From: Henriciella sp.
GTDB lineage: Bacteria > Pseudomonadota > Alphaproteobacteria > Caulobacterales > Hyphomonadaceae
Direction of reading: 5' to 3'
Assembly: GCA_021776655.1 (NCBI GenBank)
Contig: JAJFFK010000024.1
Coordinates: 1-41,737, forward strand
Length of the DNA: 41,737 bases
The translations under genes were made by a program, and so were the position numbers. Shown here one piece after another: positions 1 to 41,737 of the stretch; position 1 is the first letter of the stretch; the number at the start of each line of letters is the position of its first letter. A model generated the notes under the pieces. It ran no database searches. It was not told where the DNA came from and saw nothing but the letters and a program-made list of their open reading frames with translations.

Positions 1-325
1 CCGCGCTAAGCGCCTTGCGGCGCACGCGGGACAGCAGGTTCCGTATCGGGCTTCGCCCTCACATGAACCGGGCTCAGGGCTGTTTCTCTCCAACTCAAAT
101 TTAATCCCGGACGCCTAAGGGCGCACCGGACGCAGGTGCTGGAATCTACACGCAGCTCAGGGCTCTGGTTTTCTCCCGCGCTAAGCGCCTTGCGGCGCAC
201 GCGGGACAGCAGGTTCCGTATCGGGCTTCGCCCTCACATGAACCGGGCTCAGGGCTGTTTTCTCTCCAACTCAAATTTAGTCCCGGACGCCTAACGGCGC
301 ACCGGACGCAGGTGCTGGCACCAGA
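1..325. repeat. Two tandem copies of a 175-bp GC-rich intergenic repeat
   Basis: The block beginning at position 1 starts again at 176 with only a few differences, so the period is 175 bp. Each copy contains a REP-like module (a GCGCCTTGCGGCGC hairpin followed by a conserved stretch ending in CGGGCTCAGGGCT) and a second module around 110-142 and 285-317 in which CGGACGC is repeated directly. The first module is the reverse complement of the 92-bp units at the right end of the window. Short open frames through this block only read the repeat and are not proposed as genes. Copy 2 runs to the end of the TIR-ParA gene on its 3' side. Confidence 0.85.
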
Positions 326-332
326 AGCAGTC

Positions 333-1640
333 CTATCCCTCAACCAGTTTCTTTAATTCCAGCGCGATCGTGTTCAGGGTTTGGCGGATGGATTTCAGGC
401 CGCCGCCGCGTCCTCTGTGGATGACGAGTTGCTGCCATGGTGCGTCGCCCTCTTCGGGGCTGCGCACGACCAAGTGTCCGGATTTGGGCAGGGCGCTGCT
501 TAGTAGAGCTTTCGACAGGGCGAACCCGGCCTGTTCATCAAACGCGCCATTGCGCGCATCGGCTTCGAAGTTTGACTGTTCGGATCGGCCAACCGCATTG
601 AACAGGACCGACAGGGCGGGGCGCATGTCGGCGCTGACTTGTTCCTCGATCACCTGATTGAGCAGGCGCACCCCGCGCAGCGAATAGACATCGGCATGCA
701 TCGGCGCGAGCACGTGGTCTGAGGCTTCGAGAGCGCAGCGCGTCAGGAAAGTGGCGTTCGGGTTGGTATCGAAAATGATCAGATCATATTCGCTGCGATA
801 GTGGTCAATCATTCGGCGGAAATTTGATCCGACCAGGGCCAGCGTTTGCGGGCTTGGCGCAAAGGCATATTTCGAAATCTCGAACTGGCCAGAGATCAGA
901 TCGAGCCGCCCGCCGGGGCCATCCGGCGTGAGCAGATTGTGCGTGATCGTTTCGGTCGGTGCTGGCGCGAACGGCTCGGTGCTGAAATTGGACCAATTAT
1001 CGGCTGGTGACGTGGCTTCCGGCGCGTGCAGGCGCGAGCGTTCGAACAGCGAAATCACCGACTTGTCCCGCGCCGCGCTGGCGTCGGCATGGTCCATGTC
1101 AAAGAAGGTCTGGGTCAGATTGTATTGCGGGTCCAAGTCAATCAGCAGCGTACGCCCGCCGAGGCTGGTCTGCCAGGCCCCGAACACTTGCGACGACACG
1201 GTGGTCTTGCCGATGCCGCCTTTCAAATTCATCACCGCGATCACCGGGCAACGCCGCTGATAGCGCTCACGGCAAGCCGTAGCGAGGCGTTCAAGCGCGC
1301 CTTCGTCTGAGATCGCGTCAGTGAGCTTATCGGCCAGTGCAGATTTGAAAAAGCGTGACAGTCGGCCATTATCGACCCGGATCGGGAATAAAGTCAGGCC
1401 GCGATCAAGCGCGCGTTGAAGCTGGGCCTGCACCGCGTTCGAACGGGTCGAAGAGGCTGAGACCAGAACCACCATGCCAGCGGCATTGTCGATGGCTTGA
1501 TTGATTTGGGCTGGATCGGCCTCGCCATCACTGCCCGGCGGGGCATACCAGGTCTGAATTGAAGCCTGGCGCATAACTTCATGGACCGTCAGCAAGGCGT
1601 CAACATCACGCGGTCCATGAGTGATGAAAATATGCGACAT
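333..1640 (-). CDS. TIR-like domain fused to ParA/Soj-type ATPase
   Basis: A 435-aa two-domain protein. Residues about 2-100 read as a TIR_2-type fold: it opens with SHIFITHGPRD, and a later stretch VLVSASSTRSNAVQAQLQRA fits the family pattern S..S.WV..E...A. In that alignment the conserved Trp is Ala69 and the catalytic Glu of NADase TIR domains is Gln73. From about residue 130 it is a ParA-family ATPase: deviant Walker A KGGIGKTT (140-147), A' motif IDLDPQ (167-172) and a Walker B-like LIIFDTNPNA (287-296). No ParB-type partner is adjacent. The ATG at 1640 is chosen over an in-frame TTG at 1724 because the TIR fold starts right after it and a candidate promoter would start transcription about 19 nt upstream; there is no good Shine-Dalgarno. 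A regulatory, signalling or defence role is inference. The domain calls are firm; the function is unknown. Confidence 0.85.
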   Translation of the reverse strand: MSHIFITHGPRDVDALLTVHEVMRQASIQTWYAPPGSDGEADPAQINQAIDNAAGMVVLVSASSTRSNAVQAQLQRALDRGLTLFPIRVDNGRLSRFFKSALADKLTDAISDEGALERLATACRERYQRRCPVIAVMNLKGGIGKTTVSSQVFGAWQTSLGGRTLLIDLDPQYNLTQTFFDMDHADASAARDKSVISLFERSRLHAPEATSPADNWSNFSTEPFAPAPTETITHNLLTPDGPGGRLDLISGQFEISKYAFAPSPQTLALVGSNFRRMIDHYRSEYDLIIFDTNPNATFLTRCALEASDHVLAPMHADVYSLRGVRLLNQVIEEQVSADMRPALSVLFNAVGRSEQSNFEADARNGAFDEQAGFALSKALLSSALPKSGHLVVRSPEEGDAPWQQLVIHRGRGGGLKSIRQTLNTIALELKKLVEG

Positions 1641-1658
1641 ATTGTAGGTCCAAATCTC

Positions 1659-1694
1659 AGGAGGGTCTGTAGTCGGGTAACCCGAATAGGACAA
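1659..1694 (-). promoter_or_regulatory. Candidate promoter and operator of the TIR-ParA gene
   Basis: On the minus strand, TTGTCC (1689-1694) and TACAGA (1666-1671) are 17 bp apart, a sigma70-like arrangement that would start transcription near 1659, about 19 nt before the ATG. A perfect 6-bp-arm palindrome, TCGGGT-A-ACCCGA (1673-1685), lies wholly within the spacer, where a bound repressor would block polymerase. The reading is by eye; the regulator is unknown. Confidence 0.4.
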
Positions 1695-1785
1695 TTGGGC
1701 TACACTCTTACGGCATGAATTCAAGGTAACACTTGAGTTCTATGCATTGCCTGTGCAAAAGACCACGGCTTGAAGGAGATTACCG

Positions 1786-3165
1786 ATGATCTGGACGCCT
1801 AGCAGCTGGCGCGAACGCCCCGCCAAACACATTCCTGAGGATTATCCGGACTCTACTGCTCTCGCGAATGTCGAGAAACGCTTGCAGGATTTTCCGCCAT
1901 TGGTGTTTGCCGGTGAGGTGCGTAATCTCAAATCGCGTTTGGCTGATGTCGCGGCGGGTGAAGCGTTTTTGTTGCAAGGCGGCGATTGCGCGGAGAGTTT
2001 CAAGGAATTCAACGCTGACAATATCCGCGATACATTGCGGGTGCTGTTGCAAATGGCGGTCGTGCTAACTTATGCGGCGTCAAAGCCGGTGGTCAAAGTC
2101 GGACGTTTGGCCGGACAGTTCGGCAAGCCACGCTCATCCGCGATTGAAACGATTGATGGTGTAACCCTGCCTTCCTATCGCGGTGACAATATCAATGGCA
2201 TGGCGTTTGACGAGAAGTCGCGCATCCCGGACCCGGAGCGCCTGATCCAGTCATACTCGCAATCGGCTTCGACGCTGAACCTTGTGCGGGCGTTCAGCCA
2301 AGGCGGTTATGCCGATCTGGCCAACGTGCATTCCTGGATGCTGGGCTTTGTTGATCGCTCTCCGCTAGGGACGCAGTACCGCGATATGGCCGACAAGATT
2401 TCCGACGCGCTGGATTTCATGAAGGCCTGCGGCGTGACCTCGCAAAGTGTGCCGCAAATGGCGCAGGTTGAGGTCTATACCTCGCATGAGGCCCTGTTGC
2501 TCGGCTATGAAGAGGCCCTGACGCGGGTCGATAGTACCTCTGGCGACTGGTATGATACTTCAGCGCATATGCTGTGGATCGGCCACCGTACGCGCCAGGT
2601 TGACCATGCCCATGTCGAGTTCTGTAAGGGCATCAAAAACCCAATCGGGATGAAATGCGGGCCGGGTTTGGACCCTGATGAGCTGTTACGCATCATAGAG
2701 ACACTCAACCCGGACGATGAAGCTGGGCGGATTACACTGATCGCGCGGTTTGGTGCTGATGGTGTTGAAGCAGGGCTGGTGCCGCTGGCGCGTGCGATCA
2801 AGCAAAGCGGTCGCACAGTGATCTGGTCGTGTGATCCAATGCACGGCAATACGTTGAAGACCTCCAATGGTTTCAAAACCCGTCCGGTCGACCGCATCCT
2901 CAGCGAAGTTGGTGGCTTCATTGATGTGCTCAGCGCCGAGGGCTGTGTGCCGGGCGGGGTTCATTTCGAGATGACAGGGCAAGATGTCACCGAGTGTATT
3001 GGCGGCGCGCAGGCCATCTCAGAGGCAGACCTGTCATCAAGATATCACACTCATTGCGATCCTCGTCTGAATGGCGAACAAGCGCTTGAACTTGCCTTTC
3101 TGATCGCCGACAAGCTGATCGGACTGAAAGAGGCCAATCAAATGCCGTCACGCGCAACCAATTAA
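1786..3165 (+). CDS. Class II 3-deoxy-7-phosphoheptulonate (DAHP) synthase
   Basis: This is the first enzyme of the shikimate pathway; it condenses phosphoenolpyruvate and erythrose 4-phosphate to DAHP in the cytoplasm. The 459-aa length and the N-terminal W.P.SWR start match the plant/mycobacterial class II family. Family blocks seen are [66 protein letters not shown] and [10 protein letters not shown], which carry the metal-binding Cys, His, Glu and Asp. A strong GAAGGAG Shine-Dalgarno (1772-1778) fixes the start. The MATE gene follows after 14 bp, so the two may be cotranscribed. Symbols used for this family vary (aroF, aroG, aroH), so none is given. Confidence 0.96.
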
Positions 3166-3179
3166 AGAGAGCAACTGAC

Positions 3180-4541
3180 ATGACCCAGCGGGCATGGCCC
3201 GCATGGGCACGGGCATCTGAGATACTGGACCTGTTACGGCTATCCGGACCGATTGCGATCTCGCGCGCGGCGATGATGCTGATGGGCATTACCGACGCAA
3301 TTGTACTTGGTCAGATGGCGCCGGGCGAGCTGCCATACGTGCTCAATTCATGGCTGCCGATTGGCGTATCGTTGGGGCTAGGCACTGGTATCCTGATCGG
3401 CGTGCAAGTGTTGACCTCGGAATTGATGGGGGTCGGGCGCGAGCAGGAGTCCGGGCGGATATTTCGGCGGGCGTTGGTCTTTTCTGCGGTGCTCGGGCTG
3501 GCTCTGACAGCGCTGATCTATCTATTGGCGGGGCCGATGTTTCGCGCATTTGGCTTTGCGCCAGAGGTCGCAGCTGCTGTTGCATCGTGCACGCGGATCA
3601 TGTCGCTCGGCATGTTTGGCTTCATGGTCACGACAGTGTGCAGCATGTATATGGAGGCGTTGCGTCGCCCGCTATTTGTTACTGCGGTGATGTATTTTGG
3701 CGTGTTGCTGAACCTTGGCTTCGACCTTGCCTTGGTCGCAGGTTGGGGCCCGTTTGAGCCGATGGGCGCGAACGGTGTTGCGTGGGCAACGACTGGGACG
3801 CGCACCATCCTGATCCTTGCTTTCGGTTGGGCGATCGTTGCATTTACGCCAGCGTTCAAGCCATCGCCAAAAGGCCCAGATGAGGAGGTTCGACGACAAT
3901 TCAGCGTTGGTATCGGCACCGCGATCAGCAATGTCGTCGAGTGGGGTGGTTTCAATTTCACCTATATCATCGCGACGTGGATCAGCTTGCAGGTCAACAC
4001 GGTGTACGGTTATGCGACGCAGATGATGGGGCTGGCATTTATGGCTTTCCTTGGCATTGGTACTGCAACTAGCGTTCGGGTCGCAGAAAGCTATGGCCGG
4101 GGCGACCGCCAGGGCGTGAATGACGCCTCACGGCTAGGCGTTGTTGCTACGCTAACTGTTGGTGGCTTGCTTGGCGGTTTCGTGTATCTGGCGCGAGAGC
4201 CAATTTCAGAACTGCTGGTCAATCCAACGGCGGTTATGGATGGGGTCCTGCTTGCACCAGCCTTGGCATTGCTTTTGGCAACAGTCGCTGTCGCGATTGT
4301 GTTTGATGGTTTGCAAGCAACCTGCTCAATGGCACTGCGGGCCCAGGAAGTGATCTGGGTGCCGAGCATCATTCATATTGGCTCATTCTTCGTCGTGCTG
4401 ATCCCGGCGGCCTATACGCTCGGCATTACGATGCAGCGCGGCGCACAAGGCATGATCGAAGCGGCGGCGCTTAGTGTGATTGTTGCAGGCGTTTCACAGC
4501 TTGCTTTGTTGCAATGGAAAACGGCGCGCCACAGGGTGTGA
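3180..4541 (+). CDS. MATE family multidrug/toxin efflux transporter
   Basis: A 453-aa inner-membrane protein with about 12 hydrophobic segments in two similar halves, the size and layout of MATE (NorM/DinF-like) antiporters, which export cationic compounds in exchange for Na+ or H+. The segment beginning LRLSGPIAISRAAMMLMGITDAIVLGQM matches the family's first helices, and VYGYATQMMGLAFMAFLGIGTATSVRVAE matches the start of the second half. The start codon follows the DAHP synthase stop by 14 bp with a weak AGAGAG ribosome site. The stop codon lies in the loop of a hairpin that looks like the transcript's terminator. The substrate cannot be told from sequence. Confidence 0.93.
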   Translation: MTQRAWPAWARASEILDLLRLSGPIAISRAAMMLMGITDAIVLGQMAPGELPYVLNSWLPIGVSLGLGTGILIGVQVLTSELMGVGREQESGRIFRRALVFSAVLGLALTALIYLLAGPMFRAFGFAPEVAAAVASCTRIMSLGMFGFMVTTVCSMYMEALRRPLFVTAVMYFGVLLNLGFDLALVAGWGPFEPMGANGVAWATTGTRTILILAFGWAIVAFTPAFKPSPKGPDEEVRRQFSVGIGTAISNVVEWGGFNFTYIIATWISLQVNTVYGYATQMMGLAFMAFLGIGTATSVRVAESYGRGDRQGVNDASRLGVVATLTVGGLLGGFVYLAREPISELLVNPTAVMDGVLLAPALALLLATVAVAIVFDGLQATCSMALRAQEVIWVPSIIHIGSFFVVLIPAAYTLGITMQRGAQGMIEAAALSVIVAGVSQLALLQWKTARHRV

Positions 4542-4556
4542 CGCGCCGTTTCTTTA
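4519..4556 (+). terminator. Hairpin terminator after the MATE gene (possibly bidirectional)
   Basis: A perfect 10-bp stem, AAACGGCGCG (4519-4528) with CGCGCCGTTT (4542-4551), encloses a 13-nt loop that contains the MATE stop codon, and is followed by a T-rich run. The opposite arm begins AAAACGG, so a transcript of the convergent HU gene would also end in U residues after the stem. Confidence 0.65.
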
Positions 4557-4577
4557 GTTCCGTGAAGAACAAAAGAC

Positions 4578-4844
4578 CTAGATGTCTTTGAGCGCCGAAG
4601 CAGGCTTGAAAGCCGCCGAGGTTTTCTCTTTGATCTGGATCTTTTCGCCAGTGGCCGGGTTACGGCCCTCACGGGCGCCGCGAGTTTTCGCGACAAATGT
4701 ACCGAAGCCTGCAATAGCAACTTGCTGACGGCCTTTTACGGCGCCAGAAATTGAATCGAAGACAGCGTCTACAGCACGGCCAGCTTCGGCCTGTGACGAG
4801 TCAGTCGCATCAGCGACAGCTTTAGTAAGTTCACCCTTGTTCAT
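4578..4844 (-). CDS. hup: HU family DNA-binding protein
   Basis: An 88-aa nucleoid-associated protein that bends and compacts DNA as a dimer. The start MNKGELTKAVAD, the central VAIAGFGTF and the DNA-binding arm RNPATGEKI with FKP.SALKD at the end are the HU signature. The ATG at 4844 has an AGGGAG ribosome site; the frame stays open upstream but those residues are not HU-like. It is monocistronic and faces the MATE gene across a shared hairpin. Confidence 0.96.
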   Translation of the reverse strand: MNKGELTKAVADATDSSQAEAGRAVDAVFDSISGAVKGRQQVAIAGFGTFVAKTRGAREGRNPATGEKIQIKEKTSAAFKPASALKDI

Positions 4845-5069
4845 TGGGATCTCCCTTTTCGTTACGGCAATTGTCACCGTACTTGGCATTGTCCATGATT
4901 CGGTTTGCCTGAATATCCCAAAAAGCCAATAAGTACGGGCGATTCGGGGTATTTCTGCTATTTTTAGCCATTTTTGCACCGATTTTTGTGGAATTTTCGC
5001 GTACTAGGCGAGTTCGTCTCTTCGTTCAGGTTTGGGATAATCACGACCGAATCCAACCCAAACGGATGA

Positions 5070-5104
5070 TTCCCGCCCCTAAGAGGGCTTCAAAGGCGCG
5101 GGAA
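5070..5104. other. Imperfect hairpin downstream of the MDR oxidoreductase
   Basis: TTCCCGC (5070-5076) pairs with GCGGGAA (5098-5104), 12 bp past the stop of the minus-strand gene that ends at 5116. It could end that transcript, but there is no clear T run, so the role is uncertain. The remainder of the 271-bp gap up to HU is AT-richer and presumably carries the HU promoter; I could not fix its elements. Confidence 0.3.
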
Positions 5105-5115
5105 ATACCGATTTT

Positions 5116-6141
5116 CTAGCCGAGCTTGACCAGCATCTTGCCTTTATTTTTGCCACTGAACAGGCCCATGAAGGCGGCAGGTGCAGCCTCGATCCCTTCC
5201 ATTACGGTTTCCTGGAATTTCAGTTTTCCGGATGGAATCCACTGTGCGAGGTCGGCCATGAACTCGGCCTGCATGTCGACATGTGTAGACACGATAAAGC
5301 CGCGCAACTGTAACTGTTTGCCGACAAGCTGGATCATGTTGTTCGGGCCGGGCGCAGGCTCGGTGTCATTATACTGTGAGATCGCGCCGCACAGCGCCAT
5401 CCGGGCCATTGGTTTGGCCATCTCAATCGCCGCCTGCAAATGGTCGCCGCCAACATTGTCGAAATAGACGTCAATGCCTTTAGGTGCAGCCGTCCGCAGA
5501 GCCGCGAGCAAGCCTGCATAATCGCCCGCCGCGCGGTAATCGACGCATTCATCCGCACCAAGCTGTTTGACGAAGGCACATTTTTCTGCGCCGCCAGCTG
5601 ACCCAATCACCGTGCAGCCTTTGATCTTGGCGATTTGCACCACAGCAGAGCCGACAGCGCCCGCCGCGCCAGAGACGAACACCGTGTCGCCGTCTTTTAA
5701 CTCGGCAACTCGCAATATTCCGGCATAGGCGGTCAGACCCGGCATCCCGGCAATCCCGATAAAGGCGCTGTCTGGCAGCCCGGTTCCGCTTGGCAACTTT
5801 TGCGTCATCGCCATTTCAGGTGCCATCGTCCAGGCTTCGCGCCAACCGGCCATCGACAAGACCAGATCGCCTTCCTGGTAATCAGGATTGGCAGACGCGG
5901 TGACGGTTCCAACCGCGCCGCCTTGCATCACTTCGCCGATCTGGAATGGCGGGACATAGCTTTCGCGGTCATACATCCGCCCGCGCATGTATGGATCGAC
6001 TGACATCCAGCTATTGCGGACCTGAATTTGGCCGTCCGAAGGATCGCCAGCGGTGCTGGTCTGCATCGCAAAGTCAGATTCTGCCGGTTCCCCAACAGGT
6101 CGTTTGGCCAAGGCCCAGTCGCGTGATGTGATGGCTGTCAT
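5116..6141 (-). CDS. NADP-dependent zinc-independent MDR oxidoreductase (CurA/2-alkenal reductase-like)
   Basis: A 341-aa member of the leukotriene B4 dehydrogenase/CurA branch of the medium-chain dehydrogenase family, which reduces the C=C bond of enones and alkenals with NADPH. Seen are the typical VRNSWMSVDPYMRGRM substrate-side block, the Rossmann motif VFVSGAAGAVGSAVVQIAK, GSAGGAEKCAFV, YFDNVGGDHLQAAI and the C-terminal GLFSGKNKGKMLVKL. There are no zinc-ligand cysteines. The ATG at 6141 has a GGAG ribosome site; the frame extends 35 codons further, but that part is not conserved-looking. The exact substrate is unknown. Confidence 0.93.
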   Translation of the reverse strand: MTAITSRDWALAKRPVGEPAESDFAMQTSTAGDPSDGQIQVRNSWMSVDPYMRGRMYDRESYVPPFQIGEVMQGGAVGTVTASANPDYQEGDLVLSMAGWREAWTMAPEMAMTQKLPSGTGLPDSAFIGIAGMPGLTAYAGILRVAELKDGDTVFVSGAAGAVGSAVVQIAKIKGCTVIGSAGGAEKCAFVKQLGADECVDYRAAGDYAGLLAALRTAAPKGIDVYFDNVGGDHLQAAIEMAKPMARMALCGAISQYNDTEPAPGPNNMIQLVGKQLQLRGFIVSTHVDMQAEFMADLAQWIPSGKLKFQETVMEGIEAAPAAFMGLFSGKNKGKMLVKLG

Positions 6142-6318
6142 AATAAGTTCTCCAAAATGTCTGCCTGCTATTTGGGCCGGGACAGAGACAAAAGAAAGGG
6201 GTTCCCACGCGGCGGGCCGTAAGAAACCGTAATGCCTTTTGATCAATCAGGCTGGTTCTGGTGCTTGTGAGCGGGCATTTGGAGTGCGAATGAGGCGCGA
6301 AAATAGGTGGAGTATCGC

Positions 6319-7236
6319 ATGGTACAGCTAAAGGTCGGTCTTATCGGCGCCGGGGTATTTGGGGCCTATCACGCTGGCAAGATTGCTGGCTCAGACCAAA
6401 CGGAATTTATCGGCGTGTTCGATCCTGATACCACGCGCGGTGCTGAACTGGCGCGCAGGCATGGCGTCGCGACTTTCAGTGACCAGACTGCCCTGTTTGC
6501 CGCGTGCGACGCCGTCATGATTGCGTGCCCGGCGATTTATCATGAAGCAGTGGCTCGCGCGGCCTTGCAAGCGGGCGTTCATACGATGGTCGAAAAGCCA
6601 TTGGCTCTGACCGGGCATGGCGCAAATGCACTTGCGGTATTGGCCGATGAGAAGGGACTTGTTTTGCAGGTCGGCCATCAGGAGCGGTTCGTTCTTGAAG
6701 CGATGGGTCTGTTTGCTATTGCTGAAATACCAACCCGGATTGAAGCTTGCCGGATGGGGCCACCTGCGCCCGATGGTCGGGCCGGGGATGTCTCGGTGAT
6801 CTGGGATCTGATGACCCATGATCTCGACATGGTTGGCAAGCTGATGGGCGCGCCGGTCTATGTTGAAGCGACAGGCAGACGCGCCCACACGGATCATATT
6901 GATGAGGCCACGGCTGTCCTGAAATTCTCTCACGGGTCAGCTGAAATTACGGCCAGCCGCTGCGCTGAGACCCGTGATCGCCGGATGAGCCTGACCTATC
7001 CCAGCGGTACAATCGCCATCAACTTCCTGACCCGAGAGGTTGAAAACACGACACCTTTTGCAGTTCAGGTCGACGTCTCGGACGCGCTGCCAGACCCGCT
7101 CGCCGCGGCAGATGAAGCTTTCTTTGCCACCTGCCTGAACCAGCGTGAGTGCGCCATACCTGGCCGCGAAGCTGCCCTGGCTGTCGATATGGCTGAACGA
7201 ACCGAACTGTCGGCCTTACATACACTTGGAGCTTGA
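6319..7236 (+). CDS. Gfo/Idh/MocA family NAD(P)-dependent oxidoreductase
   Basis: A 305-aa dehydrogenase with an N-terminal Rossmann fold (VGLIGAGVFGAYH) and the family's EKPLALTGHGA block, whose Lys is the usual catalytic one. The region around WDLMTHDLDMV carries the conserved His. It is only 4 bp from an aminotransferase; such a pair (as WlbA/WbpB with WlbC/WbpE) normally oxidises a UDP-sugar at C3 and aminates it. The pairing is seen, but the sugar substrate is inference, since no glycosyltransferase cluster is nearby. An AGGTGGAG ribosome site (6305-6312) points to the ATG at 6319, not the in-frame GTG at 6307. Confidence 0.92.
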   Translation: MVQLKVGLIGAGVFGAYHAGKIAGSDQTEFIGVFDPDTTRGAELARRHGVATFSDQTALFAACDAVMIACPAIYHEAVARAALQAGVHTMVEKPLALTGHGANALAVLADEKGLVLQVGHQERFVLEAMGLFAIAEIPTRIEACRMGPPAPDGRAGDVSVIWDLMTHDLDMVGKLMGAPVYVEATGRRAHTDHIDEATAVLKFSHGSAEITASRCAETRDRRMSLTYPSGTIAINFLTREVENTTPFAVQVDVSDALPDPLAAADEAFFATCLNQRECAIPGREAALAVDMAERTELSALHTLGA

Positions 7237-7240
7237 AGCC

Positions 7241-8413
7241 ATGAGCCATACCGCACCCGATACAAGCCTGCTGGTCAATCTGCCGAGCGCTGCCCCGGTT
7301 CAATTTTTTGACTTGAAAGCCCAGCAAAAGCTGATCCGCCCGGCGCTTGAGCAACGCTGGATCACCATTCTTGATCATGGTCGTTATATTGGTGGCCCGG
7401 AAGTCGACGAGTGTGAGACCGCTTTGGCCGATCTGACCGGGGCTGGCGATGCGGTAGCAGTTGGGTCAGGCACGCAAGCGCTGGTCATGCCACTGTTGGC
7501 CATGGGGATTGGGACAGGCGACGCGGTGTTCATTCCCGGGTTCACCTATAATGCCACTGCCAATGCGGTTTTGCTGGCCGGTGCATTTCCAGTGATCGTT
7601 GATATCGACCCGCACACGTTTAACATGTGCCCAGCTGATCTGGCGCGAAAAATTGACGAGGTAAAAGCCAAGGGTGATCTGATCGCGCGCTGCGTCATGC
7701 CGGTCGATCTCTATGGCCTGCCGGCCGACTATAAGGCCATTCAAGCTGTTGCAGACATGCACGATCTGCGTGTGATTGCTGATGGTGCGCAGGCGTTTGG
7801 GGGTAAGGACAATGGCGACTGGGTCGGCAATATTGCCGAGATTACCGCGATCAGCTTCTATCCGACGAAGACCTTGGCCGGGTATGGTGATGGCGGCGCT
7901 ATTCTGGTGCGCGACGCTGAATTTGCGGATCGGCTGCGTTCGATCCGCTGGCATGGCACCGGGGATAATCGCAAGGAATCGATCCGGGTTGGGATCAATG
8001 GCCGCTGCGATTCGATTCAGTGTGCTGTGGTCGCGGAAAAACTCGGTATCTTTGCTGAAGAGCGCGCGCGCCGTATCGCTGCTGCGTCGCTATACAATGC
8101 TCGGCTCGAAGGCTTGATCGATCATCAGGTCGCCCTTGATGGTCAGGAAAGTGCCTACGGACTTTATACTGTACGTGTACGTAATCGCGATGCGGTGCGT
8201 GCCGCCTTGGCTGAGGCCGCCATTCCATCCGGGATCTATTACGATATGGCGATCCATCAGATGCCTGCTTTTGCCCATTGCGCTGCGGCGGGCAGCTTGC
8301 CGCATTGTGAAAAAGCCGCTGAAGAAAGCCTCAGCCTGCCTATGCATCCGTATTTGAGTGAAGCCCAGATCCACAAAGTCTGTGACACGTTGATCGCCGC
8401 GCACAACGCCTGA
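7241..8413 (+). CDS. DegT/DnrJ/EryC1/StrS family PLP-dependent aminotransferase
   Basis: A 390-aa sugar-aminotransferase-type enzyme. It starts VQFFDLKAQQKLIRPALEQ and IGGPEVDECE, which resembles WbpE/WlbC proteins. It has the VGSGTQAL phosphate site, the PGFTYNATANAVLLAGAFPVIVDID block, DGAQAFG and the PLP-binding Lys210 in FYPTKTLAGYGDGG. Usual partners make 3-amino sugars for surface polysaccharide, and the dehydrogenase immediately upstream fits that. The ATG at 7241 is chosen because the family motif follows it. The sugar identity cannot be read from sequence. Confidence 0.93.
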   Translation: MSHTAPDTSLLVNLPSAAPVQFFDLKAQQKLIRPALEQRWITILDHGRYIGGPEVDECETALADLTGAGDAVAVGSGTQALVMPLLAMGIGTGDAVFIPGFTYNATANAVLLAGAFPVIVDIDPHTFNMCPADLARKIDEVKAKGDLIARCVMPVDLYGLPADYKAIQAVADMHDLRVIADGAQAFGGKDNGDWVGNIAEITAISFYPTKTLAGYGDGGAILVRDAEFADRLRSIRWHGTGDNRKESIRVGINGRCDSIQCAVVAEKLGIFAEERARRIAAASLYNARLEGLIDHQVALDGQESAYGLYTVRVRNRDAVRAALAEAAIPSGIYYDMAIHQMPAFAHCAAAGSLPHCEKAAEESLSLPMHPYLSEAQIHKVCDTLIAAHNA

Positions 8414-8491
8414 TCGTATGGCGACGCTTGCGGCAAAGCGGGGGCTGGGCCAAAAGGCTTGCATCAGAAACCGTCGGGCGGAGCGCACATC

Positions 8492-9388
8492 ATGACCACA
8501 CTTGCATTCATTGGGCTTGGCAATATGGGCGGTGGCATGGCCGCCAATCAAGCCGCTGCGGGCCGCATTGTTCGAGCCTTTGATCTGTCGGCGCAGGCCT
8601 TGCAAAAAGCAGAGGCTGCTGGCTGCACGCCATGTGCCTCTGCGGCGGAAGCGGTGAGCGGAGCTGACGCGGTGATCACCATGCTACCGGCTGGCAAACA
8701 TGTGCGCGGTGTCTATGCAGCCGACATTCTACCGAACGCCAAGGAAGGCGCACTTTTGGTTGATTGCTCAACGATTGACGTGGACAGCGCGCGCGCTGTG
8801 GCGGCTTTGAGTAGCGACGCCGGGAAGGGGTTTCGCCCCGCCGATGCGCCTGTTTCGGGTGGGACCGCCGCTGCAGATGCGGGTACATTGGCCTTCATGG
8901 TCGGCTGTGAAGAGGCCGACTTCGCGCCGGTCCAGAGATTGCTGGAACCAATGAGCCGCGTGACCCTACAAGCCGGTAGCAGCGGTGCCGGGCAGGCGGC
9001 GAAGATTTGCAATAACATGCTGCTCGGTATTTCGATGATCGGTACTTGCGAAGCCTTTGCGCTGGCCGAGAAACTCGGCCTAGATGCGCAGCGTTTCTAC
9101 GATATTTCCTCTCAATCATCAGGTCAGAACTGGTCGATGACGGCCTATTGCCCGGTCGAAGGTGTCGGCCCGCAATCGCCCGCCGACCGGGCCTATGAAG
9201 GCGGCTTTGCCACCGCTATGATGCTGAAGGATTTACGCCTGGCCAAACAGGCGGCGATCTCAAGCGGCGGCGTCACCCCGCTCGGCGGCCACGCTGAAGC
9301 GCTTTACGCCATGCTCAGCGAACAAGGCCTGGGCGACAAGGATTTCTCCAGTGTGATTGAACTTCTCAAACGCGGCACGGTGACATGA
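8492..9388 (+). CDS. mmsB: 3-hydroxyisobutyrate dehydrogenase
   Basis: A 298-aa beta-hydroxyacid dehydrogenase that oxidises 3-hydroxyisobutyrate to methylmalonate semialdehyde in valine breakdown. The NAD site FIGLGNMGGGMA, substrate block DAPVSGGTAAADAGTLAFMVG, catalytic-Lys region GAGQAAKICNNMLLGISMIGT and the QNWSMTAYCPVEGVGP stretch match MmsB closely. The ATG at 8492 is preceded by a GGGCGGAG site. It lies 78 bp after the aminotransferase on the same strand. Other valine-degradation genes are not adjacent, so the substrate is assigned by motif only. Confidence 0.93.
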   Translation: MTTLAFIGLGNMGGGMAANQAAAGRIVRAFDLSAQALQKAEAAGCTPCASAAEAVSGADAVITMLPAGKHVRGVYAADILPNAKEGALLVDCSTIDVDSARAVAALSSDAGKGFRPADAPVSGGTAAADAGTLAFMVGCEEADFAPVQRLLEPMSRVTLQAGSSGAGQAAKICNNMLLGISMIGTCEAFALAEKLGLDAQRFYDISSQSSGQNWSMTAYCPVEGVGPQSPADRAYEGGFATAMMLKDLRLAKQAAISSGGVTPLGGHAEALYAMLSEQGLGDKDFSSVIELLKRGTVT

Positions 9389-9489
9389 CAAGCCTGTCAT
9401 TCATGCCGTATCAACTTTGGACCTTTAGTCTCGATAATTAATCAGGCTGGCCTTGGACCTGCCGTAATTATCGGAGAAGTCTCAGCGCC

Positions 9490-10212
9490 ATGAGCGTGCT
9501 AATTGCCCTTGCATTTCCGATGGCGACGGGCGCTGGCCCGATGGATGCGGCTTTGCGCGCAACCGAAGCGCCGGAGGCTTTGCGGGCTGCGTTCACAGTT
9601 GAAATGACGAGCGCCAAAGGTCGGCGCATCCTGAAATTTGATCCACGCCTCCCGCCCGACCAAAGATGGGGTTTGGTCTACGCAACCGGAGAGGATAGTG
9701 CGTTAGACGACGCAGCGGCGGCGTGGGGTGCAGAAGCTGCGCCAGATGGCCGTCTATTCCCGGACGATTTGCGCGCCAGCCTTGGGCAAATCGTTGAAGT
9801 TGAGGACCTTGGTGGCGGCTGGCGTCTGGCCTTCGAGCATGCGCCCTCCGCCAATGACACGGCCCTGGACATCTGGGCCAGTCAACGCTTGAAAGCTGAG
9901 GCGTGGCTGGAGCCGGTCGAGGGGCGTTTCCTGCGCATCGACTACCATTTGCCCCGCCCCGTACGCGGGCCCAAAGGTGGCCGCCTGACCCGGTTTCACC
10001 AATCTTATTTGTTTGAGACAGAGCCGGAATGGGGTCTGACCTATATCTCTCAGTTCAAGCTCGAGTTCGAAGCCAAGGCGCCGTTCAAGACTATCCGTCA
10101 AAGCTACGCCGCTGTGATCACCGAAGCGACATTCTTCTTTGCCAGCAGTATGGCCGAAACCCAGTTCGTATCTGCCCAACGGATTGAAGAAAAGAAACTC
10201 GCTGAGCGCTAA
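9490..10212 (+). CDS. Conserved hypothetical exported protein
   Basis: A 240-aa protein not recognised by family. The first 15 or so residues are hydrophobic and end in small residues, consistent with a signal peptide. The rest is beta-rich, with aromatic strands such as WGLTYISQFKLEFEAKAPFKTIRQSY, which looks like a periplasmic beta-sandwich or lipid-binding fold; this is a guess. A GGAGAAG ribosome site precedes the ATG. Its stop overlaps the stop of the convergent DUF2147 gene by two bases, so the two ends are fixed tightly together. Confidence 0.75.
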   Translation: MSVLIALAFPMATGAGPMDAALRATEAPEALRAAFTVEMTSAKGRRILKFDPRLPPDQRWGLVYATGEDSALDDAAAAWGAEAAPDGRLFPDDLRASLGQIVEVEDLGGGWRLAFEHAPSANDTALDIWASQRLKAEAWLEPVEGRFLRIDYHLPRPVRGPKGGRLTRFHQSYLFETEPEWGLTYISQFKLEFEAKAPFKTIRQSYAAVITEATFFFASSMAETQFVSAQRIEEKKLAER

Positions 10213-10649
10213 TCGGCGGCTGAAACCGTCATGGCGGACACTTCGGTCCAGACCTGTGTCTGGCAGATCGGGCCGATACAGCCTTTGACCTGCAGCGTGC
10301 CATTGTCACGACGCTTCAGGCGCGAGGCGTAACTCTTGTCAGCTTCTGGGTCATAAATCGTTCCGCCGCGCCAATCACGCCGCTTTTTGTCAAAGCCTTG
10401 CAACATGAGCAGGCCGAGAACTGGATCACCGGTTTTGGTCAGCGCGGTTTCAGGCGTCAGGCCGGGCTGCATTGAGGCCGGATCAATCCATGAAACGCGC
10501 CCACATGGTGTGCCGTCACCGCAGTCGGAAATGGTTATGTGGGAGGTCTTTTCCGGGGTCTCAAACGTGCCGAACACCGCATGAGTGTCGGCGTGAGCAG
10601 CGCCAGTGAACAGTATTGAAAGAGCGGCAAGTGCGATAACAGACTTCAT
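10209..10649 (-). CDS. DUF2147 family periplasmic protein
   Basis: A 146-aa exported protein. Residues 1-20 form a clear signal peptide (MKSVIALAALSILFTGAAHA). The mature part matches DUF2147: a beta-strand with paired cysteines (DCGDGTPCGRVSWI), GFDKKRRDWRGGTIYDPEADKSY and KVKGC-like LQVKGCIGPICQTQVW. The family is common in Proteobacteria and of unknown function. An AGAGGAGT site supports the ATG at 10649. Confidence 0.9.
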   Translation of the reverse strand: MKSVIALAALSILFTGAAHADTHAVFGTFETPEKTSHITISDCGDGTPCGRVSWIDPASMQPGLTPETALTKTGDPVLGLLMLQGFDKKRRDWRGGTIYDPEADKSYASRLKRRDNGTLQVKGCIGPICQTQVWTEVSAMTVSAAD

Positions 10650-10789
10650 TATGGACTCCTCTGGGAGGGTGGATACAGTCACAGTAACAATCACCAACAG
10701 AGCTGGGATTGCAAGTGTGCTCACAGAGTTTTGTGTAGATTTTGCATTTGACTGTTTTCGATTGGGTCGCGTTCAGGTAAGTTTCACTG

Positions 10790-11200
10790 ATGACGATTCA
10801 CATGCTGAAACTCTGCGTCGGTGTTGACGAAGTTGCTGACATTGCGGCTTGGCAGGCGCGCACGATGCGCGATCATCCGGCACCATTTCATCATACGAGA
10901 ATGGTGCCCAAGCGCGCCGCTGAACTGGTTGATGGCGGGTCGATCTATTGGGTTGTCAAAGGCGTCATACAGGCTCGCCAGCGCATCGTGGCGGTGAATG
11001 AATTTGTCGATCGCAGCGAACGCAAAGCCTGTGAACTGGTATTCGATCCAGAGCTGGTATTGGTGGATCCGACCCCAAAACGCGCATTTCAGGGCTGGCG
11101 CTATTTGCAGCTTGGTGATGCGCCGATTGATTTGACCTCAAGCCAGGTCGATGCACCGCAAGCCCTGATGGCTGATCTTAAAGACGCGATGGTTTGGTAA
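10790..11200 (+). CDS. DUF1489 family protein
   Basis: A 136-aa cytoplasmic protein of an alphaproteobacterial family of unknown function. It begins MTIHMLKLCVGVDEV, then HTRMVPKRAAELVDGGSIYWVVKGV, RQRIVAV and DPTPKRAFQGWRYL, all hallmark segments of DUF1489. It is short of nothing, starts after a CAGGTAAG site and stands alone between two minus-strand genes. Confidence 0.93.
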   Translation: MTIHMLKLCVGVDEVADIAAWQARTMRDHPAPFHHTRMVPKRAAELVDGGSIYWVVKGVIQARQRIVAVNEFVDRSERKACELVFDPELVLVDPTPKRAFQGWRYLQLGDAPIDLTSSQVDAPQALMADLKDAMVW

Positions 11201-11207
11201 GCATCGG

Positions 11208-11681
11208 TTAAGTACCAAAGCAGGATTCGCGCTGATCACGACGGGCAGGTGCGGGCCGAAGCGGGCGCTGGCGTGTTGCATTGGCAACCTGTTCAGCGTC
11301 CGCAAACATGAACGCCAATTGTTGCAACGCCCGGCGGGTTTTGAGCGTATCCTTGCTCACGTCGAGTGTTTTGAGTTGGGCCGCGCCAATGGTCGCCATG
11401 CTGTGATAGATGCAGCCGAGTCCGGCGGCGCTACCATGCCCCTCTGTCCAGACCCCAAGGTGTGAGGCTGTGGTTGTGAACCGTCCAACTTCAATCAAGT
11501 ATGGCAAGTCGATCTCTGGCGCTCGGCCGGTATCAATTGCATCGATCATATCAGTCGTTTCAGCCAGAAGGTTAGCCGCTTTTCCAGCCCATTGGCGGGC
11601 CAGTTCGGGGTTGGCGTGCGCTGAAAGGGGCACTGAGACGGGTAGGGCAAGGACAAGCAAGGCAAGACATAAGCGTTTCAT
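11208..11681 (-). CDS. Hypothetical exported protein
   Basis: A 157-aa protein with a textbook signal peptide (MKRLCLALLVLALPVSVPLSAHA) and an alpha-helical mature part. Family not recognised. The C-terminus is Arg-rich (RPAPARRDQ). The ATG at 11681 follows a GGAG-containing site and directly begins the signal peptide; the frame is open further upstream, but that part overlaps the His-leader promoter region. It converges on the DUF1489 gene with a 7-bp gap. Confidence 0.7.
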   Translation of the reverse strand: MKRLCLALLVLALPVSVPLSAHANPELARQWAGKAANLLAETTDMIDAIDTGRAPEIDLPYLIEVGRFTTTASHLGVWTEGHGSAAGLGCIYHSMATIGAAQLKTLDVSKDTLKTRRALQQLAFMFADAEQVANATRQRPLRPAPARRDQRESCFGT

Positions 11682-11790
11682 CGTGACACGGCTCCGAATG
11701 ATATGCGCAGCAAGCAGCAAATGGCGTACCAGCTGACAATTCTGCGCGTCTCCGTCTCGTCGGTGCCAGACAACTGACAGCCTGCGCGCG

Positions 11791-11819
11791 TTGACAATTT
11801 CTCTATAAACGCCTATCGC
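11791..11819 (+). promoter_or_regulatory. Promoter of the histidine operon
   Basis: TTGACA (11791-11796) and TATCGC (11814-11819) are separated by exactly 17 bp. The predicted start point is 11826-11827, which is the first base of the leader-peptide ATG, so the leader would be translated from the very 5' end of the mRNA. Confidence 0.6.
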
Positions 11820-11826
11820 GCGCCAC

Positions 11827-11862
11827 ATGAGAACGCTGCATCATCTTCATCAACAGACCTGA
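11827..11862 (+). CDS. Histidine leader peptide
   Basis: An 11-codon frame encoding MRTLHHLHQQT, with three His codons in four positions (11839-11850). It lies in the 5' region of the hisS-hisZ-hisG operon, directly behind a good promoter, and is followed by competing hairpins. This is the layout of a ribosome-stalling attenuator leader: low His-tRNA charging stalls the ribosome at the His codons. It has no Shine-Dalgarno, in keeping with the leaderless start predicted from the promoter. The His run and promoter position are seen; regulation is inference. Confidence 0.72.
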   Translation: MRTLHHLHQQT

Positions 11863-11935
11863 CGCGCCCTCTTGAGGCGCGAATGATCTCGGTGCGCCTT
11901 CAAGTTTTCAGTCCAAAGCCTGACTTGGCTTTTTC
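11863..11935 (+). promoter_or_regulatory. Candidate his transcription attenuator
   Basis: Right after the leader stop, CGCGCC (11863-11868) can pair with GGCGCG (11876-11881), a 1:2 hairpin. Alternatively CTTGAGGCGC (11871-11880) pairs with GCGCCTTCAAG (11894-11904, one bulge), a 2:3 antiterminator. The terminator is AAAGCC-TGACTT-GGCTTT (11915-11932) followed by T residues; an overlapping pairing of CAAGTTTTCAG with CTGACTTG would compete with 2:3. The pairings were found by eye; energies were not calculated. Confidence 0.6.
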
Positions 11936-12095
11936 ACGAAAATCCCAAATGCCCACCGATCCGACCCTATGCCGGGTTGTCTATTCGTAGGACGATCGGT
12001 TTTGAGCACGTCAAACCCAGTCCCGGCTGCCACACTTCACACTTATAGAGGCTTCGTTTATGCGAAGCTTTAAGAGACATAAAAGGCTGACACTC

Positions 12096-13580
12096 ATGAG
12101 CAAGAAAGCTCCAAAATCGCCAAAGCCAATTGACATGGCGCGCAAACCGCGTGGCTTACCGGACAAGCGTGAAGGCCTGATCCATGCTGAGCAGGCGATG
12201 ATCGAACGGGTGACTGCGGTCTATCGGTGTTGGGGCTTTGAGGGCCTGGACACTGGCGCGGTTGAATTTGCCGACGCGCTTGGCAAGTTTCTACCCGATG
12301 ATGACCGTCCAAATGCGGGTGTGTTTGCGTTACAGGATGACGACGAGCAATGGCTAAGCCTGCGCTACGATCTGACCGCGCCGCTCGCGCGCTTTGCAGC
12401 AGAGAATTGGCAGACCTTGCCCAAGCCGTTCCGCCGTTACGCTGCGGGCCCGGTTTGGCGCAATGAAAAGCCAGGCCCGGGTCGGTTTCGTGAGTTCCTG
12501 CAATGTGACGCCGATACGGTTGGCGCGGGCGGCGCACATGTAGATGCCGAAATGATCGCCATGGCCGCCGAAGCGATGCGCGCTGCGGGGGCGGGGGACG
12601 GCGAGTTTACGGTGCGCGTCAACACAAGACGGCTGCTCAATGCGGTCCTCGAAGGCATTGGCGCAACTGGCGAAACCGCGCGGCTGACCATTTTGCGAGC
12701 GCTGGATAAGCTCGACAAGTTTGGCCCATCTGGTGTGGCCGATCTGCTCGGCGCTGGGCGTATGGACGCATCTGGCGACTTCACCAAAGGCGCTGGGTTG
12801 AGCATAGATGGCGTCAAGCGGGTGCTGGCCTTTGCCGAGGCTGGACGCGCGACGCGCGGCGAAACACTTGAGGCGCTCGGCACTGTCGTTGGCACGGGCG
12901 AAGAGGCGAGCGCTGGTCTGGCCGAGCTGGACGCGATTACGCGAGCGTTAGAGGCGTTTGGCGCACCTGAAACCGACATTGTGTTCGATCCCTCGATCGT
13001 GCGCGGGCTGGACTATTATACCGGCCCGGTGTTTGAGGCTGTGCTGCTCAAGCAGACCGTTGATGACCAGGGCGGCGTCGTGCAGATCGGATCGGTTGGC
13101 GGCGGCGGGCGCTATGATGACCTTGTCGCGCGCTTTACCGGCGAGAAAGTCCCTGCAACTGGGTTTTCGGTCGGGATTAGTCGTCTGGCGGCGGCCTTTG
13201 CCATGGCTGGGACTATCGGCGCGTTGAACGGCCCGGTCGTGGTGCTGAACATGGACCGTGATGATCCGAGTGAAGCGCTGAGACTGGCAACTGAGCTGCG
13301 CAATGCCGGTATTCGCGCCGAGGCCTATATGGGGTCTTCAGGTATGCGGCCGCAGATGAAATACGCTGACAGACGCGGTGCGCCCGCCGTGGTGATGGCG
13401 GGGAGTGACGAGCTGGCCAAAGGTGTAGTCACGATCAAGGATCTGAAAGTTGGCGCCGCCAAAGCGGCAGCGATCAGCTCTAATCAGGAATATCGCGAGG
13501 CGCGGCCGGGTCAGTTCGAGGCGCCGCGCGCAGACCTTGTGGCGCGTGTTCGGGCCATTGTGGAGGCCGAAGATGAGTGA
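12096..13580 (+). CDS. hisS: Histidine--tRNA ligase
   Basis: A 494-aa class II aminoacyl-tRNA synthetase that charges tRNA-His in the cytoplasm. Seen are RYDLTAPLAR (90-99), the motif 2 region with PGPGRFREFLQCDAD, the histidine-binding FDPSIVRGLDYYTGPVFE, and motif 3 SVGGGGRYDDLV, with a C-terminal anticodon-binding domain (VVVLNMD to IKDLKVG). It is the first structural gene of hisS-hisZ-hisG and overlaps hisZ by 8 bp. The ATG at 12096 has an AAAGG site; an ATG at 12060 would add 12 basic residues. About 230 bp of untranslated leader separate the His leader peptide from it. Confidence 0.96.
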   Translation: MSKKAPKSPKPIDMARKPRGLPDKREGLIHAEQAMIERVTAVYRCWGFEGLDTGAVEFADALGKFLPDDDRPNAGVFALQDDDEQWLSLRYDLTAPLARFAAENWQTLPKPFRRYAAGPVWRNEKPGPGRFREFLQCDADTVGAGGAHVDAEMIAMAAEAMRAAGAGDGEFTVRVNTRRLLNAVLEGIGATGETARLTILRALDKLDKFGPSGVADLLGAGRMDASGDFTKGAGLSIDGVKRVLAFAEAGRATRGETLEALGTVVGTGEEASAGLAELDAITRALEAFGAPETDIVFDPSIVRGLDYYTGPVFEAVLLKQTVDDQGGVVQIGSVGGGGRYDDLVARFTGEKVPATGFSVGISRLAAAFAMAGTIGALNGPVVVLNMDRDDPSEALRLATELRNAGIRAEAYMGSSGMRPQMKYADRRGAPAVVMAGSDELAKGVVTIKDLKVGAAKAAAISSNQEYREARPGQFEAPRADLVARVRAIVEAEDE

Positions 13581-14682
13581 TTTATTTGCTGGACTCGGCG
13601 GACGCTTTGTCGAGCCGCGCATCGTCATAGAGGCGGCACTGCCACTGGAGCTTTCGGGCGAGGCGGTTCGTGGGCGGATTTGCGTGTTTACCGACGAAGA
13701 GGGCCGCGAATGGGCGCTGCGCCCGGATCTGACACTGCCAGTTGCGGTTGATGAAGTCGCGCGCCGACGCGGCGGGGCCAGCGGCGAGCAGATCGTACGC
13801 TACGCGGCGCCTGTGTTTCGCTTACCAGCCCTGCCCGGCGAGCCAGTTGAATTTTGCCAAGCCGGGTTTGAGCGCTTTGGCGGGGCGAGCACACCGGAGA
13901 CCGACGCGGAAGTTTTCGCCGCCGTGGTTCAGGCCTGCGCTGAGGCAGGTGTGTCCGAGGGCGCAGTTAGGATCGGGGATCTATCCGTCTTCTCTGGCTT
14001 CGTTGACGCCATGAACTTGCCGCCTGAAATCGCGTCGGGTTTGAAGCGTGCCTTTCGCCAGGAGGGCGGGGTGCGGGCATTCCTGAATGGCGCACGAAGT
14101 GGGGCCGCAGCCGGATTGGCCAAGCGGATGCAGGGCATGGACCGCGCCGAAATAGAGGCCTTTGTCGGTGACATTTTCGCGCTAACCGGTATTCGCCCCG
14201 TCGGTGAACGCTCAAGCGAAGAAATCGTCGAACGCCTGTACCAACGTGCGCACGCGGGTGAGATGACGGCACTGCCTGACGACGCCAAAGTGCTGCTCGA
14301 TGCACTACTCGCGGTGGATGTTCCTGCTGGCGATGCTGTCGGCGCGCTAAATGCAATTGCGGCTGGCGCAGGTTTGTCCAAAGTTCAGCCTGTGCTTGAT
14401 GCATTATCTACCCGGATCACGGCGATGCAAAAAAGTGCGCCAGACCTGATGGCGGCGGCAACTTTTGCAACTCGGTTCGGACGCCGCTTCACTTATTATG
14501 ATGGTTTCGTATTTGAGATTGCCGCCGACAAAGACGCCAGTGCAGATGGGCGGCCCTTTGCGGCTGGTGGCCGCTATGATCGATTACTGTTCAACCTGTC
14601 GGGCGGTGATGTTGAGGCGTCGGCGATTGGGGCAATGATTGTTCCTCACCGTCTGAAACCAGGATCAGGAGGCCGCGCATGA
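13573..14682 (+). CDS. hisZ: ATP phosphoribosyltransferase regulatory subunit HisZ
   Basis: A 369-aa HisS-like protein that lacks aminoacylation activity and acts as the regulatory subunit of short-form HisG. It keeps the synthetase-like fold: RPDLTLPVA, a degenerate motif 2 (EFCQAGFERFG), YYDGFVFEI and AAGGRYDRL. It has no anticodon-binding domain. The ATG at 13573 follows TGGAGGCCGAAG inside the hisS end, and its TGA overlaps the hisG ATG, so translation of the three genes is coupled. Confidence 0.94.
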   Translation: MSDLFAGLGGRFVEPRIVIEAALPLELSGEAVRGRICVFTDEEGREWALRPDLTLPVAVDEVARRRGGASGEQIVRYAAPVFRLPALPGEPVEFCQAGFERFGGASTPETDAEVFAAVVQACAEAGVSEGAVRIGDLSVFSGFVDAMNLPPEIASGLKRAFRQEGGVRAFLNGARSGAAAGLAKRMQGMDRAEIEAFVGDIFALTGIRPVGERSSEEIVERLYQRAHAGEMTALPDDAKVLLDALLAVDVPAGDAVGALNAIAAGAGLSKVQPVLDALSTRITAMQKSAPDLMAAATFATRFGRRFTYYDGFVFEIAADKDASADGRPFAAGGRYDRLLFNLSGGDVEASAIGAMIVPHRLKPGSGGRA

Positions 14683-15623
14683 CCCGGTTGTCAATTGCCA
14701 TACCCTCAAAGGGGCGACTCAAGGAAAAGACGGAGGACTGGCTCGCGGCCAGCGGCTTCAGATTACGCCAGGCTGGCGGTGGACGCGGCTATAGCGCCGA
14801 GCTCTCTGGCCTACCGAGCGCAGATATTTTGCTCCTGTCAGCGGGCGAAATTGCCCAAGGCCTGATCTCTGGCGCTCTACATGCCGGGGTCACAGGTCAG
14901 GATTTGCTGCACGAAGCCTCAGGCGATGTGGCGCGCGACATTAAAACGATACGCCAGCTAAACTTTGGCGGCGCTGATGTAATCGTTGCGGTGCCAGCGT
15001 CTTGGCTCGATGTTGATACAATGGCGGATCTCGAAGCGGCCGGCGCACTGTTTCGCGCCCGGCATGGCCGGCGGATGCGGGTGGCGACCAAATATATGCG
15101 CCTGACCCGCCGGTTCTTTGCCGAACAGTCGGTCGGCGAGTACCGCCTCGTCGAAAGCGCCGGAGCAACCGAGGCGGCGCCTGCTTCTGGCAGCGCTGAG
15201 CTGATTGTCGACATCACTTCGACCGGGGCGACGCTGAAAGCAAATGGTCTGAAAATCCTCTCTGATGGTGTCATTCTAAAAAGCCGGGCGGCGCTGACCG
15301 TGTCTAAACAAGCGGCGTGGGATGATGATGTATTCGCCACACTGCGCACCTTGCTTGATGGGACGGAGGCAAGCTTGGCGGCTGCCGCGACAAGGCGATT
15401 AGAGACCGCGCTGCCAATCCCGGGTGAGCTTGCAGAAACGTTCAACCTGCAAGTCTTGCAATCAGGAAGCGCCCTCTGCCCAGTGGCGGATGCAGCCTTG
15501 GTTGCGCGCAAGCTTGCGGCTTCTGGTTTGGGATCTGTTGCAATTACAACAGTCGATCATGTCTTTGCTGAAACCAATTCAGCGTTCGAAAACTTTGTTA
15601 AAGAGCTGTCACAAAGCGCTTGA
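14679..15623 (+). CDS. hisG: ATP phosphoribosyltransferase, catalytic subunit
   Basis: This enzyme performs the first committed step of histidine synthesis, joining ATP and PRPP. At 314 aa it keeps IAIPSKGRLKE, GVTGQDLL, RVATKYMRLTRRFF and the PRPP loop AELIVDITSTGATLKANGL. It is longer than the usual 200-230-aa short form because of an extra C-terminal stretch of roughly 90 residues; the presence of hisZ still places it in the HisZ-dependent group. Overlap with hisZ is ATGA. A strong terminator follows about 70 bp downstream. Confidence 0.95.
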   Translation: MTRLSIAIPSKGRLKEKTEDWLAASGFRLRQAGGGRGYSAELSGLPSADILLLSAGEIAQGLISGALHAGVTGQDLLHEASGDVARDIKTIRQLNFGGADVIVAVPASWLDVDTMADLEAAGALFRARHGRRMRVATKYMRLTRRFFAEQSVGEYRLVESAGATEAAPASGSAELIVDITSTGATLKANGLKILSDGVILKSRAALTVSKQAAWDDDVFATLRTLLDGTEASLAAAATRRLETALPIPGELAETFNLQVLQSGSALCPVADAALVARKLAASGLGSVAITTVDHVFAETNSAFENFVKELSQSA

Positions 15624-15691
15624 CAATAAGGCGAAATCTTGGCGATACAGACTATGCAAGTTTCTGGGAGGAAACGCTGCAGTCACTTTAT

Positions 15692-15726
15692 AGGGCGTGA
15701 TCGGTAACGGTCGCGCCCTTTTTTCT
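15692..15726 (+). terminator. Rho-independent terminator of the his operon
   Basis: A 9-bp stem, AGGGCGTGA (15692-15700) with TCGCGCCCT (15711-15719; one G-U pair), a 10-nt loop, then TTTTTTCTT. It lies about 70 bp after hisG on the same strand. Confidence 0.88.
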
Positions 15727-15760
15727 TGCCAGGCATTGTGATGGTGACCTCAAAGCCAGC

Positions 15761-15787
15761 AAAAAAACGGCCCCACTCAGGGGCCGC
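15761..15787 (-). terminator. Rho-independent terminator on the minus strand
   Basis: CGGCCCC (15768-15774), loop 15775-15779 and GGGGCCG (15780-15786) form a perfect 7-bp GC stem. Seven A residues (15761-15767) give seven U at the 3' end of a minus-strand transcript. It would end the candidate small RNA. Confidence 0.75.
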
Positions 15788-15865
15788 AGTCATTTCAGAG
15801 TGTTTTTTAGCGAGGCAACTTCTCAGGGAGAGGGGGAAATAGGGGAGTTACCGATCGCGTGTTAT
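15761..15865 (-). ncRNA. Candidate small RNA with C-rich anti-Shine-Dalgarno stretch
   Basis: On the minus strand a promoter-like pair leads to a predicted start near 15865. The transcript would run about 105 nt, carry a C-rich unpaired-looking stretch (CTCCCCTATTTCCCCCTCTC, complement of 15826-15845) and end in a strong terminator (stem CGGCCCC/GGGGCCG, seven T). No minus-strand gene lies upstream to need that terminator. C-rich loops that bind ribosome sites are typical of trans-acting sRNAs in Alphaproteobacteria. No Rfam family was recognised; the RNA is inferred from sequence alone. The rest of this 478-bp gap, apart from the his terminator and the half-sites upstream, shows nothing clear. 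Confidence 0.5.
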
Positions 15866-15871
15866 TGAAAA

Positions 15872-15899
15872 ACAATATTCTTTTATCGTTATTCGTCAA
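15872..15899 (-). promoter_or_regulatory. Candidate promoter of the minus-strand small RNA
   Basis: TTGACG (complement of 15894-15899) and TATTGT (complement of 15872-15877) are 16 bp apart in an AT-rich stretch, giving a start near 15865. Confidence 0.45.
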
Positions 15900-15906
15900 T
15901 AAGAAA

Positions 15907-15936
15907 ATTGCGTTTACGCAATCTATTTTCGCGTAA
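15907..15936. promoter_or_regulatory. Repeated TTACGC/GCGTAA half-sites, operator-like
   Basis: ATTGCGT-TT-ACGCAAT (15907-15922) is a perfect inverted repeat, and GCGTAA recurs at 15931-15936, making three related half-sites. They sit just upstream of the -35 of the minus-strand candidate sRNA and about 165 bp before argD. A regulator may act on either. Identity unknown. Confidence 0.4.
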
Positions 15937-16101
15937 TAGGGGGCTGAGCCTGTTGCTGTTCGTACGAGTATGCAAATTCAGCGCGGTCGCCAGAGGTTCG
16001 AACTGCGCAGAAGCCACCTTGGTGAGTTGACTTTAAAGACAGCGCTGGCAAAGCGTTCGGGGTGGGCACATGCCCTTCAGTCAACCAATCAGGAGCTTAC
16101 C

Positions 16102-17292
16102 ATGTCCGATTCGCGCCAGCACATTATGCCGGTCTATAACCCTCCAGCAGAGGCGTTTGAGCGCGGTGAAGGTGTGCGCCTGTTCACTCAGGATGGTAGG
16201 GAATATCTCGATTTCGTCGCTGGTATTGCGGTCAGCGCCCTTGGTCACGCTCACCCGGCTATGGTTGAAGCATTGCAAACGCAAGCCGCGAAAATCTGGC
16301 ATACATCAAACATGTTCCGCGTCCCGGCAGCAGAAGAGCTGGCCGCCAAAATGTGCCGTGATACATTTGCCGACCGCGTCTTCTTCACCAATTCCGGCAC
16401 TGAGGCTGTAGAGTGCGCGATCAAGACAGCGCGTAAGTTTCATTGGGCAAAAGGTGATGAGGAGCGGTTTGAGATTATCACCTTTTCGGGCGCGTTCCAT
16501 GGCCGCTCATTGGGCGCGATCAATGCTGGCGGTAACCCGAATTATCTCAAAGGCTTCGGGCCACCATTGCCGGGTTTTTGCCAAGTCGCGTTTGGCGACA
16601 TGGCGGCGCTCGAAAACGCGATGTCCGACAAGACGGCAGCGGTGTTCATCGAGCCGGTACAAGGCGAAGGCGGCGTACGCGCAGTCCCGGAAGAAGACCT
16701 GACCGCGATCCGCAAACTGTGCGACGAGCATGGCGCTTTGCTGATCTATGATGAAGTACAATGCGGCATGGGCCGGACCGGCAAGCTGTTCGCGCATGAA
16801 TGGGCCGAAGACGCACAGCCGGATATCATGTGCGTGGCCAAGGGCGTTGGTGGCGGCTTCCCGTTTGGGGCCTGCCTGACCACAGAAGAGACCGGGATCG
16901 TCATGCAGCCCGGCAGCCACGGCTCAACCTATGGCGGCAACCCGCTCGCCATGGCGGTCGGTAATGTGGTTTGGGATATTATCTCTGATGAGACATTTCT
17001 CGCCGAGGTGCGCCGCGTCGCAGGTACCGTATCGCAGGGCTTGAAATCGCTCGCCGATACGCATCCCGGCAAAGTCGTTGGCGTCACCGGCAAAGGCCTG
17101 CTGACCGGGCTACAACTGAAGGCGCTGCCCAAGCCGGTTCAGAATAATTGCCGTGACAAGGGCTTACTGGTTGGGGTTGCTGGCAACAATGTCCTGCGCC
17201 TCGCGCCGCCGCTGATCATTCAAGACAGCGATGTACGCGAAGCGGTTGGCATCATCGATGCCGCATTGGGTGAATGGACACCAGAAACCTAA
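16102..17292 (+). CDS. argD: Acetylornithine aminotransferase
   Basis: A 396-aa class III PLP aminotransferase that makes N-acetylornithine in arginine synthesis and may also serve in lysine synthesis. Seen are the MPVYN start, FTNSGTEAVECAIKTARKF, FHGRSLGA, the PLP-binding Asp in YDEVQCGMGRTG and the Schiff-base Lys in CVAKGVGGGFPFGA, then GSHGSTYGGNPLA. An AGGAGC site fixes the ATG at 16102. A 31-aa lipoprotein gene overlaps its stop by one base. In many Alphaproteobacteria argF follows directly; here it lies 8.8 kb away. Confidence 0.94.
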   Translation: MSDSRQHIMPVYNPPAEAFERGEGVRLFTQDGREYLDFVAGIAVSALGHAHPAMVEALQTQAAKIWHTSNMFRVPAAEELAAKMCRDTFADRVFFTNSGTEAVECAIKTARKFHWAKGDEERFEIITFSGAFHGRSLGAINAGGNPNYLKGFGPPLPGFCQVAFGDMAALENAMSDKTAAVFIEPVQGEGGVRAVPEEDLTAIRKLCDEHGALLIYDEVQCGMGRTGKLFAHEWAEDAQPDIMCVAKGVGGGFPFGACLTTEETGIVMQPGSHGSTYGGNPLAMAVGNVVWDIISDETFLAEVRRVAGTVSQGLKSLADTHPGKVVGVTGKGLLTGLQLKALPKPVQNNCRDKGLLVGVAGNNVLRLAPPLIIQDSDVREAVGIIDAALGEWTPET

Positions 17293-17387
17293 TGCGCAAC
17301 TGGGTTTTGTCTGCGCTGGTGCTGGCTGTGACAGCTTGTGCCAGCGAGATAAACACGGCCAATGAGCTTGATGAACAGCTGCGCTAA
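17292..17387 (+). CDS. 31-aa small lipoprotein
   Basis: A short frame, too short for ordinary gene callers, that starts in the argD stop (TAATG, one-base overlap). It encodes MRNWVLSALVLAVTACAS and 13 more residues: a charged N-terminus, a hydrophobic core, and a VTAC lipobox with Cys16, as in entericidin-type or other tiny membrane-anchored lipoproteins. The mature peptide would be only 16 residues (CASEINTANELDEQLR). It sits 81 bp before a LemA-family gene. Coding status rests on the lipobox and tight coupling only. Confidence 0.55.
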   Translation: MRNWVLSALVLAVTACASEINTANELDEQLR

Positions 17388-17468
17388 ACGCGCAAGCAAT
17401 CGCGCACTGCGCCTTCACACAGAGGCAAAATCGACCGATAGTCAGGCCATCCCAGAAGGAGGGCGCAA

Positions 17469-18032
17469 ATGTCGGGTCTATATATCTTGTTGACGGCGGG
17501 ACTAATCGTGATCGTTCTGATCATCGCGCTGTTCAATCGGTTGGTACAGAAACGCCAAATGGTCCGCAATGGCTGGGCCGATATTGATGTCCAACTCAAG
17601 CGCCGCGCCGATCTGATCCCGCATATCGTCAGCAGCGTCAAAGGCTATGCCGCGCACGAGCATGACCTGTTCGAGGATATTGTCGCCAAGCGTAATGCGG
17701 CGTTGCAGGCCGGTGATGACCCGGCCAAACGCGGCGTCGCTGAATCGGCTTTGGTGCGGCCAGTGACAAAGCTGTTTGCTGTTGCTGAAGATTATCCCGA
17801 CCTCAAGGCCTCGCAAAACTTCCTCGACCTGCAAGACGAGTTGTCGGACACCGAGAACAAGATCGAGATGGCGCGGCGGTTCTATAACGGCGCGGTGCGC
17901 GAGCTGAATATCGGGGTGCAGAGCTTTCCGGCCAACCTCATCGCCGGCCTGTTCGGCTTTGCCAAGGCAGCCTTCTTCGAGATTGAGACTGCCGACAGGG
18001 CTGTGCCAGATCTCAATTTGGGGGACAGTTGA
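17469..18032 (+). CDS. LemA family membrane protein
   Basis: A 187-aa protein with one N-terminal membrane helix (about 5-24) followed by a long helical domain. The motif NRLVQKRQMVRNGWADIDVQLKRRADLIPHIV and the later ENKIEMARRFYNGAVRELN are LemA hallmarks. Function in bacteria is unclear; it often travels with Gly-rich-tailed TPM or DUF2207 proteins, as here. A strong AGAAGGAGG site precedes the ATG, and the DUF2207 gene starts 3 bp after the stop. Confidence 0.94.
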   Translation: MSGLYILLTAGLIVIVLIIALFNRLVQKRQMVRNGWADIDVQLKRRADLIPHIVSSVKGYAAHEHDLFEDIVAKRNAALQAGDDPAKRGVAESALVRPVTKLFAVAEDYPDLKASQNFLDLQDELSDTENKIEMARRFYNGAVRELNIGVQSFPANLIAGLFGFAKAAFFEIETADRAVPDLNLGDS

Positions 18033-18035
18033 GCC

Positions 18036-19751
18036 ATGCTGCGCGCGTTTGTTTTTTTCGTTCTGAGCCTCTGTCTGGTTGCTGGCGTTCACGCCGAGGA
18101 AGCGATCAATCAATTTGATGTGGATATTCAAGTCGAACGCAGCGGCGACATTATTGTTACTGAAACCATCATTGTGACGGCTGAAGGCAATAAAATTCAA
18201 CGCGGCATCTTTCGCGACCTGCCGCGTTATTACGGCGATGACGAGACCGGCGGGCGGCTGCCGTATCGCTACAAGGTGCTGAGCGTGAGGCGGGACGGGC
18301 GCAAAGAACCGTATGAGATGCTGGACGAGCGTAACGCTAAACGGATCAGGATTGGCGACGCAGATTATTTCCTGCCTCGCGGACGCTACACCTATTCGAT
18401 CCGTTACCGGGTCAAAAACCAGGTTCGCTATTTCGAGACCTATAACGAGATCTATTGGAACGCCACGGGGACCTATTGGTCTTTCCCGATTGACGCGGCG
18501 CAGGCGAGCATAACCCTGCCGACAGGCGCGCGAATTACCAGCCATAACGCCTATACCGGATCACGCGGCCAGTCCGGCAGTGATTATCGTTACCAGGCCG
18601 AGGGTGACACGCATACATTCACGGCCACCCGCCGTTTCAACCCGCGCGAAGGCCTGACCATCTCGCTGGCATTTGAGAAGGGCTTGATCGCGCCGCCATC
18701 TGCGGCGGATCAAGGCTGGCTATGGTGGGCGCGAAATGGCGCGCTGACGATCTTGCTCGGCTCGTTGGTTGGGCTGTTCGGTTTCTATTATCGCAGCTTC
18801 AACAAGGTCGGGCGCGACCCGGTCAAAGGGCCTGTGTTTGCCCGCTATGGCCCGCCTGAGGGCTATTCCCCAGCCGCCGCACACCATATCTATTATCGCG
18901 GAATGCGCGGCCATAAAGGGCTGGTGGCGACCCTGATGCAGCTCGCCGCCAAGGGCTATATGACGATTGATGTCGATGCCAAGGACAAGAAGAAAACCAC
19001 ACTGACGACCAATACGCCCGAAGGTAACTGGCCTGACATGCCAGACGAATCGAACCATCTACACACTGACCTGTTCACAGGTCGTTCCAGAGTGCCGCTC
19101 GGGGAAAAATACGACTCAGGTTTCACCACCGCCTATAATGCGTTCAGGAAACGCATCACTGATGACTATGGCAACGCCTATTTCAAGTGGAATATCGGCT
19201 ATGTCATTGTTGGTGCGATCCTGTCGGTTGGGGCGCTGGTCTTTGCGGTCACGCAAGCGAGCTATTGGACGGGTTGGCACACCGCTGCGATCCTCGCGCT
19301 GGTCGCACTCAATGGCCTGTTCATGTATTTGATGCCCGCGCCGTCGCGCAAGGGTCAGGACATTCGCACCGAGATTGAGGGTTTCCGGCTGTATCTCGAG
19401 ACCGCCGAGAAATTGCAACTCAACGCGGTGGAGGTGGGCAGCGAGGCGCCGCCGCCAATGACCACGGCGCGCTATGAAAATTTCCTGCCCTATGCCGTCG
19501 CGCTGGGGGTTGAAAAACCCTGGACCAAACATTTCGAACGCCTGATCCCCGAAGAGGCGGCGGGTTACAATCCCGGCTGGACCAATATGGGCGCGCTCAG
19601 CTTCGGCTCAATCGGCGGTATGACCGACCGAATGGTCTCAGGCATGAGCTCCGGCGTGACCAGCGCCATGCCGCAAAGCTCTGGCTCATCCGGCTCAGGC
19701 GGCGGTTTCTCCGGCGGCGGCGGTGGCGGCGGTGGCGGCGGCGGCTGGTAG
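18036..19751 (+). CDS. DUF2207 domain membrane protein with Gly-rich tail
   Basis: A 571-aa protein. Residues 1-20 are a signal peptide ending in VHA; the N-terminal part (about 21-210) matches the DUF2207 extracytoplasmic domain (VDIQVERSGDIIVTETIIV, QRGIFRDLPRYY, YFETYNEIYWNATGTYWSFPI). Hydrophobic helices follow at about 235-253 and a pair near 390-440. The C-terminus is a Ser/Gly run ending GGGGW, which recalls the tails of TPM proteins. Directly behind LemA, a pairing seen in many genomes; the joint role is unknown. Confidence 0.93.
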   Translation: MLRAFVFFVLSLCLVAGVHAEEAINQFDVDIQVERSGDIIVTETIIVTAEGNKIQRGIFRDLPRYYGDDETGGRLPYRYKVLSVRRDGRKEPYEMLDERNAKRIRIGDADYFLPRGRYTYSIRYRVKNQVRYFETYNEIYWNATGTYWSFPIDAAQASITLPTGARITSHNAYTGSRGQSGSDYRYQAEGDTHTFTATRRFNPREGLTISLAFEKGLIAPPSAADQGWLWWARNGALTILLGSLVGLFGFYYRSFNKVGRDPVKGPVFARYGPPEGYSPAAAHHIYYRGMRGHKGLVATLMQLAAKGYMTIDVDAKDKKKTTLTTNTPEGNWPDMPDESNHLHTDLFTGRSRVPLGEKYDSGFTTAYNAFRKRITDDYGNAYFKWNIGYVIVGAILSVGALVFAVTQASYWTGWHTAAILALVALNGLFMYLMPAPSRKGQDIRTEIEGFRLYLETAEKLQLNAVEVGSEAPPPMTTARYENFLPYAVALGVEKPWTKHFERLIPEEAAGYNPGWTNMGALSFGSIGGMTDRMVSGMSSGVTSAMPQSSGSSGSGGGFSGGGGGGGGGGGW

Positions 19752-19762
19752 GCGTGCAGGTA

Positions 19763-20515
19763 ATGAAGAAAGATCAAATTCGAGCCTTGCTGAAAAGCAT
19801 TGAAACCGGTGAGCCCGGACCTGTGGCTGTCGTTGATGAGGCGAAATATATTCAGCACAACCCTCAAACCCATGAAGGGAGTGAGGGATTGGTTGCTCTG
19901 TTTAAGCGCCTATCCAAGACCTCACCTAGAGTGAATATTGTTCGGGCCTTCGAGGATGGCGATTTCGTCTTCGCCCATACGGAGTATGATTTCGCGCGCC
20001 GGAATGTTGGCTTTGAAGTGTTCCGGTTTGAAGGTGGTCGGGCGGTTGAGCACTGGGACAATATCCAAGTCCGGCAGGGACCAAATCTATCCGATCGCAC
20101 AATGGTGGATGGGCCTACGCAAGCGGTTGACCTTGACCTGACTGAAAGCAATCGCGCGGTCGCTCGGTCTTTCGTTGAAACCGTGCTTGTCGATGGACAA
20201 CTCGACAAGTTGACGGATTTTATTAGCGATACGGTCGCCGAGCACAGTCCGCGCCTGATTGATGGTGCGGTGGCCCTCAGAGCGGCCTTGGAAGGACAGG
20301 AAGACAGCGTCAGACGGATTGATTATCAAAAGGTGCATCGCGTTCTGGCCGAAGGCAATTTCGTCCTCTGCGTCAGTGAAGGCAAGTATGCTGGCACCCA
20401 TTCTGCCTTCTATGACCTTTTTCGGATCGCTGATCGTAAGATTGTTGAGCATTGGGACACAACTGAAGACATCGCGCCTCGCAGTGAGTGGAAAAATACG
20501 AACGGTAAGTTCTGA
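19763..20515 (+). CDS. Tandem NTF2/SnoaL-like domain protein
   Basis: A 250-aa cytoplasmic protein made of two similar halves. Each has a YIQHNP/VAEHSP-type motif, a hydrophobic FVFAHTEYD/FVLCVSEGKYAG strand and an end of the form VEHWDNIQ/VEHWDTTE. These are features of SnoaL-like polyketide-cyclase/NTF2 proteins, normally one domain of about 125 aa, so this is an internal duplication. It starts just after the DUF2207 stop (GTG 19754 or ATG 19763; the ATG is preferred), so it may belong to the LemA operon. Substrate unknown. Confidence 0.88.
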   Translation: MKKDQIRALLKSIETGEPGPVAVVDEAKYIQHNPQTHEGSEGLVALFKRLSKTSPRVNIVRAFEDGDFVFAHTEYDFARRNVGFEVFRFEGGRAVEHWDNIQVRQGPNLSDRTMVDGPTQAVDLDLTESNRAVARSFVETVLVDGQLDKLTDFISDTVAEHSPRLIDGAVALRAALEGQEDSVRRIDYQKVHRVLAEGNFVLCVSEGKYAGTHSAFYDLFRIADRKIVEHWDTTEDIAPRSEWKNTNGKF

Positions 20516-20656
20516 AACTCGAACTGCTCACCGCGCGCGAGTGGATTTGATCAAAGCGGGTGATTGAAGCGGCGTCCATGCTCACCTCGTTGCAGCGCCG
20601 GGTTAGGCCTGAAATCCCTATGTGGCGCACCGTTTGCACGGGCGGGGTATGTTAAC

Positions 20657-20685
20657 TTGAAATGTCTCACGCAAAGTGTGCTACA
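20657..20685 (+). promoter_or_regulatory. Candidate promoter of the acyltransferase gene
   Basis: TTGAAA (20657-20662) and GCTACA (20680-20685) are 17 bp apart. The -10 resembles the Caulobacter housekeeping pattern GCTANA. The start would be near 20692, 12 nt ahead of the ATG, with GTGGGG as ribosome site. Confidence 0.4.
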
Positions 20686-20703
20686 TTTTAGTGTGGGGAC
20701 CGC

Positions 20704-22743
20704 ATGAATTCTACTCGATACCGAGCCGATATTGATGGTTTGAGAGCGCTCGCTGTGAGTGCTGTCGTCATGTATCATGCCCTGCCGGGCTTGATTCCGT
20801 CGGGGTTCGTCGGGGTTGATATATTCTTTGTAATCTCAGGCTATTTGATCGGCGGAATTATCTATTCTGCCGTACTTGAGAAGCGTTTCAGTTTCGGAAA
20901 TTTTTACGCGCGCCGTGCGCGCCGGATTCTGCCTGCACTGATTGTGGTCGTTATGGCGGCTTTTCTTGCGGGTATATTCCTGCTTGATTCCAAGGGTTTT
21001 AGGGAACTGTCGTCACAATCAGTTGGTGCCCTGATCGCGATACCTAACTTTTATTTCTGGGAACATACCAGCTATTTTGCGACCGCTGCTGAGTTCCAGC
21101 CGCTATTGATGACGTGGTCGCTGGGGGTCGAAGAACAATTCTATATTGTCTTCCCTTTCATCTTGCTTGGCATCGTCCGTTTGCCCGCGAAGTTCCGTCT
21201 GCTGGCTATTGCAGGCCTGACCCTTCTGTCGTTTGGGTATTCAATTCTTGTCCAGAGCGCAGATCCTAGCTTTGCTTTTTACATGTTGCCGCCCAGGGCT
21301 TGGGAGCTGGGCGCGGGCGCAACACTCGCGATTGCCCACCATGACGGGTTTTTCAAACCGCTTGCAATCGCGACTGAGAACTTGCTGGCCATGCTGGGCG
21401 CTGGACTGGTGATGGTTTCGATGTTCCTTGTTGAGGGGGCTTTTTCGATTCCGGGCCTGGCGGTTTACTTGTCAGTGTTTGGAACCGTTCTGCTTGTGCA
21501 TTTCAGAGATAGCTGGATCAACACTCATTTATTGTCTCTGAAACCGGTCGTTTTTGTCGGACTGGTGTCTTACTCATGGTATCTCTGGCATTGGCCGATC
21601 ATCTCCTATTTGAGGATCATCAGCGACGGCGCCCCCGGCCCATGGGTTTTGCTTGCGGCAGCGATAGCTAGCTTCTTCATTGCTATTGCCTCCTGGCGCT
21701 TCGTCGAACAGCCGTTCCGGCGCCCGGTGAGATCATCATTGAAAACACTGATGGCAGCGGGCGTGATACTCGTGGTCGCCTTGACCGGGCCGGTCTTTGG
21801 CAAACTGACAGGTGGCTGGTCCGATAGATTACCGGAAATCGTGCAGACCGCTGAAGCCATCCGGTTGGAAGGCCGTGGCATTTGCTTGCTGAAATATGCT
21901 GAATTTGAGTTGCATACGGGCGATGAGTGTAACCCAGAAACAGCAACGATTGCGTTGCTCGGTGATAGTCATGCCTCCGCTCTAGGGCCGGGGCTACGTC
22001 TGTTCGCAGAGAGCCGTGAAACACGAGTGGTTCAGCACACCAAATCTGCCTGTCGGCCCCTCTTAGGCTATACGACGAGCACTCTGAAAAGGCCCGGCCT
22101 TGATAAAGCTTGCGGCCGTTTTTTAAATTACGCGATTGCCGACATTCTAAATGACGACTCTATTGAAACAGTTGTCCTTGCAGGCGAATGGAGAACCATG
22201 CCGGGTTGGGATTTGCGAACCTTTACGGCTGGCCAAGTCGGCGAAATCGTCGAATACCCAATCGCTTTGGAGCAGGGTATTGGCGACATTACCGATGTCT
22301 TTGTCAGCGCGGGCAAGGAAGTTATAATTGTTGGCAGTGTCCCCAAATTCGAGACTGATCCGATGAGCCGTGTCATCGGAGATGGTCTGCCATTACGACA
22401 GAAACTGCGCACCGCTCTAACCGGTATTAACTCAAAACCTGAGCAACTGAGTCGTATGCTTGTGCCGGTAGATGATGATATGGGCGTAACCCGAATTTTA
22501 AGAGACACAGCCTTGGCGACTTCCAGGGCGACCTATATGGATATCCGCGCACAATTATGCACGGATGATGATATGTGCAGGTATGCTGAGGCGGGTAAGC
22601 CGGTATTCTTTGACAAGCAGCATCTGTCAGCATTTGGATCCAGATCAATTATGTGGGCGCATGTCTTAAGCGATTTTGCGCTGACCACCCGCAGATCAAT
22701 TGATACTAGCGCCCCAGTCGTGACCGAAAATCATCATAGGTAA
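20704..22743 (+). CDS. OafA/PatA-type membrane O-acyltransferase with SGNH domain
   Basis: A 679-aa protein that probably O-acetylates a surface or exported polysaccharide. The first 360 residues or so hold about ten membrane helices with the acyltransferase 3 motifs RYRADIDGLRALAV, the His in VVMYHAL, GVDIFFVISGYLI and WSLGVEEQFYIVFP. Residues about 415-660 form an SGNH hydrolase-like domain: LLGDSHAS (Gly-Asp-Ser block) and DKQHLSAFGS (Asp..His block). Its end overlaps the convergent decarboxylase gene by 38 bp. No polysaccharide cluster adjoins, so the acceptor is unknown. Confidence 0.93.
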   Translation: MNSTRYRADIDGLRALAVSAVVMYHALPGLIPSGFVGVDIFFVISGYLIGGIIYSAVLEKRFSFGNFYARRARRILPALIVVVMAAFLAGIFLLDSKGFRELSSQSVGALIAIPNFYFWEHTSYFATAAEFQPLLMTWSLGVEEQFYIVFPFILLGIVRLPAKFRLLAIAGLTLLSFGYSILVQSADPSFAFYMLPPRAWELGAGATLAIAHHDGFFKPLAIATENLLAMLGAGLVMVSMFLVEGAFSIPGLAVYLSVFGTVLLVHFRDSWINTHLLSLKPVVFVGLVSYSWYLWHWPIISYLRIISDGAPGPWVLLAAAIASFFIAIASWRFVEQPFRRPVRSSLKTLMAAGVILVVALTGPVFGKLTGGWSDRLPEIVQTAEAIRLEGRGICLLKYAEFELHTGDECNPETATIALLGDSHASALGPGLRLFAESRETRVVQHTKSACRPLLGYTTSTLKRPGLDKACGRFLNYAIADILNDDSIETVVLAGEWRTMPGWDLRTFTAGQVGEIVEYPIALEQGIGDITDVFVSAGKEVIIVGSVPKFETDPMSRVIGDGLPLRQKLRTALTGINSKPEQLSRMLVPVDDDMGVTRILRDTALATSRATYMDIRAQLCTDDDMCRYAEAGKPVFFDKQHLSAFGSRSIMWAHVLSDFALTTRRSIDTSAPVVTENHHR

Positions 22744-23854
22744 AATCAGACAGCATTTCGATCTCGCCAGCCTTATGCCGCACAGCGAGATTGGCGAGTG
22801 GGCTACCATTGAACGTATTGGTTTTGACGAAACTGTAATGCATCTGGTCGGTGAAGATCAGGCGGTCGCCGGGCTTGAGCGGCGCGTTGAAACTATACAT
22901 GCCGATCACGTCCCCGGTCATGCAGGTCTTGCCGCCGAGCGTGTACGTGTGGGCGTGCTCGCCCGGCTCGCCCGTTTTTTCACTATTTGGGCCAATAATC
23001 TCCGGGCGATATGGCACTTCCAGCACGTCCGGCATATGGGTTGCGGCGCTGGCATCGAGGATTGCGAGCGACACGTCATTTTCGTGCAGCGCCAGTACCG
23101 TGGCGTGCAGCTCGCCCGTATTGACCACCAGACCCGCGCCCGGCTCCAAGATCACGTCGATCCCAAACCGCGCCTTGAACGCAATGATTGCGGCGATCAA
23201 AGCATCGACATCATAGCCCGGCTTGTTGATGAAATGCCCGCCGCCAAAATTCACCGCGCTCACTTGTTTCAAGTAGGGCGCGAACCGCTGCGCAACATGT
23301 TTGATCAGCCCAACCGACCCGTCCGCCATACTCTCACACAAGCTATGCACGTGGAAAATATCCACGCCCGACCAATCAACTGCGTCTAACTTTCCAGCGA
23401 CTTCGCCGAACCTCGACCCCGGTGCACACGGGTCATATATATCCCCGCCCAGCGTCGCGTTCGAATAGCCCGGATTGACCCGTAGGCCAATTTTCGTGCC
23501 GGCAGCGCGGGCTTGGTCGCCAAACCGGGTGAGCTGCTCAGCGGAATTGAAATAAATATGCTGGGCCAACCTGGTCAGGCGTTGTACTTCGGCCTGGGTA
23601 TAGGCAGGCGAATAAACATGTACCTCTTTGCCAAATTCCTCAGCCCCCATCCGCGCCTCAAATTCGCCCGATGCGGTCGTGCCATCGAGATAGCCGCGCA
23701 TTAGCGGGAATATAGCGGGCAGCGCGAAGGCTTTGGTCGCAAGCAGGATTTTGCAGCCGGCCTCGCGGCGGATACGTGCGGCGGTTTCGAGGTTCTGGCG
23801 CAGACGCGCGGCATCGAGGAGGAAGGTGGGCGTAGGGAGGGTTTCTGGGGTCAT
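22706..23854 (-). CDS. nspC: Carboxynorspermidine/carboxyspermidine decarboxylase
   Basis: A 382-aa PLP-dependent alanine-racemase-fold decarboxylase that yields norspermidine or spermidine. It begins TPTFLLDAARL; PLP-binding Lys41 lies in LLATKAFALP. Further blocks are HVHSLCE, VNFGGGHFINKPGYD, LEPGAGLV, GKTCMTGDVIGMY and DQMHYSFVKTNTFNG, all of the CANSDC type. Its partner, the synthase, is the first gene of this operon, with a thioredoxin-like lipoprotein between. An AGGAGAG site precedes the ATG. Which polyamine is made cannot be told from sequence. Confidence 0.95.
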   Translation of the reverse strand: MTPETLPTPTFLLDAARLRQNLETAARIRREAGCKILLATKAFALPAIFPLMRGYLDGTTASGEFEARMGAEEFGKEVHVYSPAYTQAEVQRLTRLAQHIYFNSAEQLTRFGDQARAAGTKIGLRVNPGYSNATLGGDIYDPCAPGSRFGEVAGKLDAVDWSGVDIFHVHSLCESMADGSVGLIKHVAQRFAPYLKQVSAVNFGGGHFINKPGYDVDALIAAIIAFKARFGIDVILEPGAGLVVNTGELHATVLALHENDVSLAILDASAATHMPDVLEVPYRPEIIGPNSEKTGEPGEHAHTYTLGGKTCMTGDVIGMYSFNAPLKPGDRLIFTDQMHYSFVKTNTFNGSPLANLAVRHKAGEIEMLSDFTYDDFRSRLGR

Positions 23855-23864
23855 GCAACTCTCC

Positions 23865-23948
23865 TGTCATCCCGGCCTTGAGCTGGGACCCAGTACCATA
23901 ACGTCCGGTCTAAGCGGCTCTAGGTCCCGGCTCAAGACCAAGATGACA
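23865..23948. repeat. Palindromic intergenic repeat (GTCATCCCGGCCTTGAG type)
   Basis: Left arm 23865-23890 and right arm 23923-23948 are imperfect reverse complements (26 bp, about 4 mismatches) around a 32-bp centre. TGTCATCCCGG...GGGACC palindromes of this type are scattered between genes in many Alphaproteobacteria. It lies between the lipoprotein and nspC and includes the nspC ribosome site at its left edge, so it may fold in the mRNA and affect nspC expression. A degraded half copy is visible near 41219-41245. Confidence 0.8.
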
Positions 23949-23966
23949 AGTTGAATGTGTTTTGGC

Positions 23967-24650
23967 TTACCCCGCCGCACACATCAGGCGTAGATGATCC
24001 GGGTCAGCCGGAATATAGCCCAATTGCTGCAAACTGATTGCGTAGTCGTCGGAATAATAACAAGGCTTTTCGCCTTGCTCGAACTGTGTCTGCGCAATGA
24101 ACGTGTCCGTTCCAGGGCGGGTGAAGCTAATGAAGGGTGACCAGACCCGGTGCCAGCCGCGCGAGCGTGCAATATCAGTCACGCCCATCTCTTCGGCAAA
24201 GGCGGCACCCGCTGCGCTGCGCACATGCAGATGAAGGACGCTGATCTGGAAGCCCGCGCCATCATTCGGCAGTTTCTTGCGCTGTTTCTCGCTAAGGTCA
24301 CGCGAGATAAACTTGGCCGACAAGCGCGGATTGTTCGGGTTCATTTCTTCGGCTGCATACTTCTTGCAAAACGGACATTCCTCAAAGCCCCAGATCACCA
24401 TCAATGGATTGTTCGCTTCTTGCGCCGAGGTGATGGCTGCTGCGTAAAGCTCAGCCGGATCAAGACAGGCGCGGTACGTCGCGTTCTCAATGTCCAAACC
24501 GCAAGCCGGGTCTGGCGTAAACGTGTTCTGATCCACAGCATCGACAAAGAGCGGTAAGTTAGGGTCGACAGGTCCAGCGGCCTGCTCGCCACAAGCTGAC
24601 AGGACAAAGGCTGCGCCAATCACAAAAATTTTAAGGGCTGAATTTTTCAT
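23967..24650 (-). CDS. Lipoprotein with thioredoxin-like CxxC motif
   Basis: A 227-aa envelope lipoprotein: lipobox VLSAC with acylated Cys20. Residues 85-97 (MVIWGFEECPFCKKY) carry a CPFC redox motif (92-95) on a thioredoxin-like strand, as in DsbC/G- or SoxW-like proteins. Other cysteines (50, 62 and near 208, 224) suggest further disulfides. It sits 32 bp after the polyamine synthase and 112 bp before the decarboxylase, on the same strand. Its link to polyamines is unknown; family otherwise not recognised. Confidence 0.8.
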   Translation of the reverse strand: MKNSALKIFVIGAAFVLSACGEQAAGPVDPNLPLFVDAVDQNTFTPDPACGLDIENATYRACLDPAELYAAAITSAQEANNPLMVIWGFEECPFCKKYAAEEMNPNNPRLSAKFISRDLSEKQRKKLPNDGAGFQISVLHLHVRSAAGAAFAEEMGVTDIARSRGWHRVWSPFISFTRPGTDTFIAQTQFEQGEKPCYYSDDYAISLQQLGYIPADPDHLRLMCAAG

Positions 24651-24682
24651 AAATACTCTCGAAGCCTCATGTTTAGGATTGC

Positions 24683-25897
24683 CTAAGTTTCCACCCCAAA
24701 CAACTCGGCCTGATCCTCATCGCTCACATCAATCACGTGCCAGGGCAGGCCGCGCGCCGCGACATCGTCGAGGAATGGCTTGGCTGGGAATTGCTCGACA
24801 TTGAACACGCCGGGGCCTTGCCATTCGCCGCTAAAGAACATCTTGGCACCTGATACGGGCGGAACGCCGGTCGTATAGCTCACCGCTTGCGCGCTAACCT
24901 CGGCAAAGGTCTGGGCGTGGTCGCAGATATTGTAGATCATCTTGGTGATTTTCTTGCCATCTTTGGTGCCGCGAAAGATCACGCCGATTGAGGTCTTTCC
25001 AGTATAATCATCCGCGAGGCTGCTTGGTTCAGGCAATAGCGTCTTGAGAAATTCCATCGGAATGATTTCAACGCCCTTATGCATCACCGGGTCAATCCGC
25101 GTCATGCCAACATTGCCGAGTACGTCCAAGTGTTTGATATATTCCTCGCCAAAGGTCATCCAGAAGCGGATCTGCTTCAGGCCTTTGATGTTGAGGACAA
25201 GGCTTTCCTCTTCTTCGTGGTAGAGCAGATAAGACGCGCGCGGCCCGACCTCTGGATAGTCGATCATTGTTCGACAAGACAGCGGCGGGATCACAATCCA
25301 CTCGCCATTTTTCCAATATTTGCCGTCGGCGGTCACTTCACGCAGGTTGATTTCCGGGTTGAAATTGGTCGCGAACGCCTTGCCGTGATCGCCAGCATTA
25401 CAGTCAACGATGTCGATATATTCAATCTCATCGAACAGGCAGTCCTGAGCGTAAGCACAATAAGTATTGGTCATGCCCGGATCAAACCCGCAGCCGAGAA
25501 TGGCGGTGATGCCCTTGTCGACGAACGTGTCGTGATACGGCCATTGATACTCGTAAGTGAACCGCGCCTCGTCGCGCGGTTCATAGCTGGCTGTGTCCAT
25601 ATAGTTGCAGCCCGTGATCACGCAGGCATCCATGATTGGCAGGTCTTGATAGGGCAGCGCCATATTGATCAACAGGTCCGGCTTGACCCGCTCGATCAGT
25701 GCGACAACTTCCGCGACCACATCGGCGTCAACTTGCGCGATCTCAATCGGCGTCTGGCACAGTGCCGCAACTTTCTCGCACGACACAATCCGGCGCGAAG
25801 CCAGCGTAATCTGCTTGAACGTGCCGCGATCCATCGCACATTTCTGCGCCACAACAGAGCCCGCTGCCCCGGCGCCAATGATCAGGATAGTGTCCAT
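24683..25897 (-). CDS. Carboxynorspermidine/carboxyspermidine synthase (saccharopine dehydrogenase family)
   Basis: A 404-aa NADPH-dependent enzyme that joins aspartate beta-semialdehyde to diaminopropane or putrescine, the step before NspC. It has ILIIGAGAAGSV at residues 4-15, NMALPYQDLPIMDACVITGCNYMDTA, LGCGFDPGMTNTYCAYA, DCNAGDHGKAFATNFNPEINLREV and the C-terminal YTTGVPPVSGAKMF, all CANSDH hallmarks rather than lysine-pathway saccharopine dehydrogenase. A GGAGGG site lies before the ATG. First gene of the polyamine operon. Confidence 0.95.
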   Translation of the reverse strand: MDTILIIGAGAAGSVVAQKCAMDRGTFKQITLASRRIVSCEKVAALCQTPIEIAQVDADVVAEVVALIERVKPDLLINMALPYQDLPIMDACVITGCNYMDTASYEPRDEARFTYEYQWPYHDTFVDKGITAILGCGFDPGMTNTYCAYAQDCLFDEIEYIDIVDCNAGDHGKAFATNFNPEINLREVTADGKYWKNGEWIVIPPLSCRTMIDYPEVGPRASYLLYHEEEESLVLNIKGLKQIRFWMTFGEEYIKHLDVLGNVGMTRIDPVMHKGVEIIPMEFLKTLLPEPSSLADDYTGKTSIGVIFRGTKDGKKITKMIYNICDHAQTFAEVSAQAVSYTTGVPPVSGAKMFFSGEWQGPGVFNVEQFPAKPFLDDVAARGLPWHVIDVSDEDQAELFGVET

Positions 25898-26048
25898 GCC
25901 GTCTCGCCCTCCAAATGATGGTTCACCGCTGATAATACTGAGCTTCTCTAGCCTTTCTGCTTCTCACGTGCAGCAAGTTTTTACTTGTGCTGGCATTAAC
26001 CAAAAAAATCCGCTATGAGCGCCGCTTCCCCAAAACTGGAGAGCCAAA

Positions 26049-26975
26049 ATGACCTATCGGAATTTCATCGATCTATGGCAGCTGGACGCCAGCCAATTGC
26101 GCGCCATCCTCGACAGCGCCCATGCGATGAAACGTGCCCGATCTGGTTGGTCAAAGGGAAAAACCGATGCCGATGCGCCCCTGGCCGGGCGCACGCTGGC
26201 GATGATTTTTGAGAAATCCTCGACCCGCACGCGGTTCAGCTTTGACATGGCGATGCGCCAGCTTGGCGGGACAACGATTAACGCGACTTCTGCCGATATG
26301 CAGCTTGGGCGTGGTGAGACGATCGAAGACACAGCCCGCGTGCTTAGCCGCTATGTTGATGCTGCGATGATCCGCGCCAATGATCATGGCGACGTCGAAG
26401 CCTTTGCCGAAGCAGCCAGCATTCCGGTGATCAACGGCCTGACCGACCGCTCGCACCCATGCCAGATCATGGCTGATCTGATGACGCTGGAAGAGCACGG
26501 CGTGGCGTTAGATGGCGCACGTCTTGCTTGGATTGGCGACGGCAATAATGTCTGCGCCAGCTTCATGCACGTTGCGCCGAAATTTGGTTTCACCCTCGCG
26601 GTTGGGACGCCTGCGCGCTATGCCCCCGAAGACGAGGACGTTGAGATCGCGCGCAATCTACAAGGCCGGATTGAGCTATATGACAGTGCCGAAGAAGCCG
26701 TCGCCAATGCTGACGTGGTCATCGCCGATACGTTTGTCTCAATGGGCGACGCCGATGCCGAGGCGCGTCTGGCCGAGCTTGATCCGTTCGCCGTCACCCA
26801 AGATCTGATGGGCCTCGCTAAACCAGGTGCGAAATTCTTGCACTGCCTGCCGGCCCATCGCGGCGAAGAGGTCGACGCCGAAGTGATTGATGGCCCGCAA
26901 TCGGTCGTCTTCGACGAAGCCGAAAACCGCCTGCACGCCCAGAAAGCAATCCTGCGCTGGTGCTTTGGGAAATAG
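26049..26975 (+). CDS. argF: Ornithine carbamoyltransferase
   Basis: A 308-aa enzyme that forms citrulline from ornithine and carbamoyl phosphate. Seen are carbamoyl-phosphate site SSTRTRFSF (residues about 57-65), [34 protein letters not shown] and the catalytic [20 protein letters not shown] site precedes the ATG. Its usual upstream partner argD is about 9 kb away on the same strand. Upstream, 26976-27311 is described in the next entry; 25898-26048 holds a short AT-rich stretch that presumably contains the promoter. Confidence 0.97.
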
Positions 26976-26977
26976 GG

Positions 26978-27193
26978 CTACTGACAGTCGGGAGTAAGGA
27001 TTTCACCGAGCTTGCGGAGCAAGCTGGCTCCGTGCTGCTGCGGCTTTAGATCTTGTTGTGAAACTTGTTCATCGAGTTTGTTGATCAGTTCATTCAGGCG
27101 CGAGGAATTGTTTCCGGAAAAATTAGATATTGTATCTTGCCCAAATACATTAACGCATATCCATGTTGCCTTGTCGGTCAAATCTGTAACCAA
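26978..27193 (-). CDS. Possible small or truncated hypothetical protein
   Basis: A 71-codon frame from a TTG start, with natural-looking composition (FGQDTISNFSGNNSSRLNELINKLDEQ). The frame is open 12 codons further up to an in-frame TGA at about 27230, and that part (AFSQDAAIKQT) looks like the junction after a signal peptide that is no longer there. It could be a small gene or the 3' remnant of a broken one. No family recognised. Apart from this the 336 bp between argF and the next gene hold nothing I can name. Confidence 0.28.
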   Translation of the reverse strand: MVTDLTDKATWICVNVFGQDTISNFSGNNSSRLNELINKLDEQVSQQDLKPQQHGASLLRKLGEILTPDCQ

Positions 27194-27311
27194 GGTTTGC
27201 TTTATAGCTGCGTCCTGGGAAAACGCCCCTCAATCCCGTAAATTCTCCAACCCCCACCGAGGAATCCAAAAACTTATCCTCCCCCCTTCCACCCAGCATA
27301 TACTCCTCGCC

Positions 27312-27773
27312 ATGGATTTTGCGCTTCAGCCCCATCTTTACAGACACGTCCCGGTCCTCTTCTGGCCGTGGCTGTGGTGGCAATTGTTCCGGCTCAGCCT
27401 CTGGATCGAGACGACCGGGCGCGATGTGATCTATGCCGTCGACAGATACGGCCGCGTGCATATCCGCCACGTGGCGGATGATCCGGATCGCTGGTCACCC
27501 AACGCCTATCCGCACGCGCATGAGCGCTATCTTACCGCCCGCCTTCGCGGTGAAAGCCGGGACCAATGGCGCGCGCGGATAGAAGCGGTGTATGCGCCGG
27601 GTTTTGGTGTGCAGGCATGGCTCATTTCGCTGTGCGCATTGGGCGCGGTGGTGGCGCAGGTTTGTCGTCCTGAACGGCCTACAATTCGCGACCCGGTACC
27701 CTGGAGACCAAACTCCGCCGACACCCGTGTAGACGGGTGTCCAAAGACGGCCTTATCCACCTGTCTCGGTTGA
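27312..27773 (+). CDS. Small hypothetical membrane protein, C-terminus in repeat DNA
   Basis: A 153-aa protein with an N-terminal hydrophobic Trp-rich segment (VPVLFWPWLWWQLFRLSLWI, residues about 14-33), a soluble middle (TGRDVIYAVDRYGRVHIRHVADDPDRWSP) and a second hydrophobic segment near 103-117 (WLISLCALGAVVAQV). Family not recognised. The last 25 or so codons run through a palindromic intergenic repeat, so the natural end may have been replaced. The ATG at 27312 starts the hydrophobic protein; the frame is open upstream without membrane-protein character. Confidence 0.6.
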   Translation: MDFALQPHLYRHVPVLFWPWLWWQLFRLSLWIETTGRDVIYAVDRYGRVHIRHVADDPDRWSPNAYPHAHERYLTARLRGESRDQWRARIEAVYAPGFGVQAWLISLCALGAVVAQVCRPERPTIRDPVPWRPNSADTRVDGCPKTALSTCLG

Positions 27774-27810
27774 AAGTTCTGTCCCTGGACACCCGCCTGC
27801 GCGGGCATCT
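27720..27810. repeat. Palindromic repeats with GACACCCGT hairpins
   Basis: GACACCCGT (27720-27728) and ACGGGTGTC (27733-27741) form a perfect 9-bp stem with a 4-nt loop. A second related hairpin with a CCCGC/GCGGG stem follows around 27788-27806, after CTGGACACC. They resemble the common CTGGACCCCCGCC-type alphaproteobacterial repeat, degraded. The first hairpin lies inside the 3' end of the small membrane-protein gene. Confidence 0.7.
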
Positions 27811-27846
27811 GCGGATTGCAGGAGGTTATCCAAAGCTCACCAACTA

Positions 27847-27990
27847 CCGGACGCCCAAGGGTGCACCGGACAAAGGCACTGGCATCATGAGGAGACGAGA
27901 GCCCTCAGCCTGGTTCATGCGCGCCAGCGCGGAACCTGCTACGCAATCCGTGGCGCAAAGCGCCTTAGAGGATTGCAAGACCCAGAGCTT
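27847..27990. repeat. Mosaic copy of the window-edge repeat family
   Basis: Contains the CGGACGCC-AAGGGTGCACCGGAC module seen near 110-140 and the GAGCCCTCAGCCTGGTTCATG-CGGAACCTGCT module of the edge repeats, followed by GCAAAGCGCCTTAG. The module order or orientation differs from the copy at 1-175. The 288 bp between the membrane-protein gene and the helicase hold only this and the hairpin repeats. Confidence 0.7.
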
Positions 27991-28061
27991 GGCGCAAGGC
28001 AAAACCCAGAGCGCGGGACAGAACTTAGAGTTCAGTACACTTTGCTCCCATTCGAGCTGGT

Positions 28062-30032
28062 CTATTTGTCTCGTTTCGCGGGGCGCTTGGATTTGCTGCC
28101 TGTGGCTGGGCCTGAGCGTGGTTTGCGGGGTTTATTGGCGCCGGCTGCGTCGGGTTTCCAATTGCTCGTGGGTTTTCTGGGTTTGCCATTGGCGTCTTTT
28201 TCCCAGCGTGGCTTTTTGGGGCGTGGGGCCTCGCCGTCTTTGGTCCAGCGTGGCTTTTTGTCTTTGAAGGAGGACGGTTTGCCGCCATCCTTGCCGCGAT
28301 AGGGCTTGCGATCAGGACGCTCAGATCGTTCTGGACGACTTGGGCGGTCACCGAATTTCTCTGCGGCGGGTGGTCCGGCGGCACGGCGCACGGTCAGGCT
28401 CTTGTCGATGCGGCCGTCTGGCCCGGCCGTGTCGATCAGCGACCGCGCGGCGTCCTGTTGCAGTTCAACGTGCGTGATGGTCTGGCCAATACGGATATTG
28501 CCGATCTGCTCACGGTTCAGGCCGCCCGCCTTGCACAACATTGGCAGGATCCATTTCGGGTCAGCATTGGTCTTGCGCCCGACGCTGAGCGTGACCCAGG
28601 ACCCGTTCTGAAAGTCAGGTTCTTGCTGGCGCGAGCGGCGGCGTTCTTCGCGCGGGAACTCGTCGCGGGCGCCGCGATCTTTCTTGTTGCTTTCCTTGAC
28701 CTTGCCGAGCTCTTCGGGCGGTGAACGTCCTTCGCGTTGCATCCGAATGAACGCGGCGGCGACTTGATCTGCACCAAATTTGGCCAGCAGCGCGGCGGCC
28801 AGAGACTGTTCACCCTCTTGGATGCCGTCTTCCAGGAATGCATGGCTGAGCAACCGTTCGTCGTCACGGGCCGAGACCTCTTTGGCCGATGGCGGCGGGC
28901 CCCAGCTCGCGGTGACTTTGGCATCTTGAAACAGGCGCTCCATCCGGCGCTTGGCACGCACCGGAACAATCAGGGCACTGACGCCTTTACGTCCGGCGCG
29001 TCCGGTCCGGCCAGAGCGGTGCAGCAGGCCTTCCTGATTGCGCGGCAGATCAGCATGGATGACCAGATCCAGGCCAGGCAGGTCTATCCCGCGCGCCGCG
29101 ACATCGGTGGCGACACAGACGCGGGCGCGGCCATCGCGCATCGCCTGCATCGAATTTGTCCGCTCTTTCTGGCTATACTCGCCCGATAGCGCGACCACAG
29201 AGAAGCCGCGATTGTTCAGGCGCGCCGTCAGCTTGTTGACGGTTTCGCGGCGCGAACAAAACACAAGCGCAGTTTGTGCTTCATGATAGCGCAGCACATT
29301 GATGATCGCGTTCTCGGTGTCATGCGGGTTCACGGTGAGCGCTTGATACTCGATATCGATGTGTTGCTGCTTGCTGGAAGTTGTATTCAGGCGCACGGCG
29401 TTGTTTTGGAAATTTTCGGCTAGCCGCGCAATCGGCTTCGACACGGTGGCTGAAAACATCAGTGTGCGGCGTGTGGTCGGGGCTTCACCCAGGATATGCT
29501 CGAGCTCCTCACGAAACCCCATGTCGAGCATTTCATCCGCTTCATCCAGAACAATCGCTCGGATATCATCAAGCACCAGCGATCCGCGTTTAACGTGATC
29601 GACCAAGCGGCCCGGCGTTCCAACGACGATGTGCACGCCCTGATTCAGCGCCCGCCGCTCATCGCGCATATCCATGCCGCCAATGCACGAGGTGATACGC
29701 CCGCCCGCAGGTGCGTACAGCCATTGCAGCTCGCGCATCACTTGCAGTGCTAGTTCGCGGGTTGGCGCAATGATCAGGGCCAATGGAGAAGCGGCTTTCT
29801 CAAGCCGGTCTTCGCCGCGCAACAGGGTCGATGCGAGGGCGAGGCCGAACGCAACGGTCTTGCCTGATCCGGTCTGTGCCGAAACCAGCAGGTCTTGGTG
29901 TTCTAGCTCAGGATTAAGTACAGCTTCTTGGACGGGGGTTAGGCTGTCATAGCCCTTTTTCGCAATAGCTTCAGCTAAAGGCGCGGCAACAGCCAAGCCA
30001 TGCGCAGTATTTGCGCCGTTTGTATCGGTCAT
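28062..30032 (-). CDS. DEAD-box RNA helicase (DbpA-like) with basic tail
   Basis: A 656-aa ATP-dependent RNA helicase, likely in ribosome assembly or RNA decay. Domain 1 has the Q motif region (LTPVQEAVL), Walker A AQTGSGKT (52-59), APTREL, TPGRLVDH, DEAD in VLDEADEML and SAT. Domain 2 has ARVCVATDVAARGIDLP and HRSGRTGRAGR. After about 470, NGSWVTLSVGRKTNADPKWILPMLC fits the DbpA-type RNA-binding domain. The final 100 residues are a Lys/Arg/Pro-rich, disordered-looking tail. ATG at 30032 is chosen; one at 30062 would add ten residues. Its 3' neighbour region is repeat DNA. Confidence 0.94.
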   Translation of the reverse strand: MTDTNGANTAHGLAVAAPLAEAIAKKGYDSLTPVQEAVLNPELEHQDLLVSAQTGSGKTVAFGLALASTLLRGEDRLEKAASPLALIIAPTRELALQVMRELQWLYAPAGGRITSCIGGMDMRDERRALNQGVHIVVGTPGRLVDHVKRGSLVLDDIRAIVLDEADEMLDMGFREELEHILGEAPTTRRTLMFSATVSKPIARLAENFQNNAVRLNTTSSKQQHIDIEYQALTVNPHDTENAIINVLRYHEAQTALVFCSRRETVNKLTARLNNRGFSVVALSGEYSQKERTNSMQAMRDGRARVCVATDVAARGIDLPGLDLVIHADLPRNQEGLLHRSGRTGRAGRKGVSALIVPVRAKRRMERLFQDAKVTASWGPPPSAKEVSARDDERLLSHAFLEDGIQEGEQSLAAALLAKFGADQVAAAFIRMQREGRSPPEELGKVKESNKKDRGARDEFPREERRRSRQQEPDFQNGSWVTLSVGRKTNADPKWILPMLCKAGGLNREQIGNIRIGQTITHVELQQDAARSLIDTAGPDGRIDKSLTVRRAAGPPAAEKFGDRPSRPERSERPDRKPYRGKDGGKPSSFKDKKPRWTKDGEAPRPKKPRWEKDANGKPRKPTSNWKPDAAGANKPRKPRSGPATGSKSKRPAKRDK

Positions 30033-30148
30033 CTCGAAATCTTTCGGATCATGTCTACGCATTTGTCCGATGATCCGAACTTTTAGCGTCTCTGGCGCGG
30101 GGCATAGTGCAATTGCGGGCGGTTGGCTATGCGTGTGCGCAGACTGCC

Positions 30149-30811
30149 TCAGGCCGGTTCGCGCGTGCGGTCCGTGGCCCAGGCTGCGAGCACCAGAATG
30201 ACGTATCCGGCCAAAGCCATGATCGCGAATTGCGGTGCTTCGGGCAGGGTCTCAACCGGCAGGTGATTGTACACTTGCAGTGCGATCATGAAGGCGATCA
30301 ACCCTATCGGGGCCCAGCGCCCCGCTCGCCGGCGCGGTTTGGTATGGGCAAAGTAAATCGCCGCGCCGATCAACAGCCCGCCAATTTCCACCACGTTTGA
30401 CCACAGCATTGAATTCCACAGGCCGAAACCAACCTTCGGGCCGCCAAACCACAGGGCCAGATCAGGCGCATGCACAATCAGATCGGCGAGCCAGTGCGAG
30501 AACACAGCCATACCAATAATCAGGCCCGCTATCCATTTGCCGGCGCCGCGCCGCAACGCGGCGTACAGCCCGCCTGCTGCGATGGCCCAGACAACCGCCG
30601 CCACCAGAGAATGGGTATACGGCATATGATGCAAGTCCAGCATCGAGGCCTGCATGAACCCTTCGGTCACCCGAACTTTCTCAACCCCGGTCAGAACCAA
30701 TCCAGCCCAGGCGAAATCGACCAGCTGTACGGCGACGAAAAGCTGCCACAGCGGAAGACTGGGCTTGACGGCGCGGGCGGCGAAAGCGGCGGCGTAGTGG
30801 CCAATGAACAT
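30149..30811 (-). CDS. Membrane protein, metal-dependent hydrolase-like (YdjM-type)
   Basis: A 220-aa protein with about five or six membrane helices. The pattern FIGHYAAAF, QLVDFAWAG, MPYTHSLVAA and FSHWLADLIVHAPD recalls the membrane-bound YdjM/DUF457 group, whose His and Asp residues bind a metal. It starts 12 bp after the Coq4-like gene and is probably cotranscribed with it. Actual activity is unknown. Confidence 0.78.
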   Translation of the reverse strand: MFIGHYAAAFAARAVKPSLPLWQLFVAVQLVDFAWAGLVLTGVEKVRVTEGFMQASMLDLHHMPYTHSLVAAVVWAIAAGGLYAALRRGAGKWIAGLIIGMAVFSHWLADLIVHAPDLALWFGGPKVGFGLWNSMLWSNVVEIGGLLIGAAIYFAHTKPRRRAGRWAPIGLIAFMIALQVYNHLPVETLPEAPQFAIMALAGYVILVLAAWATDRTREPA

Positions 30812-30823
30812 AAGCGGAGCCTT

Positions 30824-31867
30824 TTAGGTGGAGGTTGCAGCCCGGCGTCGAAATACGTTTTGAAAGGCGCGCGAAATCTTCTCGATAAAGGACGCGACAG
30901 GGCGGGAGCGTTCAATCAGATTGGCCGGGTGGGGGCGATCATAGACCGTGATGCCATACTCATCTCGGATCGTCTCAACCGGTTTGTGCCAAATCGCTTC
31001 CCAGTTAATCGTCATCAACGGCGCGGTTTGGCGACCGTGCACCCAGGCGCTGGTGATCGTGTCGAGCAAGATGCGGTAGCCATAGGCCGGTGACAGTGCG
31101 CCAACCACGCCCGTGATCGATAGAAACTGCGCCGAATAATTGTGCCCGAACTGGGCCATTTGAAACGCCGATATGGCAATCTCGTGCAGCGCCGTGGTCT
31201 CGTAACCGGCGGTGATGTGCCACAGGTCATGCGCCTGCAGGATACGGGTATTGAGGTAATCCAGCGGTGTCGGCAGATCCGCCAGGCCAATCTCGGCACG
31301 GTCCAGCACTTCCAGGTCAAACTGATTATCGACAATCAGGCGGTGGAATTGCTGGCCCAGCGAGCCCTGTGGGCAGGCCGCCAATGTCTCAAGCTTAATC
31401 TTGGCTGGCAGGTCGCCGGACGCCGCTTTGGTGACACCGGGATAGGCATGTGACATCTCCGCGACGCGCCGGGCCATTGGGTCGGTGAAGTGTTCGCCGA
31501 GGGCGGCTGTGCGCTGGGTGATCGACAGTGCGTCGAGCTTTCCGGCCAGGCCATCTTCAACAATCGTCCAATAGCTTTCCCACAAGCCGTCCGGAACGGT
31601 TTCGGGCGCGCGGTCAAGCGCCATAACTGGGGCAGAGTTGATCTTCTCACCGCGCCAGCCATGGCTCAAGGCATCATAGACATTGCCGGTCTGGTCGGGC
31701 GCCAGGAAGGCGGTATGGGCGAGCGCCGCCGCGATATCGATCCGGTCTTCGGCACTGGCTTTGCGCTTTGCTTTGGCACAGCGCGCTGCCAGCATTTCTA
31801 TCTGCGCGATTGACGTCGGCTGTTTTACGCCCGCCAGAAACCTGGCTTTTAGTGACTCACGATCCAT
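30824..31867 (-). CDS. Coq4-like protein with long N-terminal extension
   Basis: A 347-aa protein whose C-terminal half matches the Coq4 ubiquinone-biosynthesis family: CPQGSLGQQF, LNTRILQAHDLWHITAGYETTALHE. The zinc motif HDxxH-x11-E is intact (His213, Asp214, His217, Glu229). Coq4 proteins are normally about 220-260 aa; here about 110 extra residues precede the domain. Coq4 acts at C1 decarboxylation/hydroxylation of the quinone head. An AGGAGGG site fixes the start. No other ubiquinone gene is adjacent. Confidence 0.85.
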   Translation of the reverse strand: MDRESLKARFLAGVKQPTSIAQIEMLAARCAKAKRKASAEDRIDIAAALAHTAFLAPDQTGNVYDALSHGWRGEKINSAPVMALDRAPETVPDGLWESYWTIVEDGLAGKLDALSITQRTAALGEHFTDPMARRVAEMSHAYPGVTKAASGDLPAKIKLETLAACPQGSLGQQFHRLIVDNQFDLEVLDRAEIGLADLPTPLDYLNTRILQAHDLWHITAGYETTALHEIAISAFQMAQFGHNYSAQFLSITGVVGALSPAYGYRILLDTITSAWVHGRQTAPLMTINWEAIWHKPVETIRDEYGITVYDRPHPANLIERSRPVASFIEKISRAFQNVFRRRAATST

Positions 31868-31927
31868 GCGATGGCCCTCCTGTGGCTGAGTGTACGCTGC
31901 AACCAGATAAGGGCAAGCTTGGGCTTG

Positions 31928-32905
31928 TTACAGCGCCTGATCGGGGACCAAAGGCGTGTTGGTTACATCCTGCCTAGGGTTTATCCGGTCTGCAATCGCG
32001 TCTGTCAGAGCAAGATTTAGCGGCGTCGGCTGCCAGTCAGACAGAGCCGTTTGCAGCTTTGTCCCGTCAATCCTGTGCGCCACTTGCCAAAGGTAGGACA
32101 TGGCCACGACGCCTTTCAAATTACCCACAACCAAGGACAATGCGCGCAGCAGTGGCCATGGCATCGATCCGACTTTCAGGCGCTGACCTGCGACTTGGCA
32201 GAGGGCCTCAATCAAGGCCTGACCGGTCAAGCTATAGCCTGGAAAGCCGAACGTCTCGAACATCGCAAAATCACTGCGCCGGTTGGCCAGACCGACCAAT
32301 GCTCGCGCCATGTCCGGCAGATAGGCCCAGCTATGGACCCGGTCGAGGGGGCCGGGATAGGTCACGCGGCCCTTGTCGACCTTGTTGGTGATTTGACTGT
32401 CGAACCAGTTTCCGGTTTGGCTGCGTTCAATGAAATCACCGCCGCGAAGGATAATTGTGCGTACGCCATCATCGGCGGCAATCGCGTAGGCTTCTTCGAG
32501 TTCAGTGCGCAATCTGCCGAGCCAGTTTGATGGCTCCTGCGGGGTTGCCTCGGTCAGCTCGACCGGCATGTTTGACCCAAAATTATAGACATTGCCGGGG
32601 ACCATGACTGTCGCACCAGAGTTTCGGGCCGCTTCAATAACATTACGGGTTAGACGCGGCAGCAATTGCGGCCATTTCTCATAGGGTGGGTTAAGGGCGT
32701 TGATGATGACATCGTGACCGCTTGCCGCTTGGCTTAGGGCGTCGACATCAGAGGCATCACCCTTGATGAAATTGATCTGCTCATTCAGCTCACCGAATTT
32801 TGCCCGGGCAAAGGCTGTGACTTGCCAATGGTCAGCTTGAAAGGCGTGCATCGCGGCGCGTCCGAACCGGCCTTTGGCACCGAGAATGATAACTTTACCC
32901 ATCAT
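31928..32905 (-). CDS. NAD(P)-dependent epimerase/dehydratase family protein
   Basis: A 325-aa short-chain-type protein. It opens KVIILGAKGRFGRAAMHAF with the NAD(P) motif GxxGxxG (9-15), then NALNPPY and VPGNVYNFG (the family's substrate-side Tyr region) and a C-terminal domain as in NmrA/atypical SDR proteins. A GGAGGT site precedes ATG 32905. It is transcribed away from a LysR gene across 111 bp with a large palindrome, so it is the likely target of that regulator. Substrate not known. Confidence 0.9.
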   Translation of the reverse strand: MMGKVIILGAKGRFGRAAMHAFQADHWQVTAFARAKFGELNEQINFIKGDASDVDALSQAASGHDVIINALNPPYEKWPQLLPRLTRNVIEAARNSGATVMVPGNVYNFGSNMPVELTEATPQEPSNWLGRLRTELEEAYAIAADDGVRTIILRGGDFIERSQTGNWFDSQITNKVDKGRVTYPGPLDRVHSWAYLPDMARALVGLANRRSDFAMFETFGFPGYSLTGQALIEALCQVAGQRLKVGSMPWPLLRALSLVVGNLKGVVAMSYLWQVAHRIDGTKLQTALSDWQPTPLNLALTDAIADRINPRQDVTNTPLVPDQAL

Positions 32906-32948
32906 GATGACCTCCATTTTTGAATGCGTGAGTTGACAGGTCCGCTCT

Positions 32949-33008
32949 ATCCATCCAATAATGAATATGCAATCGACATAGTTGGTATATTCAAATTCAA
33001 TTATGGAT
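32949..33008. promoter_or_regulatory. Divergent operator between epimerase and LysR genes
   Basis: The left arm 32949-32968 (ATCCATCCAATAATGAATAT) and right arm 32987-33008 are imperfect inverted repeats around an 18-bp centre; GAATAT and ATATTC half-sites mark the inner ends. LysR regulators typically bind such T-rich palindromes between themselves and the divergent target gene. Confidence 0.5.
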
Positions 33009-33016
33009 ATCTCGGC

Positions 33017-33919
33017 ATGACACAGCCTCTCGACTGGACATATTTGCAATCCTTCACGGCGGTCGCTGAGCAGGGGTCGCTCTCGGCGGCGGCGCGGGCG
33101 CTCGGCGGTAGTCAGCCAACCATGAGCCGCCATATCAGCGCCCTCGAAACAGAGCTTGGCCTGCAGTTGTTTGATCGCACCTCAGCAGGTCTGGTCCTGA
33201 CTCCAACTGGTACCGATCTGTTGCAGCATGCCCGGCAGATGGCCGAGGCGGCAAGCCATTTGTCACTGGCGGCGACGGGCCGGGTGCAAGCTATTGCTGG
33301 AACAGTACGGGTTACGGCGAGTGAGAGCATGGGTGTGAATGTTCTGCCCCCAATATTGACCGCTCTACGCCGAGCTGAACCAGAGATTGCTGTTGAACTG
33401 GTCGCCTCTGATCAGACTGATAACCTGCTCTTGCGCGAGGCTGACATCGCGGTGCGCATGTACCGACCGACGCAGGCTGATGTCATCACTCGCAAAGTTG
33501 GCACGGTTGAGATCGGAATGTTCGCGACGCAAGACTATCTTGAGCGTTGCGGATACCCCACAACTCCAGAGGAGTTGGGTCAGCATGATCTGATCGGCTA
33601 TGATCGCAGCGATCAGATTATTTTGGGGTTTCGGGGACTAGGCCTCAATGTCGGGCGTGATTTTTTCTCGTTCCGCTGTGATAATCAGGAAGTGACCTGG
33701 CGCATGGTCAAAGCTGGGTATGGCATTGGGTTCAGCCGCCTTGATGTTGGGTTGGCAGAGCCCGGCGTGGTGCGCCTGTTTGAACATATCACAATGCCGC
33801 AGCTGCCGATCTGGTTGACGGCCCATTCCGAGCTTAAAACCAGTGCCCGTGTGCGCCGGGTGTATGACTTCCTCGCCGCTGAACTGATGGCAGCTGCATC
33901 GACACCCCTTGCCGTTTAG
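33017..33919 (+). CDS. LysR family transcriptional regulator
   Basis: A 300-aa regulator. The winged helix-turn-helix is at residues about 5-64 (LDWTYLQSFTAVAEQGSLSAAARALGGSQPTMSRHISALE) and is followed by the effector-binding domain (TVRVTASESMGVNVLPPIL...). The ATG at 33017 begins the DNA-binding domain; the frame is open upstream through the operator. Probably controls the divergent dehydratase gene. Confidence 0.94.
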   Translation: MTQPLDWTYLQSFTAVAEQGSLSAAARALGGSQPTMSRHISALETELGLQLFDRTSAGLVLTPTGTDLLQHARQMAEAASHLSLAATGRVQAIAGTVRVTASESMGVNVLPPILTALRRAEPEIAVELVASDQTDNLLLREADIAVRMYRPTQADVITRKVGTVEIGMFATQDYLERCGYPTTPEELGQHDLIGYDRSDQIILGFRGLGLNVGRDFFSFRCDNQEVTWRMVKAGYGIGFSRLDVGLAEPGVVRLFEHITMPQLPIWLTAHSELKTSARVRRVYDFLAAELMAAASTPLAV

Positions 33920-33963
33920 GTTGGCCGCTGCCACATGGCGGGTTTGCTAGAAAGGGCTGTGCT

Positions 33964-34884
33964 ATGACGCCTTCCAATCTCAGCCTTGATGACTTTATTG
34001 CCGGGTTTTCGCCGCAAGGCTTGCCGGTGCGCGGACGGGTTCTGCGCATGGGTGCGGGCAGTCTGTCGCCGATCCTGAAACGTCATGCCTATCCTGATCA
34101 TCTGGCTGAGATCCTTGGTGAGGCCCTGATGCTATCGACGCTGGTTGGCGCAGGGTTGAAATTCGAAGGCAAGGTGCTGGCGCAAGCCGAGGGCGACGGC
34201 CCGGTGTCGATGCTGGTCGGTGAGTATCGCAAGGATGGCGGCGTGCGTGCCTATTGCCAGCATGAGCCGGAGCGTTGGGCCTATTTGGAAAAAGTCAATA
34301 AGGGCGACAAACCGCACATGCCGCAATTGTTCGGCCCGCTTGGGCGGCTTGGCCTGATCATACTTCACGATAATCCGGACATGCAGCCCTATCAGGGGAT
34401 TGTGCCGCTGACCAAAGGCTCGCTGGCCGAATGTGCGCGCGATTATTTCCGCCAGTCCGAGCAAGTCGAGACGCATCTGATGCTGGCGATTGAGAAAACA
34501 GCGGCTGGCGATTGGATTGGCGGCGCGATGATGGTTCAGCGCATTGCCGGCGATGATGCGCGCGGCGACACCAGTGATGGCTGGCGCGAAGCCGAGGCCC
34601 TGTTTGCGACGCTGAGCGCCGAGGAATTACTCGACGAGGCCTTGCCCGCCGATCAGCTGCTCTATCGCATGTTCCATGAAGGCGGCGTGGTGATGGATGA
34701 TCCACAAATCCTCGCCGATGCCTGTACCTGCAATCATGACCGCCTGGTTGGCACCCTGTCAGCGATGAGCGACGAGGCCCTGCGCGAGATGGTTGAGCCG
34801 GACGGCACCCTGGTCGTCGACTGCCAGTTCTGTTCGCGCGAATACGTCATTCCGATTGGTGACGTCACCAGCGCAGTGAGTTAG
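33964..34884 (+). CDS. hslO: Redox-regulated chaperone Hsp33
   Basis: A 306-aa cytoplasmic holdase activated by oxidation. The four zinc-binding cysteines near the C-terminus are intact: CTCN (about 256-258) and CQFC (about 287-290). The N-terminal fold has VRGRVLRMGAGSLSPILKRHAYPDHLAEILGEAL and the GPVSMLVGEYRKDGGVRAY block. A GAAAGGG site precedes the ATG. In many Alphaproteobacteria it follows argD-argF; here it has been separated from them. Confidence 0.95.
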   Translation: MTPSNLSLDDFIAGFSPQGLPVRGRVLRMGAGSLSPILKRHAYPDHLAEILGEALMLSTLVGAGLKFEGKVLAQAEGDGPVSMLVGEYRKDGGVRAYCQHEPERWAYLEKVNKGDKPHMPQLFGPLGRLGLIILHDNPDMQPYQGIVPLTKGSLAECARDYFRQSEQVETHLMLAIEKTAAGDWIGGAMMVQRIAGDDARGDTSDGWREAEALFATLSAEELLDEALPADQLLYRMFHEGGVVMDDPQILADACTCNHDRLVGTLSAMSDEALREMVEPDGTLVVDCQFCSREYVIPIGDVTSAVS

Positions 34885-34973
34885 CCAGCCGAAGTGATCA
34901 ATCTGACCTCGATGGCTTGGCTTTTGCCGTGATTTCGTGTCGAAGAGCGGCTTGAGAGTATGGATGCCTGATC

Positions 34974-36314
34974 ATGACCAAACCTGTTGTTCGTTTCGCC
35001 CCTTCGCCGACTGGCAGTTTGCATGTCGGCAATGTCCGCACTGCTTTGATCAATTGGCTGTTCGCGCGCGGGCAGGGTGGCAGCTTCATTCTGCGTATCG
35101 ATGACACTGACACCGAGCGCTCGACCGCAGAATATGAGGACGGGATCCGGCGTGATCTGACCTGGCTCGGCCTGACCTGGGACAAGACGTTCAAACAGTC
35201 CGAGCGCTTTGCTGAATATGCCGCCGCCGCTGACAAGCTGCGCGAGGCAGGCCTGCTTTACCCGTGCTATGAGACGTCAGACGAGCTTGATCGCCAGCGC
35301 AAAGTCCAGCGCGCCAAGGGTCGCCCGCCAATCTATAATCGCGACGCGCTCGACCTTTCCGACACTGACAAAGCAAAACTCGAAACCGAGGGCCGCAAGC
35401 CGCATTGGCGCTTCAAGCTGTCGGGCAACCGGGTCGAGTGGACCGATCTGGTGCGCGGGCCGCAGAGTATCGCCACATCGAGCCTGTCTGACCCGGTGCT
35501 GATCCGCGCCGATGGTTCTTACCTGTACACGCTGCCAAGCTGCGTCGATGATATCGAAGCGGGGGTCACCCATGTCGTGCGCGGCGAGGACCACGTGACC
35601 AATTCCGGTGCGCAGATTGAGATTTTCGAGGCTCTGGGCGGCGCTGCCCCGGCAATGGCACATACGCCGCTTCTGGTCGGCGCAGATGGCTCTGGTCTGT
35701 CCAAGCGACTTGGCTCACTCGGCATGGACACTTTGCGCAGCGATGGCATCGAACCGATTGCGATTTGCTCCCTGCTCGGCAAACTCGGTACCAGTGACAA
35801 TGTTGAAATTCGTGACAGTTTGGTGCAGCTCGCCGACGAGTTTGATTTCGGCAAGATTGGCCGCTCACCCGCGCGGTTCGACGAGACTGAGCTGCTCGGC
35901 CTCAACGCCGCTCTGGTCCACGCAATGGATTTCGAGACAGTTAGAACCCGCCTTGCCGCACTGTCTCCTGACGCGGTGAACGAAGCGTTCTGGCTACTGG
36001 TGCGCGAGAATTGCCAGACCGTCGAAGACGCTGGCAAATTTGTGCCGGTTGTCTTTGGTGACGTTACACCGATCATTATCGACGAAGATCAGGATTTCAT
36101 CGCCGCCGCCGCGCGTCTGTTGCCAGAGGGTGAAATGACGGCTGATACGTGGGGGACATGGACGGGCGCGCTGAAAACTGAAACCGGACGCAAGGGCCGC
36201 GGCCTGTTCATGCCGCTGCGCCACGCCTTGACCGGTATGGAACGCGGTCCCGGCGTCGCTGATACACTGGTCCTGATGGGCCGTGATCGCGCCCTCAAGC
36301 GGTTGATCAGCTAG
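34974..36314 (+). CDS. gltX: Glutamate--tRNA ligase
   Basis: A 446-aa class I aminoacyl-tRNA synthetase. The HIGH-type motif is SPTGSLHVGNVRTALINW near residue 10, and the KMSKS-type is SGLSKRLGSLG. The HVGN form and LSKRLG are usual for one of the two alphaproteobacterial GluRS types. Between them are ILRIDDTDTERS, the CYET and VVRGEDHVTNSGAQIEIFEALG blocks. Whether it charges tRNA-Glu, tRNA-Gln or both is not decidable here. No clear ribosome site. Confidence 0.95.
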   Translation: MTKPVVRFAPSPTGSLHVGNVRTALINWLFARGQGGSFILRIDDTDTERSTAEYEDGIRRDLTWLGLTWDKTFKQSERFAEYAAAADKLREAGLLYPCYETSDELDRQRKVQRAKGRPPIYNRDALDLSDTDKAKLETEGRKPHWRFKLSGNRVEWTDLVRGPQSIATSSLSDPVLIRADGSYLYTLPSCVDDIEAGVTHVVRGEDHVTNSGAQIEIFEALGGAAPAMAHTPLLVGADGSGLSKRLGSLGMDTLRSDGIEPIAICSLLGKLGTSDNVEIRDSLVQLADEFDFGKIGRSPARFDETELLGLNAALVHAMDFETVRTRLAALSPDAVNEAFWLLVRENCQTVEDAGKFVPVVFGDVTPIIIDEDQDFIAAAARLLPEGEMTADTWGTWTGALKTETGRKGRGLFMPLRHALTGMERGPGVADTLVLMGRDRALKRLIS

Positions 36315-36439
36315 ACGCAAAACCCTCCGCAAAAGATGGCAGAGCCTACGTCCGGGCGCACTGCAAGCAAGACCACGCTTGCAAGCAAGGGCAAAAGCAT
36401 GGCCAAATGCAGTTGAGGAAGCGGTAAGAGGGCGTTCGC

Positions 36440-37531
36440 ATGGAAGACGAATTGGAACTTATTGGCGCTGCATCGGTTGGATCCGTAGCGCGGGATGTCA
36501 ATGGCGACGGCTACCTTCAGGGGCCATGCTCGAATTGCGGGGAAGAATTGACGGGCGAGTTTTGCCGATCCTGCGGGCAAAGCGCGAAAGATATGAAGCG
36601 CCCGTTTCTGGCCTTGTTCGCGAATATCTTGAACGATGTGTTCTCGCTGGATGGCCGTATGGCCCGAACCATTCCGGCCTTGATATTGCGTCCGGGCCAT
36701 GTGACGCGATCTTACTTGCAGGGCAAGCGGGTGCGCTATGTCCCGCCATTTCGAATGTTCCTGATCGCTTCCGTTCTGTTTTTCCTTGTCCTGTTCGGGA
36801 TTGGCGAGAAGCAGGCCTGGATGAATGGCGATGACCTGACGGTAAATTCGTCGCGTGAGGCAATCGCCTCGGTGATGATCGATGGCCAGCGTCTCGGCGA
36901 TATTGATGGGTTTGAGGCTGTCTATGATGAAGAAGGGCGGTTTGACCGTGCGGCTGCAGAGGTGTTTATCCAGAAATTAGAGGCTGATAATCGTATTAGC
37001 GCCGATCAAAATCCGGAAAGATTGCTGACCCGTCTCGATCGCTTGAATAGTGTCAGGCTGAGCCGGGATGAGTTGTTTAATTCAATCAAGACGTGGGCAC
37101 CGCGCCTCAGCCTTCTACTCTTGCCATTCTATGTTGTGTTGCTGGCTGTGATGCATATCTGGGTTCGACGGATCTATATTTATGACCACGTGATCGTGGC
37201 GTTGCATTTGCAGGCTTATTTATACTTTGCAGCAACGCTTGCGATCTGGTTTTCGTTTATCTCGCCCGGTTGGGCATGGGGTATTTTTGGCGTCTCCATC
37301 CCGATCTATCTCTTCAGGCTCTTGCGCAAGAGCTATGATACAAGCCGTATAATCAATGTGTTACGCATTTTCCTGCTATTGGTTTTCAGCTTGATTGCGT
37401 TGATCATTCTTGTGCTTGTCATTTCACTGGTCGGTGCCAATGAGGCTGGGCTCTTTACTTGGAGCGAACTCATCACTGAATTAGCCAGTGATGATCAATC
37501 GGGGCCAATCAATTTCACTGTTGAGGACTAG
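36440..37531 (+). CDS. DUF3667 family zinc-ribbon membrane protein
   Basis: A 363-aa protein with an N-terminal zinc ribbon CSNCGEELTGEFCRSCGQ (residues about 32-49), then the DUF3667 block RMARTIPALILRPGHVTRSYLQGKRVRYVPPFRMFLIASVLFFLVL with the first membrane helix. A soluble helical segment follows, and about four helices make up the last 150 residues. Unknown function. The stop codon lies in the left arm of a 165-bp inverted-repeat element. Confidence 0.92.
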   Translation: MEDELELIGAASVGSVARDVNGDGYLQGPCSNCGEELTGEFCRSCGQSAKDMKRPFLALFANILNDVFSLDGRMARTIPALILRPGHVTRSYLQGKRVRYVPPFRMFLIASVLFFLVLFGIGEKQAWMNGDDLTVNSSREAIASVMIDGQRLGDIDGFEAVYDEEGRFDRAAAEVFIQKLEADNRISADQNPERLLTRLDRLNSVRLSRDELFNSIKTWAPRLSLLLLPFYVVLLAVMHIWVRRIYIYDHVIVALHLQAYLYFAATLAIWFSFISPGWAWGIFGVSIPIYLFRLLRKSYDTSRIINVLRIFLLLVFSLIALIILVLVISLVGANEAGLFTWSELITELASDDQSGPINFTVED

Positions 37532-37693
37532 GCTCCAAACCCACTCAAATTGCCACTTTCACGGCGCGTCTTTGACGCAAAGCCTGCGTCAACATCGTTT
37601 TGAATTGGGGTAAACCAGTTCTGCACGACGTGTCCTTGTCTTCGCGCCAAACTCACACCGTGAAAACGGCGATTTGATTGGGTTTGGAGCCTA
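37529..37693. repeat. 165-bp inverted-repeat element between convergent genes
   Basis: 36-bp arms (37529-37564 and 37658-37693), TAGGCTCCAAACCCA at each outer end, then TCAAAT, GCC and TTTCACGG, with about 4 or 5 mismatches, flank a 93-bp centre. The centre holds a separate perfect hairpin, TTGACGCA/TGCGTCAA (37572-37592). The TAG at each end is the stop codon of the converging genes. No open frame or target-site duplication is clear. It could be a MITE-like relic or a two-way terminator. Confidence 0.85.
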
Positions 37694-38254
37694 ATCCCCC
37701 AACATCACCACCCGGTCGCATAGCGCCTGGATCGCCGCTTCCGGCGTGCTTTCGTGCACTAGGGCAGCGCGAAATTCTTCCGGGGTGAACTTGCCGTCGA
37801 TGATATGGTCCATCAACTCAAAGAACGGTGTCCAGAAGCCATCTTCATCAAGAAATGCCATCGGCTTGGCGTGCAGACCAAGGCGCGCCCAGGACAGCAT
37901 TTCGACTGCTTCTTCTAGTGTTCCAATCCCGCCAGGCAGGACGATGAAGGCGTCGCACTCGTCAAACATGCGCTGTTTTCTTGTGTGCATATCGTCGACA
38001 ATTTCGTGCGGGACCTCGTCAAAGATGCGTTCCTTGTCGAGCAGGAAGCGCGGCATGATGCCGAGCACTTCACCGCCGTCACTGTGGACGGCTTTGGCGC
38101 ATGCGCCCATCAGGCCAACCCCGCCGCCGCCATAGACCAGGCGGATGCCGCGCTGGGCCATTGTCCGGCCGAGATCTTGTGCCAGGCGAAGGTAGTCGGG
38201 CTTCACCTCATTCGAGGAGCCACAATACACGCAGATTGATTTAATATTCGCCAT
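37691..38254 (-). CDS. LOG family protein (nucleotide 5'-monophosphate phosphoribohydrolase-like)
   Basis: A 187-aa Rossmann-like protein with the LOG motifs: SICVYCGSS start, YGGGGVGLMG, MHTRKQRM and the active-site PGGIGTLEE (107-115). The family cleaves cytokinin riboside or other nucleotide monophosphates to base and ribose 5-phosphate. An AAGGAAAC site fixes ATG 38254; the long open frame further upstream only shadows the ABC exporter. Its stop lies in the right arm of the inverted-repeat element. Confidence 0.94.
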   Translation of the reverse strand: MANIKSICVYCGSSNEVKPDYLRLAQDLGRTMAQRGIRLVYGGGGVGLMGACAKAVHSDGGEVLGIMPRFLLDKERIFDEVPHEIVDDMHTRKQRMFDECDAFIVLPGGIGTLEEAVEMLSWARLGLHAKPMAFLDEDGFWTPFFELMDHIIDGKFTPEEFRAALVHESTPEAAIQALCDRVVMLGD

Positions 38255-38405
38255 AACAGTTTCCTTCTCACAACATTCGGACATCAATTCAAACGGATCA
38301 GTCTCTAGGCCAGGTAAATGCCGAGCGCCAGTATAATTCTCTGTGAAACCGCCATCTGGTGCTTTTTTCATGGCAGTGTCGCTCAAGATGCCCCATATCG
38401 CGGGA

Positions 38406-40244
38406 ATGACGAATGCAAATACGACGGCTGATGCCGACAAGATAGAAAGCGCCGATGGCGGCATTGGCGTGTCGATCGGGCGTATCCTGAAACTGCTCGC
38501 TCGACCTGAACTGGCGCGCTGGCGTCCGGTCATGATGGTCGCGGTCGTGCTGACCTTGGTTGCCTCGGTTCTGGAAATCGCTTCGCCGTTGCTGATCGGG
38601 GATGCGATCAATGCGGTGGCCAAGGCCAGTGGTCCCGGAACCGCGACGCTGGCGGGCGCGCTGTTCTATCTGATGCTCGGGGTCGCGGTGCGGTTTACTG
38701 CAGCTGGCCTACCGCAGATCCGCGATATGCTGTTTGCCCCGGCGAGCCAGCATGCCCAGCGGGTCGCCTGCGTTGATGCGTTTGGGCACGCCCAGCGTCT
38801 GTCATTGAACTTTCACCAGACGCGGCGCACGGGCGCGCTGAACCGGGTGATTGAGCGCGGGGCGAGCGCGATTGACTACCTGATCCGCTTTTTGGCGTTC
38901 AATATCGGTCCGACGCTAGTACGCTTGGTGCTGGCCTCTGTAGCGCTCGGTATCGCGTTTGATATCCGCCTCTCTTTCATCGCTATTGCGGCGGTCGTGC
39001 TGTACATCATTGCCACCGTGATCATCACCGAATGGCGGGTCCGACAGCGGCGCCGGATGAACGAGGCCGATACCAATTGGCGCGCCGTGTCGGTTGATAC
39101 GCTGACCAATTTCGAGACCGTCAAAGCCTTCGCCGCTGAACGCCGCGAGACCGACCGCTATGATACAGCAATGTCGGAATATAATGACCGCTATGTTGAA
39201 GCGATCCGCAGCATGTACTTGCTGAACTTCGTCCAGGCCTTGATCATGAACCTTGGCCTGTTGGCCGTCCTGGCTCTGTCGGCGTGGAATGTCGTCGAAG
39301 GCCGGATGCAGATCGGCGACTTGACCGCAGTGATGCTGATGCTGCTCTCGCTGTACGCGCCGCTGAACATTCTTGGCTGGGCCTGGCGTGAGATCAAGCA
39401 GGGCGCGGTGGATCTGGAAAAACTGCACGGCCTGATGCAGATGCAAGCCGACGTCGCTGACAAACCAGACGCCCAACCACTGCCTCGCCCGAAAGGCCAT
39501 GTCGCGTTCAACAAGGTTGCGTTCACCCATGATGCGCGCGCGGTTGGCGTGCAGGATATCAGCTTCGACGTCCCTGCCGGGCACAAGATCGCTTTTGTCG
39601 GCACCTCGGGCGCGGGTAAATCGACCCTGCTCAAACTGCTGTTTCGTTTCTATGACGTGCAATCAGGGTCAGTCCTGATCGACGGACAGGATGTGCGCGA
39701 TGTGACCCAGGAAAGCCTGCGCGGTGCGCTCGGCCTAGTGCCGCAGGATGTGGTCTTGTTCAACGAGACCCTGCGCGCCAACATCGCCTATGCCAAGCCC
39801 GGTGCCAGCGTGGACGATATTCGCGAGGCGGCGCGCCGGGCGCAATTGCTCGACTTTATCGAGAGCTTGCCTGAGGGTTGGGACACGCGCGTCGGAGAGC
39901 GTGGCCTGAAACTGTCGGGCGGTGAGAAACAACGCGTCGGGATCGCCCGGGTGATCCTGTCTGACCCGTCAATTCTGGTCCTAGACGAGGCAACTTCGGC
40001 GCTCGATAGCGCTACCGAGGCGGCGGTGCAGGACGCCCTGGATGAGGCTGCCAAGGGTCGCACCACTTTGATGGTTGCTCACCGCCTGTCGACGGTGCAG
40101 AACGCTGATGAGATTGTCGTGCTGAAAGCTGGGCGGGTGATTGAGCGCGGATCACATGACGCGCTCTTGGCAGCGAACGGCGAATATGCCGATATGTGGA
40201 CACGGCAGGCCGCGCGCGATGCGCTTGTGGTGGCCGCAGCTTAA
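38406..40244 (+). CDS. Atm1/HMT1-type ABC exporter, fused permease-ATPase
   Basis: A 612-aa half-transporter. The N-terminal 330 residues or so hold six membrane helices with NFHQTRRTGALNRVIERG and FETVKAFAAERRETDRY typical of the mitochondrial Atm1/bacterial NaAtm1 heavy-metal exporters. The ATPase has Walker A GTSGAGKSTLLKLLFRFYD, signature LSGGEKQRVGIAR, Walker B ILVLDEATSAL and the H-loop AHRLSTV. Homologues export glutathione-linked metals or sulfur compounds. Start codon is uncertain: GTG 38343, ATG 38370, 38388 or 38406; none has a good ribosome site. Confidence 0.93.
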   Translation: MTNANTTADADKIESADGGIGVSIGRILKLLARPELARWRPVMMVAVVLTLVASVLEIASPLLIGDAINAVAKASGPGTATLAGALFYLMLGVAVRFTAAGLPQIRDMLFAPASQHAQRVACVDAFGHAQRLSLNFHQTRRTGALNRVIERGASAIDYLIRFLAFNIGPTLVRLVLASVALGIAFDIRLSFIAIAAVVLYIIATVIITEWRVRQRRRMNEADTNWRAVSVDTLTNFETVKAFAAERRETDRYDTAMSEYNDRYVEAIRSMYLLNFVQALIMNLGLLAVLALSAWNVVEGRMQIGDLTAVMLMLLSLYAPLNILGWAWREIKQGAVDLEKLHGLMQMQADVADKPDAQPLPRPKGHVAFNKVAFTHDARAVGVQDISFDVPAGHKIAFVGTSGAGKSTLLKLLFRFYDVQSGSVLIDGQDVRDVTQESLRGALGLVPQDVVLFNETLRANIAYAKPGASVDDIREAARRAQLLDFIESLPEGWDTRVGERGLKLSGGEKQRVGIARVILSDPSILVLDEATSALDSATEAAVQDALDEAAKGRTTLMVAHRLSTVQNADEIVVLKAGRVIERGSHDALLAANGEYADMWTRQAARDALVVAAA

Positions 40245-40284
40245 ACGTCCTCGGCCAGCGCGCCGAACCATTAGGAGGCCCGCC

Positions 40285-41181
40285 ATGTCGGACCATGAGC
40301 ATGATTTCAGCCGCGACCGCATGCCGTGGTTGCGCAGCGGTTTTGATCTGGAAGGCTATGTCGGCGCGCTCGCTGCATGGCTGGTGGGGGTCTTGCTTGG
40401 CTTGCTCTGGTCACCGCTATTCTGGATCGGCTTTGGCGCTGCAGTGATTATCCTCCTGGCCACCCGCACCGCAGAGCGTACCGCGCCGCAGGGCGAAAGC
40501 CTGATCGTTGCGCCGTGCGATGGTATTGTCGTCTCAGTTGGCGGCGCGACCCCGCCCAGCGAGTTACGGCTTGAGGGCAGCGGCTGGACCCGGATACGCG
40601 CCTCGCTTGGGCCGATGTGTAGCAATGGCCTGCACGCCTCCATTGACGGTGCGATTGATCATATCATCCGCGAGACCGGCGACCCGGCGGCTTTTGCTGC
40701 CACCAAAGTCGACCGGCCTGGACTGGCGGTTGCTTATGTGACGCTTGAAAGTGGAGCACGCGCAGTCGGGATGCGGCTGGCTACGGGCGGGCTTGGCCCA
40801 CGTTTGGAAATTCACGCAGAACCTGGTGACGCAGTCCGCCTGGGCCGCACCATCGGCACAATGCGGCTCGGCGGTTGGTGCGATATCTATATCCAATCCG
40901 GGGCAGGGATCGTGATTGCGCCGGGCCAGACCCTGATCGGCTCCGAAACCATTTTGGCAAGGTTTGATGCTGGTGAGCCGGAGATATCCGTGCCCGACCC
41001 TGATCCGATTAGCGAAACAGAAAACAGTGTCGAGCCGGAACCTATGGCAGTGTCTCCAACCTCTGACGAAGATCTCAGCCTCGAAACTACCGGCGACGCA
41101 GATGACGAAGAAAACGTCTCCGAAATGTTCGCCCGCCTACGCAAAGAAGCCCGCAAAGCCAGTGACGGCGGCGAAGAATAA
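40285..41181 (+). CDS. Phosphatidylserine decarboxylase-like protein, pyruvoyl Ser missing
   Basis: A 298-aa protein with two membrane segments (about 22-45) and a PSD-like domain: APCDGIVVSVGGATPPSELRL, RIRASLGP, HASIDGAIDHI. The pyruvoyl-forming FGS motif is replaced by L195-G196-G197 (MRLGGWCDIYIQ), so the serine needed for self-cleavage is absent. The NVHVNR-type His/Arg block is also weak. The last 60 residues or so are an acidic tail. AGGAGG at 40273-40278 fixes the ATG. It sits right behind the Atm1-type exporter, where a true psd often lies in Alphaproteobacteria. Reads as a pseudoenzyme. Confidence 0.82.
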   Translation: MSDHEHDFSRDRMPWLRSGFDLEGYVGALAAWLVGVLLGLLWSPLFWIGFGAAVIILLATRTAERTAPQGESLIVAPCDGIVVSVGGATPPSELRLEGSGWTRIRASLGPMCSNGLHASIDGAIDHIIRETGDPAAFAATKVDRPGLAVAYVTLESGARAVGMRLATGGLGPRLEIHAEPGDAVRLGRTIGTMRLGGWCDIYIQSGAGIVIAPGQTLIGSETILARFDAGEPEISVPDPDPISETENSVEPEPMAVSPTSDEDLSLETTGDADDEENVSEMFARLRKEARKASDGGEE

Positions 41182-41189
41182 GGCGTGAA

Positions 41190-41737
41190 ACCAGGCTCAG
41201 GGCTGCGCCCAACCCCGACTGTCCCGGGCTTGACCCGGGATCTCCCACCGCTGGTCCGGTCTTCGTGGCACGTGGTTTGTTTCGCGAAGCGCTAAGCCCT
41301 GCGGGCACGCTTCGCGAAGCAGGTCACCCGCTCCGGCTTCGCCTCGCTGCGCCGCAGGCGCTTAGCGCGAGGCAAAACCAGAGCCCTGAGCCCGGTTCAT
41401 GTGAGGGCGAAGCCCGATACGGAACCCGCTTCGCCTCGCTGCGCCGCAGGCGCTTAGCGCGAGGCAAAACCAGAGCCCTGAGCCCGGTTCATGTGAGGGC
41501 GAAGCCCGATACGGAACCTGCTTCGCCTCGCTGCGCCGAAGGCGCTTAGCGCGAGGCCAAACCACAGCCCTGAGCCCGGTTCATGTTCGCGCAGCGAACG
41601 GAACCCGCTGCGCCTCGCTGCGCCTCGCTGCGCCGCAAGGCGCTTAGCGCGAGGCAAAACCAGAGCCCTGAGCCCGGTTCATGTGAGGGCGAAGCCCGAT
41701 ACGGAACCTGCTTCGCCTCGCTGCGCCGAAGGCGCTT
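41190..41737. repeat. 92-bp tandem repeat array running off the window end
   Basis: Units begin with GCGCTTAGCGCGAGGC at 41358, 41450, 41542, 41640 and 41732 (partial), so the period is 92 bp with one 98-bp unit. Each holds CCAGAGCCCTGAGCCCGGTT and the GCGCCG-GGCGC hairpin. It is the reverse complement of the first module at 1-90. Degraded palindromic-repeat and partial-unit sequence fills 41190-41357. Open frames through it only read the repeat. Confidence 0.88.

Follow-up and report, generated by a model that had tools for sequence, protein, structure and literature searches.

The window, i.e., the whole 41,737-nt stretch of Henriciella sp. DNA that was analysed, carries a histidine gene cluster on its forward strand that begins with hisS (Table 1). 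The preliminary description had counted hisS itself among the controlled genes, and the order hisS-hisZ-hisG was confirmed by profile matches; hisS, the hisZ-like gene and hisG are thus the kind of cognate genes expected as targets of a His attenuator. The best NCBIfam match of the hisZ-like gene, NF008953, reached 239.2 bits, under the cut-off of 384. The terminator-like site at the operon end has a strong U-tract and came from a scan that gave 22 sites overall, against 21.8 expected from shuffles.

Table 1. Features of the hisS-hisZ-hisG locus in the window, followed by Rfam matches at related hisS loci.
Feature	Position	Strand	Basis
Promoter P1, TTGACA-17 nt-TATCGC	11791..11819	+	Direct reading; TTGAC spacing kept in relatives
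Leader ORF MRTLHHLHQQT, apparently leaderless	11827..11862	+	Direct reading and alignment of relatives
Segment A, TGAGAAC, at the putative transcript 5' end, complementary to E	11828..11834	+	A:E pairing in 48 distinct rows
Segment B, CGCGCC, directly after the leader stop, pairs with C	11863..11868	+	B:C paired in 99.7% of cells, hardly varying
Segment C, CTTGAGGCGCG, pairs with B or D	11871..11881	+	Pairing and covariation in the alignment
Segment D, GCGCCTTCAAG, partner of C or, in relatives, of downstream F	11894..11904	+	Alignment, folds
Segment E and U-tract, GTTTTCA, after the C:D stem	11904..11910	+	Alignment, direct reading
Second hairpin, AAAGCC-TGACTT-GGCTTT, and T-run	11915..11935	+	Window only among 49 aligned leaders (by eye)
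Decayed tRNA-Gln(UUG)	11970..12032	+	Remnant of 36 nt at 80.6%; intact gene there in 7 relatives
Candidate promoter P2, TTCACA-15-TTTATG, upstream of hisS	12036..12062	+	Loose pattern in 56/61 loci
hisS, histidyl-tRNA synthetase	12096..13580	+	TIGR00442 above cut-off; PF13393
hisZ-like, ATP phosphoribosyltransferase regulatory subunit	13573..14682	+	NF008953 best NCBIfam match; PF13393
hisG, ATP phosphoribosyltransferase	14679..15623	+	TIGR00070 and PF01634 above cut-off
Terminator-like site at operon end, 12-pair stem and TTTTTCTT	15692..15727	+	Terminator scan
CC3513 (RF01528) matches	L110 2727-2900, L095 2777-2946, L104 2726-2900, L086 331-489, L076 2709-2875	minus	Rfam
CrfA (RF01527)	L095 6748-6883, L104 6700-6834, L110 6720-6854, L086 4282-4417	hisS strand	Rfam
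CrfA (RF01527)	L076 6667-6794, L081 6693-6818, L078 6564-6687	hisS strand	Rfam

Read directly from the sequence, the hexamers of P1, TTGACA (11791-11796) and TATCGC (11814-11819), are followed by seven bases and then by an ATG at 11827. The ORF starting there has 11 codons with His at positions 5, 6 and 8, i.e., the three His codons in four noted in the preliminary description. Short His-rich ORFs are not rare over the whole window (two found, mean 1.35 in 20 shuffles); on the forward strand of 11761-12093, one arose by chance in 2 of 2000 dinucleotide shuffles. A consensus scan called neither a promoter nor a terminator at the attenuator site, because TATCGC falls outside the scanner's -10 definition and the C:D loop exceeds the permitted length. 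The attenuator rises above chance because it is conserved in relatives.

A hisS match was found in 28 of 29 genus genomes, and the leader and its promoter precede hisS at each of these 28 loci. These leaders are 10-12 residues long, with 3-6 His codons in 27 of them; that of L027, MSYGPHPHCA, has two His codons and was missed by the script but found by hand. Loss of the His codons in close relatives, which had been set beforehand as evidence against a His leader, did not occur. The named near-relative records are mainly of Henriciella and Hyphomonas. In all, 49 distinct leaders were aligned and 61 were later collected. Six His codons are present in 30 of the 49, and by this comparison the window leader, with three, is an eroded member of its kind. 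Among codons starting with CA in the 61 leaders, 324 are CAY and 17 are CAR (third base C in 169, T in 155, A in 9 and G in 8). CAC and CAT are nearly equal, and selection therefore acts on the amino acid rather than on the base; a short ORF with a run of His codons kept at the amino-acid level is what an attenuator would require.

The covariance model R1, built from the 49-leader alignment, matched exactly one copy in each of 65 of the 105 family genomes (28 of 29 in the genus itself, 35 in genus g2 and two in genus g51), although these genomes supplied most of its 49 leaders, which therefore match by construction, and the stricter filters of the genome search make misses possible. After this search, 20 places were retrieved and added 12 distinct leaders. 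The pattern of P1 plus His codons was rejected as a unique signature, as it matched in 29 of 29 genus genomes, twice in the window's own genome, and in G028, which has a two-His leader, its matches fall elsewhere. Among 80 sampled loci of the order, which partly duplicate the near-relative records, a homologous leader was present in 10 of 22 loci of family f1 and 12 of 20 of f2, and in none of 17 of f3 (two truncated), 20 of f4 and one of f5, so many related hisS loci lack the leader; unrelated His-rich ORFs at five other loci (L123, L157, L160, L162 and L163) were excluded from the count. A class-wide search gave matches at E 1e-60 in 15 of 86 genomes, and no His-rich short ORF was found at the 14 loci besides the window's, one of which, L286, belongs to the same order.

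The distance from TTGAC to the leader ATG is 35-39 nt in all 49 distinct leaders (37 nt in 27, 36 in 12, 39 in five, 38 in three and 35 in two) and also in the 20 loci fetched after the covariance-model search, and the intervening sequence diverges. Mainly because this distance is constant despite the diverging sequence between, we infer that the window's transcript begins on the leader ATG or no more than about two bases from it, a promoter position that puts +1 where a leaderless mRNA would have it. In the five leaders with 39-nt spacing, the start may lie 1-2 bases upstream of the ATG. The preliminary description had P1 placing the start on the ATG of MRTLHHLHQQT; this was borne out in the form of a predicted start at or next to the ATG, and across genera both the leaderless placement and the association with hisS hold. 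The comparative evidence for a leaderless, His-coding leader before hisS is therefore good.

Segment B begins right after the leader stop codon in 49 of 49 aligned rows. The window's B:C helix joins 11863-11868 with 11876-11881 (-11.0 kcal/mol), and its C:D helix joins 11871-11880 with 11894-11904 in ten pairs with one bulged U (-13.7 kcal/mol), followed by TTTTC. Both helices use C, and mutually exclusive helices directly after the leader stop, as known for attenuators, are thus present. The preliminary description had proposed overlapping hairpins and a T-run terminator before hisS-hisZ-hisG; the hairpins and T-runs are there, but most relatives have a poor U-tract after C:D, with a mean of 2.7 T in the first eight bases at 61 loci, a count for which the script picked an odd hairpin in a few loci. 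The window's fold is only mildly stable: its energy is modest (z = -1.69), and 10 of 200 shuffles fold as well. The second hairpin, a stem-loop at 11915-11932 whose T-run ends at 11934, is hardly opposed by an alternative fold (-7.4 and -8.5 kcal/mol, respectively).

A:E is paired in 89.2% of cells in 48 distinct rows, with a two-sided change from C-G to A-U at one pair in eight rows; this exchange divides two clades and may have arisen once. For C:D, 97.9% of cells are paired, with one C-G for G-C exchange. The covariation score of A:E plus C:D together lies above all 500 shuffles, but that of B:C is slight: it has one two-sided cell only, and 28 of 500 shuffles reach its covariation. B:C yields little covariation because it hardly varies. 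In a few rows, that of the window included, A or E is wrongly placed in the alignment; outside the window, segment A is mostly ATGAACAC or ATGAAAAC. Pairing of D with the downstream segment F is suggested in relatives: on visual inspection, most of the 61 predicted folds contain it, and in L064 and L071 it is made from clearly different sequences. As a set, the D:F folds barely exceed shuffles in stability (mean z -0.95 at 61 loci), and a test of own against foreign energies was not discriminating, with a median of 27 of 60 foreign F regions pairing better than a locus's own. In some relatives, visual inspection also suggested a candidate helix between F and a segment further on and a candidate pairing with the hisS start; these had in part the wrong sign and do not enter the model proposed here.

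This sequence comparison argues that the region is quite probably a ribosome-mediated His attenuator for hisS-hisZ-hisG, with a leader peptide read from a leaderless transcript. The leader, the promoter distance, the exclusive helices and the target operon come from comparison, and to these we add, by inference, the exact 5' end, stalling, termination, the direction of control and the role of A:E. When charged tRNA-His is short, the ribosome would stall on the His codons with its front edge short of B; B would then be free to pair with C, D would be released from C, and RNA polymerase would read into hisS. When tRNA-His is charged, the ribosome would reach the stop codon and cover B, C would pair with D, and in the window the ten-pair C:D stem directly before UUUUC would stop transcription. 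The stall positions and ribosome edges assumed here follow general knowledge of ribosome footprints. The window's C:D stem with TTTTC is a credible terminator by its sequence.

A second candidate promoter, P2, lies closer to hisS. Its pattern (TTCACA/TTCCAA-like, 13-18 bases, TYTAWG-like) occurs just upstream of hisS in 56 of 61 loci, but it is loose and was fitted after inspecting the loci, without a shuffle control. In the window, TTTATG forms the loop of a hairpin at 12051-12068; the TYTAWG hairpin was matched in 36 loci and is fully paired in 28, and its stem pairs change between loci. If P2 is a promoter, a basal supply of hisS may bypass the attenuator.

The poor U-tracts raise the question of how transcription would end in the relatives. 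Termination there might be Rho-dependent or otherwise not intrinsic, such that in Hyphomonas and most Henriciella C:D would expose a C-rich, weakly structured stretch to Rho and D:F would hide it. In 51 of 61 loci the 60 nt that follow D contain more C than G, a figure that stands for this stretch alone, and by eye D:F covers the C-rich stretch in most folds. However, the window and its close relatives have TTTTC after or near C:D, and we consider this route rather unlikely. Less likely still is translational attenuation, in which the alternative folds would govern access to the hisS ribosome site rather than termination. Such attenuators are mentioned in part of PMC9413887, and at 33 of 41 Caulobacteraceae-type loci the hisS start was predicted to become more open when the ribosome stalls (any increase; mean 0.44 vs 0.33), with starts picked by script and without a shuffle control. 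In Hyphomonadaceae, however, it was more open by >0.05 in 12 of 61 (mean 0.43 vs 0.49), and the leader lies about 200-290 nt from hisS. Sequestration of the ribosome-binding site is not supported in Hyphomonadaceae, where stalling gives no predicted gain in access to the hisS start. It is very improbable that a HisR-type DNA-binding repressor or a T-box controls the operon and that the His-rich ORF is incidental. HisR has been reported in some Rhodobacterales and Caulobacterales (PMC9413887, in part), but the leader ORF is conserved at the amino-acid level, and the HisR motif with up to three mismatches gave two matches in the window, against 1.9 expected, neither near the promoter. No operator of the type TGTAnTArnnnnyTnTTACA, as given in a portion of PMC9413887, was found near the promoter, and an Rfam scan of the window gave no T-box or other family at gathering. 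Three Rfam matches around the site at up to E 10 were all far below the cut-off and judged to be chance.

A different question is whether the attenuator senses histidine alone. ARAGORN found an intact tRNA-Gln(UUG) gene between the leader and hisS in 7 of 61 loci and no intact tRNA-Gln at 11970-12032 of the window; a different tRNA-Gln(UUG) is also present in the window's genome. Among 385 class genomes, four have a more distantly related match (78-79%), in each case a tRNA-Gln, one UUG and three CUG. By eye, the D-arm of the locus tRNA-Gln of L002-L006, L071 and L261 is more tRNA-Glu-like than that of the other tRNA-Gln of the window's genome. In the HisS tree the carriers comprise some members of a single Henriciella clade and UBA5336 (genus g51, on a long branch), with L261 outside the tree. 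We read this history as a single gain followed by several losses, usually of the tRNA and the Gln codons together, which would amount to few independent events.

On this basis the leaderless leader might gauge both His and Gln tRNAs and control the synthetase operon together with the intervening extra tRNA-Gln(UUG) gene. Shortage of either charged tRNA would let the polymerase through, and the tRNA-Gln produced would feed back on its own attenuator; the window would then be a relic in which the tRNA has decayed and the Gln codons remain. Gln codons are present in seven of seven leaders with the tRNA-Gln gene and in 2 of 54 others, namely the window, which keeps two Gln codons beside its decayed tRNA, and L269. 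Among 398 genomes of the order, seven carry this tRNA type, in every case in the interval from this leader to hisS. P1 may moreover be the only promoter of the tRNA, because candidate P2 lies downstream of it. However, the seven carriers belong to two related groups, so that the naive Fisher value of 8e-8 overstates the association, a change from His to Gln needs one base change, and in L269 a Gln codon is present although the tRNA is not. A ribosome stalled at codons 10-11 would also have its edge close to or on B, and the effect would be weaker. We therefore regard dual sensing as a tentative idea, more doubtful than not, beside the single histidine attenuator that we favor.

A longer His leader of the MTRTPHHHG type precedes hisS in 46 of 57 Caulobacteraceae-type loci (L074-L110 and L131-L150, with Caulobacter and Phenylobacterium included), in 43 distinct sequences. 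A CTANA element lies 14-17 nt before the ATG in 37 of the 46, consistent with a start that is likewise leaderless. The other 11 loci are without a leader; for two of them (L088 and L089) the sequence before hisS is <30 nt long. Two helices make up the consensus fold, and inspection of the alignment by eye suggests another, in which GAGCCCCGC would pair alternatively with GCGGAUGGGGCUC. In Caulobacter and Phenylobacterium, RF01528 (CC3513), which we take to be a Caulobacter sRNA, overlaps the hisS leader region on the strand opposite hisS, in 4 of 6 and 3 of 16 sources in two scans; this placement reflects either an antisense RNA or a strand error. Another Caulobacter sRNA, CrfA, lies downstream of hisS, on the hisS strand, at seven loci, and an Rfam match to the terC cis-regulatory RNA was noted at L064 (1205-1262, minus strand).

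Leaderless leader peptides are known from Sinorhizobium meliloti trpL (rnTrpL/peTrpL), where the RNA 5' end is the leader ATG and the attenuator is ribosome-dependent (PMC7298713, in part). The present locus resembles it in having an apparently leaderless leader ORF in an alphaproteobacterium and a ribosome-dependent attenuator, here a predicted one, but trpL senses Trp and controls trpE(G), whereas here the codons are for His and the target is hisS-hisZ-hisG; in addition, the 5' end may pair with E here, and some relatives have a tRNA-Gln gene between leader and hisS. With the enteric his attenuator (RF00514) it shares tandem His codons and alternative RNA folds, as outlined in passages of PMC9413887, but it is apparently leaderless and its target begins with hisS; RF00514 gave no match in the window up to E 10, nor at gathering in the 16 relatives scanned. 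In bacilli, His leader peptides that precede hisS* and hisZ are likewise predicted to control hisS-family genes (PMC2965389, in part), but these are Firmicutes, and the passages considered here do not describe a leaderless start for them. The T-box covariance model had no match in the window. CC3513 overlaps the hisS leader region in Caulobacter and Phenylobacterium, but on the strand opposite hisS, and has no match in the window. Leaderless leader peptides, as in trpL, and His leaders before hisS-family genes in bacilli are thus already known. The term hisS is absent from the main text of PMC4287350, and no report of this attenuator was found in the literature searched, which was confined to CC-licensed PMC papers and makes such absence weak evidence. 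Within that literature, the combination of a leaderless His leader, a start-codon region that E could close and an association with tRNA-Gln was not found and appears to be new.

If true, this attenuator would carry leaderless leader-peptide attenuation beyond tryptophan, to histidine and to an operon for a tRNA synthetase. The pairing of the start-codon region with a downstream segment in A:E suggests a way to close a leaderless transcript after one regulatory round, and through the association of Gln codons with tRNA-Gln it could be tested whether a tRNA gene is controlled by that tRNA's codons in an upstream peptide. Caulobacter has many leaderless mRNAs and some leader CDSs, and the claim is checkable in existing data, because 5' ends and ribosome footprints have been mapped genome-wide there (PMC4117421, in part). 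Such attenuation would then occur in two alphaproteobacterial families, the model genus Caulobacter included.
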